A DNA stretch of 64,000 nucleotides from Granulosicoccus antarcticus IMCC3135. Its GTDB lineage: Bacteria; Pseudomonadota; Gammaproteobacteria; Granulosicoccales; Granulosicoccaceae. The translations under genes and the position numbers were made by a program. Shown here piece by piece: positions 1 to 64,000 of the stretch. Position 1 is the first letter of the stretch. Each line of letters opens with the position of its first letter. The DNA is taken from NCBI RefSeq assembly GCF_002215215.1, contig NZ_CP018632.1, forward strand, positions 7,498,501 to 7,562,500, read 5' to 3'. The notes below the pieces were generated by a model, which saw nothing but the letters and a program-made list of their open reading frames with translations, searched no databases and had not been told where the DNA came from.

Positions 1-504
1 ACGGGCAAAGATGCCACCATGATCGAAGCCACGCCGATGCGCCTACCGGGTAAACCGGACGTCTCACTGGGCTTTGTGGGCGAGGTCAAACATATTCGCA
101 CCGGCATGCTCAACCAGCTTGTGGACAACAACATCATTCCTGTTATTGCCCCCATCGGCACCGATGCCAATGGCGCCAGTTACAACATCAATGCGGATCT
201 GGTTGCCAGTAGCATTGCCATTGCACTGAACGCATCAAGACTGCTGTTGCTGACCAATACACCGGGCATTCTCGACCAGAAGGGCGAGCTACTCACCGGG
301 TTGACGCCAAAGGATATTGCAGCACTGATCGAGGAAGGCACTCTTTATGGCGGCATGCTTCCCAAGGTCCAGTGCGCTCTGGATGCTGTGGCTGCGGGCG
401 TCAGAAGCGTGGTCATCATTGATGGCCGCGTAGAACATGCCGTCTTGCTGGAACTGTTTACTGATCAGGGTCTGGGTACTCTGATACATGCCTCCAGCGA
501 CTGA
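1..504 (+). CDS. argB: Acetylglutamate kinase, C-terminal part (cut by window edge)
   Basis: This is the last 167 residues of N-acetyl-L-glutamate kinase, which phosphorylates N-acetylglutamate with ATP in the second step of arginine synthesis in the cytoplasm. The reading frame is open from base 1 with no start, so roughly the first 130 residues lie outside the window. Visible family features are the VSLGFVGEV stretch, the VIAPIGTDANGASYNINAD segment of the substrate and nucleotide site, and GGMLPKV near the end, all typical of ArgB. The gene ends convergently with the next one, and a hairpin lies between them. Confidence 0.93.
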   Translation, partial: TGKDATMIEATPMRLPGKPDVSLGFVGEVKHIRTGMLNQLVDNNIIPVIAPIGTDANGASYNINADLVASSIAIALNASRLLLLTNTPGILDQKGELLTGLTPKDIAALIEEGTLYGGMLPKVQCALDAVAAGVRSVVIIDGRVEHAVLLELFTDQGLGTLIHASSD

Positions 505-513
505 TACCGCCGA

Positions 514-535
514 TGCGCCCGGACTGTCGGGCGCA
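514..535. terminator. Hairpin between convergent argB and OmpA-like gene
   Basis: Eight-base arms TGCGCCCG and CGGGCGCA enclose a six-base loop, ten bases after the argB stop. The GC-rich stem sits between two converging genes and could stop transcription from both sides. There is no clear T run on either strand, so rho-independent action is not proven. Confidence 0.5.
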
Positions 536-565
536 AGGTTCGGCGCTGCTCAGCTTAACGAGCTC

Positions 566-1636
566 TCAAGACGAGCTTACTTCCCGCTTCAGAGTGAGCA
601 CCACTCCGTGTTGCGGGAATCTCAGATCGAGGACTTCATCCGCCCAGCAGCCCGCTTCAAAAATATTGCGCTCAGGTACACCCGCCTTCTGCAACCCCTT
701 GCTGATGACCTGCGCACGAGCCACTGCCAGTTCGGCATTGCCGTTTTCCAGCTGAGACTCCACCTGCGAACAACCCACCACGACCACCAGGTCGGTATCG
801 GTTTCAAGTTTGGTCGCCAGAATTTGCAGCAAGCCCAGACTTTGCTCACTCACCTCAAGTGACTCGCGATCGAATCTCAAAATCTCTTCGTGGACATTGA
901 ACAGGTCCGTGAAGGGCTCATTGGCAAAGGACTCAGCAGCCAGGTTCTGCACTCCGGCGTATTGTTTCTGCGTATCTATCTCAGGTAATTCCGGCTCCGG
1001 CTTTGGCTCACCGGTTTGAATCTTCGAGGGGTCGAGGGTAGGCATGGAGGCTAAGTGCCGCTTGATTCCCGTTGCATCGGTACCACGCAACGTCATCTCG
1101 CTGTTAGCCACCAGCACCCCGTCACTCAGAAGGCGATAGCTGCGCTGTAGCTGCCTGTCACCAACACTGATGATATAGGTTCCCGAAATACCATCGCTCG
1201 AATGGGAATCTTCCACCTTGAAAAAACCGACGGCCAGATCATTGTCCCGATCATCGCTGATCACCAAATCGTAACCCGACTCCGTCAGACCCGCCTTCAA
1301 CACTGCTGCAAATGGCCCCGCCGATCGAGTGACATCGCTCCACAGCAACGTTGTGTTCGCTGGTTGCAGATCCTTGATCTGTACCAGCATGCCGGTGAAA
1401 TCTGCGGCAATTTGCTGCATGCCCCCTGGCTCAGACGATTGATCCGAGACAGGCTGCGCTGAAACAGACTTCTCTGCGACAGATTTCCCTGCGACAGCCT
1501 GCACTGAGACAGGCCGCTCTGGGACAGGCTTCTCAACTTCTACGGCCAGCCCCGATAGCGATGGTGATGCACAACCCGCAATCAATGCGCTGAGCATGCA
1601 AAGAGCAACAAGCCCCTGTTTTCGTAAACGTTTCAC
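566..1636 (-). CDS. Lipoprotein with OmpA-type C-terminal domain
   Basis: This is a predicted outer-membrane lipoprotein. The frame opens at 1702, but the GTG at 1636 is preferred: it follows GAGGGCAAGG and starts directly with a lipoprotein signal (basic KRLRK, hydrophobic core, lipobox LIAGC). After the cysteine comes a linker of about 45 residues built from degenerate five-residue repeats rich in Val, Ser, Pro and Glu. A middle domain of about 110 residues has no family I can name. The C-terminal part, from about ILRFDRESLEV to the end, resembles the OmpA peptidoglycan-binding fold, including the region where NXXLAXXRA normally occurs (here NAELAVARAQ). Anchoring of the outer membrane to peptidoglycan is the likely role. 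It stands alone and is divergent from the next gene. Confidence 0.75.
   Translation of the reverse strand: MKRLRKQGLVALCMLSALIAGCASPSLSGLAVEVEKPVPERPVSVQAVAGKSVAEKSVSAQPVSDQSSEPGGMQQIAADFTGMLVQIKDLQPANTTLLWSDVTRSAGPFAAVLKAGLTESGYDLVISDDRDNDLAVGFFKVEDSHSSDGISGTYIISVGDRQLQRSYRLLSDGVLVANSEMTLRGTDATGIKRHLASMPTLDPSKIQTGEPKPEPELPEIDTQKQYAGVQNLAAESFANEPFTDLFNVHEEILRFDRESLEVSEQSLGLLQILATKLETDTDLVVVVGCSQVESQLENGNAELAVARAQVISKGLQKAGVPERNIFEAGCWADEVLDLRFPQHGVVLTLKREVSSS
1446..1535. repeat. Six degenerate 15-bp tandem repeats in the lipoprotein linker
   Basis: Six consecutive 15-base units fit a loose consensus in which GACAG recurs at positions 3 to 7 (for example GAGACAGGCTGCGCT and GCGACAGCCTGCACT). 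They encode pentapeptides of the type S-V-x-x-x just after the lipidated cysteine. Because each unit is five codons, copy-number change would keep the frame and only alter linker length. Confidence 0.75.
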
Positions 1637-1825
1637 CCCTTGCCCTCGGTTCTGAAATAATCGCCTAACTTTACACCATGCACTACCTGCAACAGGCTGC
1701 ATCAGTCCGCATAGTCAAACGGGCGTCACAGTTAAATACCAACATCGGCACCAGTAGCTTCAATGAGGGCAGAATAACAATGTAACGTACAGCTTCGCAC
1801 CCATCAAACCTCATACGCTTCGACC

Positions 1826-2257
1826 ATGTGCAAAAAAATATTTCTGAAAATCCCCCTCTCACTGCTGCTATCCGGCCTGTTCTTGCTCTGCGTCGCGACG
1901 CCCTCCCTGGCACAACAAGACGTAGATCACAAAAAAATTGTCCCGACTGGACAGTGGGTAGATTCTCGCAAATCTTTCTTCAACTGGCAGCCCATATTTT
2001 TGCACCTTCGAACCGGCCATGAGCGTGCGCTGATGATGCCCGAACCGGTGCGTCTATCTAATGAAGAGCATAAGAGTGCCGGATATGAACTGGACATTTC
2101 CGAGGATGTCGTGCGCTTCTACCCCAAAAATCACTTCGATCGAGAATCCATCAGACTGACCGGACTGAATACGGGCACACAATTCCTGCTACGGGTTCGT
2201 TCCAGTGCCTATGGGATTCGTCAGCCGTTGCAGGTTTTCCAGGGCGAGTTCAAGTAA
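1826..2257 (+). CDS. Small secreted protein resembling the N-terminal domain of DUF3438/TIGR03749
   Basis: This is a 143-residue protein with a clear signal peptide (MCKKIFLK, hydrophobic core, cleavage after PSLA at about residue 29). The mature part contains a pattern of the form W-x-P-I-x-L-x-x-x-x-G-x-E-R, followed by a proline-valine strand and later short beta-like segments with R-L-T-G-L-N-T-G. To my eye this resembles the N-terminal domain of integrating-conjugative-element proteins of the TIGR03749 (DUF3438) type, which are larger. No conjugation genes are near, so a periplasmic role is all that can be supported. It is divergent from the OmpA-like lipoprotein gene, with a 189-base gap that must hold both promoters. 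Confidence 0.6.
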   Translation: MCKKIFLKIPLSLLLSGLFLLCVATPSLAQQDVDHKKIVPTGQWVDSRKSFFNWQPIFLHLRTGHERALMMPEPVRLSNEEHKSAGYELDISEDVVRFYPKNHFDRESIRLTGLNTGTQFLLRVRSSAYGIRQPLQVFQGEFK

Positions 2258-2373
2258 TCACCGATACCTATCGTATTGCTTATCGACAAGATAAATATTA
2301 CAACTCAGCTTTAGGCTCTTGCTGATCTGTCGCTTATATACCCAGAGATGATAAATCGACAGGTGCATTGCAG

Positions 2374-3576
2374 ATGGGATACGCGGTTTGGAAGAATCTG
2401 CCCAGAGTGGCTCTGGTTGCAATCAGCAGCCTTGCCGCCTCCATCTGTCTGGCTGAAACACCCGGCGTGTTCCCTGACCGAATTCTTGTCGGTCAGTCTG
2501 CCGCCTTCGAAGGCCCGGCAGAGGCATTGGGTCTTGGCATGCGAGAAGGTCTTGTCGCAGCATTCAACGAAGCTAATCAGCGCGGTGGCGTGCATGGCCG
2601 CAAGATAGAGCTGGTTACCTACGATGACGGCTACGAACCCGATCGTGCCATCGAGAACACTTACAAACTGATCAATGAGGACAAGGTGTTTGCCCTGATA
2701 GGCGCCGTTGGTACGCCGACCGCCAAAGCGACCCAACCCATCGCCAAAGATGCCGATATTCCGTTTATCGGACCCTTTACGGGTGCAGGCTTTCTTCGCG
2801 ACCCACAGAACAGCCATGTCATCAATGTCCGTGGCACCTATGACCAGGAAACCGAAGCCTGGATCCAGCATCTGACCGAGGATCTGGACAGCAAGAAAAT
2901 TGCCATTCTCTACCAGGATGACTCATTTGGTCGAGCTGGACTTTCCGGCGTAAAAAAGGCGCTGGAAAAACGCAATATGTCTCTGGTTGCAGAAGGAACC
3001 TATATACGCAACACCGTTGCTGTAAAGAGTGCGTTGCTGAAAATTCGCAAGGCAAAACCGGATGCCGTTGTCATGGTGGGCTCCTATAAGCCTATCGCAG
3101 CCTTCGTCAAGCTTGCTGAAAAAGTTCGACTGAACTCCAGGTTCGTCACAATCTCCTTTGTTGGCAGCAAGGCCTTGGCGACCGAACTCGGCTCCGCTGG
3201 TAGTGGTGTGATCGTGACGCAGGTAGTGCCGTTCTACGAGGACAAGAGCTTGCCCTTGGTCAATGATTATCATGTCGCATTGAACAACGCCTCTCCGGAC
3301 GCAGAAGCAGGCTTTGTTTCCCTTGAAGGCTATCTGGTTGGCCGCCTCCTGATAACCGCACTCGAGAAAGCAGGACCTGCGCTTACCCGACAAAAGCTGA
3401 TCGATGTGTTCCAACAGCGCAAGGTGACTCTGGATGTCGGCGGCGTCCTGCTGAGCTATGGACCTGAAGACAACCAAGGCATGGACAAAGTGTATCTCTC
3501 CGTATTGCAGAAGGACGGCTCTTACGCCTACGTCGATAACCTGAAAGACAGCGTGCACACCGCCGAGCTTCCCTAG
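2374..3576 (+). CDS. Periplasmic binding protein of the branched-chain amino acid (LivJ-like) type
   Basis: This is a Peripla_BP_6-type solute-binding protein of about 400 residues. A signal peptide ends at about ICLA before ETPGVF. The fold signature starts with ILVGQSAAFEGPAEALG, followed by GLVAAFNEANQRGGVHGRK, the usual opening of LivJ-like proteins, and continues with YDDGYEPDRAIENTYKL. ATG at 2374 and TTG at 2368 are both possible starts, with AGG at 2361. No permease or ATPase gene is nearby. Instead a large chemoreceptor gene follows 80 bases downstream on the same strand, so the protein may deliver its ligand to that receptor rather than to a transporter. The ligand cannot be read from the sequence. 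Confidence 0.85.
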   Translation: MGYAVWKNLPRVALVAISSLAASICLAETPGVFPDRILVGQSAAFEGPAEALGLGMREGLVAAFNEANQRGGVHGRKIELVTYDDGYEPDRAIENTYKLINEDKVFALIGAVGTPTAKATQPIAKDADIPFIGPFTGAGFLRDPQNSHVINVRGTYDQETEAWIQHLTEDLDSKKIAILYQDDSFGRAGLSGVKKALEKRNMSLVAEGTYIRNTVAVKSALLKIRKAKPDAVVMVGSYKPIAAFVKLAEKVRLNSRFVTISFVGSKALATELGSAGSGVIVTQVVPFYEDKSLPLVNDYHVALNNASPDAEAGFVSLEGYLVGRLLITALEKAGPALTRQKLIDVFQQRKVTLDVGGVLLSYGPEDNQGMDKVYLSVLQKDGSYAYVDNLKDSVHTAELP

Positions 3577-3656
3577 CAACGGCCTGTCTCTGCCTAACTG
3601 ACTAATCATGATTACAACTGCAATCACTATGCGAAACAATATCTATTGCTTGAGCC

Positions 3657-6437
3657 ATGAACAAACCTAAACTGGGAATCAAGCCTAAACTGCTGTTTGC
3701 ATTCGGCCTTATTCTGGCAACGACACTTGTCGCAAGTGCTATCGCCTTGTTTGCATTTTCACGGTTTTCAGTCGCCATGAAGGAGATAACGCAGCAGAGC
3801 GTGCCTTTTATGGCTGAGTCCATGGAGTTGACACAACTGGGGCTGCAAATCAGTGCCATGGTGCCCTCATTAGGTGACTCCAAGACACTGCAACAAGCAA
3901 ATGAACACTATGGCAATCTGAACACACGGGCTGAAAAAATCAGACAACTGGTAGGGCGTGAGAACACAGAGCTGGGAGAACGTGCCAGCTCAATCATGCA
4001 CGACAATACTCAATCAATTGAGCAGGTCCAAACCCAGATTGATCGTCTGTATGAGGTGGTGAAGACCGAGCTGTCTAATGCCCAACCTGTGGAGCAATCC
4101 ATGGTTGAGATCAATCAGACACTGCAGACAGTCAATCTGCAGCTACTGGAAATCATCGATACGGCAACTTTCGATTTAGTGATTCTGACAGAAGACATAT
4201 TTGCCGAGAATACAGATCTTCTGGATACACTGCTTTATGAACAAATCAGCTTCATCGTCAACTCTCTGCAAACAGAGGTTAATTCCACCGCCCTGATATA
4301 CGACCTTTCCGACTCTACCCGTGATCGTTCTGCAGAATTCCTTTCAGACAAACAACGCAGAGCCAACTATCTGCTCGCCCAGATAAAAAGCAAACGCGTG
4401 GATCTGACCATGCTCGAGACCACTGAGCTAAGCGCATTCGATCGCTCACTGGAGAGGCTGACAGTTCTGGTAAGCGGTAGTGAATCCATCTATGACAAGG
4501 CATGGTTTGACACGCTTGGCCAGGCAGAGATCATGAACCTGCAAAATGAGCTGGCGACACTGGATAAAACCATCAGCACCCAGCTGGTGCAACTCGTCGA
4601 TACGGGTCATTCACTGATATACGAAACCGGTCGAAAATTGAGTAACAGTCTCTGGGAGACTTTACCGGCAATAATAAGCGAGGGCACGGAGAAAGTCGTC
4701 AGCTTGCTGGAAATGAGAGCGGAGCTGAATACACTGGGCGGAATATTCGGAGAGCTCTCACAGGTATCCAATAGCGCTGATCTGCAACCGTTGACAGATC
4801 GTTTTGTTGCGGCCCAGGCACGCATCCAATCCAACTTGGTGATCATTGGCAGCCAGGCTGAAACAATCGAGATCGAAAGTGGCATTTCCCGACTGCTGGA
4901 ATTGGGCGCTATCGACTCAGGCATTTTCGAGATGAAAAATACCGTCCTGCATGATTTGCAGCAAGTCGCTGTCATCAAAGATCAACTGAATCTTACGCAG
5001 GAAAGCTTCATCAACGATCTTGTCGAACAAGTCCGAACAAGCCGTACCAATGTTGTTGATGCTGGTAATGGCATGTTGTCGCTGATTAATACAAGTCGAA
5101 TGGAATTACTGGCCGTCTCACTATCAAGCATCCTTATTACCGGTCTCATATTCTGGCTGCTTATTTCAAGAGACATTCTTGCGCGCCTGCTGCAGACAAT
5201 CAGCGCACTGCGCTCTCTGGCAGATGGTGATCACGATGTATCCGTTAACTGCACTGGAAGCGATGAACTAGCTGATCTGGCACGCACAGTCGAGGTGTTT
5301 CGCCACAATGCACTGGAGGCCGCAGGACTCCACGAAGAGCGCATACAACTCACCGAAGAGCAAAGGGCACAGGAGCGCAAAGAGGCCGAACGCGAGCAGA
5401 AAATTCGTGATACTGAAGTCACCAGGCACAAAATGGAACAAGCTCAGTCAGCCACAGAAAAAGAGCGTGCCGATATCCTGCAACAACGCGTAGACCAGTT
5501 GCTGGCAGCCGTGAGTGCGGCGGCAGATGGCAATCTGTCACACCCGATCGATACCAGCGGAGACGATCTGGCTGGCCAGATGGGCAGTGCTCTCGATACG
5601 TTATTCACCGGATTGCGTAACAGCATGAGCAGTATCAATCTGAACGCATCGCAACTGAGTCAGGCATCAAAAAGCCTGACTAGTCTGTCAGTCGACATGA
5701 ACGACATGGCCTCCTCAAACACCGAAAATGCCATGGAAGCCTCAACCCTGACCGCAGATGTTGGCCTCAGTGTTGATAGTGTCGCAGGCGCTACCGAAGA
5801 GATGAATTCATCCATCAAAGAGATTGCGCGCAATACGCGTGAAGCCGAATCTGTCGCCGCAGATGCCGTCAAACTGGCCCGCTCGACAAACATCACCGTC
5901 CGCAAACTGGCTGACAGTAGCATCGGTATCGGGCATGTCGTCAAGGTCATCAATTCCATTGCCGAACAGACCAACTTGCTGGCATTGAATGCCACCATAG
6001 AAGCTGCTCGAGCCGGTGAAGCCGGTAAAGGTTTCGCTGTTGTGGCAACTGAGGTCAAGGAACTGGCCAAGGAGACCGCTCGCGCCACAGAGCAGATTCA
6101 ATCAAGAATCAGTGATATTCAGACCGACACAGACTCTGCGGTTTCTGCCATCGAGTCCATCAGCATCATCATCGACAAGATCAGCGCCATACAGTCGTCG
6201 GTTACTGTTGCAATATCAGAACAAGCCAGTGTGACCCAGGAAATAAGCCGATCGGTTCTGCAAACGGCCGAGGGCAGTCAGGCCATATCCTCCATTATCG
6301 AAGGGGTGGCCGAGAAAGCCCGGTCTAACCAGCAGGCCTCTGACCAGGTCAACAAGGCCGCCGAGGATCTTTCGGATATGTCTGCGCAGCTTCAAGGCCT
6401 GGTACAACGTTATACCGCTGTTCAGCTCGACAGATGA
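3657..6437 (+). CDS. Methyl-accepting chemotaxis protein with long sensor region and two HAMP-like units
   Basis: This is a transmembrane chemoreceptor of 926 residues. Transmembrane helix 1 lies at about residues 12-34 and helix 2 at about 484-504, enclosing a roughly 450-residue, mostly helical periplasmic region, far longer than the four-helix sensor of Tar or Tsr. After helix 2 comes a HAMP unit, a charged coiled coil rich in Glu, Gln and Arg, then a second HAMP-like unit around 610-660 ([17 protein letters not shown]). The signalling tip is recognisable at about 765-805 ([20 protein letters not shown]), which contacts CheA and CheW. The N-terminal layout, with helices beginning [15 protein letters not shown], recalls TorS-type sensors that read a periplasmic binding protein. 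The preceding gene encodes such a protein. Confidence 0.93.
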
Positions 6438-6470
6438 ACTTGATCATCCAGAACCATTGCTGATTCACGT

Positions 6471-7835
6471 TTAATCGCTCAGAGCCTGATACAGCATGGT
6501 TCGCAGCTCACGACGCATGGGATACGTTGACGATGGGTACAGTTGCGTCAGGAATATCACGAAGAGATCTTCAACCGGATCTATCCAGAAGAAGGTACTG
6601 GCAGCACCACCCCAGTGATACTCACCGGCAGAGGTGATCATCTGCGCATCAACAGGATCCAGCACCACTGCAAAACCCAACCCGAAGCCGATTCCCTGAT
6701 AGCTGGTTTCGCTCCATACCGCCTGCCCCATAGCAGCCATATCAACATTGCCCGGCAACTGGTTCTGGCGCATGAATTCAACGGTTTTGCTCGACAGCAG
6801 CCGTTTTGAATCCAACTCTCCGCCATTGAGCAGCATCTGCGTGAAGCGTGCAAAGTCATCAATACTGCCTGTCAGTCCACCGCCACCGGAAAACAGCGAC
6901 GGGGCCTGTAAAAAGCTACTGTCCATTGCAGGATCCAGCAAACGTGGCGCAGCATGACTAAAACCACGGGCAGCCGCTCTGGCGGTCGACAACTTGGCGC
7001 TGTCCTGCTCTGGAGTCAAGTTCTCACCAGCGGCACTGACATCCCCCAGATCACCCCCTGCAGCCGGTCCCATCATGTCGGCAAAACGCTCATGATGCTC
7101 AGGTTCGACATGGAAACCGGTGTTGTGCATTTGCAGTGGAGCAAAGATATGCTCGCGAAAATACTCGTCCAGGCTCTGCCCTGACCACACTTCCACCAGT
7201 CGACCCAGAACGTCGGTTGAAACGCTGTAGTTCCATTGGCTACCTGGCTGACACAGCAACGGCGCCTTGGCCAGACGCTCAACCAGATCAGCCAGTGATG
7301 TGGTCGAACCTGGAAATGTCAGATCATGCTCGCGGTAGTAACTGTCGACAGGCGTGGCCTGCATGAAGCTGTAGCTCAGACCTGCGGTGTGAGTCATCAG
7401 CTGACGCACAGTCATCGGTGTCTGCTGTGGTTCGACATGTTGCAGAATGGCATCGGCGCCTGCCTCGCTGGACGGCATGCTGCCATCCCACACCGGCGTG
7501 TCGGCGAAAGCAGGCAGATACCAGGCAACCGGGTCGTCCAGCTGAAAATAACCCTGTTCATAGAGCATCATGGCGGCAACCGTCGTCACCGGCTTCGTCA
7601 TCGAATACAGACGTACCAAGGTGTCACGATCGAACGGCTGAGCGCTACCGTGTTCACTGGCGGCACGGGCCAAGCCTGCCGATTTGAATAACGCGGTATA
7701 ACCATGTCGCCCCACCAGCACACTGGCACCGGCAACACGGTTCTGTTCTACCTGTTGTTCAAGCCATTGCTCAAGTCGTTGCAGGCGGACAGGGTCCAGA
7801 CCCAGTTGTTCAGGAGAAGATGCAGGCAGTGTCAT
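6471..7835 (-). CDS. Serine hydrolase of the class C beta-lactamase/esterase family
   Basis: This is a 454-residue beta-lactamase-fold hydrolase. The nucleophile motif S-x-x-K is SMTK at residues 78-81. The second motif, Y-x-N in true class C enzymes, is Y-S-V at 203-205. A W-G-G (usual H/K-T/S-G position) occurs near residue 405 in YHWGGAAST. This combination is typical of EstB-like esterases and penicillin-binding-protein-related hydrolases rather than of resistance beta-lactamases. No signal peptide is evident, so a cytoplasmic location is likely. It converges on the chemoreceptor gene with a gap of 33 bases. The substrate is unknown. Confidence 0.85.
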   Translation of the reverse strand: MTLPASSPEQLGLDPVRLQRLEQWLEQQVEQNRVAGASVLVGRHGYTALFKSAGLARAASEHGSAQPFDRDTLVRLYSMTKPVTTVAAMMLYEQGYFQLDDPVAWYLPAFADTPVWDGSMPSSEAGADAILQHVEPQQTPMTVRQLMTHTAGLSYSFMQATPVDSYYREHDLTFPGSTTSLADLVERLAKAPLLCQPGSQWNYSVSTDVLGRLVEVWSGQSLDEYFREHIFAPLQMHNTGFHVEPEHHERFADMMGPAAGGDLGDVSAAGENLTPEQDSAKLSTARAAARGFSHAAPRLLDPAMDSSFLQAPSLFSGGGGLTGSIDDFARFTQMLLNGGELDSKRLLSSKTVEFMRQNQLPGNVDMAAMGQAVWSETSYQGIGFGLGFAVVLDPVDAQMITSAGEYHWGGAASTFFWIDPVEDLFVIFLTQLYPSSTYPMRRELRTMLYQALSD

Positions 7836-7931
7836 GAGTCAGGGCTTTCATGATGAGAGTCGATGCCCTACACCATACAAGCTTGCTCGATATTTCGCAG
7901 CCGCGAGAGTTTCTATCTCGCAGCCAGGCTC

Positions 7932-8591
7932 CTAGCTACGCTCGGCTTTCAATTCACGATAGCGAATCAGATCATCATCGAATTTATCGGCAACTTCACT
8001 ACGCTCTGCCGCTTTGGAGTCGATCAATGACCAGGCATTTTCGATATTGCGCTGAATGCTGCGCTGTTCGGTATACAAGGAATCCTGAGCCTTGCCCTTG
8101 TCATTGGCCTGTTCCTGCATCTGGATACGCTTGCCGACCACCGCAAGGCGCTCTGAAAGAATGCGAATTCGGTCATCCAGGCGACTGATAAGTCCATCGA
8201 TCATGCCAACGCGGTCATCCCGGGTGCGCACCAGATCCTCTTCGGTGGTAAAGGTTGCCAGCAAGGCCCTGTCACGAATGCGGGACAGCTCCAGCTGGCG
8301 CTCTACCTTGCGCGCTTCGCGACGATCATTGCGACTGAGCACCTGCTGGAGTACGACGCCCTGGTTATTCAGGATACTGTGCCCATTGTCCTGTTTCGAA
8401 TCGGGAGCTCGGTCCTGATAGACAACCAGACCACGTTCCTCGTACTTGTAAACGGCCTCGGCGTGCACATTCGCACAACCCAGACCCAACAGAACGCCAA
8501 TCGCCGTACCCAGCAGGCCAACGGGACGTACATTACGGGCTGTCACGGTACACTCGCGCTGTGGCCTGCCAGTTTTTATAAATTGAAACAT
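7932..8591 (-). CDS. DUF4124-type exported protein with coiled coil
   Basis: The ATG at 8591 is supported by GGAG seven bases upstream. The protein has a long basic N-terminal region, then a hydrophobic core (VGLLGTAIGVLLGLGC) and a likely cleavage after VHA. The mature N-terminus AVYKYEERGLVVYQDRAPD matches the short beta-hairpin of DUF4124 proteins, in which a V-Y-K/R-Y-x-D/E-x-x-G pattern recurs. The remainder, about residues 85-215, is strongly charged and helical with heptad-like spacing. Proteins of this kind are common single-copy envelope proteins in gammaproteobacteria without a defined role. It reads towards the hydrolase gene 96 bases downstream. Confidence 0.7.
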   Translation of the reverse strand: MFQFIKTGRPQRECTVTARNVRPVGLLGTAIGVLLGLGCANVHAEAVYKYEERGLVVYQDRAPDSKQDNGHSILNNQGVVLQQVLSRNDRREARKVERQLELSRIRDRALLATFTTEEDLVRTRDDRVGMIDGLISRLDDRIRILSERLAVVGKRIQMQEQANDKGKAQDSLYTEQRSIQRNIENAWSLIDSKAAERSEVADKFDDDLIRYRELKAERS

Positions 8592-8793
8592 GAGGGCACT
8601 CCGTTACTCCTGCTTGCGGGGCGATATCTGTGACTGGGCGCAGACATGACGATGCCTGTAACCATTAACCGATTCATCTAAGCTGTTTAGAGCGTAGCGT
8701 CATGCTGCCGCAAAAAATGAGTGCAGAAACTGGTTTATGTGAGTGCCATCGCGATGCGATTGCGCAGCGTTACACAGGTGTACAATCCGGCTC

Positions 8794-9573
8794 ATGAGAA
8801 TCATCACCGCTAACCTCAACGGCATTCGCTCAGCGGCTACCAAAGGCTTTTTCACCTGGCTTAACCGGCAACGGGCAGACGTCGTCTGCATCCAGGAAAC
8901 CAAGGCTCAGGAGTGGCAGCTGACCGACCCGGTCTTCCATCCGGCAAAGTTCGAGTGTCATTATCACGATGCCGTGAAAAAAGGCTACAGCGGCACAGCG
9001 CTATTTACCCGCCACACGCCCCAGAAAATCATTCATGGTCTAGGTATTGACTGGATCGACCAGGAAGGCCGCTATCTTGAGGCACAGTTTGGCAATCTGT
9101 CCGTCATATCCCTTTATTTGCCGTCGGGCAGTAGTGGCGAGATCCGACAGGAATACAAATATCGAATGATGGATGCGTTCCTGCCGCATCTGCAGAAACT
9201 ACGCGCTCAGAATCGATCTGTTGTGATCTGTGGCGATTGGAACATTGCGCACACTGAGGCGGATATTCGTAACTGGCGCGGCAACAAGAAAAACTCAGGT
9301 TTTCTCCCCGAAGAACGCACATGGCTGAGCGAACTATTTGACAAGCATGGCTACTGTGACGCCTTTCGCCAATTGCCTCAGAAGGAACATGAATACACCT
9401 GGTGGTCACAACGCGGCCAGGCTCGTGCCAACAATGTCGGCTGGCGCATCGATTATCAGATAACCAGCGACGATCTGGCAGAGCAGGTACAACGCACACG
9501 TGTTTATCGAGACAAGATGTTCTCCGACCACGCGCCTCTCATTATTGATTACGACTTCTCTATCGAACCGTGA
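8794..9573 (+). CDS. xthA: Exodeoxyribonuclease III
   Basis: This is an apurinic/apyrimidinic endonuclease and 3'-5' exonuclease of base-excision repair. The 259-residue protein has the family signature in order: N7 in TANLNGIRSA, the metal-binding Glu at 35 in CIQETKAQ, the GYSGTALF segment, CGDWNIAHTE with the catalytic Asp and Asn, and the terminal FSDHAPLIIDYDF carrying the Asp-His pair. The frame is open from 8743, but the ATG at 8794 begins exactly at the conserved MRIITANLNG start. It overlaps the following transporter gene by four bases (GTGA). Confidence 0.95.
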   Translation: MRIITANLNGIRSAATKGFFTWLNRQRADVVCIQETKAQEWQLTDPVFHPAKFECHYHDAVKKGYSGTALFTRHTPQKIIHGLGIDWIDQEGRYLEAQFGNLSVISLYLPSGSSGEIRQEYKYRMMDAFLPHLQKLRAQNRSVVICGDWNIAHTEADIRNWRGNKKNSGFLPEERTWLSELFDKHGYCDAFRQLPQKEHEYTWWSQRGQARANNVGWRIDYQITSDDLAEQVQRTRVYRDKMFSDHAPLIIDYDFSIEP

Positions 9574-10466
9574 AGACTACCGCCTCCCCCCTGCTGTGCT
9601 GGATCATCTTGATGATTGGTGTCGTGGCAACTGCCTGCTCCTTCATCTTTATTCGCGAAAGCACCGAACCTCCGGTCATGCTGGCCGCCTGGCGCGTCTT
9701 GCTGGCGGTAGTCCTGCTCAGCCCCGCCTATCTGATGGCACGGCATAAATACGGTGACTTGCCTTATGCACAGGTTCTGCGCCGCTCGTTATTACCCGGC
9801 ATCGTACTCAGCGCCCATTTCATCAGCTGGGTAATCGGGGCACGCCTGAGCCTGGGCGCCAACGCCACGATCATCGTCAATCTGGTACCACTGGCAATGC
9901 CCTTGTTACTGTGGATGATGTTTGGTGAAGTCATGCAGCGTCGCGAGTGGCTGGCTACCGCTCTGGCCGTCAGTGGCCTGGCCGTACTGGCGGTTGATAA
10001 TCTTCAATTGAGCGCCGGTCATTTTCTGGGCGACTCCATCTGCCTGTTATCGATGTTTCTGTTCGCCCTTTATCTGGCGCTTGCCAGGCATCACAGCCAA
10101 CTGCCGAGCATCTGGCTATATGTGGTGCCGGTCTACGCGGTTGCTGGCCTCACCTCACTGCTTGCGGCACCGCTGTTCGGACCGGTTGCACCGACACTGG
10201 AGAACTGGAATCTGCTGATGGTATTTGGCCTGGCAGCGGTCTCCACGGTCATCGGACACTCGGCTCTGAATTTTGCCATGCAGAACATGCGTGGTCAGAC
10301 GGTGGGCATGATGATGCTTGCGCAGTTCATCGTGGCAGGTGTCATTGCCTATTTCCTCTACAACGAAGTGCCTACCGTTCTCTTCTATGTCGCCAGCGCA
10401 CTGATGGTTTCCGGCATCCTCATGGTCATGCTGAATCAGCAGGCCGACCACGCCGTCGCAGAGTAG
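9570..10466 (+). CDS. EamA/DMT-family transporter
   Basis: This is an inner-membrane protein of 298 residues with about ten hydrophobic segments arranged as two EamA repeats, typical of the drug/metabolite transporter superfamily (RhaT/YdcZ-like exporters). The GTG start overlaps the xth stop as GTGA, which suggests translational coupling although no functional link with DNA repair is evident. The last 41 bases overlap the convergent DUF6232-like gene on the other strand. The substrate cannot be inferred. Confidence 0.88.
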   Translation: MKTTASPLLCWIILMIGVVATACSFIFIRESTEPPVMLAAWRVLLAVVLLSPAYLMARHKYGDLPYAQVLRRSLLPGIVLSAHFISWVIGARLSLGANATIIVNLVPLAMPLLLWMMFGEVMQRREWLATALAVSGLAVLAVDNLQLSAGHFLGDSICLLSMFLFALYLALARHHSQLPSIWLYVVPVYAVAGLTSLLAAPLFGPVAPTLENWNLLMVFGLAAVSTVIGHSALNFAMQNMRGQTVGMMMLAQFIVAGVIAYFLYNEVPTVLFYVASALMVSGILMVMLNQQADHAVAE

Positions 10467-11130
10467 CCAGCAACCCGGAGAGCCGCACAACACGGTCTCT
10501 GAGGCGCTGCGGCTCTGTAGCGATGACAGGGCTGATATTGCGCGCAGGTGTTCTGAGCGAAGACTGTGCCGCACCGGTCGGTGCTTCGTCGATCGGTGCT
10601 TCGTCGATCGGCGCTGCACCGAACGGTGCTTCGTCAGGCTGTGCAACGCTCTGTCGCAACGGATGACTGCTCAGGCTGGTCGGCGAACTCACACTCGGTA
10701 GTTCACCAACGCTGCTTTGCTGGCAATCCACGGCATCACTGAGTGCTTCCAACAGATTATCTGCCTGAGCCTGCCTGGTACGCATCAACGAGATGCGCAC
10801 TCCATCCTGCAGTGTCACATCCACACGAAATTGCGATCGCGCCAGACGTAAGGCACAGGCCGATCCAGTGACCAGAATCAGACTACCGGCCAGCATGATG
10901 AACGGTATGACCGCTGGTTGAGCACCAATCACGATAAATCGCAGACTGGCAACACTCAGCACAGCCCCTACCAGCAACATCAGCCGGGCAGGTGCCTTGG
11001 GCATCCTGATGCTGTGATAGTCGAGCTGGGTTATGGTCCGAATCGCATAGCGTGACCTGCCGTTGATCAGCCAGGAGGGCGAGACCGAGGATTGTTGGTC
11101 ACGGTACAGTTCGCCTCTCATACGTCCCAC
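10426..11130 (-). CDS. DUF6232-like membrane protein with repeat-bearing tail
   Basis: This is a 234-residue protein. The N-terminal part has a beta-strand segment (GRSRYAIRTITQLDYHSI), then two close hydrophobic helices at about 48-90, then a short beta region (FRVDVTLQDGVRISL). This order matches DUF6232, a small bacterial family of unknown function related to membrane-associated PH-like proteins. The C-terminal half is low complexity and includes pentapeptide repeats such as PIDEA. The GTG at 11130 has AAGGA nine bases upstream, and that ribosome site overlaps the TAA stop of the NTF2-like gene, so the two are probably translated together. The 3' end overlaps the convergent transporter gene by 41 bases. 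Confidence 0.65.
   Translation of the reverse strand: MGRMRGELYRDQQSSVSPSWLINGRSRYAIRTITQLDYHSIRMPKAPARLMLLVGAVLSVASLRFIVIGAQPAVIPFIMLAGSLILVTGSACALRLARSQFRVDVTLQDGVRISLMRTRQAQADNLLEALSDAVDCQQSSVGELPSVSSPTSLSSHPLRQSVAQPDEAPFGAAPIDEAPIDEAPTGAAQSSLRTPARNISPVIATEPQRLRDRVVRLSGLLATLRRRGRPADSA
10578..10637. repeat. Four 15-bp tandem repeats in the DUF6232-like gene
   Basis: Two identical units (TCGGTGCTTCGTCGA) are followed by two diverged ones. They encode pentapeptides of the P-I-D-E-A type in the cytoplasmic-looking tail. This is the second of three five-codon minisatellites in the window. Confidence 0.75.
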
Positions 11131-11142
11131 TGTCTTCAGTCC

Positions 11143-11640
11143 TTAGTGCAGAACCGGTGGGCGAGGCGCCTCTTCTTCGAGTTCATCCAGCTCATCGTCC
11201 AGATCATCAAAGCCTGTGTCGTCAAACCCATGAAAATCGTCGTAGTCATCATCGAATGCCGAATCAGGCTCTGGCGAAGAGTGATGTAGCAGCATGCGCC
11301 AACCGCCTCCCTCAACATGGTAGATATTGGTTGAGACCAGAATGCTGACGACCTCGCCATCCAGTTCGATTTCTTCACGAACCAGATGCACCGCCAATCC
11401 TTCATTTCCCGTATACAGGGCATCAACAATGGAGAAAGTGAGAATGGGTGCGTCTGCGAAAAGCTCGACGAAACTGTCCATTACCGCTTTACGGCCCTCT
11501 ATGCGCGAGGCACCAGGATGCACGCAGACAATATTATCGTCATCGGACCAAACGGCATCGAGCGCCTTGATATCAGCCCTCTCGATGGCCTCATAGAAAG
11601 CGGCCTCAGCCTCTTCAGGGGTCTTGAATAATCTGCTCAC
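11143..11640 (-). CDS. NTF2-like (SnoaL/DUF4440-type) protein
   Basis: This is a 165-residue protein with the alpha+beta cone fold of the nuclear transport factor 2 superfamily. Visible features are the N-terminal helix (EEAEAAFYEAIERADIKALDAV), the WSDDDNIVCVHPGASRIEGRKAV strand-turn typical of SnoaL/DUF4440 members, and the final WRMLLHHSSP strand. The C-terminal 40 residues are very acidic (repeated D-D, E-E and L-D) and are probably disordered. It lies directly upstream of the DUF6232-like gene with a 12-base gap. Members of this superfamily range from enzymes to ligand-binding proteins, and the role here is unknown. Confidence 0.75.
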   Translation of the reverse strand: MSRLFKTPEEAEAAFYEAIERADIKALDAVWSDDDNIVCVHPGASRIEGRKAVMDSFVELFADAPILTFSIVDALYTGNEGLAVHLVREEIELDGEVVSILVSTNIYHVEGGGWRMLLHHSSPEPDSAFDDDYDDFHGFDDTGFDDLDDELDELEEEAPRPPVLH

Positions 11641-11714
11641 ACATCGCCAGAAGTTTGTCCAGCCAGCAGTTTATATCGGACACTTGAGGATTTGTCGGGA
11701 AATCCTGTAATTAA

Positions 11715-11879
11715 CTAGCCTGGACTATTCATGAAGTGTAGGATTATCGCGACGGACCCTGTATTCACAGGGAATTCCGTGAGGGAGCGGAATACAGACT
11801 GTATTTCCGACCGAGGGGGATTTCCTGTGGATGCTGGGGGCAAGCGAGAATTCTGCAGTTCATGAATAATCCAGGCTAG
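11715..11879. mobile_element. MITE-like 165-bp element with 21-bp terminal inverted repeats
   Basis: The left end (11715-11735, beginning CTAGCCTGGACTATTC) and the right end (11859-11879, ending ATAATCCAGGCTAG) are inverted copies with one mismatch in 21 bases. The interior has no reading frame but contains nested dyads, for example CTGTATTC at 11760-11767 pairing with a later GAATACAG. Terminal repeats, small size and lack of coding content fit a miniature inverted-repeat transposable element. I see no convincing target-site duplication. The right end lies three bases from the cysQ stop codon, so the element may now supply the transcript end for cysQ. Confidence 0.7.
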
Positions 11880-11882
11880 GTG

Positions 11883-12713
11883 TCAGGCTTTTTGTGCTTC
11901 GGGAGGCACGTGTTTGTTCCAATCGATCTGATCATCACCATAGACGAGAAACTGGGGATTGATCAGAGACTCACGCATGTTGTAGGTCAGATCCCGACTG
12001 CGCATGTCGCGAATATAGCCGCCAGCCTCTTCAACAATACACTGAGCTGCGGCCGTATCCCACTCACCTGTAGGCCCAAGACGAGCGTAAATGTCGGCAG
12101 CACCTTCTGCCACCAGGCAAGACTTCAGAGCTGAGCCCATGGGGATTTCGTCGTGCTTGCCAATACCATTCAGGAACTGCTGCAACCGAGGCCCGGTAGT
12201 CGGACACCGACTGCGAGCCACCGTGATTTTTGATGGGGCCGAGCGTACATGTATAGGCTGTGGCTCGCTGCTGCCAATCTGTTTGAAAGCACCAACTCCC
12301 TGCGTGGCAAAGTAGGCGATGTCCAACACGGGCGCAACGATAACGCCAGCTATCGGTCGGTTACCAACAACCAAAGCGATGTTGACGGAAAATTCACCAT
12401 TGCGTCGCAGGAATTCCCGGGTGCCATCCAGAGGATCGACAAGCCAGTAGGCTGGCCATCCGTGACGCTCTTCAAAAGAGATGCCGTCGGATTCTTCGGA
12501 GAGCACCGGCAGACAAGGCATCAATTGCTGCAGCTCGTGCAGAATGATGTGGTGGGCCGCCAGGTCCGCAGTGGTCACTGGCGTCTCATCAGACTTGTAG
12601 GCAACTTCGCAGTTTTCGCCTTTGTACACCTCGACGATACGGGTACCGGCCTGGCGTGCAATTGCAAGCGCTTCGTGGGTAAGTCGGTCGGCAATCTCTA
12701 GTGCGATACTCAT
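11883..12713 (-). CDS. cysQ: 3'(2'),5'-bisphosphate nucleotidase CysQ
   Basis: CysQ hydrolyses 3'-phosphoadenosine 5'-phosphate to AMP and phosphate, removing an inhibitory by-product of sulfate assimilation. The 276-residue protein belongs to the inositol monophosphatase superfamily. It shows PVTTADLAAH, the metal-binding EES at 73-75, the hallmark DPLDGTREF at 93-101, and the second hallmark WDTAAAQCIVEEAGG near the C-terminus. No sulfate-assimilation genes are adjacent. Its stop is followed almost immediately by the MITE-like element. Confidence 0.93.
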   Translation of the reverse strand: MSIALEIADRLTHEALAIARQAGTRIVEVYKGENCEVAYKSDETPVTTADLAAHHIILHELQQLMPCLPVLSEESDGISFEERHGWPAYWLVDPLDGTREFLRRNGEFSVNIALVVGNRPIAGVIVAPVLDIAYFATQGVGAFKQIGSSEPQPIHVRSAPSKITVARSRCPTTGPRLQQFLNGIGKHDEIPMGSALKSCLVAEGAADIYARLGPTGEWDTAAAQCIVEEAGGYIRDMRSRDLTYNMRESLINPQFLVYGDDQIDWNKHVPPEAQKA

Positions 12714-12771
12714 GCTGCGAGTGTCGTGGGGTCCTGTTTAGCCTAGCGGCTGATTAAAACAAATCCTGAGT

Positions 12772-13548
12772 CTACATTAGACGATTGACGTTGCCCTGTC
12801 TTTGCAGACGGACACGCCCTTGAGCATCGGCCCTACCCATTTGTCGCAACCCATTAATAACAGCAGAAGAGGCATCCGGTGAAGGTGTAAACAATATATT
12901 GGTGGCAAAGTCACCATTGAGACTAACTGTAGCAGAACCATCCATTAGTACCTCACCACCCACAGCACTAACATTGATGACATGGGATTTTTCATCCTTG
13001 GGCTCGATGATGACATTCACTGTCCCCAGAGAAGTTTGCACCGGGGTCTCCAGAGCTGCGTTATTCCAGGTCAGCTTCCCGTTGGCCGATTTCAACAGAT
13101 CATTGACCAGAACCAGCTTGTCGATCTGGACCAGCAACTCGCCGGTGAAACTGGCGATAGGCACTGGCAACAACACTTCCAGCTCCTTGGCCTGAGCCGT
13201 GTAGTCCAAGTCACTGATGGTCACATTACCGTTGAAACTACGGGCGACATCGACACTACCGCTACCACCGTAACCATCAAAACGGATGGCAGCACCGGCA
13301 GCACCACCAAGCAGTGCCTTGGGCGACAGAACCCAGCCGACATTGCGAAACTCCAGTGGCAGCAAGTCATCCGTTGAACGGACTCGATCGATAACGCCGT
13401 TATAGAGCTTGCCCTTGACACCTTCCAGTGCCACCGGACCTAACTGCGGTCGAAAATGGTTAACCACTGGTGCCGCTGGAAACAGCACGACAACAGCAAT
13501 CAGGTAAGCGACTAGCCCGAGAAGGCAGAGACGGAAAGTCCGCATCAA
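12772..13548 (-). CDS. gspN: Type II secretion system protein N
   Basis: This is a 258-residue inner-membrane-anchored periplasmic protein of the GspN family, the last gene of the gsp cluster. One transmembrane segment lies at about 7-25 (LLGLVAYLIAVVVLFPAAPV). The following beta-rich part includes LEGVKGKLYNGVI and VGWVLSPKALLGG, motifs seen in GspN from several proteobacteria. GspN is dispensable in some systems and its precise role is not settled. The start overlaps the end of gspM by four bases. Confidence 0.88.
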   Translation of the reverse strand: MMRTFRLCLLGLVAYLIAVVVLFPAAPVVNHFRPQLGPVALEGVKGKLYNGVIDRVRSTDDLLPLEFRNVGWVLSPKALLGGAAGAAIRFDGYGGSGSVDVARSFNGNVTISDLDYTAQAKELEVLLPVPIASFTGELLVQIDKLVLVNDLLKSANGKLTWNNAALETPVQTSLGTVNVIIEPKDEKSHVINVSAVGGEVLMDGSATVSLNGDFATNILFTPSPDASSAVINGLRQMGRADAQGRVRLQRQGNVNRLM

Positions 13549-14015
13549 CTGCGCTCCATGTTGAAACGTGCGCTGACGGTACCCGGATTCTTGCGGCTGA
13601 TGGTCAGAGTGGAAATCTCCAGCCCATACAGCTCAAGCTCGGCGAGCACCGCGACCAGCTTGTCAAACTCGACCTCACCAAACTGGACGCGCGCACCGTT
13701 GGCGCCACTGGGCTCCACACGCTCAGGCGGATCCATTTTGGCTTGCCGAATCACTTCATCGATCAGCAGGTACGGTGCCTTGTCAGAGGTCTTGGCAGTA
13801 TTGTCATTACCTGCAGAGGCCCGCAGCTGTACACCTGCCCGGCGTATGAACTCCAGAGTCTCTTGCTTGCTGACCAACGCCTGTTCAAGGCTTGTCTTCC
13901 TAGCTTGCAGTGGATACCACGCTACGGCATACAGCAAACTGATGATTGTCAGAACAGCGACGATCATGACGATCAATCGATCGCGCGGGGACTGCCTCAG
14001 ATACCAGTCTTTCAT
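13545..14015 (-). CDS. gspM: Type II secretion system protein M
   Basis: This is a 156-residue bitopic inner-membrane protein. A short cytoplasmic start (MKDWYLRQSPRDR) leads into a transmembrane helix at about 12-36, then a periplasmic coiled coil and a ferredoxin-like domain, the usual GspM layout. GspM pairs with GspL in the assembly platform that connects the cytoplasmic ATPase to the pseudopilus. It lies 16 bases after gspL and overlaps gspN by four bases. Confidence 0.9.
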   Translation of the reverse strand: MKDWYLRQSPRDRLIVMIVAVLTIISLLYAVAWYPLQARKTSLEQALVSKQETLEFIRRAGVQLRASAGNDNTAKTSDKAPYLLIDEVIRQAKMDPPERVEPSGANGARVQFGEVEFDKLVAVLAELELYGLEISTLTISRKNPGTVSARFNMERS

Positions 14016-14031
14016 CGGGATTTAAGCTCCT

Positions 14032-15246
14032 TCATTCAATGCGCACGCGACCGCGCACGGAATTATTTTCACGATTGGCCGATTGTACGGTCATTCCCAA
14101 CGAGCCACGATTGGCCAGCTCAGATTTGAGCGCGTCCAGAGTGGGCACAGCATCGGTATTCAGATCCAGATCAAAACGACCACTACGATAGCCGATTGTC
14201 TTCAGTTCGGTCTGCGGCTGAGTTGCAAGGCTGGCGGCGATCTGAGCCATACGATTGGTGAAACCATCCGTATTGCTGCCACTCAGCCTATCCAGCGCCG
14301 CTTGTATCTGGCGTTGCGGTCGCTGCATGCGTGCACCCGGCATGGCTTCCTCAAAGGACTGCTTTATCTGAGCATCCAATATCGCCTCTTCACTGGACAG
14401 TTGCCGTACATCCAGCCATTTGCCAGCAAACAGAGCCAGCACCAGACAGGCGGCCAGCCCAGCGGTCCAGCGCCATGGTTTCCAGGTCTTGTCGAAATTC
14501 TTCTTGGGGTTATAGACACCCTGCAACAGATTGATATAGGGGGATGTCACCAGGCCACTGGCATACAGTGCCAGCCGGTGCTCTACCGGTCGAACCTCGA
14601 CATCAATCTGTTCCGGCACTGTCAACGTGCCAGAGTTCTCTGTGCGAAAAATGACCAGCGATGCGCTGACATCACCATCCAGAGCTTCACGAGCACCTTC
14701 CAGCATGATGCTGGCCATGCCTGAGTCAGTTGCAAACCCCTTGTTGCCATCCAGTCTGATCACTGCCTGATCACCATCCAGCAATGCCGTCCAGGCCCGG
14801 ATGTCAGGTGCACTGCCTTCCAGCTGCGGCAGAGCCAGAGTTTCGGGCACGATCACAGTGGGTCGCAGACCAACCAGTTGGCACTGATCAGTCACAGCTT
14901 CCATCACCTGCTGAGAGATGACGGCAACCGGGTATACATCATCACGGCCTTTGGCACCAAGTGCGAAGTGCAGCTCATCAACATCATCAGCGACTTGTTC
15001 CTCCAGAGCGAAGGGAACCGCCTGTTGAGCTCGCGCAAGCGAATTGCCGGGCACCCTGGCCTCAGCCAGCAGAACATCGTCTGCAGGCAGAATCAGTGTG
15101 ACACGGCGACCTTCGACCAGCTCGGCAACCTCTTCCAGTGAGCTGACTTTCACGCCACTGGTTAGTCGTCCGCTGTCGTCAGATTCGGTCCATTGGACGC
15201 TATCCTCCCCGACACGGGGCATATAAATAATGACGTGTTTTGACAC
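14032..15246 (-). CDS. gspL: Type II secretion system protein L
   Basis: This is a 404-residue assembly-platform protein. The N-terminal cytoplasmic half has the actin-like fold of GspL (FALEEQVADDVDELHFALG is a typical stretch) and normally binds the N-terminal domain of the ATPase GspE. A single transmembrane helix at about 255-272 precedes a periplasmic ferredoxin-like domain that dimerises and pairs with GspM. It lies 14 bases downstream of gspK in the G to N operon. GspE is not encoded in this window. Confidence 0.92.
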   Translation of the reverse strand: MSKHVIIYMPRVGEDSVQWTESDDSGRLTSGVKVSSLEEVAELVEGRRVTLILPADDVLLAEARVPGNSLARAQQAVPFALEEQVADDVDELHFALGAKGRDDVYPVAVISQQVMEAVTDQCQLVGLRPTVIVPETLALPQLEGSAPDIRAWTALLDGDQAVIRLDGNKGFATDSGMASIMLEGAREALDGDVSASLVIFRTENSGTLTVPEQIDVEVRPVEHRLALYASGLVTSPYINLLQGVYNPKKNFDKTWKPWRWTAGLAACLVLALFAGKWLDVRQLSSEEAILDAQIKQSFEEAMPGARMQRPQRQIQAALDRLSGSNTDGFTNRMAQIAASLATQPQTELKTIGYRSGRFDLDLNTDAVPTLDALKSELANRGSLGMTVQSANRENNSVRGRVRIE

Positions 15247-15260
15247 GATATTTCCTGTTT

Positions 15261-16349
15261 CTAAAGCGTATCGCGAGAGCGGTAGAGCACTCGCGTCTTG
15301 CCTTCACCACTGCGTTCAAACAGAGTGAACTGAGATAACTTGATGCCTTCAGCCACGACATCTATGCGCACTTGAAAGTAGTTCGAACGCACATCGTAAG
15401 TACCTGCTGGAGCAGCATCCGCACCAGTATCGGCTGAATCTACCTGTTGATCGAATAATATCGTGCTCTCATAGGGTTCCAAGTCACGTTCGTCCCCACC
15501 CAAGGTCTCCGGCCCGTCGTCGGCACTCAGATCAAAGATGTTCTCACACTCAGGATAGTCTTCATATGCGCCGGTGTCCCAACGCGATAGGTCAGCAGCC
15601 AGTGGTTTGATCTCATCCGAGAGCGATGCCAACACTTCAGGCGTCGCCGTATTGACGTTGACGGGGGTAGGGCCGTTATCCGTTGGCAAAGCAGATATAT
15701 GAGGTAACAGTAACTCGTAGTCTTCAGCCTCAGCCTTGACAGCGCTGCTGAAGCCTTTCACCAACTGCAATTCGCTGGCACTCACAAACGGCGCGTTTGC
15801 AGCCCGATAACCTGATTCAAGCCCGGTGTAGTAATCGTCCTCGGCGCCATCGGGGACGGTGGCATTCACATCCGTATCAACCCAGTCAAGAATAGCCTCC
15901 GCTTTGCTCTCATCGATATTCAGCTCTATCAGCAGCCGTTTGAGCTGACCCACATAGAATTCTGCCGCGACGCCTTCCTCATTGACCAGGTTGTTCAGAT
16001 TGAAGCGTCCCTGCATATCCACGATGCAGCCCTGAATGGTGGCAGTGTCGATCGGAATGGGAGGAATGGTCTGCGCCCAGTCATCATCGAGCGAGTCGGT
16101 ATTTTCCCGCAGACCAGTCTCCACGTCGCGAAACAGAATAGCGGCCGCAAAACGTTCACCGCTGACACCAAAAGCGCGAGCCTGCAAAATAATGCCTTCA
16201 TTGCGCTCACGCTGCATGTCAAGTTGCTGGCGACTGGTGACGGCAACCATCGTGATCGTGCCCAGCGCCACCAGTAACATGGCGGTAATGATGGCAACTC
16301 CACGCTGTCTGGTTGCTCCGGCTCCGATTTTCATGAATTCATGTTTCAT
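15261..16349 (-). CDS. gspK: Type II secretion minor pseudopilin K
   Basis: This is a 362-residue minor pseudopilin that caps the pseudopilus together with GspI and GspJ. The prepilin leader ends in QRG before VAIITAML (cleavage after Gly17), and position +5 of the mature protein is not Glu, as is characteristic of GspK. The large C-terminal region includes the helical domain with CIVDMQGRFNLNNLV and VNVNTATPEVLASL, a helix-hairpin-helix-like segment found in GspK. The start overlaps gspJ by four bases. An internal ATG giving a shorter leader (MKIGAG) is also possible. Confidence 0.93.
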   Translation of the reverse strand: MKHEFMKIGAGATRQRGVAIITAMLLVALGTITMVAVTSRQQLDMQRERNEGIILQARAFGVSGERFAAAILFRDVETGLRENTDSLDDDWAQTIPPIPIDTATIQGCIVDMQGRFNLNNLVNEEGVAAEFYVGQLKRLLIELNIDESKAEAILDWVDTDVNATVPDGAEDDYYTGLESGYRAANAPFVSASELQLVKGFSSAVKAEAEDYELLLPHISALPTDNGPTPVNVNTATPEVLASLSDEIKPLAADLSRWDTGAYEDYPECENIFDLSADDGPETLGGDERDLEPYESTILFDQQVDSADTGADAAPAGTYDVRSNYFQVRIDVVAEGIKLSQFTLFERSGEGKTRVLYRSRDTL

Positions 16350-16945
16350 CCAGGCAGTGCAAAGACGCGGGTGACGTCACCATAGTCTTCAAGCTCCAGC
16401 TTGAATTCGATAGCCATAGGCATACCCGGATCCTCGCTATCTGCCGGAGGCCAGCTTTCCTGCCACTCTCCTGAACTATCCAGAAAACGTAAATCAAGGG
16501 AGTCGACACCACTGAGCATCTGACGACGTCGGGTGGGCGTCTCATCAATCGGGTCCAGATGATACCAGTACTGACGTATCAACTTGTCCCCTTCCAATCC
16601 GTAGGCGACTCTCTGCAGGTTAGAGCGCGCGGGTGATACATCAGCAGCCGGATTGGTCCAACCTGCACGAGTGAATTCAAACAGGCTCTCGCCGTCAAGA
16701 TTCAGCAGCAACGGCGGCAATTCGGCGTCCACTGCCGAGCGCACTGGACGGTTGGCAATCTGCGTAATGTCCTCTGCCAGCCAGTAGAAAGTGCGCTGCA
16801 ACTCACCAAGGCGGTTGGACTGCACCTCGAGCCGATCGCGCGTTGCTGTTACCTGGAACAGCATCTGAAAGCCGGCCGTACCCAGAATCGCCAGCAGGAA
16901 CATGGCGACCAGCAGCTCTATCAATGTGAATCCGCGCTGTCTCAC
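16346..16945 (-). CDS. gspJ: Type II secretion minor pseudopilin J
   Basis: This is a 199-residue minor pseudopilin. The very short leader MRQRG is followed by the prepilin motif FTLIELLVAMFLL with Glu at +5, processed by the prepilin peptidase GspO/PilD. The rest fits GspJ, with a segment containing LEVQSNRLGELQRTFYWLAEDI after the helix. GspJ forms the tip complex with GspI and GspK. It overlaps both gspI and gspK by four bases, showing tight translational coupling. Confidence 0.92.
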   Translation of the reverse strand: MRQRGFTLIELLVAMFLLAILGTAGFQMLFQVTATRDRLEVQSNRLGELQRTFYWLAEDITQIANRPVRSAVDAELPPLLLNLDGESLFEFTRAGWTNPAADVSPARSNLQRVAYGLEGDKLIRQYWYHLDPIDETPTRRRQMLSGVDSLDLRFLDSSGEWQESWPPADSEDPGMPMAIEFKLELEDYGDVTRVFALPG

Positions 16946-17349
16946 TCTTTTATTGCCGGGTTACCAATGAAGCCGGAAACGGTGTAGATATAACTATCCT
17001 CATCCTTGTCTCTGCGCACTTCCACATCCACACGCCGAAGATCGTCATCAGAAACGGCCTGAGTTCGCGTCCGGACAAACCAATCGAGTCCGACCATCTC
17101 GACTTCTGTGTTCGTGGTGCCATTGTCCGGCCAGGCTGGCAATGACTGCAGTTCGGCAAGTCGGTTACTGGCAATCCAGCGCCCGAACTCGCGATCACGC
17201 AGATAGTCGGCGCGAAAGACACTGGCGCCTGCGGAGGCGACCAGGGCCGAGACTCCGACGGCAATAATGGTCATGGCGACCAGCACTTCAATCAGCGTGA
17301 AGCCGCGTCCAGATCGTGCCGGTTTCTTGTTGTCAGGAAATTGTTTCAC
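16942..17349 (-). CDS. gspI: Type II secretion minor pseudopilin I
   Basis: This is a 135-residue minor pseudopilin with leader MKQFPDNKKPARSGRG and mature start FTLIEVLVAMTIIAVG (Glu at +5). The segment ALVASAGASVFRADYLRDREFGRWIASNRLAEL is typical of GspI, in which the helix continues into a short beta sheet. GspI initiates the tip complex with GspJ and GspK. Four-base overlaps link it to gspH and gspJ. Confidence 0.92.
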   Translation of the reverse strand: MKQFPDNKKPARSGRGFTLIEVLVAMTIIAVGVSALVASAGASVFRADYLRDREFGRWIASNRLAELQSLPAWPDNGTTNTEVEMVGLDWFVRTRTQAVSDDDLRRVDVEVRRDKDEDSYIYTVSGFIGNPAIKE

Positions 17350-17924
17350 GAGCCTTCCAGTTGCTCGACCACGATCGGCAAGACTTCGCCGGCAGCCACT
17401 TCATGCTCATACTCACCATCCGGATCACTGATACGAATACGGAAATCAGGAATAATTTCGCCATTCGACAGAAAGATAATGTGTGGCTTCAAGGGATCTT
17501 CTTCTGTCGCATCGTCAAGCTCTTCTGTCAGCTCGGCGAGAATGATTGGCAGACCTGAGATATCCACCTGGAACTCGATGGCCACGTCTTCGCTTCTGAA
17601 CTTCAATTGCCCATCTTCGACAATTTCCCAGACCGACTCATCATCTTCGGTCTCGGTGAGAATATAGAACTCATAGGATTCAGGATGAAACCGGATACCG
17701 AACTGCTGGCGCGAGTAGACCGCCTGATCAGAGGCCAGCTCCATCAGCAGGCCTGTGCGCAGTGCGGTATCGCGGACAATCTTGCCCACATTCCGGAATT
17801 CTATATTGATCACGACCGCGCCCACCAGAATCGAGACGATGGTGACAACCACCAGTAGCTCGATCAGCGTGAAGCCTTGCTCGCGCCGACGGGTGGGCGG
17901 CGGACATGCCGGACTGGGAATCAC
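17346..17924 (-). CDS. gspH: Type II secretion minor pseudopilin H
   Basis: This is a 192-residue minor pseudopilin. The leader of 17 residues ends with REQG before FTLIELLVVVTIVSILV (Glu at +5). The stretch RTGLLMELASDQAVYSRQQFGIRF matches GspH/FimT, and the beta-rich C-terminus with an acidic loop (EELDDATEEDPLKPHI) fits the family. GspH joins the major pseudopilin shaft to the tip. The gene begins immediately after gspG with no intergenic base. Confidence 0.92.
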   Translation of the reverse strand: MIPSPACPPPTRRREQGFTLIELLVVVTIVSILVGAVVINIEFRNVGKIVRDTALRTGLLMELASDQAVYSRQQFGIRFHPESYEFYILTETEDDESVWEIVEDGQLKFRSEDVAIEFQVDISGLPIILAELTEELDDATEEDPLKPHIIFLSNGEIIPDFRIRISDPDGEYEHEVAAGEVLPIVVEQLEGS

Positions 17925-18422
17925 TTAGCTTGGATCAAAGTTACTGATATCGGCGTCAAATTCCTCGCCACCTTCAACCCCGTCGTTACCCAGAGAGATG
18001 ATTTCAAAATCACCCTCTTCGTTCTGATAGATGTATTCGCGACCCCAAGGATCCTTCGACAGCTTCTTCACGTAACCCCGACCGTTCCAGTTGGCAGGCT
18101 CCGGATCTCCAGTCGGCTTGGTGACCAGCGCTTCAAGGCCCTGCTCTGTTGATGGGTAGTTGAAGTTATCCAGCTTGTAGAGCTCAAGCGCGGACGAAAA
18201 TGAAGCGATATCGTTCTTGGCTCGCACCACGCGTGCCTCGTTCGGTCGATCCATGATCAATGGCACCACGGTGGCACCCAGGATTGCGATGATGGCTACC
18301 ACCACCATGATCTCGATCAAGGTAAAACCTGATTGCCGTTTACGCCTGACAGTCGCCGTATTCGCTGTGAACTTTGTGCACCGGGCAGTCAAAACCGCAC
18401 CTTGATGTATCTGTTTGCCCAT
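17925..18422 (-). CDS. gspG: Type II secretion major pseudopilin G
   Basis: This is a 165-residue major pseudopilin that builds the pseudopilus shaft. The prepilin motif FTLIEIMVVVAIIAILGA begins after Gly32; the mature protein has Glu at +5 and the C-terminal calcium-loop region (SLGNDGVEGGEEFDADI). The family landmarks DNFNYPSTEQGLEALV and DPWGREYIYQ are present. The 32-residue leader is longer than the usual 6-10 residues; no better in-frame start is visible apart from a TTG at codon 11. It is the first gene of the G-H-I-J-K-L-M-N run, and its promoter must lie in the 84 bases before the divergent rhombosortase gene. Confidence 0.95.
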   Translation of the reverse strand: MGKQIHQGAVLTARCTKFTANTATVRRKRQSGFTLIEIMVVVAIIAILGATVVPLIMDRPNEARVVRAKNDIASFSSALELYKLDNFNYPSTEQGLEALVTKPTGDPEPANWNGRGYVKKLSKDPWGREYIYQNEEGDFEIISLGNDGVEGGEEFDADISNFDPS

Positions 18423-18506
18423 AAGGCCTACTTCTCCCGTATTCTCAAAGGGTTAATCTGTTATGCCGTGAGGATAGCACCGCCCGTATGACTCGATGCT
18501 TGCTGA

Positions 18507-19151
18507 ATGATTCAATCACTTGAGAACGTAATCCGTTCACCCGCCCATAGACTGGCCATTGCCATTGCCCTGCTATGCATTGCCCTGCAATACATGGGCC
18601 TTGATGAGACCTTGCGTTTCAATCGCACAGCCATAGCCGATGGTGCATGGTGGTTGTTGCTCACTGGTAATTTCGTGCATCTGGGACCGAGCCATCTGTG
18701 GATGAACATGGCCGGCCTGGCATTGGTTGTAGCCTTGGTCTGGCAACACTATTCCGCCACGCAATGGTTACTGATTACACTGTTCTCCAGCATTGTGGTG
18801 GGGGTTGGCTTGTGGTTGTTCAACCCCGAAGTCCATGGTTACGTTGGCTTTTCCGGTACGTTACATGGACTGATACTGGCAGGTGTTCTGGCAGATATCA
18901 GGCTCTATCCCCGTTCCGCCAGCGTTCTACTGGCGCTCGTCATCGGCAAACTTGGCTGGGAGCAACTGAGCGGTGCGCTGCCGGGCAGCGAGTCGGTTGC
19001 GGGCGGCCAGGTGGTGGTAGATGCACATTTATACGGTGCCATTGGAGGTGCGGTACTGGGCGCCTTGCTGCTGCTACTGGCAGCACGTCGGCGGACTCGC
19101 AGCCTCTCGACAAGCACAGACACTTCAACGCCGGACGAGAGCAGACATTAG
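18507..19151 (+). CDS. rrtA: Rhombosortase (rhomboid-family intramembrane protease)
   Basis: This is a 214-residue rhomboid protein with about six hydrophobic helices. It has HLGPSHLWMNMAGL (the rhomboid H-x-x-x-N element), the nucleophile motif GFSGTLHG at about 115-122, and a second histidine in DAHLYGAIGG at about 172-178. The G-x-S-G-x-x-H-G form is the signature of rhombosortases, which cleave proteins carrying a C-terminal GlyGly-CTERM tail after export. Such substrates use the type II secretion pathway, and this gene is divergent from gspG, 84 bases away. No protein in the window ends in a recognisable GlyGly-CTERM signal. The next gene starts on the base after its stop. Confidence 0.82.
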   Translation: MIQSLENVIRSPAHRLAIAIALLCIALQYMGLDETLRFNRTAIADGAWWLLLTGNFVHLGPSHLWMNMAGLALVVALVWQHYSATQWLLITLFSSIVVGVGLWLFNPEVHGYVGFSGTLHGLILAGVLADIRLYPRSASVLLALVIGKLGWEQLSGALPGSESVAGGQVVVDAHLYGAIGGAVLGALLLLLAARRRTRSLSTSTDTSTPDESRH

Positions 19152-19691
19152 ATGACAATATCGAATGATCAGGACCTGCCTTCCCTGAAGTGGGAGTTCC
19201 ACCGGTTTGACTCTCTCGACACCCGTAAACTGTTTGCACTCATGAAGCTGCGAGTGGATGTGTTCGTGGTCGAGCAGACCTGCGCCTATCCTGAACTGGA
19301 TGGTTCTGATACGGCCGTGCAGACTGTTCACCTGCTGGGCTTCGCTGGCAATGAGCTGGCCGCCTACGCACGCGCCATGCCTGATGGCATCCATAGCTCA
19401 AGCCACGTATCAAGCCGGCCAGAGCACTCTCCTGAGGGTGCTTCCCCGTTGTTGCCAGCGATCCCGATTGGTCGTGTCGTTATCGCCTCGAACTTTCGTG
19501 GCAAAGGTCTGGCGCGCACACTGATGCAGCAAATGATGTCGCATTTGCAGGACCACTACCCCGATCGTGATCAATGCCTGGCAGCCCAGGAAAGTGTCCA
19601 GAAGTTCTATGCCACTTTGGGGTTTTCAGCGATATCCGATGTTTATGTGGAAGATGGTATTCCTCATATTGACATGCTGCGCCACCTTTAA
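19152..19691 (+). CDS. GNAT acetyltransferase, ElaA type
   Basis: This is a 179-residue N-acetyltransferase. The start (WEFHRFDSLDTRKLFALMKLRVDVFVVEQTCAYPELDG) follows the ElaA pattern. The acetyl-CoA-binding region is IGRVVIASNFRGKGLARTLM, where the usual R-x-x-G-x-A/G motif is R-G-K-G-L-A. The C-terminal FYATLGFSAISDVYVEDGIPHIDM matches the ElaA end. A 20-residue serine-rich insertion around residues 80-100 is unusual. The ATG follows the rhombosortase stop directly, so the two are probably co-transcribed. The acceptor substrate is unknown. Confidence 0.85.
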   Translation: MTISNDQDLPSLKWEFHRFDSLDTRKLFALMKLRVDVFVVEQTCAYPELDGSDTAVQTVHLLGFAGNELAAYARAMPDGIHSSSHVSSRPEHSPEGASPLLPAIPIGRVVIASNFRGKGLARTLMQQMMSHLQDHYPDRDQCLAAQESVQKFYATLGFSAISDVYVEDGIPHIDMLRHL

Positions 19692-20593
19692 GCGGTCGAG
19701 CCGACGGGTGAGCGTAATCTGGAAATAGCGACACCTGCCATGATGAAACCCAGCGCAAAATAGGCATTGGCAGGCAACCGCTCGCCCAGCATCAGCACGC
19801 CGGCAATCATGCCGAAAACGGGCACCATGAAATTTATCTGACTCAGAAACGAGACGCCCTGCCTTGAGATGATGACCAGAATCATCACAGTGGCAATCGC
19901 TGTTGGTCCGATCGCCAACGCTATCAAGGCACTCAGCGCCTCCCAGGAGGGTCGCAATTGCCAGGGACTATCGAACAACAGGCAAGCTGGCACTAGCAGA
20001 ATACTGGAGGCGAACATCAACGCCGTCATGGTTGACCAACGTGGCAGATGCGTCAGTTTGCGTGTAATCAGCGCATTGACTGAGTAGGACAAGGCACTGG
20101 CCAGAATAGCTCCCTGGCGCAATAAGTCCTCACCCACCGCATTCAGAGCTGAGACTCCCATCAACACGATGACACCCACCAGCCCGAACAGCACCCCGAT
20201 CACTTTCCAGCGTGTGAGCTTTTCATCGTGCGTGAACACATGAGCCAGCAGAACGGTTGCCAGCGGCATGATCGCCATGAATATCGCCGTCAAGCCAGCC
20301 TCGACCCTCATCTGTCCCCAGCTGATCAATGTGAAGGGCAAGGCATTTCCAAAAAAACCGGCGGCAAATATCGCAAGCCATACCCTGCCAGCAGGTGGCA
20401 TTTTCTGACCTCGTAAACGCATGAGCGGATACAGCATCAGAAACGCTAACAGCAACCGTCCCGAGGCGATCGTCAACGGCGGCAACTCTGCCACGGCAAC
20501 CCGGGTGAACGCAAAGCTGAGACCAAACAGCAAAGCCAGTGAAACCAGTAACAGATAGTCGGTCAGATCTGGCGTTTGCCGCGTCAAACTCAT
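19688..20593 (-). CDS. EamA/DMT-family transporter, coupled to an Ldh2-family reductase
   Basis: This is a 301-residue inner-membrane protein with about ten hydrophobic segments in two EamA repeats. Its start overlaps the end of the Ldh2-family reductase gene by four bases, so the two are likely made together. A role in moving an amino acid or keto acid related to the reductase substrate is plausible but inferred only from the coupling. It converges on the ElaA-type gene with a four-base overlap of the coding ends. Confidence 0.87.
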   Translation of the reverse strand: MSLTRQTPDLTDYLLLVSLALLFGLSFAFTRVAVAELPPLTIASGRLLLAFLMLYPLMRLRGQKMPPAGRVWLAIFAAGFFGNALPFTLISWGQMRVEAGLTAIFMAIMPLATVLLAHVFTHDEKLTRWKVIGVLFGLVGVIVLMGVSALNAVGEDLLRQGAILASALSYSVNALITRKLTHLPRWSTMTALMFASSILLVPACLLFDSPWQLRPSWEALSALIALAIGPTAIATVMILVIISRQGVSFLSQINFMVPVFGMIAGVLMLGERLPANAYFALGFIMAGVAISRLRSPVGSTA

Positions 20594-21609
20594 ACGATGT
20601 CGTTTTTCAACTGTTCCAGTTCATTCAGCATTGCCAGCGATACATCCACACCCTCAGCAATATGCTGCTGTCTGACCTTATAGCGACGCTGTGAGGGCAA
20701 ACGGGTTCCCGGTTGGTTCAGTATTTCCTGGAACAGATATTCAGAGCGGGCCAGATGGTCGGTGGAGCCGCTGCAATGACTCGGATCGATTGCCAAAATC
20801 AGCTCCCCACCCGGAGAGATACCCGCACCGTGCGTATCATTAGCTGACGCCTCGACACTGAACGCATCGCCGATCAGTGCGCCTGCCAGCAACTCGACCA
20901 TCAAGGCGAGACTTGCCCCCTTGTGTCCGCCGAAAGGCAGCTGTGCACCTTCCAGCGCAGCAGCCGGATCAGTGGTGGGGTTGCCATCCTTATCGATTGC
21001 CCAGCCTTCTGGCAGCGGCTTACCCTCACGCAAATGCAACTGGATCTCGCCACGGGCACTGGCGCTGGATGCCTGGTCGAAAACCAGAGGCGGTGAACCT
21101 TTGCGTGGAAATCCGAATGCCATGGGGTTGGTGCCGTATATCGGCTTTATGCCACCTGCCGGAGCCACATAGGCATTAGCAGCAGTGAAGGCGAAGACCA
21201 CCAGCCCGGATTCGGCCAGACGCTCCACTTCTGGCCAGAGAGCAGCGATGTTGATCGCCTGATGGATGGCCAGCGCAGCGATACCGTGCTTACGCGCTTT
21301 CTCCAGCAAGGCTGGTTCCCCAATGCGCAAGGACAGCGGGCAGAACCCGCCATGGGAATCCACATGGACGACTGAGGAATCAGTGACTCTGAGGGTGGGT
21401 ACGGCGACTGGATTACTCGCAGGGCTCTTGAGAGTGCGCACATAAAACGGGATACGAAAAAGACCGTGTGAGACACAACCATCGCGCTCTGCGACCGTGA
21501 CATTTTCAGCAATTGCACCCGCCTGATCCGCCGAGAATCCGTGCTTCAACAGCACCTCAGTGGCTAAGGCTTCGATGACTTCAAGAGAAAGACGTTTGGA
21601 TTCGGCCAT
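20590..21609 (-). CDS. Ldh2/malate-type NAD(P)-dependent reductase, possibly delta-1-piperideine-2-carboxylate reductase
   Basis: This is a 339-residue member of the malate/L-lactate dehydrogenase 2 family. Landmarks are the SHGLFRIPFYVRTLKS segment with the catalytic histidine, GPA-like positions replaced by HGGFCPLSLRIG, GIKPIYGTNPMAFGFPRKG in the cofactor site, and PFGGHKGASLALMVELLAGAL. The spacing looks closer to Dpk/ProDH-like imine reductases (D-lysine or D-proline catabolism) than to malate dehydrogenases, but this is a visual judgement. It overlaps the EamA transporter gene by four bases. Confidence 0.75.
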   Translation of the reverse strand: MAESKRLSLEVIEALATEVLLKHGFSADQAGAIAENVTVAERDGCVSHGLFRIPFYVRTLKSPASNPVAVPTLRVTDSSVVHVDSHGGFCPLSLRIGEPALLEKARKHGIAALAIHQAINIAALWPEVERLAESGLVVFAFTAANAYVAPAGGIKPIYGTNPMAFGFPRKGSPPLVFDQASSASARGEIQLHLREGKPLPEGWAIDKDGNPTTDPAAALEGAQLPFGGHKGASLALMVELLAGALIGDAFSVEASANDTHGAGISPGGELILAIDPSHCSGSTDHLARSEYLFQEILNQPGTRLPSQRRYKVRQQHIAEGVDVSLAMLNELEQLKNDIV

Positions 21610-21859
21610 GATGCCGTGACTCTACCGTGAATGGGAACCCTGTTAGTTTGAAGCACCGGCAAGCCATGTGGCAAGTGCATTGAAGAAACAATCAGACGCA
21701 CATTTTGATTATCAGAACAACCCGCTGCATAGGCAAGGTAAAAACAACAAGTTCAGCGTAGTGAAGGGCAATGTCACGCTTTTTCACAAACAGGCCCGCT
21801 TCAGCCTGACATGATGACTTCCGGCTTGAGAGTACTAAAGCAGAATACGGTTGAATCCC

Positions 21860-22132
21860 ATGAACTTTATCGAGTGCTATTTGTGTGGTGGCCTCGCGGT
21901 ACCAGAAAAGGAAACGCGCGATCGCACCCTGACTGTCTTCTGTACCAGCAAACCTTGCGGTCGCTATGACATTGAGTTTGCAGCGTTGCAAATGCTGCAG
22001 ACAGGTGTCCGGCTGAAGCAACAAATGGAGGAGATCACGGCTCGCGTCTACGCTGCCAACCGCCGTGATGAGCGAGTCCTGATTACCACGGACGATCTGC
22101 AGCCACTGCCCTCACCCACAACAACACTCTAG
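21860..22132 (+). CDS. Small protein with zinc-ribbon-like cysteines
   Basis: This is a 90-residue hypothetical protein beginning at ATG 21860 (a TTG lies three codons earlier). Cysteines occur as C-Y-L-C near residue 6 and C-T-S-K-P-C about 25 residues later, followed by G-R-Y-D-I, a pattern like small zinc ribbons that begin C-x-x-C-G and end C-x-x-C-G-x-Y. The second half is helical with basic residues. No family is recognised. It stands alone between two divergently read units. Confidence 0.5.
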   Translation: MNFIECYLCGGLAVPEKETRDRTLTVFCTSKPCGRYDIEFAALQMLQTGVRLKQQMEEITARVYAANRRDERVLITTDDLQPLPSPTTTL

Positions 22133-22258
22133 AAGATTACCAGAGCCACCCGGTACCGGCACCGCCTGCTCTGCGCAGCAAGAACTGCATTCATGATCGC
22201 TTGGCCCATCAACTGCGTATGTTGTATATGCCCATAACAATGCCACTGCATAGCTGAC

Positions 22259-23299
22259 ATGTCTGCATCCTTGATTGAGAGACTGATGGAAAAATCAGTC
22301 GTCCCCAGTTTTACCAGTATAGGGCCAGGCATCAGACGCCGCCTCCATCACTGGCCACCACTGGAATCCTATAGTCTCGTAGGCAAGGTAGTGGTGCTGA
22401 CCGGTGCCACCTCCGGCATAGGGGAAGCTGCCGCTTCACTGTACGCCCACGCGGGAGCTACTCTGGTCATTGTGGCGCGTAATCCTGACAAGGCTAATGT
22501 CCTTCTGGAAACGCTGCGCAAGGAATCCGGAAACAGCGACTTGCACGCCTTCATTGCTGATCTGGGGGTTCGCGAGGAGGTTGAGCGAGTCGCTGCAGAA
22601 CTAGCCAGTCAGTTTCCGGTGATCGACGTACTCGCTCATAATGCCGGCATTTTGCTGAACCAGCGAAAACGCGCTGATAACGGCACCGACCTGAGTGTTG
22701 AGCTGATGGTCGTTACGCCTTTTCTCCTCACAGCACTGTTACTTCCACAATTGGGTTATCACAGCCCTGACCCTGCTCAGGAATCTGGCCACCAGCCACA
22801 CAGCGCTCAGCAACGCGAACCTGGCAGAGTGCTGACCATGAGTTCTGGCGGTATGTATACAGAAGGCCTGAGTGTGGAACATCTGGAGATGACCGACGAC
22901 AACTATCAGGGCATGCAGCAATACGCTCGCGCTAAACGAGCCCAGGTCGTACTCAATGAAATCTGGGCAGAAAAAGTGCCTGCCAACGAGGTAGTTTTTC
23001 ATGCCTTGCACCCGGGGTGGGTAGATACGCCGGGTGTCAGTGATGCTCTGCCAGGTTTTTCCAAAGTACTCAAACCTCTGGGATTACTGCGCAGCCCTCG
23101 CGAGGGTGCCGACACACTGATGTGGCTGAGTGCCGCTGCCGAGCCTGCGAACCGCTCCGGACAATTCTGGCATGACAGGGCGGTGCGTGATATCAATATG
23201 AGTAATGCTACCCGCAAGTCCGACACACAGGAAAAACGCGACGCACTGTGGGATTGGTGCGAGAAACACACCCGGTGGCAATGGCCGGCTAACAAGTGA
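22259..23299 (+). CDS. Short-chain dehydrogenase/reductase, DHRS12-like
   Basis: This is a 346-residue NAD(P)-dependent oxidoreductase. An N-terminal extension of about 40 residues precedes the Rossmann motif TGATSGIGE (about 50-58). The NNAG equivalent is HNAG, the catalytic serine lies in MSSGGMYTE, and Y-x-x-x-K is YARAK. After this, LHPGWVDTPGVSDALPGF follows the DHRS12 pattern. A 25-residue Gln/His/Ser-rich insertion before the serine strand is unusual. The substrate is unknown; relatives act on lipids or ketones. Confidence 0.82.
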   Translation: MSASLIERLMEKSVVPSFTSIGPGIRRRLHHWPPLESYSLVGKVVVLTGATSGIGEAAASLYAHAGATLVIVARNPDKANVLLETLRKESGNSDLHAFIADLGVREEVERVAAELASQFPVIDVLAHNAGILLNQRKRADNGTDLSVELMVVTPFLLTALLLPQLGYHSPDPAQESGHQPHSAQQREPGRVLTMSSGGMYTEGLSVEHLEMTDDNYQGMQQYARAKRAQVVLNEIWAEKVPANEVVFHALHPGWVDTPGVSDALPGFSKVLKPLGLLRSPREGADTLMWLSAAAEPANRSGQFWHDRAVRDINMSNATRKSDTQEKRDALWDWCEKHTRWQWPANK

Positions 23300-23493
23300 C
23301 CCAGCCACTCCAGTGGCCGGGTCTCCGGACAAACAGCAACCTGAGGAGTCACTGGGAAAGTCTTACGGGCTGTAGAGCCGCTGGATCAGCGTTACAGGTT
23401 AGTTTATAACAGCGAAACGGGTTGGTTTTCAGAGTTATTTCTGTGATCAGACTCAAACCAGACAAGCTTGTATTATGAAAAATCAGATGCAGC

Positions 23494-23553
23494 TGCTAGT
23501 GTAGTGAAACGTGCTAATCATTCGAATGATTAGCACGTTTCACTACACTAGCA
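23494..23553. repeat. Perfect 60-bp palindrome abutting the gntR stop codon
   Basis: The 30-base arm at 23494-23523 (starting TGCTAGTGTAGTGAAACG) is the exact reverse complement of 23524-23553, with no mismatch and no loop; the centre is TTCGAA. The next base on the right is the last base of the GntR-family stop codon. As RNA it would form a very stable hairpin and could end the gntR transcript, but no T run follows. The arms could also be two abutted terminal repeats of a transposable element. Confidence 0.9.
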
Positions 23554-24255
23554 CTAAGAAACGACCAGCAAATCATCACTTTCAAACAATTCCATCAAAT
23601 AGGTACCAGTCGAGCAATAATGCGCTAACAATCGCTCTGAGGCTAACTCGGCATCCCCTGCAATAGCCGCCTCCATGATGCCAAGATGCTCGTCCGTGAC
23701 GTGCCTGTTGTGATAGTTGAGGGAGCGCAAGGCCAACAAGCGGTATCTGATGTTCAGATCGTACAACTGTGAACAGAACTCGAACATGATCGGTGCCTGG
23801 CAATTAGCCAATAGTGTCATGTGGAAGCTTTTGTGATGCTCTTCGAATACGTCAATTTCTTCGACAGGTTTACGCGTCATCCGATGGTGGCTCAGAACGA
23901 CACTCTCCTCCCATTTTTCATCCATATTGGCAATACTGTCGCGTAAAGCCATATCCTCCAAGGTACAACGCAACTTCAGGATCTCTTCGAAGTTTGCACG
24001 ACTGACGGGGGCTGCTCGAAAGCCTCGTTGATCGCTGCGTTGAACCAGATGACCTGATGACAACAGGCTGAGAGCCTCACGCACTGGCGACGCTCCCGTA
24101 TTGAGACGCTTGCACAATCCGTCGATTTTCAGCTTCTCACCAGGCTTGATTTCACCCTGAATGATCATACGCCGCAACGCCTTACAGGTTCTCTGGGTTG
24201 CGGACCCCTCGGAACTGTCGGAACCGTTGGGTTGTTGTATTGTTATTGAGTTCAT
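23554..24255 (-). CDS. GntR-family regulator with FCD domain
   Basis: This is a 233-residue FadR-type transcription factor. The N-terminal winged helix (TCKALRRMIIQGEIKPGEKLKIDGLCKRLNTGASPVREAL) has the typical GntR recognition region, and the rest is an all-helical FCD ligand domain with the metal-binding type histidines (EEHHKSFHMTLLA and the late H-x-x-I pattern). The regulator is divergent from the four-gene COG3014/LpoB-like operon; the ligand is unknown. A 12-base palindrome AATATCGATATT sits nine bases upstream of its start and could be an autoregulatory site. The stop codon touches the 60-bp palindrome. Confidence 0.88.
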   Translation of the reverse strand: MNSITIQQPNGSDSSEGSATQRTCKALRRMIIQGEIKPGEKLKIDGLCKRLNTGASPVREALSLLSSGHLVQRSDQRGFRAAPVSRANFEEILKLRCTLEDMALRDSIANMDEKWEESVVLSHHRMTRKPVEEIDVFEEHHKSFHMTLLANCQAPIMFEFCSQLYDLNIRYRLLALRSLNYHNRHVTDEHLGIMEAAIAGDAELASERLLAHYCSTGTYLMELFESDDLLVVS

Positions 24256-24605
24256 TGGGTGAGAATATCGATATTTTACGGATTAATCAATGACTCGATT
24301 AAACCGCTATCTGACATAACAGTCAATCCTGCAACCTCATAAGCCGATTGGCTCCACTTCTCATCGAGAGATTACAGGTGACAACAAGTTTTTCGCGATT
24401 AAAAATCGCTGTAAGACTTGCGATTGAAAAAAATTGTAAAGATCTATAGGCCTCTGTCGTTACAAATCGGGTACACGGAGGTTACAACTCTGGATCGGGC
24501 ATGGAATATTTCGGCATCGCCGACCCGACTATCTGTGAGGCACAGAGTCCAGAGTAGTAAAGACTTCCGTGGCATTCGATTTATAAGCAACGGATATATG
24601 CACCA
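24256..24605. promoter_or_regulatory. 350-bp intergenic region between gntR and the LpoB-like operon
   Basis: No convincing gene is visible. The region is more AT-rich than its surroundings and must carry two divergent promoters. Dyads seen are AATATCGATATT at 24264-24275, next to gntR, and GCGATT-AAA-AATCGC at 24395-24409 in the middle. Either could bind the GntR-family protein; this is inference only. Confidence 0.4.
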
Positions 24606-26165
24606 ATGACTATCAGACCTCCTCACTCTGTCAAAAATATTCCACGCCGTACAGTTCTAGCATCAATGGTGCTCGCATCACTACTGGGAAGTGCCTGCTC
24701 TACAACAGGCGGCGGTAACAGTAACGATCCAATAGCCAGCTACAACAGCGCCTTTTCACGGGGTGATTACGCCACCGCTATCACAGCCATTCCTGCCCCT
24801 GCAGCGAATGACGAATCAAAAGAAACATCACCAGAACGCGATGTTTTTCGACTGCTGCATGTTGCAGAAGCCCAACGCCTTTCTGGTGATTATCGCGGTG
24901 CTATCGCCAGCTATGAACAAGCTGAAGCTGGTCTCAAAAAACTGGATCTAGAAAGCGGACTGGAGAAGGGCTTGGAATCTGCGGCCAGCTTTGTTGGCCC
25001 AGCCTCGGCACAGGATTACGAACCGTATGAAGCGGAAAAAATCCTTATCAATACCTACAAAGCACTGGCGTTTCTCAGCTTGGGCGAGGCCAACGATGCA
25101 CGTGTAGAATTCAATCGTGTCAACTACCGATCACAGCGTGCAATGCAATCATTCGAGAGTGAGATTGCAAGTGCCAACTCTAAAAAATTGAAACTGGGCG
25201 ATAAGGAATTTTCCGCCAAGGATCTGATTCCGGAGGGAATGACCAGTCAGTTCGAGAACAAAACAATCGAAGGTGACTCATTTGCAGGCTATGAAGGGTT
25301 CATGCTCCCGGCCTCCACTTACCTTCACGGCATCTACAACCTTGCATCTGCCGATCGTGATCTGGATGCTGCCTCCCATTCGCTGCGCCAGCTGAACGAC
25401 ATGTATCCAGAGATATCATTGTTCAAGAATGAACTTTCCTCTGCCGAATCTGGCTCTCCTCTGGCGAGCCAGCTAGTTTGGGTTGTATACGAAAATGGCA
25501 CTGGCCCGAGCCTTGTAGAACAACGGGCGGATGTGGACGCAACACTCGATATCTCCAGTATGAAGTTCGGCGTCCGTGAAGACAGCGTTGATCCGACAGA
25601 ATGGCGGAACTCGATTCAGGCTCAGAACATGACGCCCTATGTCATATCACTTGCAATTCCGACGGCCACCGAATCAAAACCTGTCGAACCACCTTTCAAA
25701 ATATCCACTCACGATGCTCACGATGTCTCGCTGACTACCTTTTCCAGTATGACTTCAGTATCAAATGCGGAGATAGAACGACGTAAACCCGCCATGCTGA
25801 CAAAGGCGTTTGGATCGTCTGCGGTCAAGGTCGCAGCGCAAGCTCTGGCAGCTAACGCAGCTGAGAAGAAGGGATCCGGATTCGGCGCTTTCGCCGCTCG
25901 TGGAATGGGAATCGCCACGGCCAAGGCAACCAGCGCCGACACGCGTAGCTGGTCCTCTATCCCTGCACACTGGGAGGTTGCCCGATTCGAACGTCCGGCC
26001 GATGGCGTCATGAAAGTGGAAACAGGCAGTGTCAATGGTGAGCTCAGCTTGCCAAGCTGGTCAAGAGTACTCGTCTATGTAAAACGTCCGAGCGCGGATA
26101 CGCCACTGCGCGTCTCGTTGATCGATCTGAACGGCCAGGAGCCGGCGATCGAAACCACGTTCTAA
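24606..26165 (+). CDS. COG3014-type lipoprotein
   Basis: This is a 519-residue predicted lipoprotein. The signal ends in LLGSAC (lipobox, Cys at about residue 31) after a twin-arginine-like NIPRRT that is probably just the basic n-region. The N-terminal half has tetratricopeptide-like helices (ASYNSAFSRGDYATAITAI, LSGDYRGAIASYEQAEAGL, INTYKALAFLSLGEANDARVEFNRV). A C-terminal beta-rich region includes LVWVVYENGTGPSLVEQRAD and ends with a strand carrying SWSRVLVYVKRPS. This matches the uncharacterised COG3014 lipoproteins that often precede LpoB-like and CsgG-like genes. It is the first gene of a four-gene run. Confidence 0.75.
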   Translation: MTIRPPHSVKNIPRRTVLASMVLASLLGSACSTTGGGNSNDPIASYNSAFSRGDYATAITAIPAPAANDESKETSPERDVFRLLHVAEAQRLSGDYRGAIASYEQAEAGLKKLDLESGLEKGLESAASFVGPASAQDYEPYEAEKILINTYKALAFLSLGEANDARVEFNRVNYRSQRAMQSFESEIASANSKKLKLGDKEFSAKDLIPEGMTSQFENKTIEGDSFAGYEGFMLPASTYLHGIYNLASADRDLDAASHSLRQLNDMYPEISLFKNELSSAESGSPLASQLVWVVYENGTGPSLVEQRADVDATLDISSMKFGVREDSVDPTEWRNSIQAQNMTPYVISLAIPTATESKPVEPPFKISTHDAHDVSLTTFSSMTSVSNAEIERRKPAMLTKAFGSSAVKVAAQALAANAAEKKGSGFGAFAARGMGIATAKATSADTRSWSSIPAHWEVARFERPADGVMKVETGSVNGELSLPSWSRVLVYVKRPSADTPLRVSLIDLNGQEPAIETTF

Positions 26166-26183
26166 CGACAAAACGATAGCGAG

Positions 26184-26211
26184 GTCGGCAAGCTCAGAAG
26201 AGTTTGCCGAC
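26184..26211. promoter_or_regulatory. Hairpin between the COG3014-type and LpoB-like genes
   Basis: GTCGGCAAGCTC and GAGTTTGCCGAC form a 12-base-pair stem (one G-T pair) with an AGAA loop, located 18 bases after the first gene's stop and 29 bases before the next start. There is no T run. It could stabilise the upstream message or attenuate read-through within the operon. Confidence 0.55.
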
Positions 26212-26240
26212 TGCTCCCCCCAACCAAGGATTCCAAATCT

Positions 26241-26849
26241 ATGAAGACACGAACACTCGTGGCGGGCTTTGTTATTAGCGCACTGTTGTCAGCCTGTGCC
26301 TCTCAACCCTCCTATGTTGATACCGACAATGACCGTGGCCCAATCACCATGTCTCTGGACTATCGCGATTTCAACAAGGCTGCAGATGCAGCGATCGAAG
26401 AGCTTCTGGCAAGCCCAAACCTCGTAAATCCGGCCGGAGGCCGCTATATCCTGGCGATTGGCAGGATTTCCAATCGGACGATGCAACACATCGACACCGA
26501 CAGCGTCGTGAAGAAAATTCGGGTAGCTCTGCTTAATTCAGGGCGTGTCGTTACAACGACGGCAATCGCTCATGGCGGACCAGAAGATGACATGGTCATG
26601 CAGGTTCGTAGCTTGCGTACCTCAACCGAGTTTGACCAGAGCAGCGTCGCCGAACAAGGAACACTCAGAGCTCCTGATCTCAGTTTGACCGGAAAATTCA
26701 TTCAACGTACGGTACGCGCAGGCAAGAATCACCAACAAGTCGAGTATCGATTTCAGATCAGCGTGACAGATCTTCGTAGCGGAGTTGCAATTTTCGAACA
26801 TGAAAAGGAAATTGTGAAACGCGGCACCAACAAGACGGTCGTCTGGTGA
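26241..26849 (+). CDS. LpoB-like lipoprotein (penicillin-binding-protein activator family)
   Basis: This is a 202-residue lipoprotein with lipobox LLSAC at residues 15-19. The mature domain has MSLDYRDFNKAADAAIEELLASPNL, then ILAIGRISNRTMQHIDTDSVVKKIRVALLNSGRV, the characteristic LpoB core, and LSLTGKFIQRTVRAGKNHQQVEYRFQISVTDL towards the end. LpoB in enterobacteria crosses from the outer membrane to activate PBP1b. Here it is part of an operon with CsgG/FlgT-type and COG3014 partners, so a distinct role is possible. It overlaps the next gene by four bases (GTGA). Confidence 0.8.
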   Translation: MKTRTLVAGFVISALLSACASQPSYVDTDNDRGPITMSLDYRDFNKAADAAIEELLASPNLVNPAGGRYILAIGRISNRTMQHIDTDSVVKKIRVALLNSGRVVTTTAIAHGGPEDDMVMQVRSLRTSTEFDQSSVAEQGTLRAPDLSLTGKFIQRTVRAGKNHQQVEYRFQISVTDLRSGVAIFEHEKEIVKRGTNKTVVW

Positions 26850-28219
26850 GCCGCCCGGTAACGGTCGCTGCTACTCGGCCAATATCACTGATCGCGTTCG
26901 CAGCCGGCGCGCTGTTCATGTCGAGTATGGTCAGCGCCCAGGATCGCACACCATCCCCGTTCGTCTCAATGGATGAAATCGGTTCGGCAGATGAGCAGAT
27001 CGAAGTATTCCTCTCTGAACGCGGCTGGGTACGTGGCGAGTGTAGCTGCAACCCTGCAGGCGGGACCCTGGTGGTTGCCGAGGCGGATATTGCCGTATCC
27101 GCAGACCAGATCCGTTTCAGCGAAGCACGCCTTATGGCAACCGAAGAAGCCTATCTTACAGCCGTCGGTATATTCGCCCGGCAAGATTCAGTCGAAATCG
27201 TCAAGGAATCAACAAAGACTTTCATGAAAGACGATCTGCCACAGGAAATCGAACAAGAAGACAACCTCGATGCCCTGCTCTCTGCGGTTTCCACCCGACT
27301 GGCAACGGCCTCTGTTGCACAGCTTGATAAGCTCATTTCGAGCCTGGGTGGAGATACTTCAAACTTGCCTCAGTTAAGTCTGTCCGCAAAACGAAAACGT
27401 CTCCATGACGAAATGCTGGTCGAGTCACTGTCACGTGCTTCAGCTCGCATGGCAGGCGTTGGCATCTTCGGCGTGATAGAGCAGACCGGGGGCGACGGCG
27501 TACTGTCCAACGGTAGCGTCAATGTAGTTGTTGTCCGTGCCCCCGGATTCGAGGATCTGGGTCGCCAGCTCAGAAGCGGAGAAAGCAATGCTGCATTGGG
27601 TATGCCGGTTGATTCGATTAGAAAGAAACTTGCAGGGCATATGGCTGCTCGCACACCCATGCTCGGATATTTCGGCGTGCAACCCGTCAAGGATGCAGAA
27701 GGACGCTATGGTCTGATTTCATTCGGCATGGGTGCGCCGCAGCTGGTTCGCAGTATGGATCAGGATGATATGCGTGCCGAATACGACATGGCTAGAATGA
27801 GTGCTGAATTGATGGCTGACGGCTGGCTTGCGCAGTTTGCCAGCCTGGCCGTTACCGCCGACCGATCTGAAGTCCGTCGAACACTAAAGCAGAAAATTGA
27901 TGTGATGGAGGGTGACGGATTCATACACAAAGCGAGCAGTACGGATGTCGGCAAGTTGCTGTCTGATGTCACTCGCTCCATATCGAAAGCGAATATCCGC
28001 GGAATACAGACAATCGGTTCCTGGTCGGCAGATGCCCCTGACACAGGCCATCCCTATCTTGGAGTCGTGAAGTACTGGTCTCCAGCGATGGCAGCAAGTG
28101 CGGAAAGCCTCAGCGATGCCTATCGAAACGGCACTCGCCCGACAGTACCCGCTGCGGCCAAACCTGCTGCTGCCCCAGCAAAGAGTAATCGCAGTACGGG
28201 GGCATTCGGAGAATGGTAG
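26846..28219 (+). CDS. Uncharacterised secreted protein (perhaps DUF6844) of the LpoB-like operon
   Basis: This is a 457-residue protein starting at GTG, overlapping the LpoB-like stop. An N-terminal hydrophobic segment (ISLIAFAAGALFMSSMVSA) with cleavage after VSA indicates export. The mature part contains a C-S-C pair at about residue 56, long helical stretches, and a repeated theme of paired short strands (GVIEQTGGDGVLSNGSVNVVVV and LISFGMGAPQLV). The C-terminus is an Ala-Pro-rich tail. I believe it corresponds to the DUF6844 family found beside COG3014 and LpoB genes, but this rests on recall of the neighbourhood. The function is unknown. It overlaps the next gene by seven bases. Confidence 0.6.
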   Translation: MSRPVTVAATRPISLIAFAAGALFMSSMVSAQDRTPSPFVSMDEIGSADEQIEVFLSERGWVRGECSCNPAGGTLVVAEADIAVSADQIRFSEARLMATEEAYLTAVGIFARQDSVEIVKESTKTFMKDDLPQEIEQEDNLDALLSAVSTRLATASVAQLDKLISSLGGDTSNLPQLSLSAKRKRLHDEMLVESLSRASARMAGVGIFGVIEQTGGDGVLSNGSVNVVVVRAPGFEDLGRQLRSGESNAALGMPVDSIRKKLAGHMAARTPMLGYFGVQPVKDAEGRYGLISFGMGAPQLVRSMDQDDMRAEYDMARMSAELMADGWLAQFASLAVTADRSEVRRTLKQKIDVMEGDGFIHKASSTDVGKLLSDVTRSISKANIRGIQTIGSWSADAPDTGHPYLGVVKYWSPAMAASAESLSDAYRNGTRPTVPAAAKPAAAPAKSNRSTGAFGEW

Positions 28220-29514
28220 GTCTGACGAAAGATCAACACAATGGCGCGTGCCGTATCCTGCTTGTTGCCTTTATCCTGATAGTGATGTGGTTGGTGAGTT
28301 CAACGGTCAATGCTGCGGCCAGTGTCCGCTCGGTAAGGGCCGTAGCAAGCGGGTCTGATCGGGACAGTGCAATCTCTAATGCGCTGGCAGATGCACTACG
28401 CCAGGTCCACGGGGGAGAGATCAGCATGACGCGAGAAACCCAGCGAACTTTGCATAGGCTCTCGACAAACGGCAGCTCCAGCATACGCTCAGAGCAACGC
28501 GGCAGTAGCGTGACACGCACATCCAGTGAAGGCCTGATCAATGGCTATCGAATCGTGTCTCTCACGCCGCTCGGCTATGGCGGATTTGATGCAACATTAG
28601 ACGTTGATATACCCGTGTACCAAACGCAGGCCGTTCACTCAGCGCGACGCAAGATTGCAGTTTATCCCGTCGAAACCGTTGCTACTCGGTATCGATTCGG
28701 CGGCCAGACCCTGAATGCTGTGGACGTATCACAACGTCTGACACAGTCGTTGGTTGCAGCCACCGTCCAGTCTGGCCGCTTCTCGGTACTGGATCGCGAC
28801 ATGCGCTCGGGGATCACCCGGGAACAGCATTTTATCGGCGGTGATGATGTTCCGTTGGCCGAGAAAATGGCACTAGGACGTGCATTGGGCGCGGAGCTGC
28901 TACTGGTCAGCCGCCTGCGTCGACTCGATCTGGAAACGGTTCAGCATCGAAATCCACTAAGCGGCGAAGTCAGTCAATCAAGCCAGGGAGCCGCAGTCAT
29001 CGAAGCACGTGTTGTCATGCCGTCGACCGGTCAGCTCATGTGGGCGAAAACACTGGAACTGGGCGCAAGCGAGATCGATGTACAAAGCTCGGAACAGGCC
29101 ATGCTTGCATCCGTATCGCGAGAATTGGTTTCCAGTGTTCTTGAAGGAATCTACCCCTTGCGGGTCGTCGATGGACTTGGCGACAGTGCGGTGATCAACC
29201 AGGGAGGGGAATTGGTGCAGCTTGGTCAACGTTACGATGTGTTCTCCATCGGCCGTCGCTATGCTGACCCGTATTCGGGCGAGAGTCTCGGTGCACGCGA
29301 AAAGCGAGTCGCATCGGTCGAAGTGACCTTTGTCGGAGCCAAGACGTCACAGGTCCGCGTACTGGATGGTACAGTAACGGGCGACGGCCACGTTCTACGT
29401 CGAGTGCCGGGACTGGCGGCAAGTCGTCCCTACCAGCCATCGGCGCAGAAAAAAACGTCGACCCCCGCCCGTAGCCATCGTCGTGGCTTTTGTCTGCCAG
29501 GTGATGCCTGTTGA
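28213..29514 (+). CDS. Periplasmic FlgT-like protein with CsgG-type middle domain
   Basis: This is a 433-residue exported protein. The signal peptide has a strong hydrophobic core (ILLVAFILIVMWLVSSTVNA) and no lipobox cysteine, so it is periplasmic or secreted. The mature layout is an N-terminal domain with GSDRDSAISNALADALRQV and GYRIVSL, as in FlgT; a middle CsgG-type domain (KIAVYPVETV, RLTQSLVAATVQSGRFSVLDRD, ALGAELLLVSRLRRL); and a C-terminal domain with VINQGGELVQLGQRYDVF. FlgT builds the H-ring of sheathed sodium-driven flagella, yet no flagellar gene is near. It closes the four-gene operon and is followed by a terminator-like hairpin. Confidence 0.72.
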   Translation: MVGLTKDQHNGACRILLVAFILIVMWLVSSTVNAAASVRSVRAVASGSDRDSAISNALADALRQVHGGEISMTRETQRTLHRLSTNGSSSIRSEQRGSSVTRTSSEGLINGYRIVSLTPLGYGGFDATLDVDIPVYQTQAVHSARRKIAVYPVETVATRYRFGGQTLNAVDVSQRLTQSLVAATVQSGRFSVLDRDMRSGITREQHFIGGDDVPLAEKMALGRALGAELLLVSRLRRLDLETVQHRNPLSGEVSQSSQGAAVIEARVVMPSTGQLMWAKTLELGASEIDVQSSEQAMLASVSRELVSSVLEGIYPLRVVDGLGDSAVINQGGELVQLGQRYDVFSIGRRYADPYSGESLGAREKRVASVEVTFVGAKTSQVRVLDGTVTGDGHVLRRVPGLAASRPYQPSAQKKTSTPARSHRRGFCLPGDAC

Positions 29515-29576
29515 CAATATCAGCTAACAGCGACAGCAGATGACTTGCACGGCGGATTCATACAGAGCAGACAGTT

Positions 29577-29604
29577 GCTCCGGCTCACCTAGTGTTGCCG
29601 GAGC
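29577..29604 (+). terminator. Terminator after the LpoB/FlgT-like operon
   Basis: GCTCCGGC and GCCGGAGC form an eight-base-pair stem with a 12-base loop, followed by TTCTTG. It lies 62 bases after the operon's last stop and just before the convergent recG stop, so it may serve both directions. Confidence 0.6.
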
Positions 29605-29618
29605 TTCTTGAATAGCAG

Positions 29619-31730
29619 TCACACCCCGCCGTAATCCTTCTTCTCCTCACCAATCCAGCGACGTACCAGTCCCTGCACCGCCTCGGGATGGGCATCGAGC
29701 AACAGATCTGCAATCTCGCTGACGTCATCCAGCAAATCATCATCACGCCCTAACTCGGCAATGCGAAACTCTGCAAGTCCGGTCTGCCGGGTACCCAGCA
29801 CCTCGCCTGCTCCTCGTAATGACAAGTCCTTCTCGGCGATGATGAAACCGTCGTTGGTCTCACGCATGATGCCCAGTCGCTCACGACCGTTGTTTGACAG
29901 GGGTGTCTGGTACAGCAGTATGCAACTACTTTGCGCGCTGCCTCGACCAACCCGGCCGCGCAGCTGATGCAGCTGTGACAAACCCAGTCGTTCGGCGTTT
30001 TCGATAATCATCAAGGAGGCATTGGGCACGTCCACACCCACTTCAATAACAGTGGTTGCAACCAGCAAATCGATTTCGCGCGATTTGAATGATTGCATGA
30101 TGGCCTCTTTTTCTCGAGGCTTGAGCCTGCCATGGACCAGCCCGATACGGTGCCTGGGCAAAAGCTCCTGCAAGGTAACCAGCGTATCCTCGGCGGCTTC
30201 AGCCTGCAGTGATTCTGATTCTTCGATGAGCGTACAGACCCAGTACACCTGACTGCCCGCATCAATAGCGGCCCCGACCCGTTCGATAATTTCACCCCGG
30301 CGCCCATTCTCCAAAGCAACCGTGGTCACAGGTTTACGTCCCGGCGGCAGTTCATCGATAACCGATACATCCAGATCAGCGTAGGCGGTCATCGCCAGCG
30401 TTCTGGGTATGGGCGTGGCTGTCATGATGAGCTGGTGTGGCAAGACATTTTCATCAGCACCCTTGTTTCGTAGTGCCATTCGCTGATGCACACCGAAACG
30501 ATGCTGCTCATCAATGATGGCCAGCCCCAGATTCTGAAACTGAACATCCTTCTGAAACAAAGCATGGGTGCCAATCACAATTCGCTTCTGCCCTGTGGCC
30601 ACCGCTTCAATCGTGGCACGTCGCTGAGCAACTCTCAATTTGCCGGTCAACCAGCCAACTTCGATACCCAGTGATTCAAACCACTCGGAGAAATTGAGCA
30701 TATGCTGCTCGGCCAGAATTTCTGTCGGCGCCATCATGGCAACCTGATAGCCGCACTCCACCACCTGCGCAGCGGCCAGTGCTGCCACTATCGTCTTGCC
30801 CGACCCCACATCACCCTGAACCAGGCGCAACATGGGATCACCACTGCCCATGTCATTCAGCACATCAAGCAAAACGCGATCCTGTGCCCCCGTTAAATTG
30901 AAAGCCAGAGAATCACGCAGGGATTTGGCCAGAACACCGGGTGGCCGAATTTTGGGGGCATGCTGAGTCTCGGCAGTGACTCGCAGCAAGCGCAAGCCCA
31001 GACGATGAGCGACCAGTTCCTCAAAGGCCAGACGTCTATGCGCCGGATGCAAGCCTTCCATGAGTGCATTGACGTCACTACCCGGTGGCGGTCGATGCAC
31101 CACGTGCAAGGCTGTGCGTAAATCAGGTAATGCCAGATTACCCGCAACTGAGGCGGGTAGAAAATCGCGCAACAAACGCTGATCCAGTTGTTTCAGGGCC
31201 TGGTCTGTCAGTTTGCGTAAAGTCGCCTGCTGTACACCTTCGGTGGCGTGATAGAACGGTGTCAGGGTGTTGTCCAGCGCGGCCTCATCCAGCGCATCAG
31301 GTGCCAGCACCCGATATTCGGGATGCACCATTTCCAGCATCCCGGGCCCACGTCGCACCTCACCAAAACACTGCACCCGCGCACCGCGTTCGAACTGCTT
31401 GACCTGCTTCTGATTGAAATGGAAAAAACGCAGCATGATCGAACCGGTACCGTCGTTCAGTCTGACCATCAGCGAACGACGCTGGCGAATGACAATGTCA
31501 CTAACCATTACTTCTGCACTGATAACAGCTTCACTACCTGGCGACAACTCCCCTATTTTCGATAAGCGGGTACGATCCTGATACCGAAAGGGCAGGTGGA
31601 ACAGCACATCCTGCAGCGTGTGGATGCCAAGCGAGGCAAGCTTGAGCGCCATTGCCTCGCCCACCCCCTTGAGGGTAACCACCGAGATGGCATCCAGAGG
31701 TTCGGCTGCAGTGTCAGTTCCAATCACCAC
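29619..31730 (-). CDS. recG: ATP-dependent DNA helicase RecG
   Basis: RecG rescues stalled replication forks and processes branched recombination intermediates. The 703-residue protein has the N-terminal wedge/OB-fold region (RQRRSLMVRLNDGTGSIMLRFFHFN), Walker A in GDVGSGKT at about 305-312, the DEQH box of motif II (DEQHRFGVHQR), motif III MTATPIPRTLAMT, and the helicase C region with DVPNASLMIIENAERLGLSQLHQLRGRVGR spread over motifs V and VI. It is the last gene of the gmk-rpoZ-spoT-ridA-recG run, an order shared with many gammaproteobacteria. It lies 54 bases after ridA. Confidence 0.96.
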   Translation of the reverse strand: MVIGTDTAAEPLDAISVVTLKGVGEAMALKLASLGIHTLQDVLFHLPFRYQDRTRLSKIGELSPGSEAVISAEVMVSDIVIRQRRSLMVRLNDGTGSIMLRFFHFNQKQVKQFERGARVQCFGEVRRGPGMLEMVHPEYRVLAPDALDEAALDNTLTPFYHATEGVQQATLRKLTDQALKQLDQRLLRDFLPASVAGNLALPDLRTALHVVHRPPPGSDVNALMEGLHPAHRRLAFEELVAHRLGLRLLRVTAETQHAPKIRPPGVLAKSLRDSLAFNLTGAQDRVLLDVLNDMGSGDPMLRLVQGDVGSGKTIVAALAAAQVVECGYQVAMMAPTEILAEQHMLNFSEWFESLGIEVGWLTGKLRVAQRRATIEAVATGQKRIVIGTHALFQKDVQFQNLGLAIIDEQHRFGVHQRMALRNKGADENVLPHQLIMTATPIPRTLAMTAYADLDVSVIDELPPGRKPVTTVALENGRRGEIIERVGAAIDAGSQVYWVCTLIEESESLQAEAAEDTLVTLQELLPRHRIGLVHGRLKPREKEAIMQSFKSREIDLLVATTVIEVGVDVPNASLMIIENAERLGLSQLHQLRGRVGRGSAQSSCILLYQTPLSNNGRERLGIMRETNDGFIIAEKDLSLRGAGEVLGTRQTGLAEFRIAELGRDDDLLDDVSEIADLLLDAHPEAVQGLVRRWIGEEKKDYGGV

Positions 31731-31784
31731 GGGTATGCAATATCAGGACTGAGGTTCGCGGGAAAATTCGCCAGAAACAGGCAT

Positions 31785-32168
31785 CTATCCCAGGTACATC
31801 ACACCTTCAACTTCAACTGACACACCACGAGGCAAAGCAGAAACTTCAACGGCTGCACGTGCCGGGTATGGCTCGCTGAAACGCTCGGCCATGACCTCGT
31901 TGACCAATGGGAAATCGGAAAGATCAGTCAGGTAGACATTCAGTTTGACGACCTGTTCGAATGAGCCACCTGCCGCTGTGCAGACCGCTTCAAGATTGTC
32001 GAACACCTGAACGATCTGAGTGCGAACATCAGTACTGACCAGTTCCATGGTTTCAGGCACCAAAGGGATCGCACCTGAAAGATAAACGGTGTCTCCAGCT
32101 CGCACAGCCTGGGAGTAGGCGCCAATTGCGCTGGGAGCTTTATCAGTACTGACAATTTGACGAGTCAT
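31785..32168 (-). CDS. ridA: RidA-family reactive intermediate deaminase
   Basis: This is a 127-residue cytoplasmic protein that hydrolyses reactive enamine/imine intermediates made by pyridoxal-phosphate enzymes such as threonine dehydratase. It shows the RidA pattern: APSAIGAYSQAV, VYLSGAIPL, then LNVYLTDLSDFPLVNEVMAERF and ARAAVEVSALPRGVSVEVEGV, in which the arginine of P-x-R-A/S binds the substrate carboxylate. It sits between spoT and recG, as is common. Confidence 0.94.
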   Translation of the reverse strand: MTRQIVSTDKAPSAIGAYSQAVRAGDTVYLSGAIPLVPETMELVSTDVRTQIVQVFDNLEAVCTAAGGSFEQVVKLNVYLTDLSDFPLVNEVMAERFSEPYPARAAVEVSALPRGVSVEVEGVMYLG

Positions 32169-32230
32169 GGGGTGATCTGCTTATTTCTGTGATTGATGCC
32201 TGCGAGTATATAGCCTACAGGCTTCCATAC

Positions 32231-34738
32231 CTAGACACGTTTGACGCTTCTCACCACGGTCAGATTACGCAAGCGGCGTACGATACGCGCCAGCTGGATC
32301 CGACCCTCGACTGACAGTGCAAAACGGATGCTGATGTCATCATCGCTGCGGCTGTTGAACTCCAGGTGCTCGATATTCACGTTCATCAGAGACATGGTGG
32401 CTGTTACCCGAGCCAGCGCACCAGGTTGATTGATCAGATGCCCCAGAATCACAACCTCAAAGTTGCCTTTGACATCCGGTGCCCAGTCTACAGACACCGA
32501 CTCCTTGGGACGACGTCGAAACCGACGTACATTACGACAGCCGGCACGATGCACCGCAACGCCCTTACCCGGCGTAAAGAAGCCTTGCACGCTATCACCG
32601 GGAATCGGATGACAGCACTGCGACATATACAGCGTCGGGCTGGCGGCGGAATCAACCAGCAACGGTGGTGCTGTCTCTACGGCGGGCAACTGCGGTACGA
32701 CTTCACCTTCACCGCAGACAAGCTGCGCCAGCCGACCGGCAATCTGACTGGGCAAATGCAAGCCAAGTCCGACATCAGCAAACAGATCATCCACGGTTGC
32801 CAGGCGACGCTCTGCCAACATGTCGTTCATGATCTTTTCCGGCACTTGCTCCAGTGTCATTTCGTGCCGATCCAGAGCCCGTCTCAACAATCGCTTGCCG
32901 AACTCGATGGACTCTGTACGATCCAGTGCTCGCAGATGCTGCCGGATGGCCGTACGCGCCTTGGCCGTCATGACCGAATTCAGCCACATGGGGCTGGGGG
33001 CCACCACCTGACCGGTAATGATTTCAACGGTCTGACCACTTTCCAGTGGCGTGCTCAGAGAGGCCACCCGGCGATCAATCTTGGCTGAAACACATTTATT
33101 ACCAACTTCCGAATGCACCGCATAGGCGAAGTCGACCGGCGTGGCATCACGCGGCAACTGAATGATTCTGCCCTTGGGCGTGAACACGTATATCTCACCC
33201 GGGTACAAATCCACCTTGACGTTTTCGATGAACTCGACGGTATTGTTGGTGTGATCCTGAATATCGACCAGCCTGGACAACCAGGCGGGAGTCTGACTAC
33301 GAGCGGGAATAACACTGTTAGCGTCTTTGTAGGCCCAATGTGCAGCAATGCCCGATTCGGCCAGCTCGTCCATTTCATGGGTGCGTATCTGCACCTCAAC
33401 CGGCGTACCTTCGGAGCCGTAGTTCAAGACGGTATGCAGTGACTGGTAACCGTTCTGCTTCGGCACCGCAATATAGTCCTTGAAGCGCGTAAAGATGGGT
33501 GCGTACATCTGATGCACCAGCCCCAGAACCTGATAACACTCCTCCACACTACCCACGACAACTCGCAGCGCCATCATGTCGAAGACGCGCTGAAATGGCA
33601 GCTGCTTCTTCAACATCTTGTTGTAGAGGCTATAGAGGTGTTTTTCCCGGCCTGAGACAACTGCCTCGATACCCTTTTCCCCCAGCGTCGAGGTAATGCG
33701 CCCGGCCACACGACCAATCAACTGATCCCGATTGCGGTGGGCCTGCTCAACGGTGACTTCAAGAATCCGGCTACGCATCGGATAACAGGCACGAAACCCC
33801 ATATCCTCCAGCTCGGTCTTGACGGCATACATGCCCAGACGTGTGGCGATAGGCGCATAGACTTCCAGTGTTTCCTTGCCAATGCGGCGCCGCTTGTCCG
33901 GGCGCAAAGAGCCAATCGTGCGCATATTATGTATGCGATCGGCAAGCTTGATGATGATGACCCGGATATCGGTGACCATGGCCAGCAGCATCTTGCGAAA
34001 GCTCTCTGCCTGAGCTTCCTTCTTGGAACGAAATTTCAGATGGTTCAGCTTGCTGACCCCATCAACTATATGCGTGACTTCCTCACCGAATGCCTCGGCC
34101 ATCGCCTCACGAGTCACCGGCGTGTCTTCCAGTACATCGTGCATCAGGGCCGCCATGACGCTGTAGTGATCTAGCTGCATGTCAAAGACAATGCCGGCGA
34201 CCGCGATAGGGTGCGTGATATACGGCTCGCCAGAACTGCGCACCTGGCCGGTATGAGCATCGCGAGCCAGAGTATAGGCGCGTGCTACATCGGCTATCTG
34301 TTCGCTGCTGAAGCGATCATGCATTTTCTCGACCAGCGCACTGTAAGCATGTGCCTCCAACTTGCCGGAGCTGACCGGTGGTTGCGACATGCCGCCTGGC
34401 GATTCGGGCACCTCATGGACACCAAAGGTGTCATCTGGATGCCGCTCGGTAGGCCGCTTGGCCGGCGTTGAACGAACATTTGCTGCGGGTTGTGACTGTT
34501 TCACATTCACGCTCGGGACATCGACAGGCGTGGCGCCACTGGACGTCGACCTCAGGTTTACAGGTGGAATGGGTTGTTTCGCCGGGATATTCGCCGGACG
34601 TTGTTCGTGCTCAGCACTGATGCTGGAGGCTGACCCGTTCATCGGGTGATTGAAATGACCATCTGGCTGATCGTTCGATGCACTGCTTGTGTCAGCAGAG
34701 AGGGAGGGATCAAAGCCTGGGGGGTCACCAATAGTCAT
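32231..34738 (-). CDS. spoT: Bifunctional (p)ppGpp synthetase/hydrolase SpoT
   Basis: SpoT makes and degrades the alarmone (p)ppGpp. Domains in order are: HD hydrolase with ALMHDVLEDT (His200-Asp201), the RelA/SpoT synthetase domain, TGS (EIYVFTPKGRIIQLPRDATP), a helical region with the zinc-finger-like CCHPIPGDSVQGF, and a C-terminal ACT domain. The frame opens with a Pro/Ser-rich extension of about 120 residues that is not part of the family. The ATG at 34738 has no ribosome site and directly follows a hairpin, whereas ATG 34390 (MSQPPVSSG) has CAGGCGG upstream and would give a protein of family-typical length (719 residues). The true start is therefore uncertain. Confidence 0.94.
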   Translation of the reverse strand: MTIGDPPGFDPSLSADTSSASNDQPDGHFNHPMNGSASSISAEHEQRPANIPAKQPIPPVNLRSTSSGATPVDVPSVNVKQSQPAANVRSTPAKRPTERHPDDTFGVHEVPESPGGMSQPPVSSGKLEAHAYSALVEKMHDRFSSEQIADVARAYTLARDAHTGQVRSSGEPYITHPIAVAGIVFDMQLDHYSVMAALMHDVLEDTPVTREAMAEAFGEEVTHIVDGVSKLNHLKFRSKKEAQAESFRKMLLAMVTDIRVIIIKLADRIHNMRTIGSLRPDKRRRIGKETLEVYAPIATRLGMYAVKTELEDMGFRACYPMRSRILEVTVEQAHRNRDQLIGRVAGRITSTLGEKGIEAVVSGREKHLYSLYNKMLKKQLPFQRVFDMMALRVVVGSVEECYQVLGLVHQMYAPIFTRFKDYIAVPKQNGYQSLHTVLNYGSEGTPVEVQIRTHEMDELAESGIAAHWAYKDANSVIPARSQTPAWLSRLVDIQDHTNNTVEFIENVKVDLYPGEIYVFTPKGRIIQLPRDATPVDFAYAVHSEVGNKCVSAKIDRRVASLSTPLESGQTVEIITGQVVAPSPMWLNSVMTAKARTAIRQHLRALDRTESIEFGKRLLRRALDRHEMTLEQVPEKIMNDMLAERRLATVDDLFADVGLGLHLPSQIAGRLAQLVCGEGEVVPQLPAVETAPPLLVDSAASPTLYMSQCCHPIPGDSVQGFFTPGKGVAVHRAGCRNVRRFRRRPKESVSVDWAPDVKGNFEVVILGHLINQPGALARVTATMSLMNVNIEHLEFNSRSDDDISIRFALSVEGRIQLARIVRRLRNLTVVRSVKRV

Positions 34739-34769
34739 CAGTTACAACAATGACAATCTGTTGTAACTG
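34739..34769 (-). promoter_or_regulatory. Perfect 11-bp stem-loop directly before the upstream spoT ATG
   Basis: CAGTTACAACA (34739-34749) is the exact inverse of TGTTGTAACTG (34759-34769) with a nine-base loop. On the transcribed strand the 3' arm touches the ATG at 34738. It could terminate rpoZ transcripts, or mask translation if that ATG is used. No T run follows. Confidence 0.65.
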
Positions 34770-34843
34770 GAAATACCCGCCGCTCTTGTCTAAGCAGCGG
34801 GGGTAGACAACCTGTCGATATCCAGAGTGAATCTGGAATCCGG

Positions 34844-35104
34844 TTAGAAATCTTCGCGCAGGTCTTTATCATAAATGACCGGTTCTACAGGCGTCGGAGC
34901 AGGCGAAGATTCATTGAGGATCTCTTCACCAACCAGACCTTCCGCGATTTCCCGTAGTGCAATAACAGTGGGCTTGTCGTTGTCATCAGGCACCATGGGT
35001 TCTGCTCCCATGGAGATATTACGGGCGCGCTTGGAGGCGATCAGAACAAGATCAAAACGGTTCCTGACTCGTGCCAAGCTGTCTTCTACGGTAACTCTGG
35101 CCAT
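34844..35104 (-). CDS. rpoZ: RNA polymerase omega subunit
   Basis: Omega (86 residues) helps fold and hold the beta-prime subunit of RNA polymerase and forms part of a ppGpp-binding site. The start [28 protein letters not shown] and the helix [12 protein letters not shown] are diagnostic. Compared with E. coli, the region after [10 protein letters not shown] has a short acidic variation (DDNDKP). It lies between gmk and spoT as usual, with 105 bases to the first spoT start. Confidence 0.95.
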
Positions 35105-35273
35105 GAATGGCTATTCCTGCAGTTCGCTGAACATTCTAGTCTAGAGCTTTATGTACGCAAACGCCAGACCATGGATCAATGGAATGTGCAACTCTTGGGG
35201 TTTCAGGTAATAAAATGCCCTGTTTTTCCCAAAACCACAAGTCTTGTGCCTGTAATGCAACTGTAAAATACTG

Positions 35274-35897
35274 TCACTCGTGCGTCAAACTGGTAATCAG
35301 ACCTGCATGTAGATGGGCTTGTCGTGATTTGAGCACACGATGACTGGTGACAACCGACTTGAGTTCCATCAGTGCTTCGTCGAAATCATCGTTGATGATC
35401 AGGTAGTCGGCGTGGTGGTATTGCTGCATCTCCAGCACCGCCTCAGCGGTTCGTCGTTCAATCACATCATCAGAATCCTGACCTCTACCACGTAACCGTT
35501 CTATCAGCGTTGCGCGCGAAGGTGGCAGGATGAAAATGGAGATCACTTCGGAAAATTTCTGCCGCACCTGGGCCGCCCCCTGCCAGTCGATCTCCAGAAT
35601 GACATCCTGTCCTGCCGTCAGGGCATCGTTTACGGCCCCCATGCTAGTGCCGTAATAGTTACCGAACACCTCGGCATACTCGAGGAAATGATCCGAGTCG
35701 ATCATCTCTTCGAAGGTTTCGCGACTGACAAAGTGATAATCCTCACCATCCACTTCCGCAGGGCGCTGTGCCCGAGTCGTGTGGGATACCGCGACAGTCA
35801 GATCTTTCAACTCGCCAATGGCACGCCTGACCAGGCTGGTCTTGCCGGCACCAGAAGGCGCGGAGACGATGAACATTTCTGTCTGATTCGTTTTCAT
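35274..35897 (-). CDS. gmk: Guanylate kinase
   Basis: This 207-residue enzyme converts GMP to GDP with ATP. The P-loop is SAPSGAGKTSLV at about 12-23. The GMP-binding region contains SHTTRAQRPAEVDGEDYHFVSRETFEEMI, followed by the EYAEVFGNYYGTS and ILEIDWQGAAQVR elements of the family. It is the first gene of the gmk-rpoZ-spoT-ridA-recG unit, and the gene upstream is divergent. Confidence 0.96.
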   Translation of the reverse strand: MKTNQTEMFIVSAPSGAGKTSLVRRAIGELKDLTVAVSHTTRAQRPAEVDGEDYHFVSRETFEEMIDSDHFLEYAEVFGNYYGTSMGAVNDALTAGQDVILEIDWQGAAQVRQKFSEVISIFILPPSRATLIERLRGRGQDSDDVIERRTAEAVLEMQQYHHADYLIINDDFDEALMELKSVVTSHRVLKSRQAHLHAGLITSLTHE

Positions 35898-35961
35898 GAG
35901 GGTCTTGTCCGAGAGCTATCACGCTTACTATAGCGGTAGAACAACCGATGAGGACACTCCG

Positions 35962-35997
35962 ATGGTAATGACTGAATCCACCCTGTGGAACTCCTGA
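35962..35997 (+). other. Eleven-codon mini-ORF with strong ribosome site, overlapping the glycosyltransferase start
   Basis: ATG 35962 is preceded by AGGA with seven bases of spacing and encodes MVMTESTLWNS before TGA at 35995. The glycosyltransferase frame opens at GTG 35985, inside this mini-ORF and in another frame. It may couple translation, or it may be the true N-terminus disconnected by a frameshift. Confidence 0.35.
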
Positions 35998-37016
35998 GCC
36001 CGCTCATCTCAGTTCTGCTGCCAGTTCGGCAATGGCATGAGTCAACTCTGAGCGCCATTCAGAGCATTCTGGAGCAAACTCATACCGCTTTCGAATTACT
36101 GCTGATCGGCCACGATGACGTGGCTCAACTGGCCGACAAACTACCAGCCGATCCTCGTATTCGACTGCTGGCGCGCCAGCAACCCGGCATCGTCGGGGCT
36201 CTGAATACCGGTTTGAAACTGGCACAAGGCCAGTACTTTGCCCGCATGGATGATGATGATATTTCCCATCCGACACGCCTGGCCACGCAACTGGCCTATC
36301 TGCAGGGCGAGTCCGGCACTCAACTGTGCGGAGCCGGGATACGCTTCATTGATTCAAATGCCCGAAGCGAGACCATCGCCTCTGGCAATCAACGTTATGC
36401 CCAGTGGCTGAACTCTTTGCAGCATGATCAGGAAATTCGCGCATCCTGCTATATAGAGTGTCCGCTGCCACACCCCACCTTCATGGCACACCGGGATGTC
36501 TGGCAGCAGCTTGGTGGTTATCGTGATTTCGATGGACCCGAAGACTACGATCTGATTCTGCGCGCCATGCTGCTGGGCATCAGACTCGGCAAGCCCCCCG
36601 GCATTTTGCTTGATTGGCGAGAGCACCCTGATCGACTCACCCACAATGATCAACGCTACCGACGGGAAGCCTTCACTCATTGCCGCGCCTGGGCGGCCAC
36701 TCAACCGCAAAGCGGACTCGGCCTGGCTGAAGGACGATCGGTTTGGCTGTGTGGCTCAGGCCGCAATGCCCGTCACTGGTACGATGCCTTGACGCAATAC
36801 GGCACGACAGTCAATGGATTTGTCGACATCAGTCGGCACGGCCCGCACCGTTCAAAACGTGGCAAACCGGTGATCAGCTATGAGCAACTGCCTGAACAAC
36901 GAGGTGAAGCACTGGTGATCTGCGCCCTATCCCAACCAGGCGCTCGTACCGCCTTTGTCCAGTACTGTCATGATCAGCAATGGCAAGACTTGCACGACTA
37001 CATACTTGGCGCCTGA
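35985..37016 (+). CDS. Family 2 glycosyltransferase
   Basis: This is a 343-residue GT-A enzyme that transfers a sugar from a nucleotide sugar. The N-terminal domain shows LISVLLPVRQWHESTLSAIQSILEQTHTAFELLLI, then the metal-binding ARMDDDDISHPTRLA (D-x-D) and GGYRDFDGPEDYDLILRAM, the typical acceptor-side motif with the E-D base. After about residue 240 comes a region that begins VWLCGSGRNARHWYDALTQYG and resembles a small Rossmann-like domain seen after some GT2 proteins. The GTG at 35985 lacks a good ribosome site of its own. No other polysaccharide genes are near, so the acceptor is unknown. Confidence 0.85.
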   Translation: MELLSPLISVLLPVRQWHESTLSAIQSILEQTHTAFELLLIGHDDVAQLADKLPADPRIRLLARQQPGIVGALNTGLKLAQGQYFARMDDDDISHPTRLATQLAYLQGESGTQLCGAGIRFIDSNARSETIASGNQRYAQWLNSLQHDQEIRASCYIECPLPHPTFMAHRDVWQQLGGYRDFDGPEDYDLILRAMLLGIRLGKPPGILLDWREHPDRLTHNDQRYRREAFTHCRAWAATQPQSGLGLAEGRSVWLCGSGRNARHWYDALTQYGTTVNGFVDISRHGPHRSKRGKPVISYEQLPEQRGEALVICALSQPGARTAFVQYCHDQQWQDLHDYILGA

Positions 37017-37034
37017 TCATCCAGGCACCGACTC

Positions 37035-38093
37035 TCAGAACAGATTGGTCAACGCCACACCCAGACCTAGCCGCTGTTGGTAGTGGTTGTAGTCGATCAG
37101 AGAGTCACCGTAACCATTGAAATACTGAACAAAGCCGCGGAATTTGGCAAACAGGGGAAAGGTCCAGCCGATTTTAACGGCGCCTTTGCCGGTGTCGGTA
37201 TTGCCACGCACGTTGATAGCATATTCATTCTTGCTGTCGCGCCAGGACAAACCTATCTCGCCATGACCCATGAAATCGAGAATATCCGGATTATCATCGC
37301 CCTCGGCATCTTCCGGGTTCTCTTTGGCATCTTCAGGTATTCGGTACCAGGGACGAATACTGGCAACAAAGCGGCCGCGCTCGTAAATCAGAGTTGTGTA
37401 CACACGGTTCCAACTGCGCGACAGGCCTTGTACCTGACCATTGGATTGATGCTCCAGCCCCAGCACCAACGCTGTATTGCCACCAAAGGGGCCCCATAGC
37501 AGGGGCACCATATAAAAGATTTCTGGTGCGTAATTGGTTTCGCGAAAAGGGCTCGACAGATCACTGGAGTACAACTGCCACCAGGCTTCCAGTGTGATAG
37601 CCAGTGACAAGGCATCATCCTTGAGCAGCATATCTTTCTCATTCAGCTGGCTCTTCAGACTGATCTGAAACTTCACCTCTACCGGCAGCAGACCTTCACG
37701 CAGCGGTACATCGTTCTGACTGTATACCTGCTCGTTGATGTTGCTGGAATAACTCATCGGCAGAATGAAATTATGCTTGTGAGCTGTCAATACGTAAGGG
37801 TTGAAGGCTGAAGCGCGCTCTTCCTTGACCCGCTCGGTTACCGCACCGATTCCTTGCCCGGTTTTCGGCACCGGCTCTGCGGTGTCACTGTCTTCTGCCT
37901 GTCTTTCGGCAATGCTCATGCTGTCGCGAATGGACTTGCGCTCACTGAGGCTTAACGCCTTGGATTCACCGGCATCTGGCAGGTCCCGGCGCTGGTCCTG
38001 CACATCTGGAATGCTCGCGCAGCCACCCAGCAACAAAGTGAGCAGGGCAATAACGAGGAGATGGCGATGGACTGGGGGCATGTGGTGGTTCAC
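37035..38093 (-). CDS. pldA: Outer-membrane phospholipase A, lipoprotein form
   Basis: OMPLA is a calcium-dependent outer-membrane beta-barrel that removes acyl chains from misplaced phospholipids. The catalytic motif appears as LEHQSNGQ (His at about 213, Ser two residues on) and the Asn of the triad lies in SRSWNRVY. The barrel strands and the C-terminal Phe (TNLF) are present. The N-terminus is unusual: it has a lipobox (LLLGGC) and about 85 residues of charged, probably disordered sequence before the barrel, so it may be lipid-anchored as well. It converges on the glycosyltransferase gene and is divergent from the PAP2 gene. Confidence 0.9.
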   Translation of the reverse strand: MNHHMPPVHRHLLVIALLTLLLGGCASIPDVQDQRRDLPDAGESKALSLSERKSIRDSMSIAERQAEDSDTAEPVPKTGQGIGAVTERVKEERASAFNPYVLTAHKHNFILPMSYSSNINEQVYSQNDVPLREGLLPVEVKFQISLKSQLNEKDMLLKDDALSLAITLEAWWQLYSSDLSSPFRETNYAPEIFYMVPLLWGPFGGNTALVLGLEHQSNGQVQGLSRSWNRVYTTLIYERGRFVASIRPWYRIPEDAKENPEDAEGDDNPDILDFMGHGEIGLSWRDSKNEYAINVRGNTDTGKGAVKIGWTFPLFAKFRGFVQYFNGYGDSLIDYNHYQQRLGLGVALTNLF

Positions 38094-38238
38094 TGAAAAC
38101 TTCTGGTAAAAACAAGGACGCAGCAGGTTACCGTGAATTGCCTGTTATATGCACACCTGACAAAAACGAATGGTTGCCTCGTTTACAATGCAGCGCACCT
38201 CACACCTTTCAAATGCGAGCTGACTCTTCATCATATTC

Positions 38239-38988
38239 ATGCCTTTTCCCTCTGCATATAATCAGCCAGCCACCGCCCTCATTCGGCATATCATCGGTAT
38301 CGCGCTGGCGCTCAGTCTGTTCCTGATACTGCTGTTGCTTGTCACGCAGGTTCCGGCCATATCAGAATGGGACAGCAGGCTCAGCCAGTGGTCACAGCAA
38401 TTGCGCGGCCCTGCCATCGACCGGATCATGCTCTCAGTGACTCTGATGGGCGACACCTTGCCGGCAACCTTGCTTGTCGGCGTGGTCGTCATCAGCCTGC
38501 TCTGGGTTCGACGCTGGTGGCTCGGCGTACACCTTGCCTGCGTCGGACTCAGCACGGCACTGAGCGTGTCGATCATCAAGACATTGATCGGGCGAGTTCG
38601 CCCTGTTATCGTTGATGGTGGCCTGCATTCATTCAGCTTCCCCAGTGGTCACGCGACCACAGCGGCATTGGTTACCGGCCTGTTGGCTTTATTGCTGGCC
38701 TACCGTCAGACTGCTACCACCCGGTATGTCATCTATGCGGTAGCGACACTGATGGCCTGTCTGATTGCCTATTCCAGAGTTCATCTACTCGCCCACTGGC
38801 CCACTGATGTGATTGCAGGTCTGGCGCTCGGCTACGCGCTGGTCATGGCATTTGGCTGGCAGCTGCATGTCGGCCCCGAACTGAACTATCGTTATCAGTG
38901 GCCGTTGCTCGGAACAAGTGCGCTACTCATGCTGATCTACGTTGCACTGAATTTCAGCGCCCAGGCGCAGCGTTATGGCCTTGGTTGA
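38239..38988 (+). CDS. PAP2-family membrane phosphatase
   Basis: This is a 249-residue integral membrane phosphatase. The three-part active-site signature is complete: KTLIGRVRP at 114-122, PSGH at about 134-137, and SRVHLLAHWPTD at about 178-189. This family includes phosphatidylglycerophosphate and undecaprenyl-diphosphate phosphatases; sequence alone does not decide between them. It is divergent from pldA, 145 bases away, which fits a role in lipid turnover. Confidence 0.9.
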   Translation: MPFPSAYNQPATALIRHIIGIALALSLFLILLLLVTQVPAISEWDSRLSQWSQQLRGPAIDRIMLSVTLMGDTLPATLLVGVVVISLLWVRRWWLGVHLACVGLSTALSVSIIKTLIGRVRPVIVDGGLHSFSFPSGHATTAALVTGLLALLLAYRQTATTRYVIYAVATLMACLIAYSRVHLLAHWPTDVIAGLALGYALVMAFGWQLHVGPELNYRYQWPLLGTSALLMLIYVALNFSAQAQRYGLG

Positions 38989-39006
38989 AGTCTTCGTCCT
39001 GCGACA

Positions 39007-40194
39007 CTAGCTCAGCGCCTGAGCAGAATGACGTCGAGTCAGCGTCCACATCGAGACAATGCCAACAAACGGCCCGATCGATAGCAGACAGAACAGAGCG
39101 GGCCATCCCAACCAGGCAGCCACCAGCGGCGTAAGCTGCACGGTCACAATCGTCAATGCAAAGCCCAGGGCCGTCTGCAAAGACATCAGACTGCCAGTCA
39201 GCTCGGGCAGGGAATAGTCAGCAATCAATGCCGAGAACTGGGCCGAGTCCGGAATGATGCTCAACCCCCAGATCAGAAATACCGCAGCGACCAGCAAAGG
39301 AGGGCCACCGAACACGGCTGCGGCCAATAAGGCCGATGCGCCACTGGCGGCCATGGCGAGTATCGTCAACTCTGCCTTGCCCAGTCGATCGGCGACGCGA
39401 CCTGCGAACGGACATAAAAGTGCACCGACGCCGATAGCGAGAAAGGCGGTCAGTTTTGACCATTCCATCGCCTGTTCAGGATCCATCTGCATGGCATAGG
39501 ATGCCGCAGCCGCAGGAGCCACCCACGCCCAGAAGGCATATAGCTCCCACACATGACCAAGGTAGCCCAGAAAAGCCCGACGCATGCGGATATCGGTCCA
39601 GGCGATGCTGAACACACCGGGGTTTATACGCCCCTGAACCGCATGATAGGGACCCAGCTTCGTCTGCATGACCAGGACGGCGGCCAGCAATGACATACCT
39701 GAGGCCACCAGCGTGGTCTGTTGCCAGTCAGAACCGCCCAGCCAGGACAGTAGATGCGGTGTTGCGGAACCCAGCGTCAAACCGCCGACCAGCAGCCCGA
39801 CCAACCAGCCTCGATCCTGCTTGCCCCAACCCACCATGATCTTCATGCCAACCGGATAAACACCGGCCAGACAGAAGCCAATGAAAACCCTGAGGGCAAC
39901 ACTGAGGTAACTTCCCGGTGGGATCAGTACAACCAGGGCATTGGCCACGGCGGCCATCACCGCAGCACAGGCAAAGACTCGGCGCGGATCATAACGATCG
40001 GCAATACCGAGCATGGCAACAAACAGCGCGCCAAAAACAAATCCTGCCGACACGCCAGATACCAGCATGGCCGATCTGAAGGCACTGACTACTACATCGC
40101 CCTGCTGATCTGCCAGTGTGGCCGATGAAATGAACCACAGAGTCATCGCGGCAATCTCTGCCAGCACCAGCAAAGTAATCGAACGTGCTTTCAT
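39007..40194 (-). CDS. Major facilitator superfamily transporter
   Basis: This is a 395-residue inner-membrane protein with about twelve hydrophobic helices. The loop after helix 2 carries DRYDPRRVF, the counterpart of motif A, and the second half repeats it as GRVADRLGKAEL. The family is broad and the substrate cannot be assigned. It stands alone, convergent with the PAP2 gene. Confidence 0.88.
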   Translation of the reverse strand: MKARSITLLVLAEIAAMTLWFISSATLADQQGDVVVSAFRSAMLVSGVSAGFVFGALFVAMLGIADRYDPRRVFACAAVMAAVANALVVLIPPGSYLSVALRVFIGFCLAGVYPVGMKIMVGWGKQDRGWLVGLLVGGLTLGSATPHLLSWLGGSDWQQTTLVASGMSLLAAVLVMQTKLGPYHAVQGRINPGVFSIAWTDIRMRRAFLGYLGHVWELYAFWAWVAPAAAASYAMQMDPEQAMEWSKLTAFLAIGVGALLCPFAGRVADRLGKAELTILAMAASGASALLAAAVFGGPPLLVAAVFLIWGLSIIPDSAQFSALIADYSLPELTGSLMSLQTALGFALTIVTVQLTPLVAAWLGWPALFCLLSIGPFVGIVSMWTLTRRHSAQALS

Positions 40195-40272
40195 GTAAGC
40201 GTTACGCCTTTAAACAACTCCACCAAGGAGCCAAAAAGCGCCTCCTCACCACCCAATCCCCGCAAATACAAA

Positions 40273-40414
40273 CACTTACCGGGGTCAGACCCTCTGCGTC
40301 ATGCAGCCCCTTAAACGGCCCTTTCTACGTATGAAAAGACCTGTTTAAGAGGCTATATGCCTTCTTTTGATGGCGTAATTTCTATAAGTTCAATCACTTA
40401 CAGGGGTCCGACCC
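40273..40414. repeat. Pair of 20-bp direct repeats around GGGGTC-GACCC
   Basis: CACTTACCGGGGTCAGACCC at 40273-40292 and CACTTACAGGGGTCCGACCC at 40395-40414 agree at 18 of 20 positions and are 122 bases apart. Each contains an internal dyad (GGGTC and GACCC). They resemble the extragenic palindromic repeats of gammaproteobacteria. The second copy lies 15 bases before the lpd stop. Nothing else is seen in this 234-base gap. Confidence 0.6.
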
Positions 40415-40428
40415 GGGGGTTCCGGGGG

Positions 40429-41865
40429 TTACTTGCGCTTGCGGTTGGCGATGTGGATTGCACGGCCATCGGCGCTGAGGGCTGCTTCGTGCATGGCCTC
40501 GGACAACGTTGGATGTGCATGGATGGTATGAGCAATATCTTCCACCGTGGCTTCGAATTCCATCGCCAGTACTGATTGGGCCAGCAGCTCTGATGCGCTA
40601 GGTCCGATCAGGTGGGCACCCAGAATGCGGTCATTGCTTACATCACGAATGATCTTGACCAATCCGGTGGTATCGCCTTTGGCTTTCGCCCGGCCACTGG
40701 CTGCAAATGGAAAGCTGCCGACCTGGTAGTCAATACCTTCGCTTTTCACCTGCTCTTCTGTCTTGCCAACCCAAGCCACTTCCGGGTGGGTGTAGATAAC
40801 GTTTGGCATGACGTCGTAGTTCACTGATGACTGCTCGCCAGCGATACGCTCTGCAACCATGACACCTTCTTCCGAGCCTTTGTGCGCCAGCATTGGCCCA
40901 CGTACCACGTCACCGATGGCGTAGACGTGCGGCACATTGGTTTCGCAATACTCATTGACATGGAACAGGCCACGCTCGTCTTGCTGCACGTCGGCCTCTG
41001 AGGCACAAACGTTGTCAGTGAAGGCACGTCGTCCAACTGCCACGATCAACTTGTCGAAAGTCTTTTCGTGCTCGCCTTCAGCGTCCTGGTAGCTAACGAC
41101 AACCTTGCCTTTCTTGACCTTGCTGCCCATAACCCGAGTGCTGAGCAAAATTTCCAGGCCCTGCTTTTCGAAAGCACGTTTGGCTTCGCGAGCTACAGCA
41201 CTATCAACCATCGGCAGGAATGTATCTTGCGCTTCGAGCAGTACCACTTCGGTACCCATACGACGCCAGACACTACCCAGCTCAAGGCCAATGACGCCAG
41301 CACCAATGACACAGACGCTACCCGGAACAGATTCCCAGTCCAGCGCACCGGCTGAATCGACAACGATATCGCCTTCCAGCGGTGTGGCAGACAATGCAAT
41401 GGGAACAGAACCGGTCGCAATGATCACGTTACCGGCGTCCACAACGGATTCTGATCCGTCCTGGGCTGTTATCTTGACTTTTCTGTCAGCCAGTAACTGA
41501 CCTTCGCCTTGCAACCAATCAATGCCATTCGATTTGAATAGCATGGCAATACCGCCAGTCAGCTCAGAAACGATCTTGTCCTTGCGGCTGATCATCTTGG
41601 GAACGTCAACGGATACCTTGCCGACATTAATGCCGAGGTCCGCAAAATTGTTGCACGCGTTTTCGTAAAGTTCGGTGCTTTCCAGCAATGCTTTCGATGG
41701 AATGCAACCAACATTCAGACAGGTTCCACCCAAAGCCGGCTTATCCTGCTTGTTGATCCATTTTTCGACGCACGCCGTCTTCAGCCCCAATTGTGCTGCG
41801 CGGATGGCAGCTACATAACCGGCGGGGCCACCACCAATTACAACTACGTCATAGACATCGGCCAT
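40429..41865 (-). CDS. lpdA: Dihydrolipoyl dehydrogenase (E3)
   Basis: E3 reoxidises the lipoyl groups of 2-oxoacid dehydrogenase complexes with FAD and NAD+. The 478-residue protein has the FAD motif GGGPAGYVAA, the redox-active disulfide GGTCLNVGCIPSKA (Cys49 and Cys54), the NAD Rossmann motif GAGVIGLELGSVW, and the C-terminal HAHPTLSEA with the active-site His-Glu pair. It lies in the same direction as sucA and sucB but is separated from sucB by an esterase gene and about 2.3 kb. Confidence 0.96.
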   Translation of the reverse strand: MADVYDVVVIGGGPAGYVAAIRAAQLGLKTACVEKWINKQDKPALGGTCLNVGCIPSKALLESTELYENACNNFADLGINVGKVSVDVPKMISRKDKIVSELTGGIAMLFKSNGIDWLQGEGQLLADRKVKITAQDGSESVVDAGNVIIATGSVPIALSATPLEGDIVVDSAGALDWESVPGSVCVIGAGVIGLELGSVWRRMGTEVVLLEAQDTFLPMVDSAVAREAKRAFEKQGLEILLSTRVMGSKVKKGKVVVSYQDAEGEHEKTFDKLIVAVGRRAFTDNVCASEADVQQDERGLFHVNEYCETNVPHVYAIGDVVRGPMLAHKGSEEGVMVAERIAGEQSSVNYDVMPNVIYTHPEVAWVGKTEEQVKSEGIDYQVGSFPFAASGRAKAKGDTTGLVKIIRDVSNDRILGAHLIGPSASELLAQSVLAMEFEATVEDIAHTIHAHPTLSEAMHEAALSADGRAIHIANRKRK

Positions 41866-41995
41866 GGTGAATCCTGTTGTTGCTTGAAGAAACAGACTGC
41901 TTAGTATATCGCGGACAGTCCATCTCTGACTTTAATACGAGAACTTGTGTTGGTTCGAATAAAGACGAACACTTTTACTCCGTCAAGCAGAGAAA

Positions 41996-43729
41996 CTAGT
42001 AGTGATAAGCCCCGAGTTCGCTCCAAATGCCCTTGATAGTGGAGTAATACCGTCGCCCCTGTTCACGTAACGCATCCGCACCGAAATGCACACAGGAGAC
42101 CTGGCCACAAGGATATTGGGGCGGAGTCAGATCATCATTATTGATGATTCCGGAATAACTGATGTAACTCCTGACAGAACGATGCGCCGCATCCACCTTT
42201 TGCTTGCTCGAGCTGAACACCGAGAACCGGCCTCGCTCATCATCACCCTTGCTCTGTGTTGCCACCATGAATGGAATAGCGGCACTGTCACCGCGAGCAG
42301 AACTACCACGCGAATCCTGCCGAGCTTCCCGGCGTAATCGCTTGCTCAGCTTCAGCAGATTATCTGCATAGGTACGCGCACAATCCGGGTTGTTGGAATC
42401 TGCACCACCCTGGTGCCAGAGAATGCCGCGCAACACACCGCCGGTCTCGCGCAGTGTCATGTTAAGACGTGTCAGCGCCCGATCAGCAAGCAAGGTCCCG
42501 CCCAGGAACTTGTCACTGGACTTCGACGCATTCCAGGCAAGATTGCCATTGGCATTGGCACAGAAGCCCGTCGCCCCCCACGCTGCAGGCACCAGATAGA
42601 TTTCTGCGGTTGTCATGCGCAGCGCCTGCTTGGCGAAGGTCAAACCCAGCCCGACAAAGGTAGCCCCCTTGCCGTTCACCTCGATGTAACGCGGCTCATG
42701 CAAGGCGTCTTCTGCAATGACAAGCTTTGGCTCGCGCACATTGGTGCTTTCATTCGTGAACGAACTATCACTGGAGAAGATGTTGTCATTGTTCGGCTGT
42801 ACGTTCAGCTGGCGTATTCGTTCCACCCTCTCATCCCTGCCACCCTGGTAACTCTCGCGACTATCAACTTCGCTATAGCCCTCCATATTGCTCTGACCAA
42901 TCAGCAGATAAACGTCAGGGGCAGGAGTCGGGGTTATATCGATGGTTAATGGCGTGGTGGTTTTTGACACACCATCGTCAGCAACGATCTGAAAATAACG
43001 CTCATGAATCAGCAACGGCGCAACCGTTACATCCAGAGTCAGGGATAACACAGAACCGGATTCACTGGGTGCCAGCGTCTCCTTGGAGAACGTGTGGTGC
43101 ATGCCGAGCATGTCCCTGTTGGATGACACCAGCGACAGTGTTACTGCACGCTTTTGAGTGCCTCGACTCAGAGTGATGCCGACCGACACGCCCTTTGCAT
43201 CACCTTCAATGAGTGTCACTCTATTGCGGTTTGAATAAAGCGTCAATTTCCCATCGTCAGTGCCACCACCCGTCGTGCCACCACCCGTCGTGCCACCACC
43301 CGTCGTGCCACCACCCGTCGTGCCACCACCCGTCGTGCCACCACCCGTCGTATCACCACCGCTTACAGGCTCGCCCTGGCTGGTGGTGCCGTTCTTACCG
43401 GACAGAACAACCATCATGGCGGGACCTTCATTGCCAGAACGATCAAGGGCGCTGACACGGTAGGTGTAGCTTTGTCCCGGCGCCAGGGAAGGCTCGTAAA
43501 GACTACGGGCATCTTTTATTCCCAGAAATTCGCCATCACGAAATACCCGATAACCGACCACGATGACGTTATCAGTTGCTTTGTTCCAGAGCACCTCTCC
43601 AGCAGTTGGGGAGTAACGGACGGCGCGAAGACTACCGGGTGAGCTGGGTGGCTCATCATCTGCCACTGCAATCCCCGGCAAACAGAACCAGGAGACTAGT
43701 GAGACGAGTAATAACAGTGTCTTGAACAT
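41996..43729 (-). CDS. Secreted SASA-type carbohydrate esterase with fibronectin III domain
   Basis: This is a 577-residue exported protein. The signal peptide is cleaved after AVA (residue 23). A fibronectin type III domain (about 28-112) is followed by a Gly-Thr linker of T-T-G-G-G repeats, a beta-rich region resembling a Calx-beta or cadherin-like domain (about 155-270), and a C-terminal SASA/CE6 esterase domain with LLIGQSNMEG (about 278-287; nucleophile Ser) and WHQGGADSN. The terminal motif is SCVHFGADALREQG, where the D-x-x-H of most relatives reads S-x-x-H. The likely substrate is an acetylated sugar polymer. The gene sits alone between sucB and lpd, which is unexpected. Confidence 0.8.
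   Translation of the reverse strand: MFKTLLLLVSLVSWFCLPGIAVADDEPPSSPGSLRAVRYSPTAGEVLWNKATDNVIVVGYRVFRDGEFLGIKDARSLYEPSLAPGQSYTYRVSALDRSGNEGPAMMVVLSGKNGTTSQGEPVSGGDTTGGGTTGGGTTGGGTTGGGTTGGGTTGGGTDDGKLTLYSNRNRVTLIEGDAKGVSVGITLSRGTQKRAVTLSLVSSNRDMLGMHHTFSKETLAPSESGSVLSLTLDVTVAPLLIHERYFQIVADDGVSKTTTPLTIDITPTPAPDVYLLIGQSNMEGYSEVDSRESYQGGRDERVERIRQLNVQPNNDNIFSSDSSFTNESTNVREPKLVIAEDALHEPRYIEVNGKGATFVGLGLTFAKQALRMTTAEIYLVPAAWGATGFCANANGNLAWNASKSSDKFLGGTLLADRALTRLNMTLRETGGVLRGILWHQGGADSNNPDCARTYADNLLKLSKRLRREARQDSRGSSARGDSAAIPFMVATQSKGDDERGRFSVFSSSKQKVDAAHRSVRSYISYSGIINNDDLTPPQYPCGQVSCVHFGADALREQGRRYYSTIKGIWSELGAYHY
43260..43349. repeat. Six perfect 15-bp tandem repeats encoding the esterase linker
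   Basis: GTGCCACCACCCGTC is repeated six times without a mismatch, followed by a diverged seventh copy. On the coding strand it gives T-T-G-G-G units between the fibronectin and beta-rich domains. Perfect identity indicates recent expansion, and copy number probably varies between strains. Confidence 0.95.
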
Positions 43730-44144
43730 GATCTACCTAACTCCATCGCGCGGCTTTGGACATCGCGACATACGCAGGCAGGCCTGTGGCGCACAAATTC
43801 ACCCATTGGTGGATGGCGTTTGCTCCTTCAGACAACACCCAGCATACGACTCTGACTCGAGTAACCAGCAAACTAGCCGGTCTCAGATGACGAATGATTC
43901 GCGCGCTGCCTATTTGTGACGGTCTGATTGGAAATCGGCAACGCTAACGTTTTGGTAAGCAAAAAATTAGCCTAACGCACATCACATTGCAAGCACCCAA
44001 ATAGCTAGTGGGTATTCACAGAGAGGCAGAGCAAGGGGGAGTCGAGGCTACAGCTTGTAGCCGACGGTACTTCGCATTCACAACGCTCCAGGCCTTGAAG
44101 CCTGGAGCGTTGGAGCAGTACAAGTAATGTATATCTGTACAGTC
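43730..44144. promoter_or_regulatory. 415-bp gap between sucB and the esterase gene
   Basis: No convincing gene is seen. The gap must contain the esterase promoter and holds two dyads close to sucB: one at 44081-44112 (separate entry) and one near 44041-44065, where GGCTACA pairs with TGTAGCC across three bases and is flanked by GTCG and CGAC. The rest shows no recognisable element. Confidence 0.4.
44081..44112 (-). terminator. Hairpin downstream of sucB
   Basis: Thirteen-base arms CAACGCTCCAGGC and GCCTGGAGCGTTG enclose a six-base loop, 32 bases after the sucB stop. The perfect GC-rich stem fits a transcript end or processing site for the sucAB message. There is no T run, so it may act as a 3'-end stabiliser instead. 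Confidence 0.6.
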
Positions 44145-45377
44145 TTACAGATCGAAAACGATGCGGGCAGGATCTTCAACCAATTCCTTGATGGTCTTGA
44201 GAAAGCCAACAGCGCCCTTGCCATCCACGATGCGATGATCGTAGCTCAGAGCCACATACATCATCGGACGGATAACAACTTCACCGTTGATGGCAACAGG
44301 TCGATCCTGTGTTGCATGCATACCCAGAATCGCACTCTGTGGTGGGTTGAGGATAGGCGTGGACAGCAATGAGCCAAATACACCACCGTTGGAAACCGTG
44401 AAAGTACCACCGGTCATTTCATCCAGAGACAGCTTTCCATCACGGGCTTTTTCAGCATACAGACCAATGGTCTTCTCAACATCAGCCAATGACATGTGCT
44501 CGGTATTGCGCAATACCGGTACCACCAGACCACGCTCAGACGAAACAGCTACACCGATATCGCAATAACCGTGATAAACCACTTCATCACCATCGATCGA
44601 AGCATTGATATCCGGATAGCGCTTCAGAGCTTCTGTTGAGGCTTTCAGGAAGATTGACATGAAACCCAGCTTGACGCCATGCGACTTCTCGAACCGATCC
44701 TTGTACTGATTACGCAACGCAATAAACGCACTCATGTCTATTTCGTTGAACGTTGTCAGCATCGCTGTGTTCTGACTGGCAGACAACAGACGCTCGGCGA
44801 TTCTTGCTCGCAGTCGAGACATAGGCACACGCTTTTCAACGCGTTCGCCATCAGCCACGATAGGCAGAGCCGTTGTCGAAGCTGCTGCAGGTTTGGCCGC
44901 CGGTGCAGCTGCTGCAGGCTTGGCCTTGGCCAACTCTGCTACATGTTGCTCGACATCGCCTTTTGTCAGGCGACCGTTCTTGCCAGAACCTTTGACATCA
45001 GAAGCTTGCAAGCCAGCAGCCGTCAGCGCCTTGCGTACAGCAGGACTGGTTTGACCAGCGCCGCCAGCCTCACTTTCAGTTGCTGGCGCTTCAGCCGCTT
45101 CATCAGGCTTTGAGGCCGCCGGAGCAGCGCCTCCGGCCGGAGCCGCTTCAATGGAGCCGATTAACTGATGCGCTGACACGGTTGTGCCCTCGCCTTCGAT
45201 AATCTTGCCAAGCACACCATCTTCGGAGGCAGGCACTTCCATGACGACCTTGTCGGTTTCGATATCGACAAGTACTTCGTCGCGGCGAACCGGATCGCCC
45301 TCCTTCTTATGCCACGTCACGATCAACGCGTCTGCGATTGACTCAGGCAATGTTGGCACTTTGATTTCGGAAGTCAT
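44145..45377 (-). CDS. sucB: 2-oxoglutarate dehydrogenase E2 (dihydrolipoyl succinyltransferase)
   Basis: This is the 410-residue core of the 2-oxoglutarate dehydrogenase complex; it transfers succinyl groups to CoA. The lipoyl domain has the modified lysine in [11 protein letters not shown] (Lys43). An Ala-Pro-rich linker leads to the peripheral-subunit-binding domain ([13 protein letters not shown]), a second Ala-rich linker, and the catalytic domain ending with [14 protein letters not shown], which carries the catalytic His and Asp. It lies 45 bases downstream of sucA. Confidence 0.96.
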
Positions 45378-45422
45378 GGGCGACGGTCCTTTCTCATCGG
45401 GTTGTATTAGGTTAAGTGTAGA

Positions 45423-48299
45423 TTAATGGGACTGACTGTTGGGGATCAACCCCAAACCTTCTTCAACCAGTCGCTTCTGTTCGATCAGATGCTGACTCAT
45501 ATAACCACTGGCTGGAGAGGCTGATGGTGCTCGACCGGCAAATTCGACTTCACTGACGGACTTGGGCAAGACCCGTTCTATACGATGTCGATTCGAACGC
45601 CAGGCACCCTGGTTGCGTGGCTCTTCCTGACACCAGACAAAGGATTTGGCCTTCGGGTACTGCTTGATGACGCTTTTCATTTCGTCATACGGGAAAGGAT
45701 ATAGCTGTTCCAGTCGGACCAGAGCAACATTTGACATCTCATTCTCGCGACGCTTTTCCAATAGATCGTAGTACACCTTGCCGCTGCAGAAGACCAGACG
45801 ATCCACGGCCTTCGCATCCAACTCATCGATTTCTGGAATAACAGGCTGAAAACTTCCTTCTGCCAGATCTTCCAGTGTCGATGTCGCCAGACGATGACGC
45901 AGAAGACTCTTTGGTGTCATGACGATCAGCGGACGACGCATATCGCGGATCATCTGACGACGCAGCATGTGATAAGCCTGCGCTGGTGTGCTCGGAACAA
46001 CGACCTGCATATTATCTTCAGCACACATCTGCAGAAAACGTTCCAGACGAGCTGAAGAATGCTCAGGTCCTTGCCCTTCGTAACCATGTGGCAACAGCAG
46101 CGTCAGTCCGCACAACCGTCCCCACTTGGTTTCACCAGAGCTGATGAACTGATCGATAAGCACCTGAGCACCGTTGGCGAAATCACCAAACTGCGCCTCC
46201 CAGATGACCAGTGTGTTTGGATCGGCAGTGGCATAACCGTATTCAAAGCCCAGTACGGCCTCTTCCGAGAGCACTGAGTCGATGACCAGGAAGTTGGCCT
46301 TGTCAGTTATTTCACGTAGCGGTACATAAGCACCCAGAGTGGCCTGGTTGTGTAACACCGCATGTCGATGCGCAAACGTGCCACGTCCGCAATCCTGTCC
46401 GGAGAGACGTACGGAGTAACCTTCATCGAGCAAGGTTGCATAGGCCATGGTCTCGCCGTAGCCCCAATCCAGTGGCAGTGCACCGGCTGTCATCTTGCGA
46501 CGATCTTCAACGATCTTCTTGACCCGTGAGTGCAGTACAAGACCGTCAGGCAGTGTTGTCAAGCTGGTCGCCAGGGCCTGCAATTTAGCCAATGGCACTT
46601 TGGATTCGTAATCCATCTTCCAGTCCGTACCACCGAACCTTGACCAGTCAACTGCCGTCTCCGGAGCTTCATCGAGACCTTCCATTACGCCCGGAGCTAC
46701 ATTCTTGCCATCGTCAAGCGCCTGTCGATAATCCTCGACCATGCGATCGGCATCAGAAGAAGTAACGACACCGGCTTCTGCCAGATGTTCTGCGTACAGA
46801 GCACGTGTTGTGGCAAGAGCTTTGATGGATTTGTACATGATGGGCTGAGTCACCGAAGGCTCATCCGTCTCATTGTGGCCATGCCTGCGGTAACAGACCA
46901 TATCGATAACCACATCCTTGCTGAACGCCATACGGAAATCAAATGCCAGCTGAGTGACGAAGAAAACCGCTTCCGGATCATCACCGTTGACATGGAAAAT
47001 TGGCGCATTGATCATCTTCGCCACATCGGTGGCATACAAAGTAGAGCGCGCATCAGCAACGTTACTGGTAGTAAAGCCGATCTGGTTGTTGATGATGATA
47101 TGCACGGTGCCCTTGGTCGAGAAGCCGCGCGAATCCGCCATGTTGAAAGTTTCCATCACCACGCCCTGTCCAGCGAAGGCGGCATCACCATGGATCGCAA
47201 TAGGAATGACCTGCTCGCCATTCTTGTCGCCGTAGCGATCCTGACGTGAGCGTACCGAACCTTCCACAACCGGAGAGACGATTTCCAGGTGCGATGGATT
47301 GAATGCCAGCGACAAGTGCATATGGCCATGCGGTGTCTTGATATCAGAGCTGAAGCCCTGATGATATTTCACATCACCCGATGACAGACTTTCCTTGCGC
47401 TTGCCTTCAAATTCCTGAAACAGATCAGCCGGGTTCTTACCCAGAATATTGACCAGAACGTTCAGACGGCCACGATGCGCCATGCCGATGACCATGTCCT
47501 TGACGCCAGCAGAGCCTGCCCGTCGCAACAACTCACTCATCACCACTATCAGGCTTTCACCGCCTTCCAGTGAGAAACGTTTCTGCCCGACATAGCGCGA
47601 ACCCAGATGCCGCTCCATGCTCTCGGCAGCCGTGACACGTTGCAGGATCCATTCTCTGGTTTCCGGGTTCAGTGCCGGCGAGGAGGCGACGCTTTCGATC
47701 CGATGCGTCAGCCAGTCTTTCTGAGGGGTGTAATCGATGTACATGAACTCATAACCGATCGCACCGCAATAACACTTTTCCAGGTGGGCAATGATGTCGC
47801 GCAGTGGCGCCTGATCGATACCTTCCAGCGATGGAGTCTTGAAGACCGTATCAAGATCAGACTCGGACAGACCGTTCTCGTGCAAGCGTACTTCGCGCAC
47901 CTTGGCCGGCACAAATTGCTTCAGTGGATCCGTCTTGGCAAGCTGGTGGCCCCGCACACGGTAGGCATTGATGAGCTGCGTGACATAAATCTGTTTGAGC
48001 TCTGCCGCACCACCAGCAGCATTGGCGGTACCACTGGCACTGCCACGCGCTGCCGAGTTACCCGTCAACTGCCTGAATTGCTCACGCACTTCTGAGTGCG
48101 CTACTTCCCGAGCATTTTCCGCCACCATGGGTAACTTGGCGAAGAAATCACGCCAGGTTTCATCCACCGAGTTGGGATCGCTAAGATATTGTTCGTACTG
48201 ATGCTCTAACCAGGGGGAGTTAGCTCCGCCGAGCATGGAATTATCCCACTGCTCCTGCATGGAAAGACTGGCTTCGAGAGATTTGGATGGTGCGCTCAT
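45423..48299 (-). CDS. sucA: 2-oxoglutarate dehydrogenase E1
   Basis: This is the thiamine-diphosphate enzyme that decarboxylates 2-oxoglutarate in the TCA cycle. The 958-residue protein begins at ATG 48299 with AGGA eight bases upstream; the frame is open 28 codons further but without family similarity. Landmarks are SPWLEHQYEQYLSDP near the start, the GMAHRGRLNVLVNILGK active-site region, the NNQIGFTTSN segment, and YEGQGPEHSSARLERFLQ in the C-terminal third. It is followed by sucB, and the gene upstream is an isocitrate/isopropylmalate-type dehydrogenase in the same direction. Confidence 0.96.
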   Translation of the reverse strand: MSAPSKSLEASLSMQEQWDNSMLGGANSPWLEHQYEQYLSDPNSVDETWRDFFAKLPMVAENAREVAHSEVREQFRQLTGNSAARGSASGTANAAGGAAELKQIYVTQLINAYRVRGHQLAKTDPLKQFVPAKVREVRLHENGLSESDLDTVFKTPSLEGIDQAPLRDIIAHLEKCYCGAIGYEFMYIDYTPQKDWLTHRIESVASSPALNPETREWILQRVTAAESMERHLGSRYVGQKRFSLEGGESLIVVMSELLRRAGSAGVKDMVIGMAHRGRLNVLVNILGKNPADLFQEFEGKRKESLSSGDVKYHQGFSSDIKTPHGHMHLSLAFNPSHLEIVSPVVEGSVRSRQDRYGDKNGEQVIPIAIHGDAAFAGQGVVMETFNMADSRGFSTKGTVHIIINNQIGFTTSNVADARSTLYATDVAKMINAPIFHVNGDDPEAVFFVTQLAFDFRMAFSKDVVIDMVCYRRHGHNETDEPSVTQPIMYKSIKALATTRALYAEHLAEAGVVTSSDADRMVEDYRQALDDGKNVAPGVMEGLDEAPETAVDWSRFGGTDWKMDYESKVPLAKLQALATSLTTLPDGLVLHSRVKKIVEDRRKMTAGALPLDWGYGETMAYATLLDEGYSVRLSGQDCGRGTFAHRHAVLHNQATLGAYVPLREITDKANFLVIDSVLSEEAVLGFEYGYATADPNTLVIWEAQFGDFANGAQVLIDQFISSGETKWGRLCGLTLLLPHGYEGQGPEHSSARLERFLQMCAEDNMQVVVPSTPAQAYHMLRRQMIRDMRRPLIVMTPKSLLRHRLATSTLEDLAEGSFQPVIPEIDELDAKAVDRLVFCSGKVYYDLLEKRRENEMSNVALVRLEQLYPFPYDEMKSVIKQYPKAKSFVWCQEEPRNQGAWRSNRHRIERVLPKSVSEVEFAGRAPSASPASGYMSQHLIEQKRLVEEGLGLIPNSQSH

Positions 48300-48462
48300 G
48301 AAATGCGTCCTGACCGTGACGTGACAGGTTTGTCCGTCAACATAAGTGTTGGCAGTGTGGTCGAATGGCGAGCGGAACGCCAACCCTGGGGGCGTGTTAG
48401 CGTATTTATCCGCATGAACTGATGTAATAAATTTCCTGTTCGGATGTCATTAACAGCATCGG

Positions 48463-49536
48463 CTAGGCGGGCAAATGAGCCGCAATGTTATCAATAACAA
48501 TTTTTGTAAATTCATCGGTGTTGAGTTTACCGCCCAAATCACGTGTGCTGTGGCCATTTTCGATACATCCCAGCAGACTTAATCGTAGGGCGTGCCCCAG
48601 ATCGTATCGATTGACGTGATCCAGGAGCATCCCGAACGCCAACAATACAGCGGCAGGGTTTGCCAGATTTTTACCCGCAATGTCCGGAGCCGTTCCCCCG
48701 GCAGGATCAAACATGGCGATATCAACGTCGTTATTGTCGTCAAACGAATAGTTGCCACTGGCGCCGGTACCCAGGCTACCGACCAGACCTGATGCCATAT
48801 CCGAGAGGAAATCCCCGTACTCGTTGAGTACCAGCACGACTTCGTAAGAGGAAGGATCAAGAATGATCTTGGCCAGTAACGCATCAAACAGCTCGACGTT
48901 ATGTTGTACATCCTCATACTGCTCGTGGACTTTCGTCACCACCGATTCGAACAGGCCATCTGTAACCCTTTGAATCGTGTGTTTCGATGAGCTGGTCACC
49001 GAGTAGTGGCTGTCGCCGTAAGTCATTCCCTTGCTACGAGCCAGTTCGAAGGCAAACTTGGCCGCCTGCTCACAGGGTTTGCGTTCCACCATGCGCAGTG
49101 AGACGGCTGCATCCTTGCCAATCAGCTGGCCCGGATCATCATAGGTACCGCCGGTAGCGATACGCACGATGTGAAGATTGACGTCTTCCTTGAAATTGGT
49201 ATGAATGCCCTTGATGGAAATGGCAGGGCGGTAGATGACACTGAAATCACAACGACGCCGAATCAAGGCATTCGGGCTGACCTTGTTGGTAACTGTCGGA
49301 TATTTGACGGCCAACTTCGTCCGCCGCATCGACTCTTCAGCCTCATCGATGACTGCATCTCCGCGAGCTTCACGATTGGCCAACGACCAGTCAATCTGCT
49401 GAAATTGGAAATCAACGGGTAAAGCATCAGCAACAGCGTGTATCGACTCCGCCAACTCAGGACCGATTCCATCGCCAAGCAGCTCTGTTATCTGGATGGG
49501 GCCCGTGTCAGTCTTCTTCATCATCTTCACTACCAT
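48463..49536 (-). CDS. Isocitrate/isopropylmalate dehydrogenase family protein
   Basis: This is a decarboxylating beta-hydroxyacid dehydrogenase of about 355 residues. It has the LLGDGIGPEL start, the SPNALIRRRCDFSVIYRPAIS substrate region, and the FDPAGGTAPDIAGKNLANPAAVLLAFGMLLDH metal- and cofactor-binding segment. Its position before sucA and sucB suggests NAD-dependent isocitrate dehydrogenase, but the substrate residues differ enough that related substrates (homoisocitrate or tartrate) cannot be excluded. The start is ambiguous: ATG 49536, GTG 49530 (GAGG six bases upstream) or ATG 49524. It overlaps the preceding DUF6231-like gene by about 20-30 bases. Confidence 0.85.
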   Translation of the reverse strand: MVVKMMKKTDTGPIQITELLGDGIGPELAESIHAVADALPVDFQFQQIDWSLANREARGDAVIDEAEESMRRTKLAVKYPTVTNKVSPNALIRRRCDFSVIYRPAISIKGIHTNFKEDVNLHIVRIATGGTYDDPGQLIGKDAAVSLRMVERKPCEQAAKFAFELARSKGMTYGDSHYSVTSSSKHTIQRVTDGLFESVVTKVHEQYEDVQHNVELFDALLAKIILDPSSYEVVLVLNEYGDFLSDMASGLVGSLGTGASGNYSFDDNNDVDIAMFDPAGGTAPDIAGKNLANPAAVLLAFGMLLDHVNRYDLGHALRLSLLGCIENGHSTRDLGGKLNTDEFTKIVIDNIAAHLPA

Positions 49537-50068
49537 CCTCTACATAGATATCCGGGTCTTCATCAGCGTTGAATCTGGCCGGATTCGCCCAGTATTGGGA
49601 ATTGAGCCAATCTGGCGACTGCTTGTATTCGCTCAGACAATACTCAAATAAACGTACCGATCGCTGATCGGCCAAGTGCAACTTGCGGAATCCGAAAGCG
49701 AAAAACGCTGTGTCTGCAGGTTCCTCTGATTCGATGCTAACCACAAGTCTTGCAGGAAAACGGCGTACGGCCTTGCCCAACTCGACCGCCAGCTCATCTT
49801 CCTTGAGTTGAGTGCCGTTATCATCCAACTGCAGAAGAGCGACCGCAGCACCTTCCAATGTGGCCTCTTCGGCGGCGTCCAGAGCTGCATGACAGTCTGT
49901 CAATGTTTCAAAATGAATGACCGGCGGGGCATCTTCCGATAAAGTTTTCAGCACCTGCCCTACTTGCCCAGTGCCACCAATGATGGTGACAGAGGCGGGT
50001 CCCGAGGACAGCAGGTGTTGCACGAGTTGATGTTGAAAATTACTCGTCGATCCTTCAATGGCACTCAC
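49508..50068 (-). CDS. DUF6231-like protein
   Basis: This is a 186-residue cytoplasmic-looking protein. It has a Rossmann-like opening (SVTIIGGTGQVGQVLKTL), then beta-alpha elements, a conserved-looking AFFAFGFRKLHL, and YKQSPDWLNSQYWANPARF near the end, before a very acidic tail. The latter two stretches match DUF6231 as I remember it. The function is unknown. It reads directly into the isocitrate-type dehydrogenase gene with overlapping ends, which suggests coupled expression. Confidence 0.6.
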   Translation of the reverse strand: MSAIEGSTSNFQHQLVQHLLSSGPASVTIIGGTGQVGQVLKTLSEDAPPVIHFETLTDCHAALDAAEEATLEGAAVALLQLDDNGTQLKEDELAVELGKAVRRFPARLVVSIESEEPADTAFFAFGFRKLHLADQRSVRLFEYCLSEYKQSPDWLNSQYWANPARFNADEDPDIYVEDGSEDDEED

Positions 50069-50115
50069 GGCATACTCCGAAAACGGTTGTTCATCGGTGA
50101 GAGATCAGACATATA

Positions 50116-50424
50116 TCAATCGTGCGTGGCTGCAAAGGCCGCTGCTTGCTCAACAGTTGCTTCTGTCTGATGTTGTGCTTTCCACTCACTATAAGACATG
50201 CCGTAAACACGTTCGCGTGCATCCTCGTATTCAAGGGTAATGTCCTGCTCTGCTGCGGCCGCTACATAATATTTGGATAGGCAATTACGGCAAAAACCAG
50301 CCAGATTCATGAGATCGATATTCTGGACATCGGTGCGTTGCTGTAAATGCGCAACCAGAGTCCGAAAAGCAGCAGCTTCCAGCTCAACCTGCTTCTGCTC
50401 ATCCAGTGATTTAATGGTCGTCAT
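50116..50424 (-). CDS. DUF1244 family protein
   Basis: This is a 102-residue protein with the full DUF1244 signature: AFRTLVAHLQQRTDVQNID, then LMNLAGFCRNCLSKYYV, then YGMSYSEWKAQHQTEATVEQ. The conserved C-R-N-C pair suggests metal or redox chemistry, but no activity is established for the family. It is the first gene of the minus-strand block leading to sucA, 48 bases before the DUF6231-like gene, and is divergent from the DUF3301 gene. Confidence 0.92.
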   Translation of the reverse strand: MTTIKSLDEQKQVELEAAAFRTLVAHLQQRTDVQNIDLMNLAGFCRNCLSKYYVAAAAEQDITLEYEDARERVYGMSYSEWKAQHQTEATVEQAAAFAATHD

Positions 50425-50497
50425 TCGTAATGCATCCTCTTGAGTCCGAGTCTAGTATAAAGGTGATAGTGATGACTGCAATCAAAGCATTGAAACC

Positions 50498-50845
50498 ATG
50501 ACGGGAAATCCCCTACTCGATCTGCTCGTTCTGGCCCTGCCTGCGGCTCTGGCTGCACTGTGGTGGACCGGATCTGGCGCGCACGAACGAGCCGTCGAGC
50601 ACGCTCGACAAGCTTGCCAGAACCGGCAGCTGCAATTTCTTGATCAAACGGTGGCGCTGGTGCGCATGCGTCCGGCCAGATCCCCGACCGGTAGCAGCTG
50701 TCTGAAACGGGAATTTCGCTTCGAATTCACCGGTGAAGGCGAGTTCCGTGACGAGGGAAACATCACCATGCTCGGCCACAATCTGAGCAATGTCTACTTC
50801 CCCTATATGAGAGATGAGGCCGGCAACCGCATCTACACGCATTGA
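50498..50845 (+). CDS. DUF3301 family membrane protein
   Basis: This is a 115-residue protein with one N-terminal transmembrane helix (LLDLLVLALPAALAALWW) and the DUF3301 body: AREHA-like RAVEHARQACQNRQLQFLDQTVAL followed by REFRFEFTGEGEFRDEGNITMLG. The family occurs in gammaproteobacteria without a known role. It starts a short plus-strand run with ychJ and fadD. Confidence 0.9.
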   Translation: MTGNPLLDLLVLALPAALAALWWTGSGAHERAVEHARQACQNRQLQFLDQTVALVRMRPARSPTGSSCLKREFRFEFTGEGEFRDEGNITMLGHNLSNVYFPYMRDEAGNRIYTH

Positions 50846-50899
50846 ACGCTCTCGATTACGCTAAAATGAAGAATAATTTCACCCAACCCAGGTAACCGA

Positions 50900-51394
50900 A
50901 TGTCTGACTGTCCTTGCGGCTCCACCCGCGCATTCTCAGAGTGCTGTGAGCCCATCATCAACGGCGATGTAAAAGCTGATCGCGCCGAAGCCCTGATCCG
51001 TGCCCGCTATACGGCTCACACCACTGGCGCCATGGATTTCATCCTGGCTACCCATCACCCCTCTACGCGCTCTGATATCGACGAAACTGCCACCGCCCGA
51101 TGGGCACGTGAATCGCAGTGGCTCGGACTCGAGATTTTGTCAGTCGAAGGCGGCGAAGCCACCGACACCAGTGCCCGAATCGAATTCATTGCTCGCTACA
51201 GAGATGCAGCGCGCCGCCGCCACACACATCATGAACGCGGTGTTTTTGAAAAATATCACGGTCAATGGTACTTTCGAGATGCCGAAGTACCCGATGTGAA
51301 CCAATTCAGGCGTAATGCCCCTAAACAGGGCAGGAATGAAGTTTGCGCTTGCGGCAGCGGTAAAAAATACAAGAAGTGCTGCTCAACAGCATAA
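50900..51394 (+). CDS. ychJ: YchJ family protein with SEC-C motifs
   Basis: This is a 164-residue protein of the UPF0225/YchJ family. An N-terminal zinc-binding SEC-C-like motif (CPCGSTRAFSECCEP) is followed by an NTF2-like middle domain (RARYTAHTTGAMDFILATHHPS) and a second SEC-C motif at the C-terminus (CACGSGKKYKKCC). The SEC-C motif binds zinc and in SecA contacts SecB. The role of YchJ itself is not established. Confidence 0.9.
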   Translation: MSDCPCGSTRAFSECCEPIINGDVKADRAEALIRARYTAHTTGAMDFILATHHPSTRSDIDETATARWARESQWLGLEILSVEGGEATDTSARIEFIARYRDAARRRHTHHERGVFEKYHGQWYFRDAEVPDVNQFRRNAPKQGRNEVCACGSGKKYKKCCSTA

Positions 51395-51420
51395 AACACC
51401 AATAACACTGAGGGTCCAGC

Positions 51421-53085
51421 ATGGAAAAGCCGTGGTTACAATCATATCCACCAGGCGTACCGGAAGATATCGATACCCATGCTTACGCCTCAGTGGTGGA
51501 TATATTTACTGAGTCAACCCAGCGATTCGCCGAACGACCGGCGTTTCAGAATATGGGCAAGAGCATCACCTACCAGGAGCTGGATCAGCTGACACAGCAG
51601 TTCGCCTCCTGGTGCCAGCACGAGGCCGGATTGCAGAAGGGCGACCGCATCGCCATCATGATGCCCAATCTTCTGCAATACCCGGTCATCGTGTTTGGTG
51701 CATTGCGTGCCGGACTCGTGGTCGTCAATACCAACCCTTTGTATACCGAGCGCGAGCTGGAGCACCAGTTGAAGGACTCCGGCGCCAAGGCCATTGTGGT
51801 GGTTGAAGCGTTTGCTCACACTCTGGCTGAGGTCATTGACAAGACGGAGGTAAAAACCGTCGTCCTCACCCGTTTTGGAGACATGCTGGGCTTTCCCAAG
51901 TCGTTATTGGTGAATTTCGTCATCAAGTATGTCAAGAAGATGGTGCCGCCCTTCTCCCTGCCCGGCGCCCACCATATGAAGGACGTTCTGGCCAAAGGCG
52001 CCAGCCTGCCGCCGGCTGTTGCCGAGCTAGAGCAGGATGACCTGGCCTTTCTGCAGTACACCGGTGGTACCACAGGCGTTGCCAAGGGTGCCATGCTGAC
52101 GCACCGGAACATGGTGTGCAACATTCAGCAAGCCTGGACCTGGATCAATGCCATCAAACAGAAGGAAGGTCACGAGGTCATTATCACAGCCTTGCCGCTG
52201 TACCATATCTTCGCACTGACAGCCAATTGCCTCACTTACATGAAGATGGGCGCCCTGAACTTGCTCATCACCAATCCACGCGATATGCCTGGCTTTGTCA
52301 AAGAGCTTGGCAAACATCCATTCACGGCCATTACGGGTGTCAATACGCTCTTCAATGCCCTGATGAATACTCCGGGCTTTGACAAGATCGACTTCTCGCA
52401 TCTCAAACTCACCCTCGGTGGCGGCATGGCCGTACAGAAGTCCGTTGCCGATCGCTGGAAGGAAATAACCGGCATCACACTGATTGAGGCCTATGGCCTG
52501 ACTGAAACCAGTCCGGCTGCCTGCATCAACCCGATGGACCTGGAAGAATACAACGACTCCATCGGCCTGCCCTTGTCATCCACCGAAGCCTCGATTCGCG
52601 ACACTGACAACAAGGAAGTACCCATGGGAGAAACCGGGGAGCTGTGCATTCGTGGCCCGCAGGTCATGAAAGGCTACTGGCAGAGACCTAAAGAAACCGC
52701 CGAGGCAGTTGATAGCGAAGGTTGGCTACATACCGGTGATGTTGCGATCATGAATGAAAAAGGTTTTTTCAAGATCGTCGACCGACTGAAAGACATGATT
52801 CTGGTCTCCGGCTTCAACGTCTATCCCAACGAGATCGAAGCGGTACTTTCCGCACATCCCGGCATTCTGGAAGTGGGCGCTATCGGCATCCCGGACGAAC
52901 ACTCCGGCGAAATAGTCAAAGTCGTTATCGTCAGAAAGGATCCTGCCCTTACAGAAGCTGACATCAAGGCTTACTGCAAAGAAGAGCTGACTGGCTACAA
53001 ACGTCCCAAAGTCATCCAGTTCGTTGATGATCTGCCCAAGACCAATGTGGGCAAGATTCTACGGCGAGAACTGCGAGAGCTGTAA
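51421..53085 (+). CDS. fadD: Long-chain fatty-acid-CoA ligase
   Basis: This enzyme activates fatty acids to acyl-CoA using ATP, feeding beta-oxidation or lipid synthesis at the inner membrane. The 554-residue protein has the AMP-binding P-loop YTGGTTGVAKG at about 212-222, the VNTNPLYTERELEHQL segment typical of FadD, EAYGLTETSPAA, and the hinge region GFFKIVDRLKDMILVSGFNVYPNEIE. The catalytic lysine lies in KTNVGKILRRELR at the end. It is followed by a convergent terminator. Confidence 0.95.
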   Translation: MEKPWLQSYPPGVPEDIDTHAYASVVDIFTESTQRFAERPAFQNMGKSITYQELDQLTQQFASWCQHEAGLQKGDRIAIMMPNLLQYPVIVFGALRAGLVVVNTNPLYTERELEHQLKDSGAKAIVVVEAFAHTLAEVIDKTEVKTVVLTRFGDMLGFPKSLLVNFVIKYVKKMVPPFSLPGAHHMKDVLAKGASLPPAVAELEQDDLAFLQYTGGTTGVAKGAMLTHRNMVCNIQQAWTWINAIKQKEGHEVIITALPLYHIFALTANCLTYMKMGALNLLITNPRDMPGFVKELGKHPFTAITGVNTLFNALMNTPGFDKIDFSHLKLTLGGGMAVQKSVADRWKEITGITLIEAYGLTETSPAACINPMDLEEYNDSIGLPLSSTEASIRDTDNKEVPMGETGELCIRGPQVMKGYWQRPKETAEAVDSEGWLHTGDVAIMNEKGFFKIVDRLKDMILVSGFNVYPNEIEAVLSAHPGILEVGAIGIPDEHSGEIVKVVIVRKDPALTEADIKAYCKEELTGYKRPKVIQFVDDLPKTNVGKILRRELREL

Positions 53086-53098
53086 ACCGGCACTGACA

Positions 53099-53126
53099 CA
53101 CTGAGGGTTCAGCGAAGCCCTCAGTG
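53099..53126. terminator. Hairpin between convergent fadD and NUDIX genes
   Basis: CACTGAGGG and CCCTCAGTG form a nine-base-pair stem with a ten-base loop, 13 bases after the fadD stop and 33 before the NUDIX stop. No long T run follows on either strand. The position supports a bidirectional transcript end. Confidence 0.6.
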
Positions 53127-53159
53127 CTTGGATTCTGGAGTTAATTGTTTCACGAACCC

Positions 53160-53735
53160 TTAGTCAGGGTGGCGCACAACGTCCATTGCCGCCCCTGGCT
53201 TGCTCAGAATGTCAGCCGAATAGACACGTCTATCGCGCTGATCACGCATCTCGTAAAAACGCGTCAGTGTTTCGGTGACCACCGGAAAAGCCAGCTCGTC
53301 CCAGGGAATTTCTGACTCATCGAAAAGGCCCACTTCGAGGGTCTCTTCATTGGCCTCCGCAAATCCATCACGCAGACGCCCGTAGAACATCAGATACACC
53401 TGGCTGATGCGCGGCAGATTGTAGACAGCAAACAGGCGCAGATCATCGCATTGTGCCGTGGCCTCTTCATAAGCTTCACGCGCCGCCCCTTCCAGGGTGC
53501 TCTCCTCGTTTTCCATAAAACCTGCCGGCAGAGTCCAGTAGCCCAGCTGCGGCTCGATCGCCCGTTTGCACAACAGCACTTTGCCACGCCATTCCAGCAA
53601 GCAACCGACGACATTTTTCGGATTCTCGTAATGGATATGATCGCAGCCCGTGCAAACCTTGCGCTGACGGTTATCACCTTCGGGTATCTGTAGTACTACC
53701 GGTTGCCCGCAGAGCATGCAAAATCCATCACTCAT
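53160..53735 (-). CDS. NUDIX hydrolase with N-terminal zinc ribbon
   Basis: This is a hydrolase of about 191 residues. The N-terminus has a four-cysteine zinc ribbon (C-M-L-C-G and C-T-G-C), and the NUDIX box reads G-F-M-E-N-E-E, then E-G-A-A-R-E-A-Y-E-E-A-T, matching G-x5-E-x7-R-E-x-x-E-E. Zinc-ribbon NUDIX proteins of this size hydrolyse NADH, ADP-ribose or similar dinucleotides. ATG 53735 (MSDGFC) is the likely start; three codons more are open upstream. It overlaps the thioesterase gene by eight bases, so the pair is co-translated. Confidence 0.88.
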   Translation of the reverse strand: MSDGFCMLCGQPVVLQIPEGDNRQRKVCTGCDHIHYENPKNVVGCLLEWRGKVLLCKRAIEPQLGYWTLPAGFMENEESTLEGAAREAYEEATAQCDDLRLFAVYNLPRISQVYLMFYGRLRDGFAEANEETLEVGLFDESEIPWDELAFPVVTETLTRFYEMRDQRDRRVYSADILSKPGAAMDVVRHPD

Positions 53736-54180
53736 GGGAATCACTGTCCGATGCGAACATCTCCCGGGCAGCCTCTGGCATGGGGGTCGACTTACCGGCC
53801 TTGATGTCCACCCACACTACTTTGGAGCTTGCGCGCGTGTACAGCACATCCCCCACAGCCAGCGTGTAGGTGCTGATAAAAGAGCTTCGGCCTGGCGAAT
53901 GAGCCCCCATTCGAATCGTCACATGCGCGGGGTAGACAACCGGCTTGAGGTATTCGGCATGGTTGTCGACAATCAGAATGCTCTTGTCCTTACTACTCAG
54001 CGAGCCAAAGCCGCTCTGTTCGTACCACTCAAGCCGCGTCTGTTCGAAGTAGCGAAAGTAGACAGTATTGTTGACATGACCCAGGGCATCCATATCACCC
54101 CAGCGTATCGGGAAATCACACTGGTAAAGCAGCTTGCCTTCAGGCAATACAGAGGGACGTTCAGAAGCGCTGACAGACAT
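53728..54180 (-). CDS. Hotdog-fold acyl-CoA thioesterase
   Basis: This is a thioesterase of about 150 residues. The conserved start FPIRWGDMDALGHVNNTVYFRYFEQTRLEWY contains the Asp of the 4-hydroxybenzoyl-CoA thioesterase type (W-G-D-M-D-x-x-G-H-V-N-N), placing it with YbgC/FadM-like enzymes. The frame is open to 54297, but homology begins after ATG 54180. The NUDIX gene overlaps its end. Its neighbour fadD and the lipid enzymes nearby fit an acyl-CoA role, though the substrate is unknown. Confidence 0.88.
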   Translation of the reverse strand: MSVSASERPSVLPEGKLLYQCDFPIRWGDMDALGHVNNTVYFRYFEQTRLEWYEQSGFGSLSSKDKSILIVDNHAEYLKPVVYPAHVTIRMGAHSPGRSSFISTYTLAVGDVLYTRASSKVVWVDIKAGKSTPMPEAAREMFASDSDSHE

Positions 54181-54235
54181 GAAAGACCCGATTGATCTGA
54201 TGGTCGTGCAGTTTACTGGAAATAAGACGTCCGAA

Positions 54236-55156
54236 TCAGTGCTGAGCGCCACCCAACAGTGGGAAGTGGCCATCGAGCGTGGATATCTGCTGCTCACTGC
54301 CTGTCACATCCGGCACATTGCATAAGGCCAGAGCATATTCGAACGGCATCGGCCTACCCAGCAAGAATCCCTGCGCCTCATCGCAACCTTCAAGGTGCAG
54401 ATAGTCAAATTGCTCGGCAGATTCCACTCCTTCTGCCGAGGCCACCATACCCATGCTGTGACCCAGGGCAAGAATGGCTTTCACGGTGACTCCATCTTCA
54501 TTATCGGCCAACAACTGACTGACGAAGGCGCGTCCAATCTTGATCTTGTCAAACGGAAATCGCTTCAGGCTACTGAGACTGGAAAAACCGGTTCCAAAAT
54601 CATCCATGGAAATACGCACACCCAGTGCTCTGATCTCCACCAGCATGCCCATAACAGCATCGGTATCCTCGATCAGCACCCCTGCATTGACTTCAAGCTC
54701 CAACCGATCCGCCGGCAGGCCTGAACGTTTGATGATGGCCCCAATTGTTGCGGGCAAATTCGGATCACGGAATTGTATGGAAGACAGATTGACGGCAATC
54801 TTGCGCCCGCCGCCCCACGCAAGCGCATCGGCGCAGGCCTGTTCCAATACCCACTCTCCCAGTCCGAAAATCATACCGGTCTCCTCGGCCAGCGGTATGA
54901 ATTCGGTCGGCGATATATAGCCTCGCTCGGCATGCCGCCAGCGCAGTAATGCCTCAAAACCCAGGATTTTCTGATCCTGAATAGTGAACAAGGGCTGATA
55001 ATGCAGCGCCAGTGCCCTTGTCTTGATCGCCGTACGTAAATCTTGCTCCATCAACAGGAAATCCTGCAAACCGGATGCATTTGCCAGACCCAAGTCTATT
55101 GTCGAGACTTCTGATCCTGCAACGGGACTTGCACTGAAAGGATTTATTGATCGCAT
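54236..55156 (-). CDS. EAL-domain protein with altered catalytic residues
   Basis: This is an EAL-family protein without a GGDEF domain. EAL itself is present (EALLRW), as are AVNLSSIQF, DDFGTGFSSL and AEGVES-like AEGVESAEQF. However, the loop-6 motif that is normally E-x-x-E reads E-V-N-A, and the usual K-I-D before R-x-F reads K-I-G. In studied EAL enzymes these two changes weaken or abolish hydrolysis of c-di-GMP. The protein may bind c-di-GMP or act through protein contacts instead. The frame is open to 55255; ATG 55156 is used here, and its ribosome site is weak. No signal peptide is evident. Confidence 0.82.
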   Translation of the reverse strand: MRSINPFSASPVAGSEVSTIDLGLANASGLQDFLLMEQDLRTAIKTRALALHYQPLFTIQDQKILGFEALLRWRHAERGYISPTEFIPLAEETGMIFGLGEWVLEQACADALAWGGGRKIAVNLSSIQFRDPNLPATIGAIIKRSGLPADRLELEVNAGVLIEDTDAVMGMLVEIRALGVRISMDDFGTGFSSLSSLKRFPFDKIKIGRAFVSQLLADNEDGVTVKAILALGHSMGMVASAEGVESAEQFDYLHLEGCDEAQGFLLGRPMPFEYALALCNVPDVTGSEQQISTLDGHFPLLGGAQH

Positions 55157-55319
55157 GCAGAAGTTGTCGCCAGATGCCTGCCACGCCTTGACCGCAATCC
55201 AGAACAAAGTCCTTGCAGATTTCCGGAATTCTTCACTGGCACGCAGATTCTGCAAGCAACAGCTTCAGCCGGACCAAGCCTCACCTCCCAGCCTCACGTC
55301 CCGGTGTCATACCCCAGCT

Positions 55320-57230
55320 TCAAAGCCAATCACCACGCAACTCCCGCAAGCGCACTTCCAGAGCATCCAGCGTCACACTGTCTGCCGGCATCGGCTTACC
55401 GACTATCAGGCCGATACGGGCAAATATTCTACGTGGCAGTTTGAAGAAGGCAGGGCCGCCCTTGCGACTGAACAGACTGCCCCATAAACCCTGCAGCGCG
55501 ATGGGCACAACGGGCACCGGCTGCGCCTCAAGCACACGCAGAATGCCGGGCCGCAGCGGACTCATCTGCCCGTTCTGGGTAATCTGCCCTTCCGGAAAAA
55601 TGCACAGCAGCTCGCCTTGCTCCAGAGCCGCTTTCATACGCTCGAAGGCCTGCTCATAGAGCGCCTCGTCCTCACTTCGCCCGGCAATCGGTATTGCCTT
55701 GGCGGTGCGAAAGATGAAATTCAGAACCGGAATATTATAAATTTTGTAATACATCACGAAGCGCACCGGACGCTTTATACACCCACCCAGTAGCAGCGCA
55801 TCCACGAAACTCACATGATTGGCCACCACGATAGCCGCACCGCTTTGCGGTATGAGATGCATGTCCTGCTTGCGTACCCGGTACAAGGTGTGGATCAACA
55901 GCCAGATCAGAAAGCGCATGAAAAACTCAGGCACCTGCCGGAATATATACAGCGCCACCACCGCATTCAGAACAGCCACCAGCAGAAACAGCTGAGCGAT
56001 GGACGCCCCCATGGCCAGCACGGCCAACGCCAGCAAAGCCGACAGGACCATGAACAAGGCATTCAGGATGTTATTGCAGGCAATGGCTCTGGACAGACGA
56101 TCAGGGGCGCTGGTTTTTTGAATCAAGGCATACAGAGGCACGATATAGAAGCCGCCAAACAGGCCGATCAGAAAGATATCCAGCAACACTCGCCAGGCTC
56201 CTGCGGCACCGATAAAACCCATCACGGCGAGTCCCGATCCCAAAGGCGCTGCGGGTGTGGCCCACACCAGGTCCAGACCAAACAGCGTAAGACCCATTGC
56301 GCCAAAAGGCACCAGACCGATCTCGACGCGCTCACTCGACATGCGCTCACATAGAATCGAGCCCATGGCAATACCAACGGAAAAAGTCCCCAGCAGCAGA
56401 GTAAAGACATCCACGCTACCACCCAGCACATCACGGGCATAGACCGGAAACTGGGCCAGATAGACAGCGCCCAGGAACCAGAACCAGGAAATGGCCAGAA
56501 TCGACTGGAAAATGATTCTATGCTCGCTGGTGCTTCTAACCAGATTAACCGTCTCGGTCAATGGGTTGAAGCGAATGCGCAATGAGGGCGCACTAGCTGG
56601 TGCCGATGGAATTTTTCGACTGACAAAGTAGCCTGCAATGGCCACCAGCATCAAGACAATAGAGACGGGCACCACGCTACCTGTCGCTGATTTGGCAATC
56701 AACTGGGTACCGGCGATGGTGCCGAACAGAATCGCAAGAAAAGTACCCAGCTCAACCAGACCGTTGCCGCCGGTAAGCTCCGACTCGGATAGATGCTGAG
56801 GCAGGATGCCATACTTGACGGGCCCGAAAAAGGCGGACTGGGTCCCCATCAGAAACAGCACGGCCAGAAGCAGTGGCATACTGTTCAGAGTCAGCGCCAC
56901 CACGCCGCAGGACATGATGCCGATTTCAGACAGTTTCGCGTAGCGGATCAATGTCGACTTTTCATACTTGTCGGCAACCTGACCAAACAGAGCCGAAAAT
57001 AGAAAAAACGGCAGAATGAACAAACCTGCCGCCAGGTTGATCAGCAGACTGTCATCGCCGGAACTCGAATTGATCGAGGCAAACGCTATCAGCGCAACCA
57101 GTGCATTCTTGTAGACATTGTCATTGAAGGCGCCCAGTAGCTGGGTGACGAAATAGGGCGCAAACCGTCGTTGCCTCAGCAGCCTGAACTGACTAACCGG
57201 CGGTGTCGGTTCGGGGGTGTCCTGACTCAT
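55320..57230 (-). CDS. Fused lysophospholipid transporter (LplT-type) and PlsC acyltransferase
   Basis: This is a 636-residue two-domain membrane protein. Residues 1 to about 410 are an MFS transporter of the LplT type (QLLGAFNDNVYKNALVALIAF, FFGPVKYGILPQHLSESELTGGN). From about 440 a PlsC domain follows, with the H-x4-D motif NHVSFVD at about 471 and FPEGQITQNG at about 550. In many bacteria LplT and Aas are separate or fused with an acyl-ACP synthetase domain; here that third domain is absent. The protein probably flips and re-acylates lysophospholipid at the inner membrane, complementing PldA. The acyl donor may be acyl-CoA or acyl-ACP. Confidence 0.88.
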   Translation of the reverse strand: MSQDTPEPTPPVSQFRLLRQRRFAPYFVTQLLGAFNDNVYKNALVALIAFASINSSSGDDSLLINLAAGLFILPFFLFSALFGQVADKYEKSTLIRYAKLSEIGIMSCGVVALTLNSMPLLLAVLFLMGTQSAFFGPVKYGILPQHLSESELTGGNGLVELGTFLAILFGTIAGTQLIAKSATGSVVPVSIVLMLVAIAGYFVSRKIPSAPASAPSLRIRFNPLTETVNLVRSTSEHRIIFQSILAISWFWFLGAVYLAQFPVYARDVLGGSVDVFTLLLGTFSVGIAMGSILCERMSSERVEIGLVPFGAMGLTLFGLDLVWATPAAPLGSGLAVMGFIGAAGAWRVLLDIFLIGLFGGFYIVPLYALIQKTSAPDRLSRAIACNNILNALFMVLSALLALAVLAMGASIAQLFLLVAVLNAVVALYIFRQVPEFFMRFLIWLLIHTLYRVRKQDMHLIPQSGAAIVVANHVSFVDALLLGGCIKRPVRFVMYYKIYNIPVLNFIFRTAKAIPIAGRSEDEALYEQAFERMKAALEQGELLCIFPEGQITQNGQMSPLRPGILRVLEAQPVPVVPIALQGLWGSLFSRKGGPAFFKLPRRIFARIGLIVGKPMPADSVTLDALEVRLRELRGDWL

Positions 57231-57348
57231 GTGTGCTCACGCTACAGACAGCTCGACATGAGCCATGACAGCCTACCGCAGAGTCAAGAAGCATGCCATC
57301 ACCCGGGCAGCAAGTACCCGGGCTCCGTACTATTTGTGGTGCTATCTG

Positions 57349-57567
57349 TTATGCGGTTTCTGCCGGTGCAACTTCGGAGGCCTGCCAACCCTTTTCACCT
57401 TCGGAGGCAACGAATGCAACCAGCTGCCCTTCACTCAATGAACGATAACCTTCACCTTCGATAACTCGATAGTGAACGAAAATATCTTCACCTGACGGGC
57501 CAATGATAAATCCATAGCCTTTGGCGTTGTCAAACCACTTGACCGTTCCCGTTTGTCGTTCAGACAT
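57349..57567 (-). CDS. Cold-shock domain protein
   Basis: This is a 72-residue single OB-fold protein that binds single-stranded RNA or DNA. RNP1 reads KGYGFIIG and RNP2 [17 protein letters not shown], both intact (the usual H-F/H-Y position is HY). The start [18 protein letters not shown] is standard. The C-terminus has an extra acidic and Ala tail. A near-perfect palindrome sits 26-46 bases upstream of the start codon, in what should be the leader. Confidence 0.94.
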
Positions 57568-57592
57568 AACAACTCTCCTGATAGTTACAACG

Positions 57593-57613
57593 GCCCTGCA
57601 AGCCTTGCAGGGC
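57593..57613. promoter_or_regulatory. 21-bp near-perfect palindrome in the csp leader
   Basis: GCCCTGCAAG (57593-57602) and CTTGCAGGGC (57604-57613) are exact inverses around a single base. It may be an operator, or the mRNA hairpin of the cold-shock leader, in which structured 5' regions are known to control translation with temperature. A one-base loop disfavours a simple RNA hairpin and favours a protein-binding site. Confidence 0.6.
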
Positions 57614-57706
57614 GCTCTGTCAGGATTAAATTAGCATGCACACAGAGGCACATAGGGTAGCGGACAAGCCTTGCTACCCTTGTTCACATTCCTGCACTAC
57701 AAAAGT

Positions 57707-60382
57707 TCACTGCAATGCCTTGCTGACAAGCTCAAAAACGTCTGGAGACAGGGGGCCACTATCCCTTATCCGAACCAGCTCCTGACGCATCAGGTCCCGT
57801 GCCGGACCGGCAAGCCTTTTCCAGTGCCCCAGTGGCGATACCAGCCGCGCGGCAACCTGCGGATTACGTGAATCCAGCGCAATAACCTGATCGGCCAGAA
57901 ATCGATAGCCCTGACCATTGGCCGCATGAAAACCACCCGGGTTATTCAGGGCAAAACTTGCTACAAGCGAGCGCAGACGATTGGGATTTCCTGCTTCAAA
58001 GTCGGCATGTTGCAGCAACGCAGCCACATCTTCCACGATACTGGATCGACGCGATGTCGCCTGCACGGCAAACCACTTATCCATCACCAGGCGATTACCG
58101 ATAGCTTTTGCATGAAAGTCATCCAGACAATCCTGACGAGCGGCACTGTCCCCATGACACAGTGCCGCCAATGCAGCAATGCGATCAGTCATGTTGTCAG
58201 CCGCCGCATACTGAGCTGCAGCCAGCGGCCCCCAGAGAGACTCCGGCAACCATGTCAATAATGCAAGTGCGGTGTTCGCAAGTTTTCTACCACTCATGGC
58301 GGCCGGATCAAGCAAGGCAACACCCGCCTGACGAGTCTCGGTGACCAACACGCAAAGCGCTTCGGCATGCTTCTCAGCCAGAGCCGTGGACACCATGGCA
58401 TGGGCGGCAATCAATGCCTGATAATCCACTTGCTCAAGCGAACCTTCCAGCGTATCAATAGTGGGCAGGCTCAGCGCTTCGGCCTTGAAGGCCATGTCCA
58501 GTGAGTCATCTGCCAGAATCAGACCCCAGGCCTGCCCCAGAGACGCCAGCGTGTCAGCATTAATCCGACCCTCTTGCAGCACGCCCAGTATCAGACGCGT
58601 TGCCAATCGCTGACCCGCCTCCCAGCGGTTGAAAGTATCCGGATCGTTCGCCATCAGAAAGGCCAGCGTCTCGTCAGTCACATCGTGGACCAGCTTCACC
58701 GGTGCGCTGAAGCCACGCAGCAGCGAGACAACCGGTGCGGCATCAACGCCTTCGAAGGTGAACGTCTGGCTCGCCTCGGTCAGATCCAGCAATACCCCTC
58801 TTTGCGCATCGGTTTGCGAACTGTCCACCGCCGCTGCCAGCGCTCTGCCATTGCTCAGGGACAAGCTGTTCCCTTGTTGATCCAGCAACCCCATGACCAC
58901 CGGAATGTGCAGCGGCAGCTTGTCACTCTGACCGGGTGTGTCCGGACAGGATTGCGACAAGGTCAGATGAAAACGGGCGTTCTGTGAATCGTATTCTTCA
59001 CTGACACGCACCTCGGGAGTTCCGGCCGTACTGTACCAGCGACGAAACTGCGTCAGATCGACATCGGCAACCGTCTGCATGGCATCGACGAAAGCATCGC
59101 AGGTGGTCGCCGTACCATCATGGCGCTCAACGTAGACATCCATTGCCTGTCGCCATTTGACCGGTCCCAGCAAGGTATGCAGCATGCGAATCACTTCCGC
59201 GCCTTTCTCATACACCGTCAAGGTATAGAAGTTGTTGATCTCGATATAGCTGTCCGGTCTGATCGGATGCGCCATGGGTCCGCTGTCTTCAGCAAACTGA
59301 CGTGCTCGTAGCAAGCGCACATCCTCAATGCGCTTGACGGTGGCGGAGTGCCGGTCACTGGAAAAGCTCTGATCACGAAAAACAGTCAGACCTTCCTTGA
59401 GACTCAGCTGGAACCAGTCGCGACAGGTAATGCGGTTGCCGGTCCAGTTATGAAAATACTCATGAGCAATAACCGCCTCAACGCCCATGTAATCGGTATC
59501 CGTAGCGCTTTGCGCATCGGCCAGCACGAAGCGGGAGTTGAATACATTCAATCCCTTGTTCTCCATGGCTCCCATGTTGAAGTCATCCACGGCCACGATC
59601 ATGAAGCAATCAAGATCATACTCAAGACCATAAACCTCTTCATCCCAGCGCATGGAGGCCTTCAGCGAGCTCATGGCAAAATCACAACGATCGATGTTAT
59701 GCGCCTCTACATAGATCTGCAGCAGCACCTTGCGTCCCGAGGCGGTGGTGAAGTGATCTTCGATATGAGCCAGATCGCCGGCCACCAGTGCAAACAGATA
59801 ACTGGGCTTGGGATGCGGATCATGCCATTGCACCCGGTGCCGTCCACCCTCAAGCACCTCGTGCGATACCCGGTTGCCATTGGCCAGCATGACGGGACAG
59901 GTAGCCACATCAGCAGTAATGGTTACGTCAAAAACCGACAGGACATCTGGGCGATCCAGATAGTAGGTAATCTTGCGAAAACCTTCAGCTTCACACTGCG
60001 TACAGAAGTTACCACTGGAACGGTAGAGACCTTCCAGAGCCGTATTGGATTCCGGGTTGATGCAGGTGACAATGACCAGCACACAATGCTCAGGTAACTG
60101 GGCGATATGCAACTCGGTTGCGCTCAGCTGATAGTCCTCCGGAGCCAGCTTCACGCCATCCAGGCTTACCGAACGTAACTCGCAATCAGAGCCCTGCAAG
60201 GTCAGCCCGGGACCCGGCCCGTTCGATTCTTGTCCGGCCGCCGGATTGCGCGAGAGCGTCAGCTCACTGGTCACCAGTGTGGCGGTGGGGTCCAGCTCGA
60301 ACTGCAAGCTCACATGATCAATCAGCCAATCGGTCGGTTGATAGTCAAGGCGATTGATGGTTACCGGGTTACGAGTGTCCAC
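57707..60382 (-). CDS. pepN: Aminopeptidase N
   Basis: This is an M1 zinc aminopeptidase of 891 residues that removes N-terminal residues from cytoplasmic peptides. The exopeptidase motif GAMENKGLN is at about 270, and the zinc site HEYFHNWTGNR at about 305 is followed by the third ligand in the LKEGLTVFRDQ segment. The C-terminal half is the helical domain that closes the active site in PepN. It lies alone, divergent from the HExxH gene, whose frame overlaps the pepN start only if a distant start is used. Confidence 0.96.
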   Translation of the reverse strand: MDTRNPVTINRLDYQPTDWLIDHVSLQFELDPTATLVTSELTLSRNPAAGQESNGPGPGLTLQGSDCELRSVSLDGVKLAPEDYQLSATELHIAQLPEHCVLVIVTCINPESNTALEGLYRSSGNFCTQCEAEGFRKITYYLDRPDVLSVFDVTITADVATCPVMLANGNRVSHEVLEGGRHRVQWHDPHPKPSYLFALVAGDLAHIEDHFTTASGRKVLLQIYVEAHNIDRCDFAMSSLKASMRWDEEVYGLEYDLDCFMIVAVDDFNMGAMENKGLNVFNSRFVLADAQSATDTDYMGVEAVIAHEYFHNWTGNRITCRDWFQLSLKEGLTVFRDQSFSSDRHSATVKRIEDVRLLRARQFAEDSGPMAHPIRPDSYIEINNFYTLTVYEKGAEVIRMLHTLLGPVKWRQAMDVYVERHDGTATTCDAFVDAMQTVADVDLTQFRRWYSTAGTPEVRVSEEYDSQNARFHLTLSQSCPDTPGQSDKLPLHIPVVMGLLDQQGNSLSLSNGRALAAAVDSSQTDAQRGVLLDLTEASQTFTFEGVDAAPVVSLLRGFSAPVKLVHDVTDETLAFLMANDPDTFNRWEAGQRLATRLILGVLQEGRINADTLASLGQAWGLILADDSLDMAFKAEALSLPTIDTLEGSLEQVDYQALIAAHAMVSTALAEKHAEALCVLVTETRQAGVALLDPAAMSGRKLANTALALLTWLPESLWGPLAAAQYAAADNMTDRIAALAALCHGDSAARQDCLDDFHAKAIGNRLVMDKWFAVQATSRRSSIVEDVAALLQHADFEAGNPNRLRSLVASFALNNPGGFHAANGQGYRFLADQVIALDSRNPQVAARLVSPLGHWKRLAGPARDLMRQELVRIRDSGPLSPDVFELVSKALQ

Positions 60383-60529
60383 TGGGATTCCTGTCTATTG
60401 ATATCGTCAGATTGTGAATCAGTCGCAACTTGTCCAGATCACAGCGAGACGGATTACTCCCTCGCTGCAAGCCGGGCTCAAGACTGCCCTGAACTTTTCC
60501 GCAAACTACAGGAAGCCTACACCAACCTT

Positions 60530-61372
60530 GTGACACATGACGCAGTCCGATGTACCTGGCAGGGACCTTCTGCTTCTTCCTGCAAACCTTCATCGGTGAC
60601 TCAGCCGCGTTTTGCAACCATCCGGCTGCTCGTACTGCTGGCCTGTCTGGTGGTGGTTGGCTTTACCGCTCTGCACCAGCGAGTCTATAGTCGCAACTGG
60701 AATCAGACGCTGGAAGCCGTGGTCTACCCCATCAACGGTGATGATCATCTGGCCACCAACAGTTATATCCAGAATCTGAATTCGGATGACTTCGCCATCA
60801 TCAACCGCTGGGGCGAGCGTGAAGCCGAGCGCTATGCACTCGCCTTACCGACCCCGTTCAAAGTAACTCTCGGCGAACAGATTTCCAACTTGCCACCCAC
60901 CTTTCCCGACAAGGCCAACGCGGTGAAAGTGCTGATATGGGGTCTGCGGTTTCGTTTATGGGCATGGCGTAATACGCCCGACGATGGCGGTCTGACTCGT
61001 GTGCGCATGTTTGTGGTCTATCAAACCGGGGAGGACAACAAGGCCTTGCAGCATTCGCTGGGTATGCAGAAAGGTCTGATGGGGCTGGTCTTTGCCTACA
61101 GCCTGCACAAGCAGACAGCGCAGAACAACATCATCATTGCCCATGAGCTGCTACACACCGTGGGGGCTACGGACAAATACAACGCCTATGGTGGTCCGCT
61201 CATGGGCATCGGTTACGCCAACTCGAATCGAATCCCTTTGTACCCCCAGCGTAATGCTGAAATCATGGCAGGCAGAATTCCGACATCCTCCAGCAGCTCC
61301 TACATGGCAGAGAGTTTGCGCAGTGTCGTCATCAATACTTACACTGCCAGCGAGATTAACTGGATAGACTAA
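60530..61372 (+). CDS. Membrane-anchored HExxH protein
   Basis: This is a protein of about 280 residues with one N-terminal transmembrane helix (IRLLVLLACLVVVGFTAL) and a periplasmic or external part containing HELLHTVGATDKY, a zinc-metalloprotease-like H-E-x-x-H motif. The downstream PQRNAEIMAGRIPTSSSS and a final WID may be part of the same small family, which I cannot name. The frame is open much further upstream, across pepN; GTG 60530 and GTG 60596 are the plausible starts, the latter beginning just before the helix. No third zinc ligand can be assigned with confidence. Peptidase activity is therefore an inference. Confidence 0.6.
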   Translation: MTHDAVRCTWQGPSASSCKPSSVTQPRFATIRLLVLLACLVVVGFTALHQRVYSRNWNQTLEAVVYPINGDDHLATNSYIQNLNSDDFAIINRWGEREAERYALALPTPFKVTLGEQISNLPPTFPDKANAVKVLIWGLRFRLWAWRNTPDDGGLTRVRMFVVYQTGEDNKALQHSLGMQKGLMGLVFAYSLHKQTAQNNIIIAHELLHTVGATDKYNAYGGPLMGIGYANSNRIPLYPQRNAEIMAGRIPTSSSSSYMAESLRSVVINTYTASEINWID

Positions 61373-61410
61373 GCCGGCCTGTCTCTGAGCCGAACGCCGC
61401 CGCACCCATC

Positions 61411-61830
61411 ATGAACGAGATACTCAGCTGGCTATCCGAGCACTCGCTATTATTGAGTGTGATCGCGACGGCTTCAGTCATCATGATGGCCGTCTCCCTG
61501 ATAGCGGCCCCCTGGATCGTGTCCCGCCTGCCCAGTAATTACCTGCAGGCACGGCTCGACAGACGCCCAGAGCGTAACCTCTGGCACACGCTGAAAATGC
61601 TCAGCAGAGCCCTATTGGGGTTCGTCATCGTGTTACTCGGTCTGATCATGCTGATCACCCCGGGACCGGGCTTTATCATGCTGCTACTGGGAGTGTCGAT
61701 TGCCGAGTTTCCCGGCAAGAACCGCCTGCTTGTATACCTCGCAACACGCCCCAACGTTCTTTCATCCCTGAACTGGATGCGCAAGAGACACGACAAGCCA
61801 CCGTTCATTCATCCGCACGATTTTGACTGA
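61411..61830 (+). CDS. PGPGW-type small membrane protein
   Basis: This is a 139-residue protein with two or three hydrophobic helices. Its second helix contains GLIMLITPGPGFIMLLLG, the signature of the PGPGW family of putative transmembrane proteins, whose members have no known function. It follows the HExxH gene by 38 bases and may share its transcript. Confidence 0.85.
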   Translation: MNEILSWLSEHSLLLSVIATASVIMMAVSLIAAPWIVSRLPSNYLQARLDRRPERNLWHTLKMLSRALLGFVIVLLGLIMLITPGPGFIMLLLGVSIAEFPGKNRLLVYLATRPNVLSSLNWMRKRHDKPPFIHPHDFD

Positions 61831-61891
61831 CTCCCCATTCAATCCAACTGGGTAGTGGTCACCAGCCTCATCGCCGACTACAATTTGCCTC

Positions 61892-63109
61892 ATGTTGTGT
61901 AACTCTTGTTTATATCGTGATGAGCGTGCGCGCGCAGGCAGCTTTCTGCCAGCGCTGCTTAGCTGTGCTTTATTGCTTCTGCCGGCCTCATTGCTACCCG
62001 GTGTCGCCCATGCCGAGTCATCACGCACGCTGGAAGACGTAGAACAGCAGATACACGATACAACGGCCCGCCTGAAAGCACTGAGCGATGAAATAGCCAG
62101 TAGCAAGGCACTCAAATCCGAGCTGCAAAAAGCACTGGAAGCGGCCCAGTCCCAAGTGGGCGAACGTGAAGAACGATTGCAGGGACTGGACAAGGAGATC
62201 GCGCGCTTTGACGATAAGCTGAACTCCCTGAACACCATGATCGGGGAGGCCCGAGAAGGTGTACAGGCACGCCAGCTACAACTGTCACAGGCACTTCGCA
62301 ATGCCCAGCTAATCGGCCAACAGACAGCATTGAAGATCGTTCTGCAAAATGATGACCCGGCGCTGGCCGATCGATTATCGATCTACACCGAACATGTTCT
62401 TTCGGCACAAAACGCAGCCATTCGTGAGCAGGTCAGCGTGCTGAATACCATCAGCGATGCACATGCGAACGCCTTGAAAGACCGTAACTGGCTGAATTAT
62501 ATAAAGAAAAAAGCATCACAACAACGCGAAAACTACGCCAGCACAGCGACCTCGAAACAAACCACGCTGGGTGAGGTGGAAGCGGGCCTGGACCAGAAAA
62601 CACGTAGCGTGGCTCAGCTCAAAGCGGATCAGGCACGCCTGCAAGGCCTTATGGATGAGCTGGAAACGCTGCAAAGCACACAATCAGGCTACTTCATAGA
62701 CGGTAAGGGTAAATACCCAGCACCAGTTGCCGGCGAGTTGTTCGCCCGCTTTGGCGACATCAAGTCTGTCGGCAAGCTGCGCTGGAGCGGACTGTTCATC
62801 AAGGCCAGCCAGGGTAAAGCTGTGCATGCCGTGGCCGATGGAGAGGTCATCTACAGCGATTTCCTGCAAGGCTTCGGCATGCTCGTCATCATCGATCATG
62901 GTGATGGGTACACCAGTCTGTATGGCGGTAACAGGAAAGTGGCAGCCACTATCGGACAATGGGTAGAGTCAGGTGCAACTATTGCAACTGTTGGTGATTC
63001 AGGTGGTCAGAACGTCAGCGGCGTGTATTTTGAAATTCGCCACAACGCCAAGGCAGTTAACCCTGAAGAGTGGTTGAGTGCTGATTTTCAGGTGGCAATA
63101 AGCCAGTAA
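61892..63109 (+). CDS. envC: EnvC-type murein hydrolase activator
   Basis: EnvC activates AmiA/AmiB amidases during septum splitting. The 405-residue protein has a signal peptide (cleavage after AHA), a long coiled coil (about 40-270), and a C-terminal LytM/M23 domain (about 285-400). The normal zinc ligands are degenerate: the first histidine region reads RWSGLFIKASQGKAVHA and the last Y-F-E-I-R-H-N lacks the H-x-H pair. This is as expected for EnvC, which lacks its own peptidase activity. It precedes ctpA, a common order. Confidence 0.92.
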   Translation: MLCNSCLYRDERARAGSFLPALLSCALLLLPASLLPGVAHAESSRTLEDVEQQIHDTTARLKALSDEIASSKALKSELQKALEAAQSQVGEREERLQGLDKEIARFDDKLNSLNTMIGEAREGVQARQLQLSQALRNAQLIGQQTALKIVLQNDDPALADRLSIYTEHVLSAQNAAIREQVSVLNTISDAHANALKDRNWLNYIKKKASQQRENYASTATSKQTTLGEVEAGLDQKTRSVAQLKADQARLQGLMDELETLQSTQSGYFIDGKGKYPAPVAGELFARFGDIKSVGKLRWSGLFIKASQGKAVHAVADGEVIYSDFLQGFGMLVIIDHGDGYTSLYGGNRKVAATIGQWVESGATIATVGDSGGQNVSGVYFEIRHNAKAVNPEEWLSADFQVAISQ

Positions 63110-63257
63110 GTGATCGATTCCGGCCCAGAACCCGTTAAACTCGAAGCCGGCACGATGAAGATTCAGAACGTGCACATCCTGAGATGTGTCTATGTCGGAC
63201 AGCAAATCGACTCGGTTTCGTCAGGCGCAAGAAATGTAAATCCGGAGTAGAACTTCA

Positions 63258-64000
63258 ATGAAGGCAAAAAAAAGCTCGATTTCACTGGTACTGCTAGGAG
63301 CAGTCATCGGTGGGTCATTGACGCTCGGCCAGCATGTCATGGGGGCTCGAAGCGCCAATGAATTGCCACTCGAGCAAATGCGCACTTTTACCGATGTCTT
63401 CACTCGCATCAAGAACGATTACGTCGAGGAAGTCTCCGACGAAGAGCTGCTTGAATATGCCATTCGCGGCATGCTCAACGGACTCGACCCTCATTCAGCC
63501 TACCTGAACACCGAAGAATTCAACGAACTACGCATCGGCACAACGGGCGAATTCGGTGGATTGGGCATAGAAGTCGGAATGGAAGATGGCTTTGTCAAAG
63601 TCGTCTCACCCATCGATGACACACCCGCTGCACGAGCCGGCATTCTCTCCGGCGATCTCATCATTCGACTCGACGAAACGCCGGTCAAAGGCTTGTCACT
63701 CAATGATGCAGTGAAGCTTATGCGCGGCAAGCCGGGCAGCACACTCACCCTGACGATCATTCGCGAAGGCGCTGACAAGCCCCTGAGCATCGATGTTGAA
63801 CGAGACATCATCAAGGTAACCAGCGTGCGCAATCGCATCCTGGATCCATCCTATGGCTACCTGCGAATTTCCAACTTCCAGACCAAGACTACCGCTGACC
63901 TGCTCAAAGCCGTCAAGGCAATGAAAGAGGAATCCGGTGGTTCACTCAAGGGCCTGGTACTGGATCTTCGCAACAACCCGGGCGGTGTATTGTCAGGCGC
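63258..64000 (+). CDS. ctpA: C-terminal processing peptidase, S41 family (N-terminal part, cut by window edge)
   Basis: This is the first 247 residues of a periplasmic S41 protease. The ATG at 63258 follows GGAG by about 11 bases. A signal anchor (ISLVLLGAVIGGSLTLG) is followed by the N-terminal helices (YVEEVSDEELLEYAIRGML), a PDZ domain (about 85-165, with GLGIEVG and VVSPIDDTPAARAGI), and the start of the catalytic domain (GYLRISNFQTKT). The catalytic Ser and Lys lie beyond the window. It follows envC by 148 bases. Confidence 0.93.
   Translation, partial: MKAKKSSISLVLLGAVIGGSLTLGQHVMGARSANELPLEQMRTFTDVFTRIKNDYVEEVSDEELLEYAIRGMLNGLDPHSAYLNTEEFNELRIGTTGEFGGLGIEVGMEDGFVKVVSPIDDTPAARAGILSGDLIIRLDETPVKGLSLNDAVKLMRGKPGSTLTLTIIREGADKPLSIDVERDIIKVTSVRNRILDPSYGYLRISNFQTKTTADLLKAVKAMKEESGGSLKGLVLDLRNNPGGVLSG

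What the first reader, a model, noticed from the sequence alone, without database searches (positions are those of the whole stretch)
24256..29514. Four-gene export operon: COG3014 lipoprotein, LpoB-like lipoprotein, unknown secreted protein and FlgT/CsgG-like protein, without flagella or curli
All four products carry export signals and the last three genes overlap by 4 and 7 bases. The final gene has the three-part FlgT layout with a CsgG-type middle domain but lacks a lipobox, and no flagellar, curli or PBP1b gene is near. An LpoB-like activator beside a FlgT/CsgG-like protein suggests an uncharacterised envelope complex, perhaps one linking peptidoglycan synthesis to an outer-membrane structure. 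A GntR-family regulator is divergent. Signals, overlaps and domain order are seen directly; the complex is inference.
Basis: partly seen in the sequence, partly recalled or inferred. Interest (0 to 1): 0.65.

Follow-up and report, generated by a model that had tools for sequence, protein, structure and literature searches.

The report
Flagellar-ring-like outer-membrane operon without flagella
Four neighbouring genes make envelope proteins that resemble the parts of a ring found around some bacterial flagella, yet the same genes occur in bacteria that seem to have no flagella, so they probably build a different, still undescribed structure at the outer membrane.

Summary
Four co-directional genes (A 24606-26165, B 26241-26849, C 26846-28219, D 28213-29514) encode proteins with export signals; B/C overlap by 4 bases, C/D by 7. 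B passes the LpoB cut-offs. C is a homologue of a crystallised Francisella protein of unknown function (4QVR). D has the FlgT layout: LPP20-like, CsgG/FlgT-middle and FlgT-C/TsaP-like domains.

The cluster is old. Of 80 named relatives of B, 79 have A and 79 a YcfL-like gene beside it; of 65 with enough downstream sequence, 24 have C+D, 9 D only, 32 neither. The window lacks YcfL.

A PBP1b-activator role is doubtful: B's tether is 21 residues (20-23 in 80 of 80 relatives; 58 in E. coli LpoB), and UB2H-type PBP1b was found in 11 of 36 carrier genomes, not in this one. A flagellar role is doubtful: 9 of 29 C-carriers show no FlgH.

Best reading (about 0.5, inference): an outer-membrane-tethered periplasmic ring or scaffold, built like the Vibrio H-ring but serving something else. 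New detail: C looks like a tandem repeat and ends in an aromatic residue in 40 of 40 complete homologues. The Francisella operon is in print as hypothetical proteins.

The parts
   Evidence: aligned with homologues beside LpoB genes in other genomes; relatives beside B in 79 of 80 loci; only sub-threshold TPR matches in Pfam; no PDB relative at E below 0.1
26241..26849 (+). gene B: 202-aa LpoB-family lipoprotein with a short tether (21 residues from lipobox Cys to the DYRD motif) and C-terminal Trp
26846..28219 (+). gene C: 457-aa exported protein, homologue of FTT_1539c (PDB 4QVR), DUF6844-related
27023..27595 (+). C, first half (residues 60-250), beta-alpha-insert-beta-beta-alpha; Lpp20-like arrangement
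   Evidence: model; VIA match to H. pylori Lpp20 5ok8 Z 5.9, 99 aligned, (weak); no profile match to LPP20
27653..28141 (+). C, second half (residues 270-432), repeat of the first; LPP20-like by profile comparison
   Evidence: hhalign C2 vs LPP20 set E 5.7e-6 prob 85%, C1 vs C2 E 6.3e-5 prob 65%
28142..28216 (+). C, low-confidence tail ending in ...GAFGEW (aromatic last residue)
28213..29514 (+). gene D: 433-aa exported protein with three-domain FlgT-type layout, no lipobox
28309..28623 (+). D N-domain (residues 33-137), LPP20/FlgT_N-like
   Evidence: PF02169 E 0.007 (below cut-off), 7 of 33 members at E 0.1 or better; hhalign to LPP20 set E 3.7e-5 prob 71%
28630..29157 (+). D middle domain (residues 140-315), CsgG/FlgT_M fold
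   Evidence: PF03783 above cut-off; CsgG in 32 of 33, FlgT_M in 18 of 33 members at E 0.1 or better
29152..29412 (+). D C-domain (residues 314-400), FlgT_C/TsaP-C-like small barrel
   Evidence: 6ve2_O E 7.8e-10 and 3jc8_Ta (TsaP) E 4.4e-4 with profile A6
29491..29511 (+). D C-terminal CLPGDAC (LPxD motif)
   Evidence: L, P and D invariant in 33 of 33 of A6; only 2 of 10 held-out D proteins keep it
23554..24255 (-). divergent GntR/FCD regulator; link to the operon not tested

Best explanation
A-B-C-D is a compact version of an old, uncharacterised envelope gene cluster. B (LpoB-fold lipoprotein on a short tether) sits at the inner face of the outer membrane; C (probably two tandem LPP20-like domains) and D (FlgT-type: LPP20-like, CsgG/FlgT_M, FlgT_C/TsaP-C) are periplasmic and form with it an oligomeric ring or scaffold that works like the Vibrio flagellar H-ring (outer-membrane lipoproteins FlgO and FlgP plus periplasmic FlgT). 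It is not flagellar: it would brace or let pass another envelope-spanning structure, or stabilise the outer membrane. A (TPR-like lipoprotein) would be an assembly or anchoring factor. Shown: gene order, family matches, predicted folds, short tether, presence in FlgH-negative genomes, scarcity of UB2H. Inferred: periplasmic/outer-membrane location in this organism, ring formation, the partner structure, the role of A.
For: Predicted D matches FlgT best by Foldseek: 8z5n chain 0 (LPHT ring) E 4.6e-17 and 3w1e FlgT E 2.7e-16, 394 and 406 columns. Second look: 3w1e Z 12.8 over model 39-314, 8z5n Z 12.7 over 145-399. TsaP C-domain by sequence profile, E 7.8e-10. D's N-domain and C's second half resemble LPP20, while D's other two domains do not; Lpp20 is the second match of the C model, Z 5.9. 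FlgO, FlgP and FlgT make the H-ring, FlgO and FlgP being outer-membrane lipoproteins (passages of PMC6375700, and PMC7990780). Of 65 relatives of B with at least 3200 bases downstream, 24 have C and all 24 have D too. Of 13 further C loci, 9 have D next to C and 1 has one gene between. B's tether is 21 residues, 20-23 in 80 of 80 relatives, which would hold the domain near the membrane. No FlgH match in 9 of 29 C-carrying genomes, including four that are 99-100% complete. Homologues of C and D are listed among Francisella outer-membrane-vesicle proteins or antigens (passages of PMC10963506, and PMC6795709).
Against: No experiment on any member shows a ring. C's first half gives no profile match to LPP20 (E 0.14, prob 0.4%), and a Z of 5.9 is in the range the tool calls possibly a common arrangement. 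B matches LpoB but not FlgO by sequence. Window D itself does not hit FlgT_M at E up to 1. In the second look FlgT is tied with many CsgG-fold proteins (top CT253, Z 13.1), and D's C-domain also matches ATPase beta-barrels (Z about 9.9). The D model has pTM 0.59. 23 of 36 carriers have FlgH, so a flagellar link in some of them is not excluded. 32 of 65 relatives of B lack C and D, so B works without them there. Francisella-like D proteins lack the N-domain.
Confidence: 0.5

Rival explanations
1. Peptidoglycan-synthase activator complex: B activates a class A PBP as E. coli LpoB does, and C/D couple this to an outer-membrane structure.
For: B is above both LpoB cut-offs. E. coli lpoB also sits next to ycfL, as in 79 of 80 relatives here. 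11 of 36 carriers have a UB2H match in a 768-799-aa frame.
Against: Published activation needs a long disordered linker (145 A) and the UB2H domain of PBP1B (passages of PMC6220978, and PMC7267771). B has a 21-residue tether (E. coli 58 by the same kind of count). This genome has no UB2H above cut-off, only a partial match in a frame of 1153-1172 aa that looks like Mfd. 25 of 36 carriers have no UB2H match in a PBP1b-sized frame. A UB2H-free activation of another PBP is not excluded.
Confidence: 0.12
2. CsgG-like export device: D (perhaps with B) forms an outer-membrane pore or ring and C is its exported client, recognised through its aromatic C-terminus.
For: CsgG match above cut-off. C and D are nearly always neighbours. 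C ends in an aromatic residue in 40 of 40 complete homologues. The Francisella C homologue is an antigen seen with sera (passages of PMC4207810, and PMC10963506).
Against: D lacks a lipobox, which CsgG uses (recalled), and no CsgE/CsgF-like gene lies in the four-gene unit (by its domain matches). FlgT chains rank above CsgG in Foldseek. Francisella antigens in the same lists include cytoplasmic proteins (GroL, AceF), so reactivity does not show secretion.
Confidence: 0.15
3. Non-ring envelope-maintenance lipoprotein cluster (outer-membrane stability or vesicle formation) in which FlgT/LpoB folds are only shared domains without higher-order assembly.
For: The A-YcfL-B core is found without C/D in 32 of 65 relatives. 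FTT_1538c is listed in an outer-membrane-vesicle proteome (passages of PMC6795709). A transposon mutant of FTT1538c grew normally in vitro (passages of PMC4696196).
Against: D carries all three FlgT-type domains, and the relatives of its middle domain with solved structures (CsgG, PelC dodecamer, FlgT in the LPHT ring) are mostly ring formers by their entry titles.
Confidence: 0.18
4. Flagellar accessory: D is this organism's FlgT and the operon serves its flagellum.
For: FlgT fold; the genome has FlgH, and 23 of 36 carriers do.
Against: No FlgH in 9 of 29 C-carriers. No flagellar neighbours were seen in this window around the operon. Another FlgT-like protein, with FlgT_M and FlgT_C above cut-off, exists elsewhere in the genome. 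FlgH-positive genomes of the same genus were not checked for a substitute.
Confidence: 0.05

Closest known systems
Francisella operon FTT1537c-FTT1540c (hypothetical proteins; FTT_1539c = PDB 4QVR)
   Same: C is homologous to FTT_1539c (E 2.1e-60 with profile A5; Foldseek E 5.8e-13; Z 21.5 over 295 residues). Three unnamed Francisella-like genomes have B, C, D, A in one run. That FTT1540c-1537c are B, C, D, A in this order is my inference.
   Different: A lies last there, not first; the D proteins of those three genomes lack the LPP20-like N-domain; no YcfL-like gene.
Vibrio flagellar H-ring (FlgO, FlgP, FlgT)
   Same: A TolB/CsgG-type lipoprotein, an LPP20-type protein and a FlgT-fold protein; FlgT is the best fold match of D.
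   Different: Not beside flagellar genes; present in FlgH-negative genomes; B is LpoB, not FlgO, by sequence; C has two LPP20-like units and no lipobox.
E. coli ycfL-lpoB locus
   Same: YcfL-LpoB adjacency is the same as in 79 of 80 relatives.
   Different: E. coli LpoB has a proline-rich linker of about 58 residues and lacks the C-terminal ...W extension; no A, C or D there. The window lacks YcfL, and DUF1425 is not found in this genome.
TsaP (type IV pilus secretin-associated protein)
   Same: C-terminal domain.
   Different: TsaP has LysM, not LPP20 and CsgG-type domains (entry names; rest recalled).
CsgG (curli)
   Same: Middle domain of D.
   Different: D is not a lipoprotein, has extra N- and C-domains and no csgEF neighbours.

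Membership tests
LpoB (PBP1b activator) | sequence family above curated cut-offs | tested here: met
   PF13036 123.5 vs 22.3 bits; TIGR02722 127.9 vs 110.55
LpoB (PBP1b activator) | long disordered linker that spans the periplasm | tested here: not met
   21 residues from lipobox Cys to DYRD, 20-23 in 80 of 80 relatives; 58 in E. coli to the aligned YDW
LpoB (PBP1b activator) | UB2H-bearing PBP1b in the same genome | tested here: not met
   own genome: only a sub-cut-off partial match in a Mfd-like frame; E. coli control rings
LpoB (PBP1b activator) | stimulation of a PBP | not testable with these tools
   needs biochemistry
FlgT | three-domain FlgT fold | tested here: met
   Foldseek 8z5n_0 and 3w1e over 394-406 columns; N+M domains with 3w1e, M+C with 8z5n; model pTM 0.59
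FlgT | Pfam FlgT_M match of the window protein | tested here: not met
   not listed at E up to 1; 18 of 33 members of A6 match at E 0.1 or better
FlgT | flagellar role or co-occurrence with flagella | tested here: not met
   no FlgH in 9 of 29 C-carriers and in 13 of 36 genomes in all; draft genomes of unknown completeness among them
CsgG | CsgG domain above cut-off | tested here: met
   32.1 vs 20.8 bits
CsgG | lipobox | tested here: not met
   no lipobox in D's N-terminus by eye
CsgG | transmembrane beta-hairpins | tested here: inconclusive
   long strands 229-246 and 253-269 in the model, not tested for membrane character
DUF6844 / 4QVR family | full-length homology | tested here: met
   profile E 2.1e-60 over positions 10-456; fold Z 21.5
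DUF6844 / 4QVR family | Pfam DUF6844 above cut-off for the window protein | tested here: not met
   17.6 vs 27 bits; 23 of 26 members of A5 match at E 0.1 or better, best 7.4e-31
LPP20/FlgP (for C) | LPP20 domain | tested here: inconclusive
   second half E 5.7e-6, first half E 0.14; Lpp20 5ok8 Z 5.9; no Pfam LPP20 hit in window C at E up to 1
H-ring (FlgO/FlgP/FlgT) | FlgO component | tested here: not met
   B matches only LpoB at E up to 1
H-ring (FlgO/FlgP/FlgT) | ring assembly | not testable with these tools
   needs electron microscopy

The most novel reading that the evidence does not exclude
A non-flagellar H-ring: B, C and D build an outer-membrane ring of the FlgO/FlgP/FlgT kind that surrounds or lets pass another envelope structure, in bacteria of several phyla, including ones without detectable flagellar genes. 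It would be either an ancestor or an offshoot of the flagellar ring, with C's aromatic C-terminus as the plug-in signal for the partner.
Probability: 0.3. Interest if true: 0.78.

Novelty: new variant of a known kind. Interest (0 to 1): 0.5.

Why it matters
It would give a function to a widespread cluster of hypothetical envelope proteins, including a crystal structure that has stood without function (4QVR, released 2014) and a Francisella locus reported to affect virulence. It would also show that many proteins annotated 'penicillin-binding protein activator LpoB' cannot work by the known UB2H mechanism, and that the flagellar H-ring has non-flagellar relatives, which bears on how such outer-membrane rings arose.

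Tried and rejected
PBP1b activation: UB2H search of the own genome gave one sub-cut-off match; the frame looks like transcription-repair factor Mfd (name recalled, not scanned). In one search, 17 of 36 genomes have some UB2H match at E 0.001 or better and 12 of 36 pass the cut-off; I count as PBP1b only the 11 genomes with a match in a 768-799-aa frame, since the others lie in frames of 700-1225 aa and are mostly short partial matches, mostly of Mfd size.

Flagellar role: FlgH search in 36 carriers: 23 of 36 positive. The 36 include 7 D-without-C genomes (L056, L057, L059, L061, L069, L095, L101), of which the four Chlorobium-type ones are FlgH-negative; without these, 9 of 29. G032 (one of the 9) is 84% complete, and genomes reached through named loci have no completeness figure.

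Recent transfer: GC of the four genes (0.52-0.57) does not stand out from the window (0.541). C is absent from the 26 other sampled genomes of the genus and present in 1 of 9 further genomes of the family, so it is patchy; many of these genomes are incomplete. No tree was built. A, B and D were not searched in those relatives.

Breadth of C: 7 of 398 phylum genomes and, with the Pfam model, 7 of 369 class genomes. In one search at most 4 first-look candidates per genome were scored for many genomes, so this is a lower bound.

Internal and LPP20 comparisons: the first LPP20 set was made from wrongly oriented loci and is discarded; the corrected set is. Negative there: C first half vs LPP20.

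D's C-terminal LPxD is invariant in the 33 aligned members but kept in only 2 of 10 held-out D proteins, so I do not treat it as a family signature. Terminator-like hairpin at 29473-29488: terminator-like sites in the stretch are not above shuffles (4 found, 5.9 expected); promoter-like sites 7 found, 4.5 expected.

A against PDB: nothing below E 0.1. B against PDB by phmmer: only LpoB 2mii at E 0.27. Paper searches: DUF6844 and COG3014, 0 papers; LpoB/CsgG/FlgT, YcfL+LpoB, TsaP+FlgT, DUF1425/COG3417/COG3018/FlgT-like/LpoB-like: the listings show no paper whose title or abstract start describes this cluster; the papers found were not read. Subscription journals are mostly not held.

Selection in the neighbourhood counts: one search found 200 relatives of B and kept the best 80, rich in Marinobacter, so frequencies are not those of nature. 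L041 (complete C, cut D) and L073 (cut C) were left out of alignment A5; L041's C end was checked, L073's true end is not visible.
Full report
What is there. Four co-directional ORFs, 24606-29514, with a divergent GntR/FCD gene at 23554-24255. The last three overlap by 4 and 7 bases. The genome is a single 7.78-Mb contig. B is an LpoB-family lipoprotein above two curated cut-offs. C has only a sub-cut-off DUF6844 match (17.6 vs 27 bits). D has CsgG above cut-off and a weak LPP20 match. A has no family match above cut-off.

Relatives. The single-protein and the profile search for C found it in this genome and one other of 57 relatives, so it is patchy in its own genus. In 369 class genomes the Pfam model found 7. 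One of these, G107, has A-B-C-D in the same order as the window. Three small AT-rich genomes have B-C-D-A. G235 and G260 have C-D, and G352 has C, one gene, D. A scan of named genomes with the LpoB pair (window and G107) found 200 relatives and kept 80, in Marinobacter, Zhongshania, Chlorobium, Sulfurimonas, Desulfobacterota-type, Planctomycetota-type and other records. With profiles of A, YcfL-like, B, C and D, 79 of 80 have A and 79 of 80 a YcfL-like ORF; among 65 with at least 3200 bases after B, 24 have C and D, 9 D only, 32 neither, and none C only. One YcfL-like ORF was confirmed as DUF1425 above cut-off. In the window no gene lies between A and B (75 bases), and the genome has no DUF1425 match. 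So there is a core (A, YcfL-like, B), related to the E. coli ycfL-lpoB pair, and an optional pair C-D. In 13 further C loci, D lies next to C in 9, one gene away in 1 (G352), and is absent or only weakly matched in 3 (G032, G641, G448).

C. Profile A5 (26 sequences, 25 of them from named loci) finds PDB 4QVR, Francisella FTT_1539c, at E 2.1e-60. The AlphaFold model (pLDDT 75.9, pTM 0.76) matches 4QVR at Foldseek E 5.8e-13 and Z 21.5, rmsd 4.9 A, 295 residues. The model shows the same element order twice (strand, long helix, insert, two strands, helix). The two halves align by profile over 58 columns (E 6.3e-5, prob 65%); the second half aligns to an LPP20 set at E 5.7e-6 (prob 85%), the first does not (E 0.14); control domains of D do not (E 0.08, 0.39). 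The second-best fold match of the first half is H. pylori Lpp20, Z 5.9 over 99 residues, just above ribosomal proteins at Z 5. I read C as a tandem LPP20-like protein, with moderate confidence. After a low-confidence tail all complete C proteins end in an aromatic residue: 27 of 27 (window, the other 25 of A5, and L041) in W or F, and 13 of 13 held-out loci in W, F or Y. The tails themselves hardly align, so this end looks like a docking signal (inference). Six of 26 C proteins carry a GYF_2 domain.

D. Profile A6 (33 sequences) finds the C-domain of TsaP-type chains (6ve2_O E 7.8e-10; 3jc8_Ta E 4.4e-4) and CsgG (E 1.4e-4) in the PDB. Of 33 members, 32 match CsgG, 25 LpoB, 18 FlgT_M, 7 LPP20 and 2 FlgO at E 0.1 or better. 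The model (pLDDT 77.1, pTM 0.59) matches the FlgT chain of the LPHT ring (8z5n, E 4.6e-17) and the FlgT crystal structure (3w1e, E 2.7e-16) ahead of CsgG (about 1e-6), TolB, PelC and LpoB (7.7e-5). In the second look FlgT is tied with CT253 and CsgG-fold chains, and the high rmsd (10-12 A) shows that the domains are arranged differently. That 8z5n chain 0 is FlgT is my reading of the match; the listing gives only 'LPHT ring'.

B is LpoB by family but not by mechanism. Published LpoB reaches PBP1B's UB2H domain by a 145 A disordered sequence (passages, PMC6220978; PMC7267771). E. coli LpoB has 58 residues between its lipobox cysteine and the aligned YDW. The window has 21 and 80 of 80 relatives 20-23. 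UB2H is missing above cut-off in this genome. In 36 carriers it occurs in a PBP1b-sized frame in 11. B ends in W in the window and in 79 of 79 complete relatives (the 80th is cut).

Not flagellar. FlgH occurs in 23 of 36 carriers, including this genome. It is missing in 13, of which 9 carry C: three Francisella-like genomes and G260 (99-100% complete), G032 (84%), and the genomes of L030, L075, L090 and L093. A separate FlgT-like lipoprotein with FlgT_M and FlgT_C above cut-off is encoded elsewhere in this genome.

How it most likely works. The H-ring of Vibrio consists of the outer-membrane lipoproteins FlgO and FlgP and periplasmic FlgT; it serves outer-membrane penetration and anchoring of the flagellum (passages, PMC6375700; PMC7990780). 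B, C and D supply the same three kinds of fold: a CsgG/TolB-type lipoprotein on a short tether, an LPP20-type protein, and a FlgT-type protein. The best-supported inference is an outer-membrane-tethered ring or scaffold of that kind that serves a non-flagellar structure. Which structure is unknown; the TsaP-like domain makes a secretin-type or pilus system a candidate, but this was not tested. Confidence 0.5.

Known work. Francisella FTT1537c-1540c is described as a four-gene operon; a transposon mutant in FTT1538c grew normally and had a raised LD50 whose confidence interval overlaps the wild type, with polar effects not excluded (passages, PMC4696196). FTT1539 is a recurrent antigen (passages, PMC4207810; PMC10963506), and FTT_1538c is listed in vesicles (passages, PMC6795709). 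That FTT1538c is D follows from gene order and is my inference. My searches for DUF6844, COG3014 and the combined names gave no listing that describes the cluster.

Verdict. Real, conserved, uncharacterised. New variant of a known kind; interest 0.5, more if the ring is shown.

Noticed in passing
L023:7576-9559 (G000:C1, about 375576-377558): The same genome has a second LpoB-family lipoprotein (PF13036 E 7.9e-33) followed directly by an A-like lipoprotein, without C or D.
   Followed up: partly
L022:2393-7301 (G032): In a family relative C sits between a caspase-like exported protein (recalled signature, not scanned) and a protein with CsgG and peptidoglycan-binding (PF01471 E 2e-16) domains.
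   Followed up: partly
A5 members from Sulfurimonas, Nitratiruptor and Desulfo-type records: 6 of 26 C proteins carry a GYF_2 domain (best E 2.3e-18); which members was not listed, but longer C proteins (523-550 aa) with a shared xxHxMxNNQQxGP-like start occur in those records.
   Followed up: no
L110:7303-8274 (G000:C1, near 6725692): A 323-aa FlgT-like lipoprotein (FlgT_M and FlgT_C above cut-off) lies beside a gene that looks like a fimbrial chaperone (recalled, not scanned) and shows no flagellar neighbour by eye.
   Followed up: partly
window 29491-29511 and A6 members: D proteins of the window and Marinobacter end in C-LP-x-D-x-C, most other aligned ones in LPFD; the paired cysteines are peculiar to one clade.
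   Followed up: partly
window 26836-26846 and relatives: B ends in W in 79 of 79 complete relatives, and C ends in an aromatic residue too, so two proteins of one operon share an aromatic terminus.
   Followed up: partly
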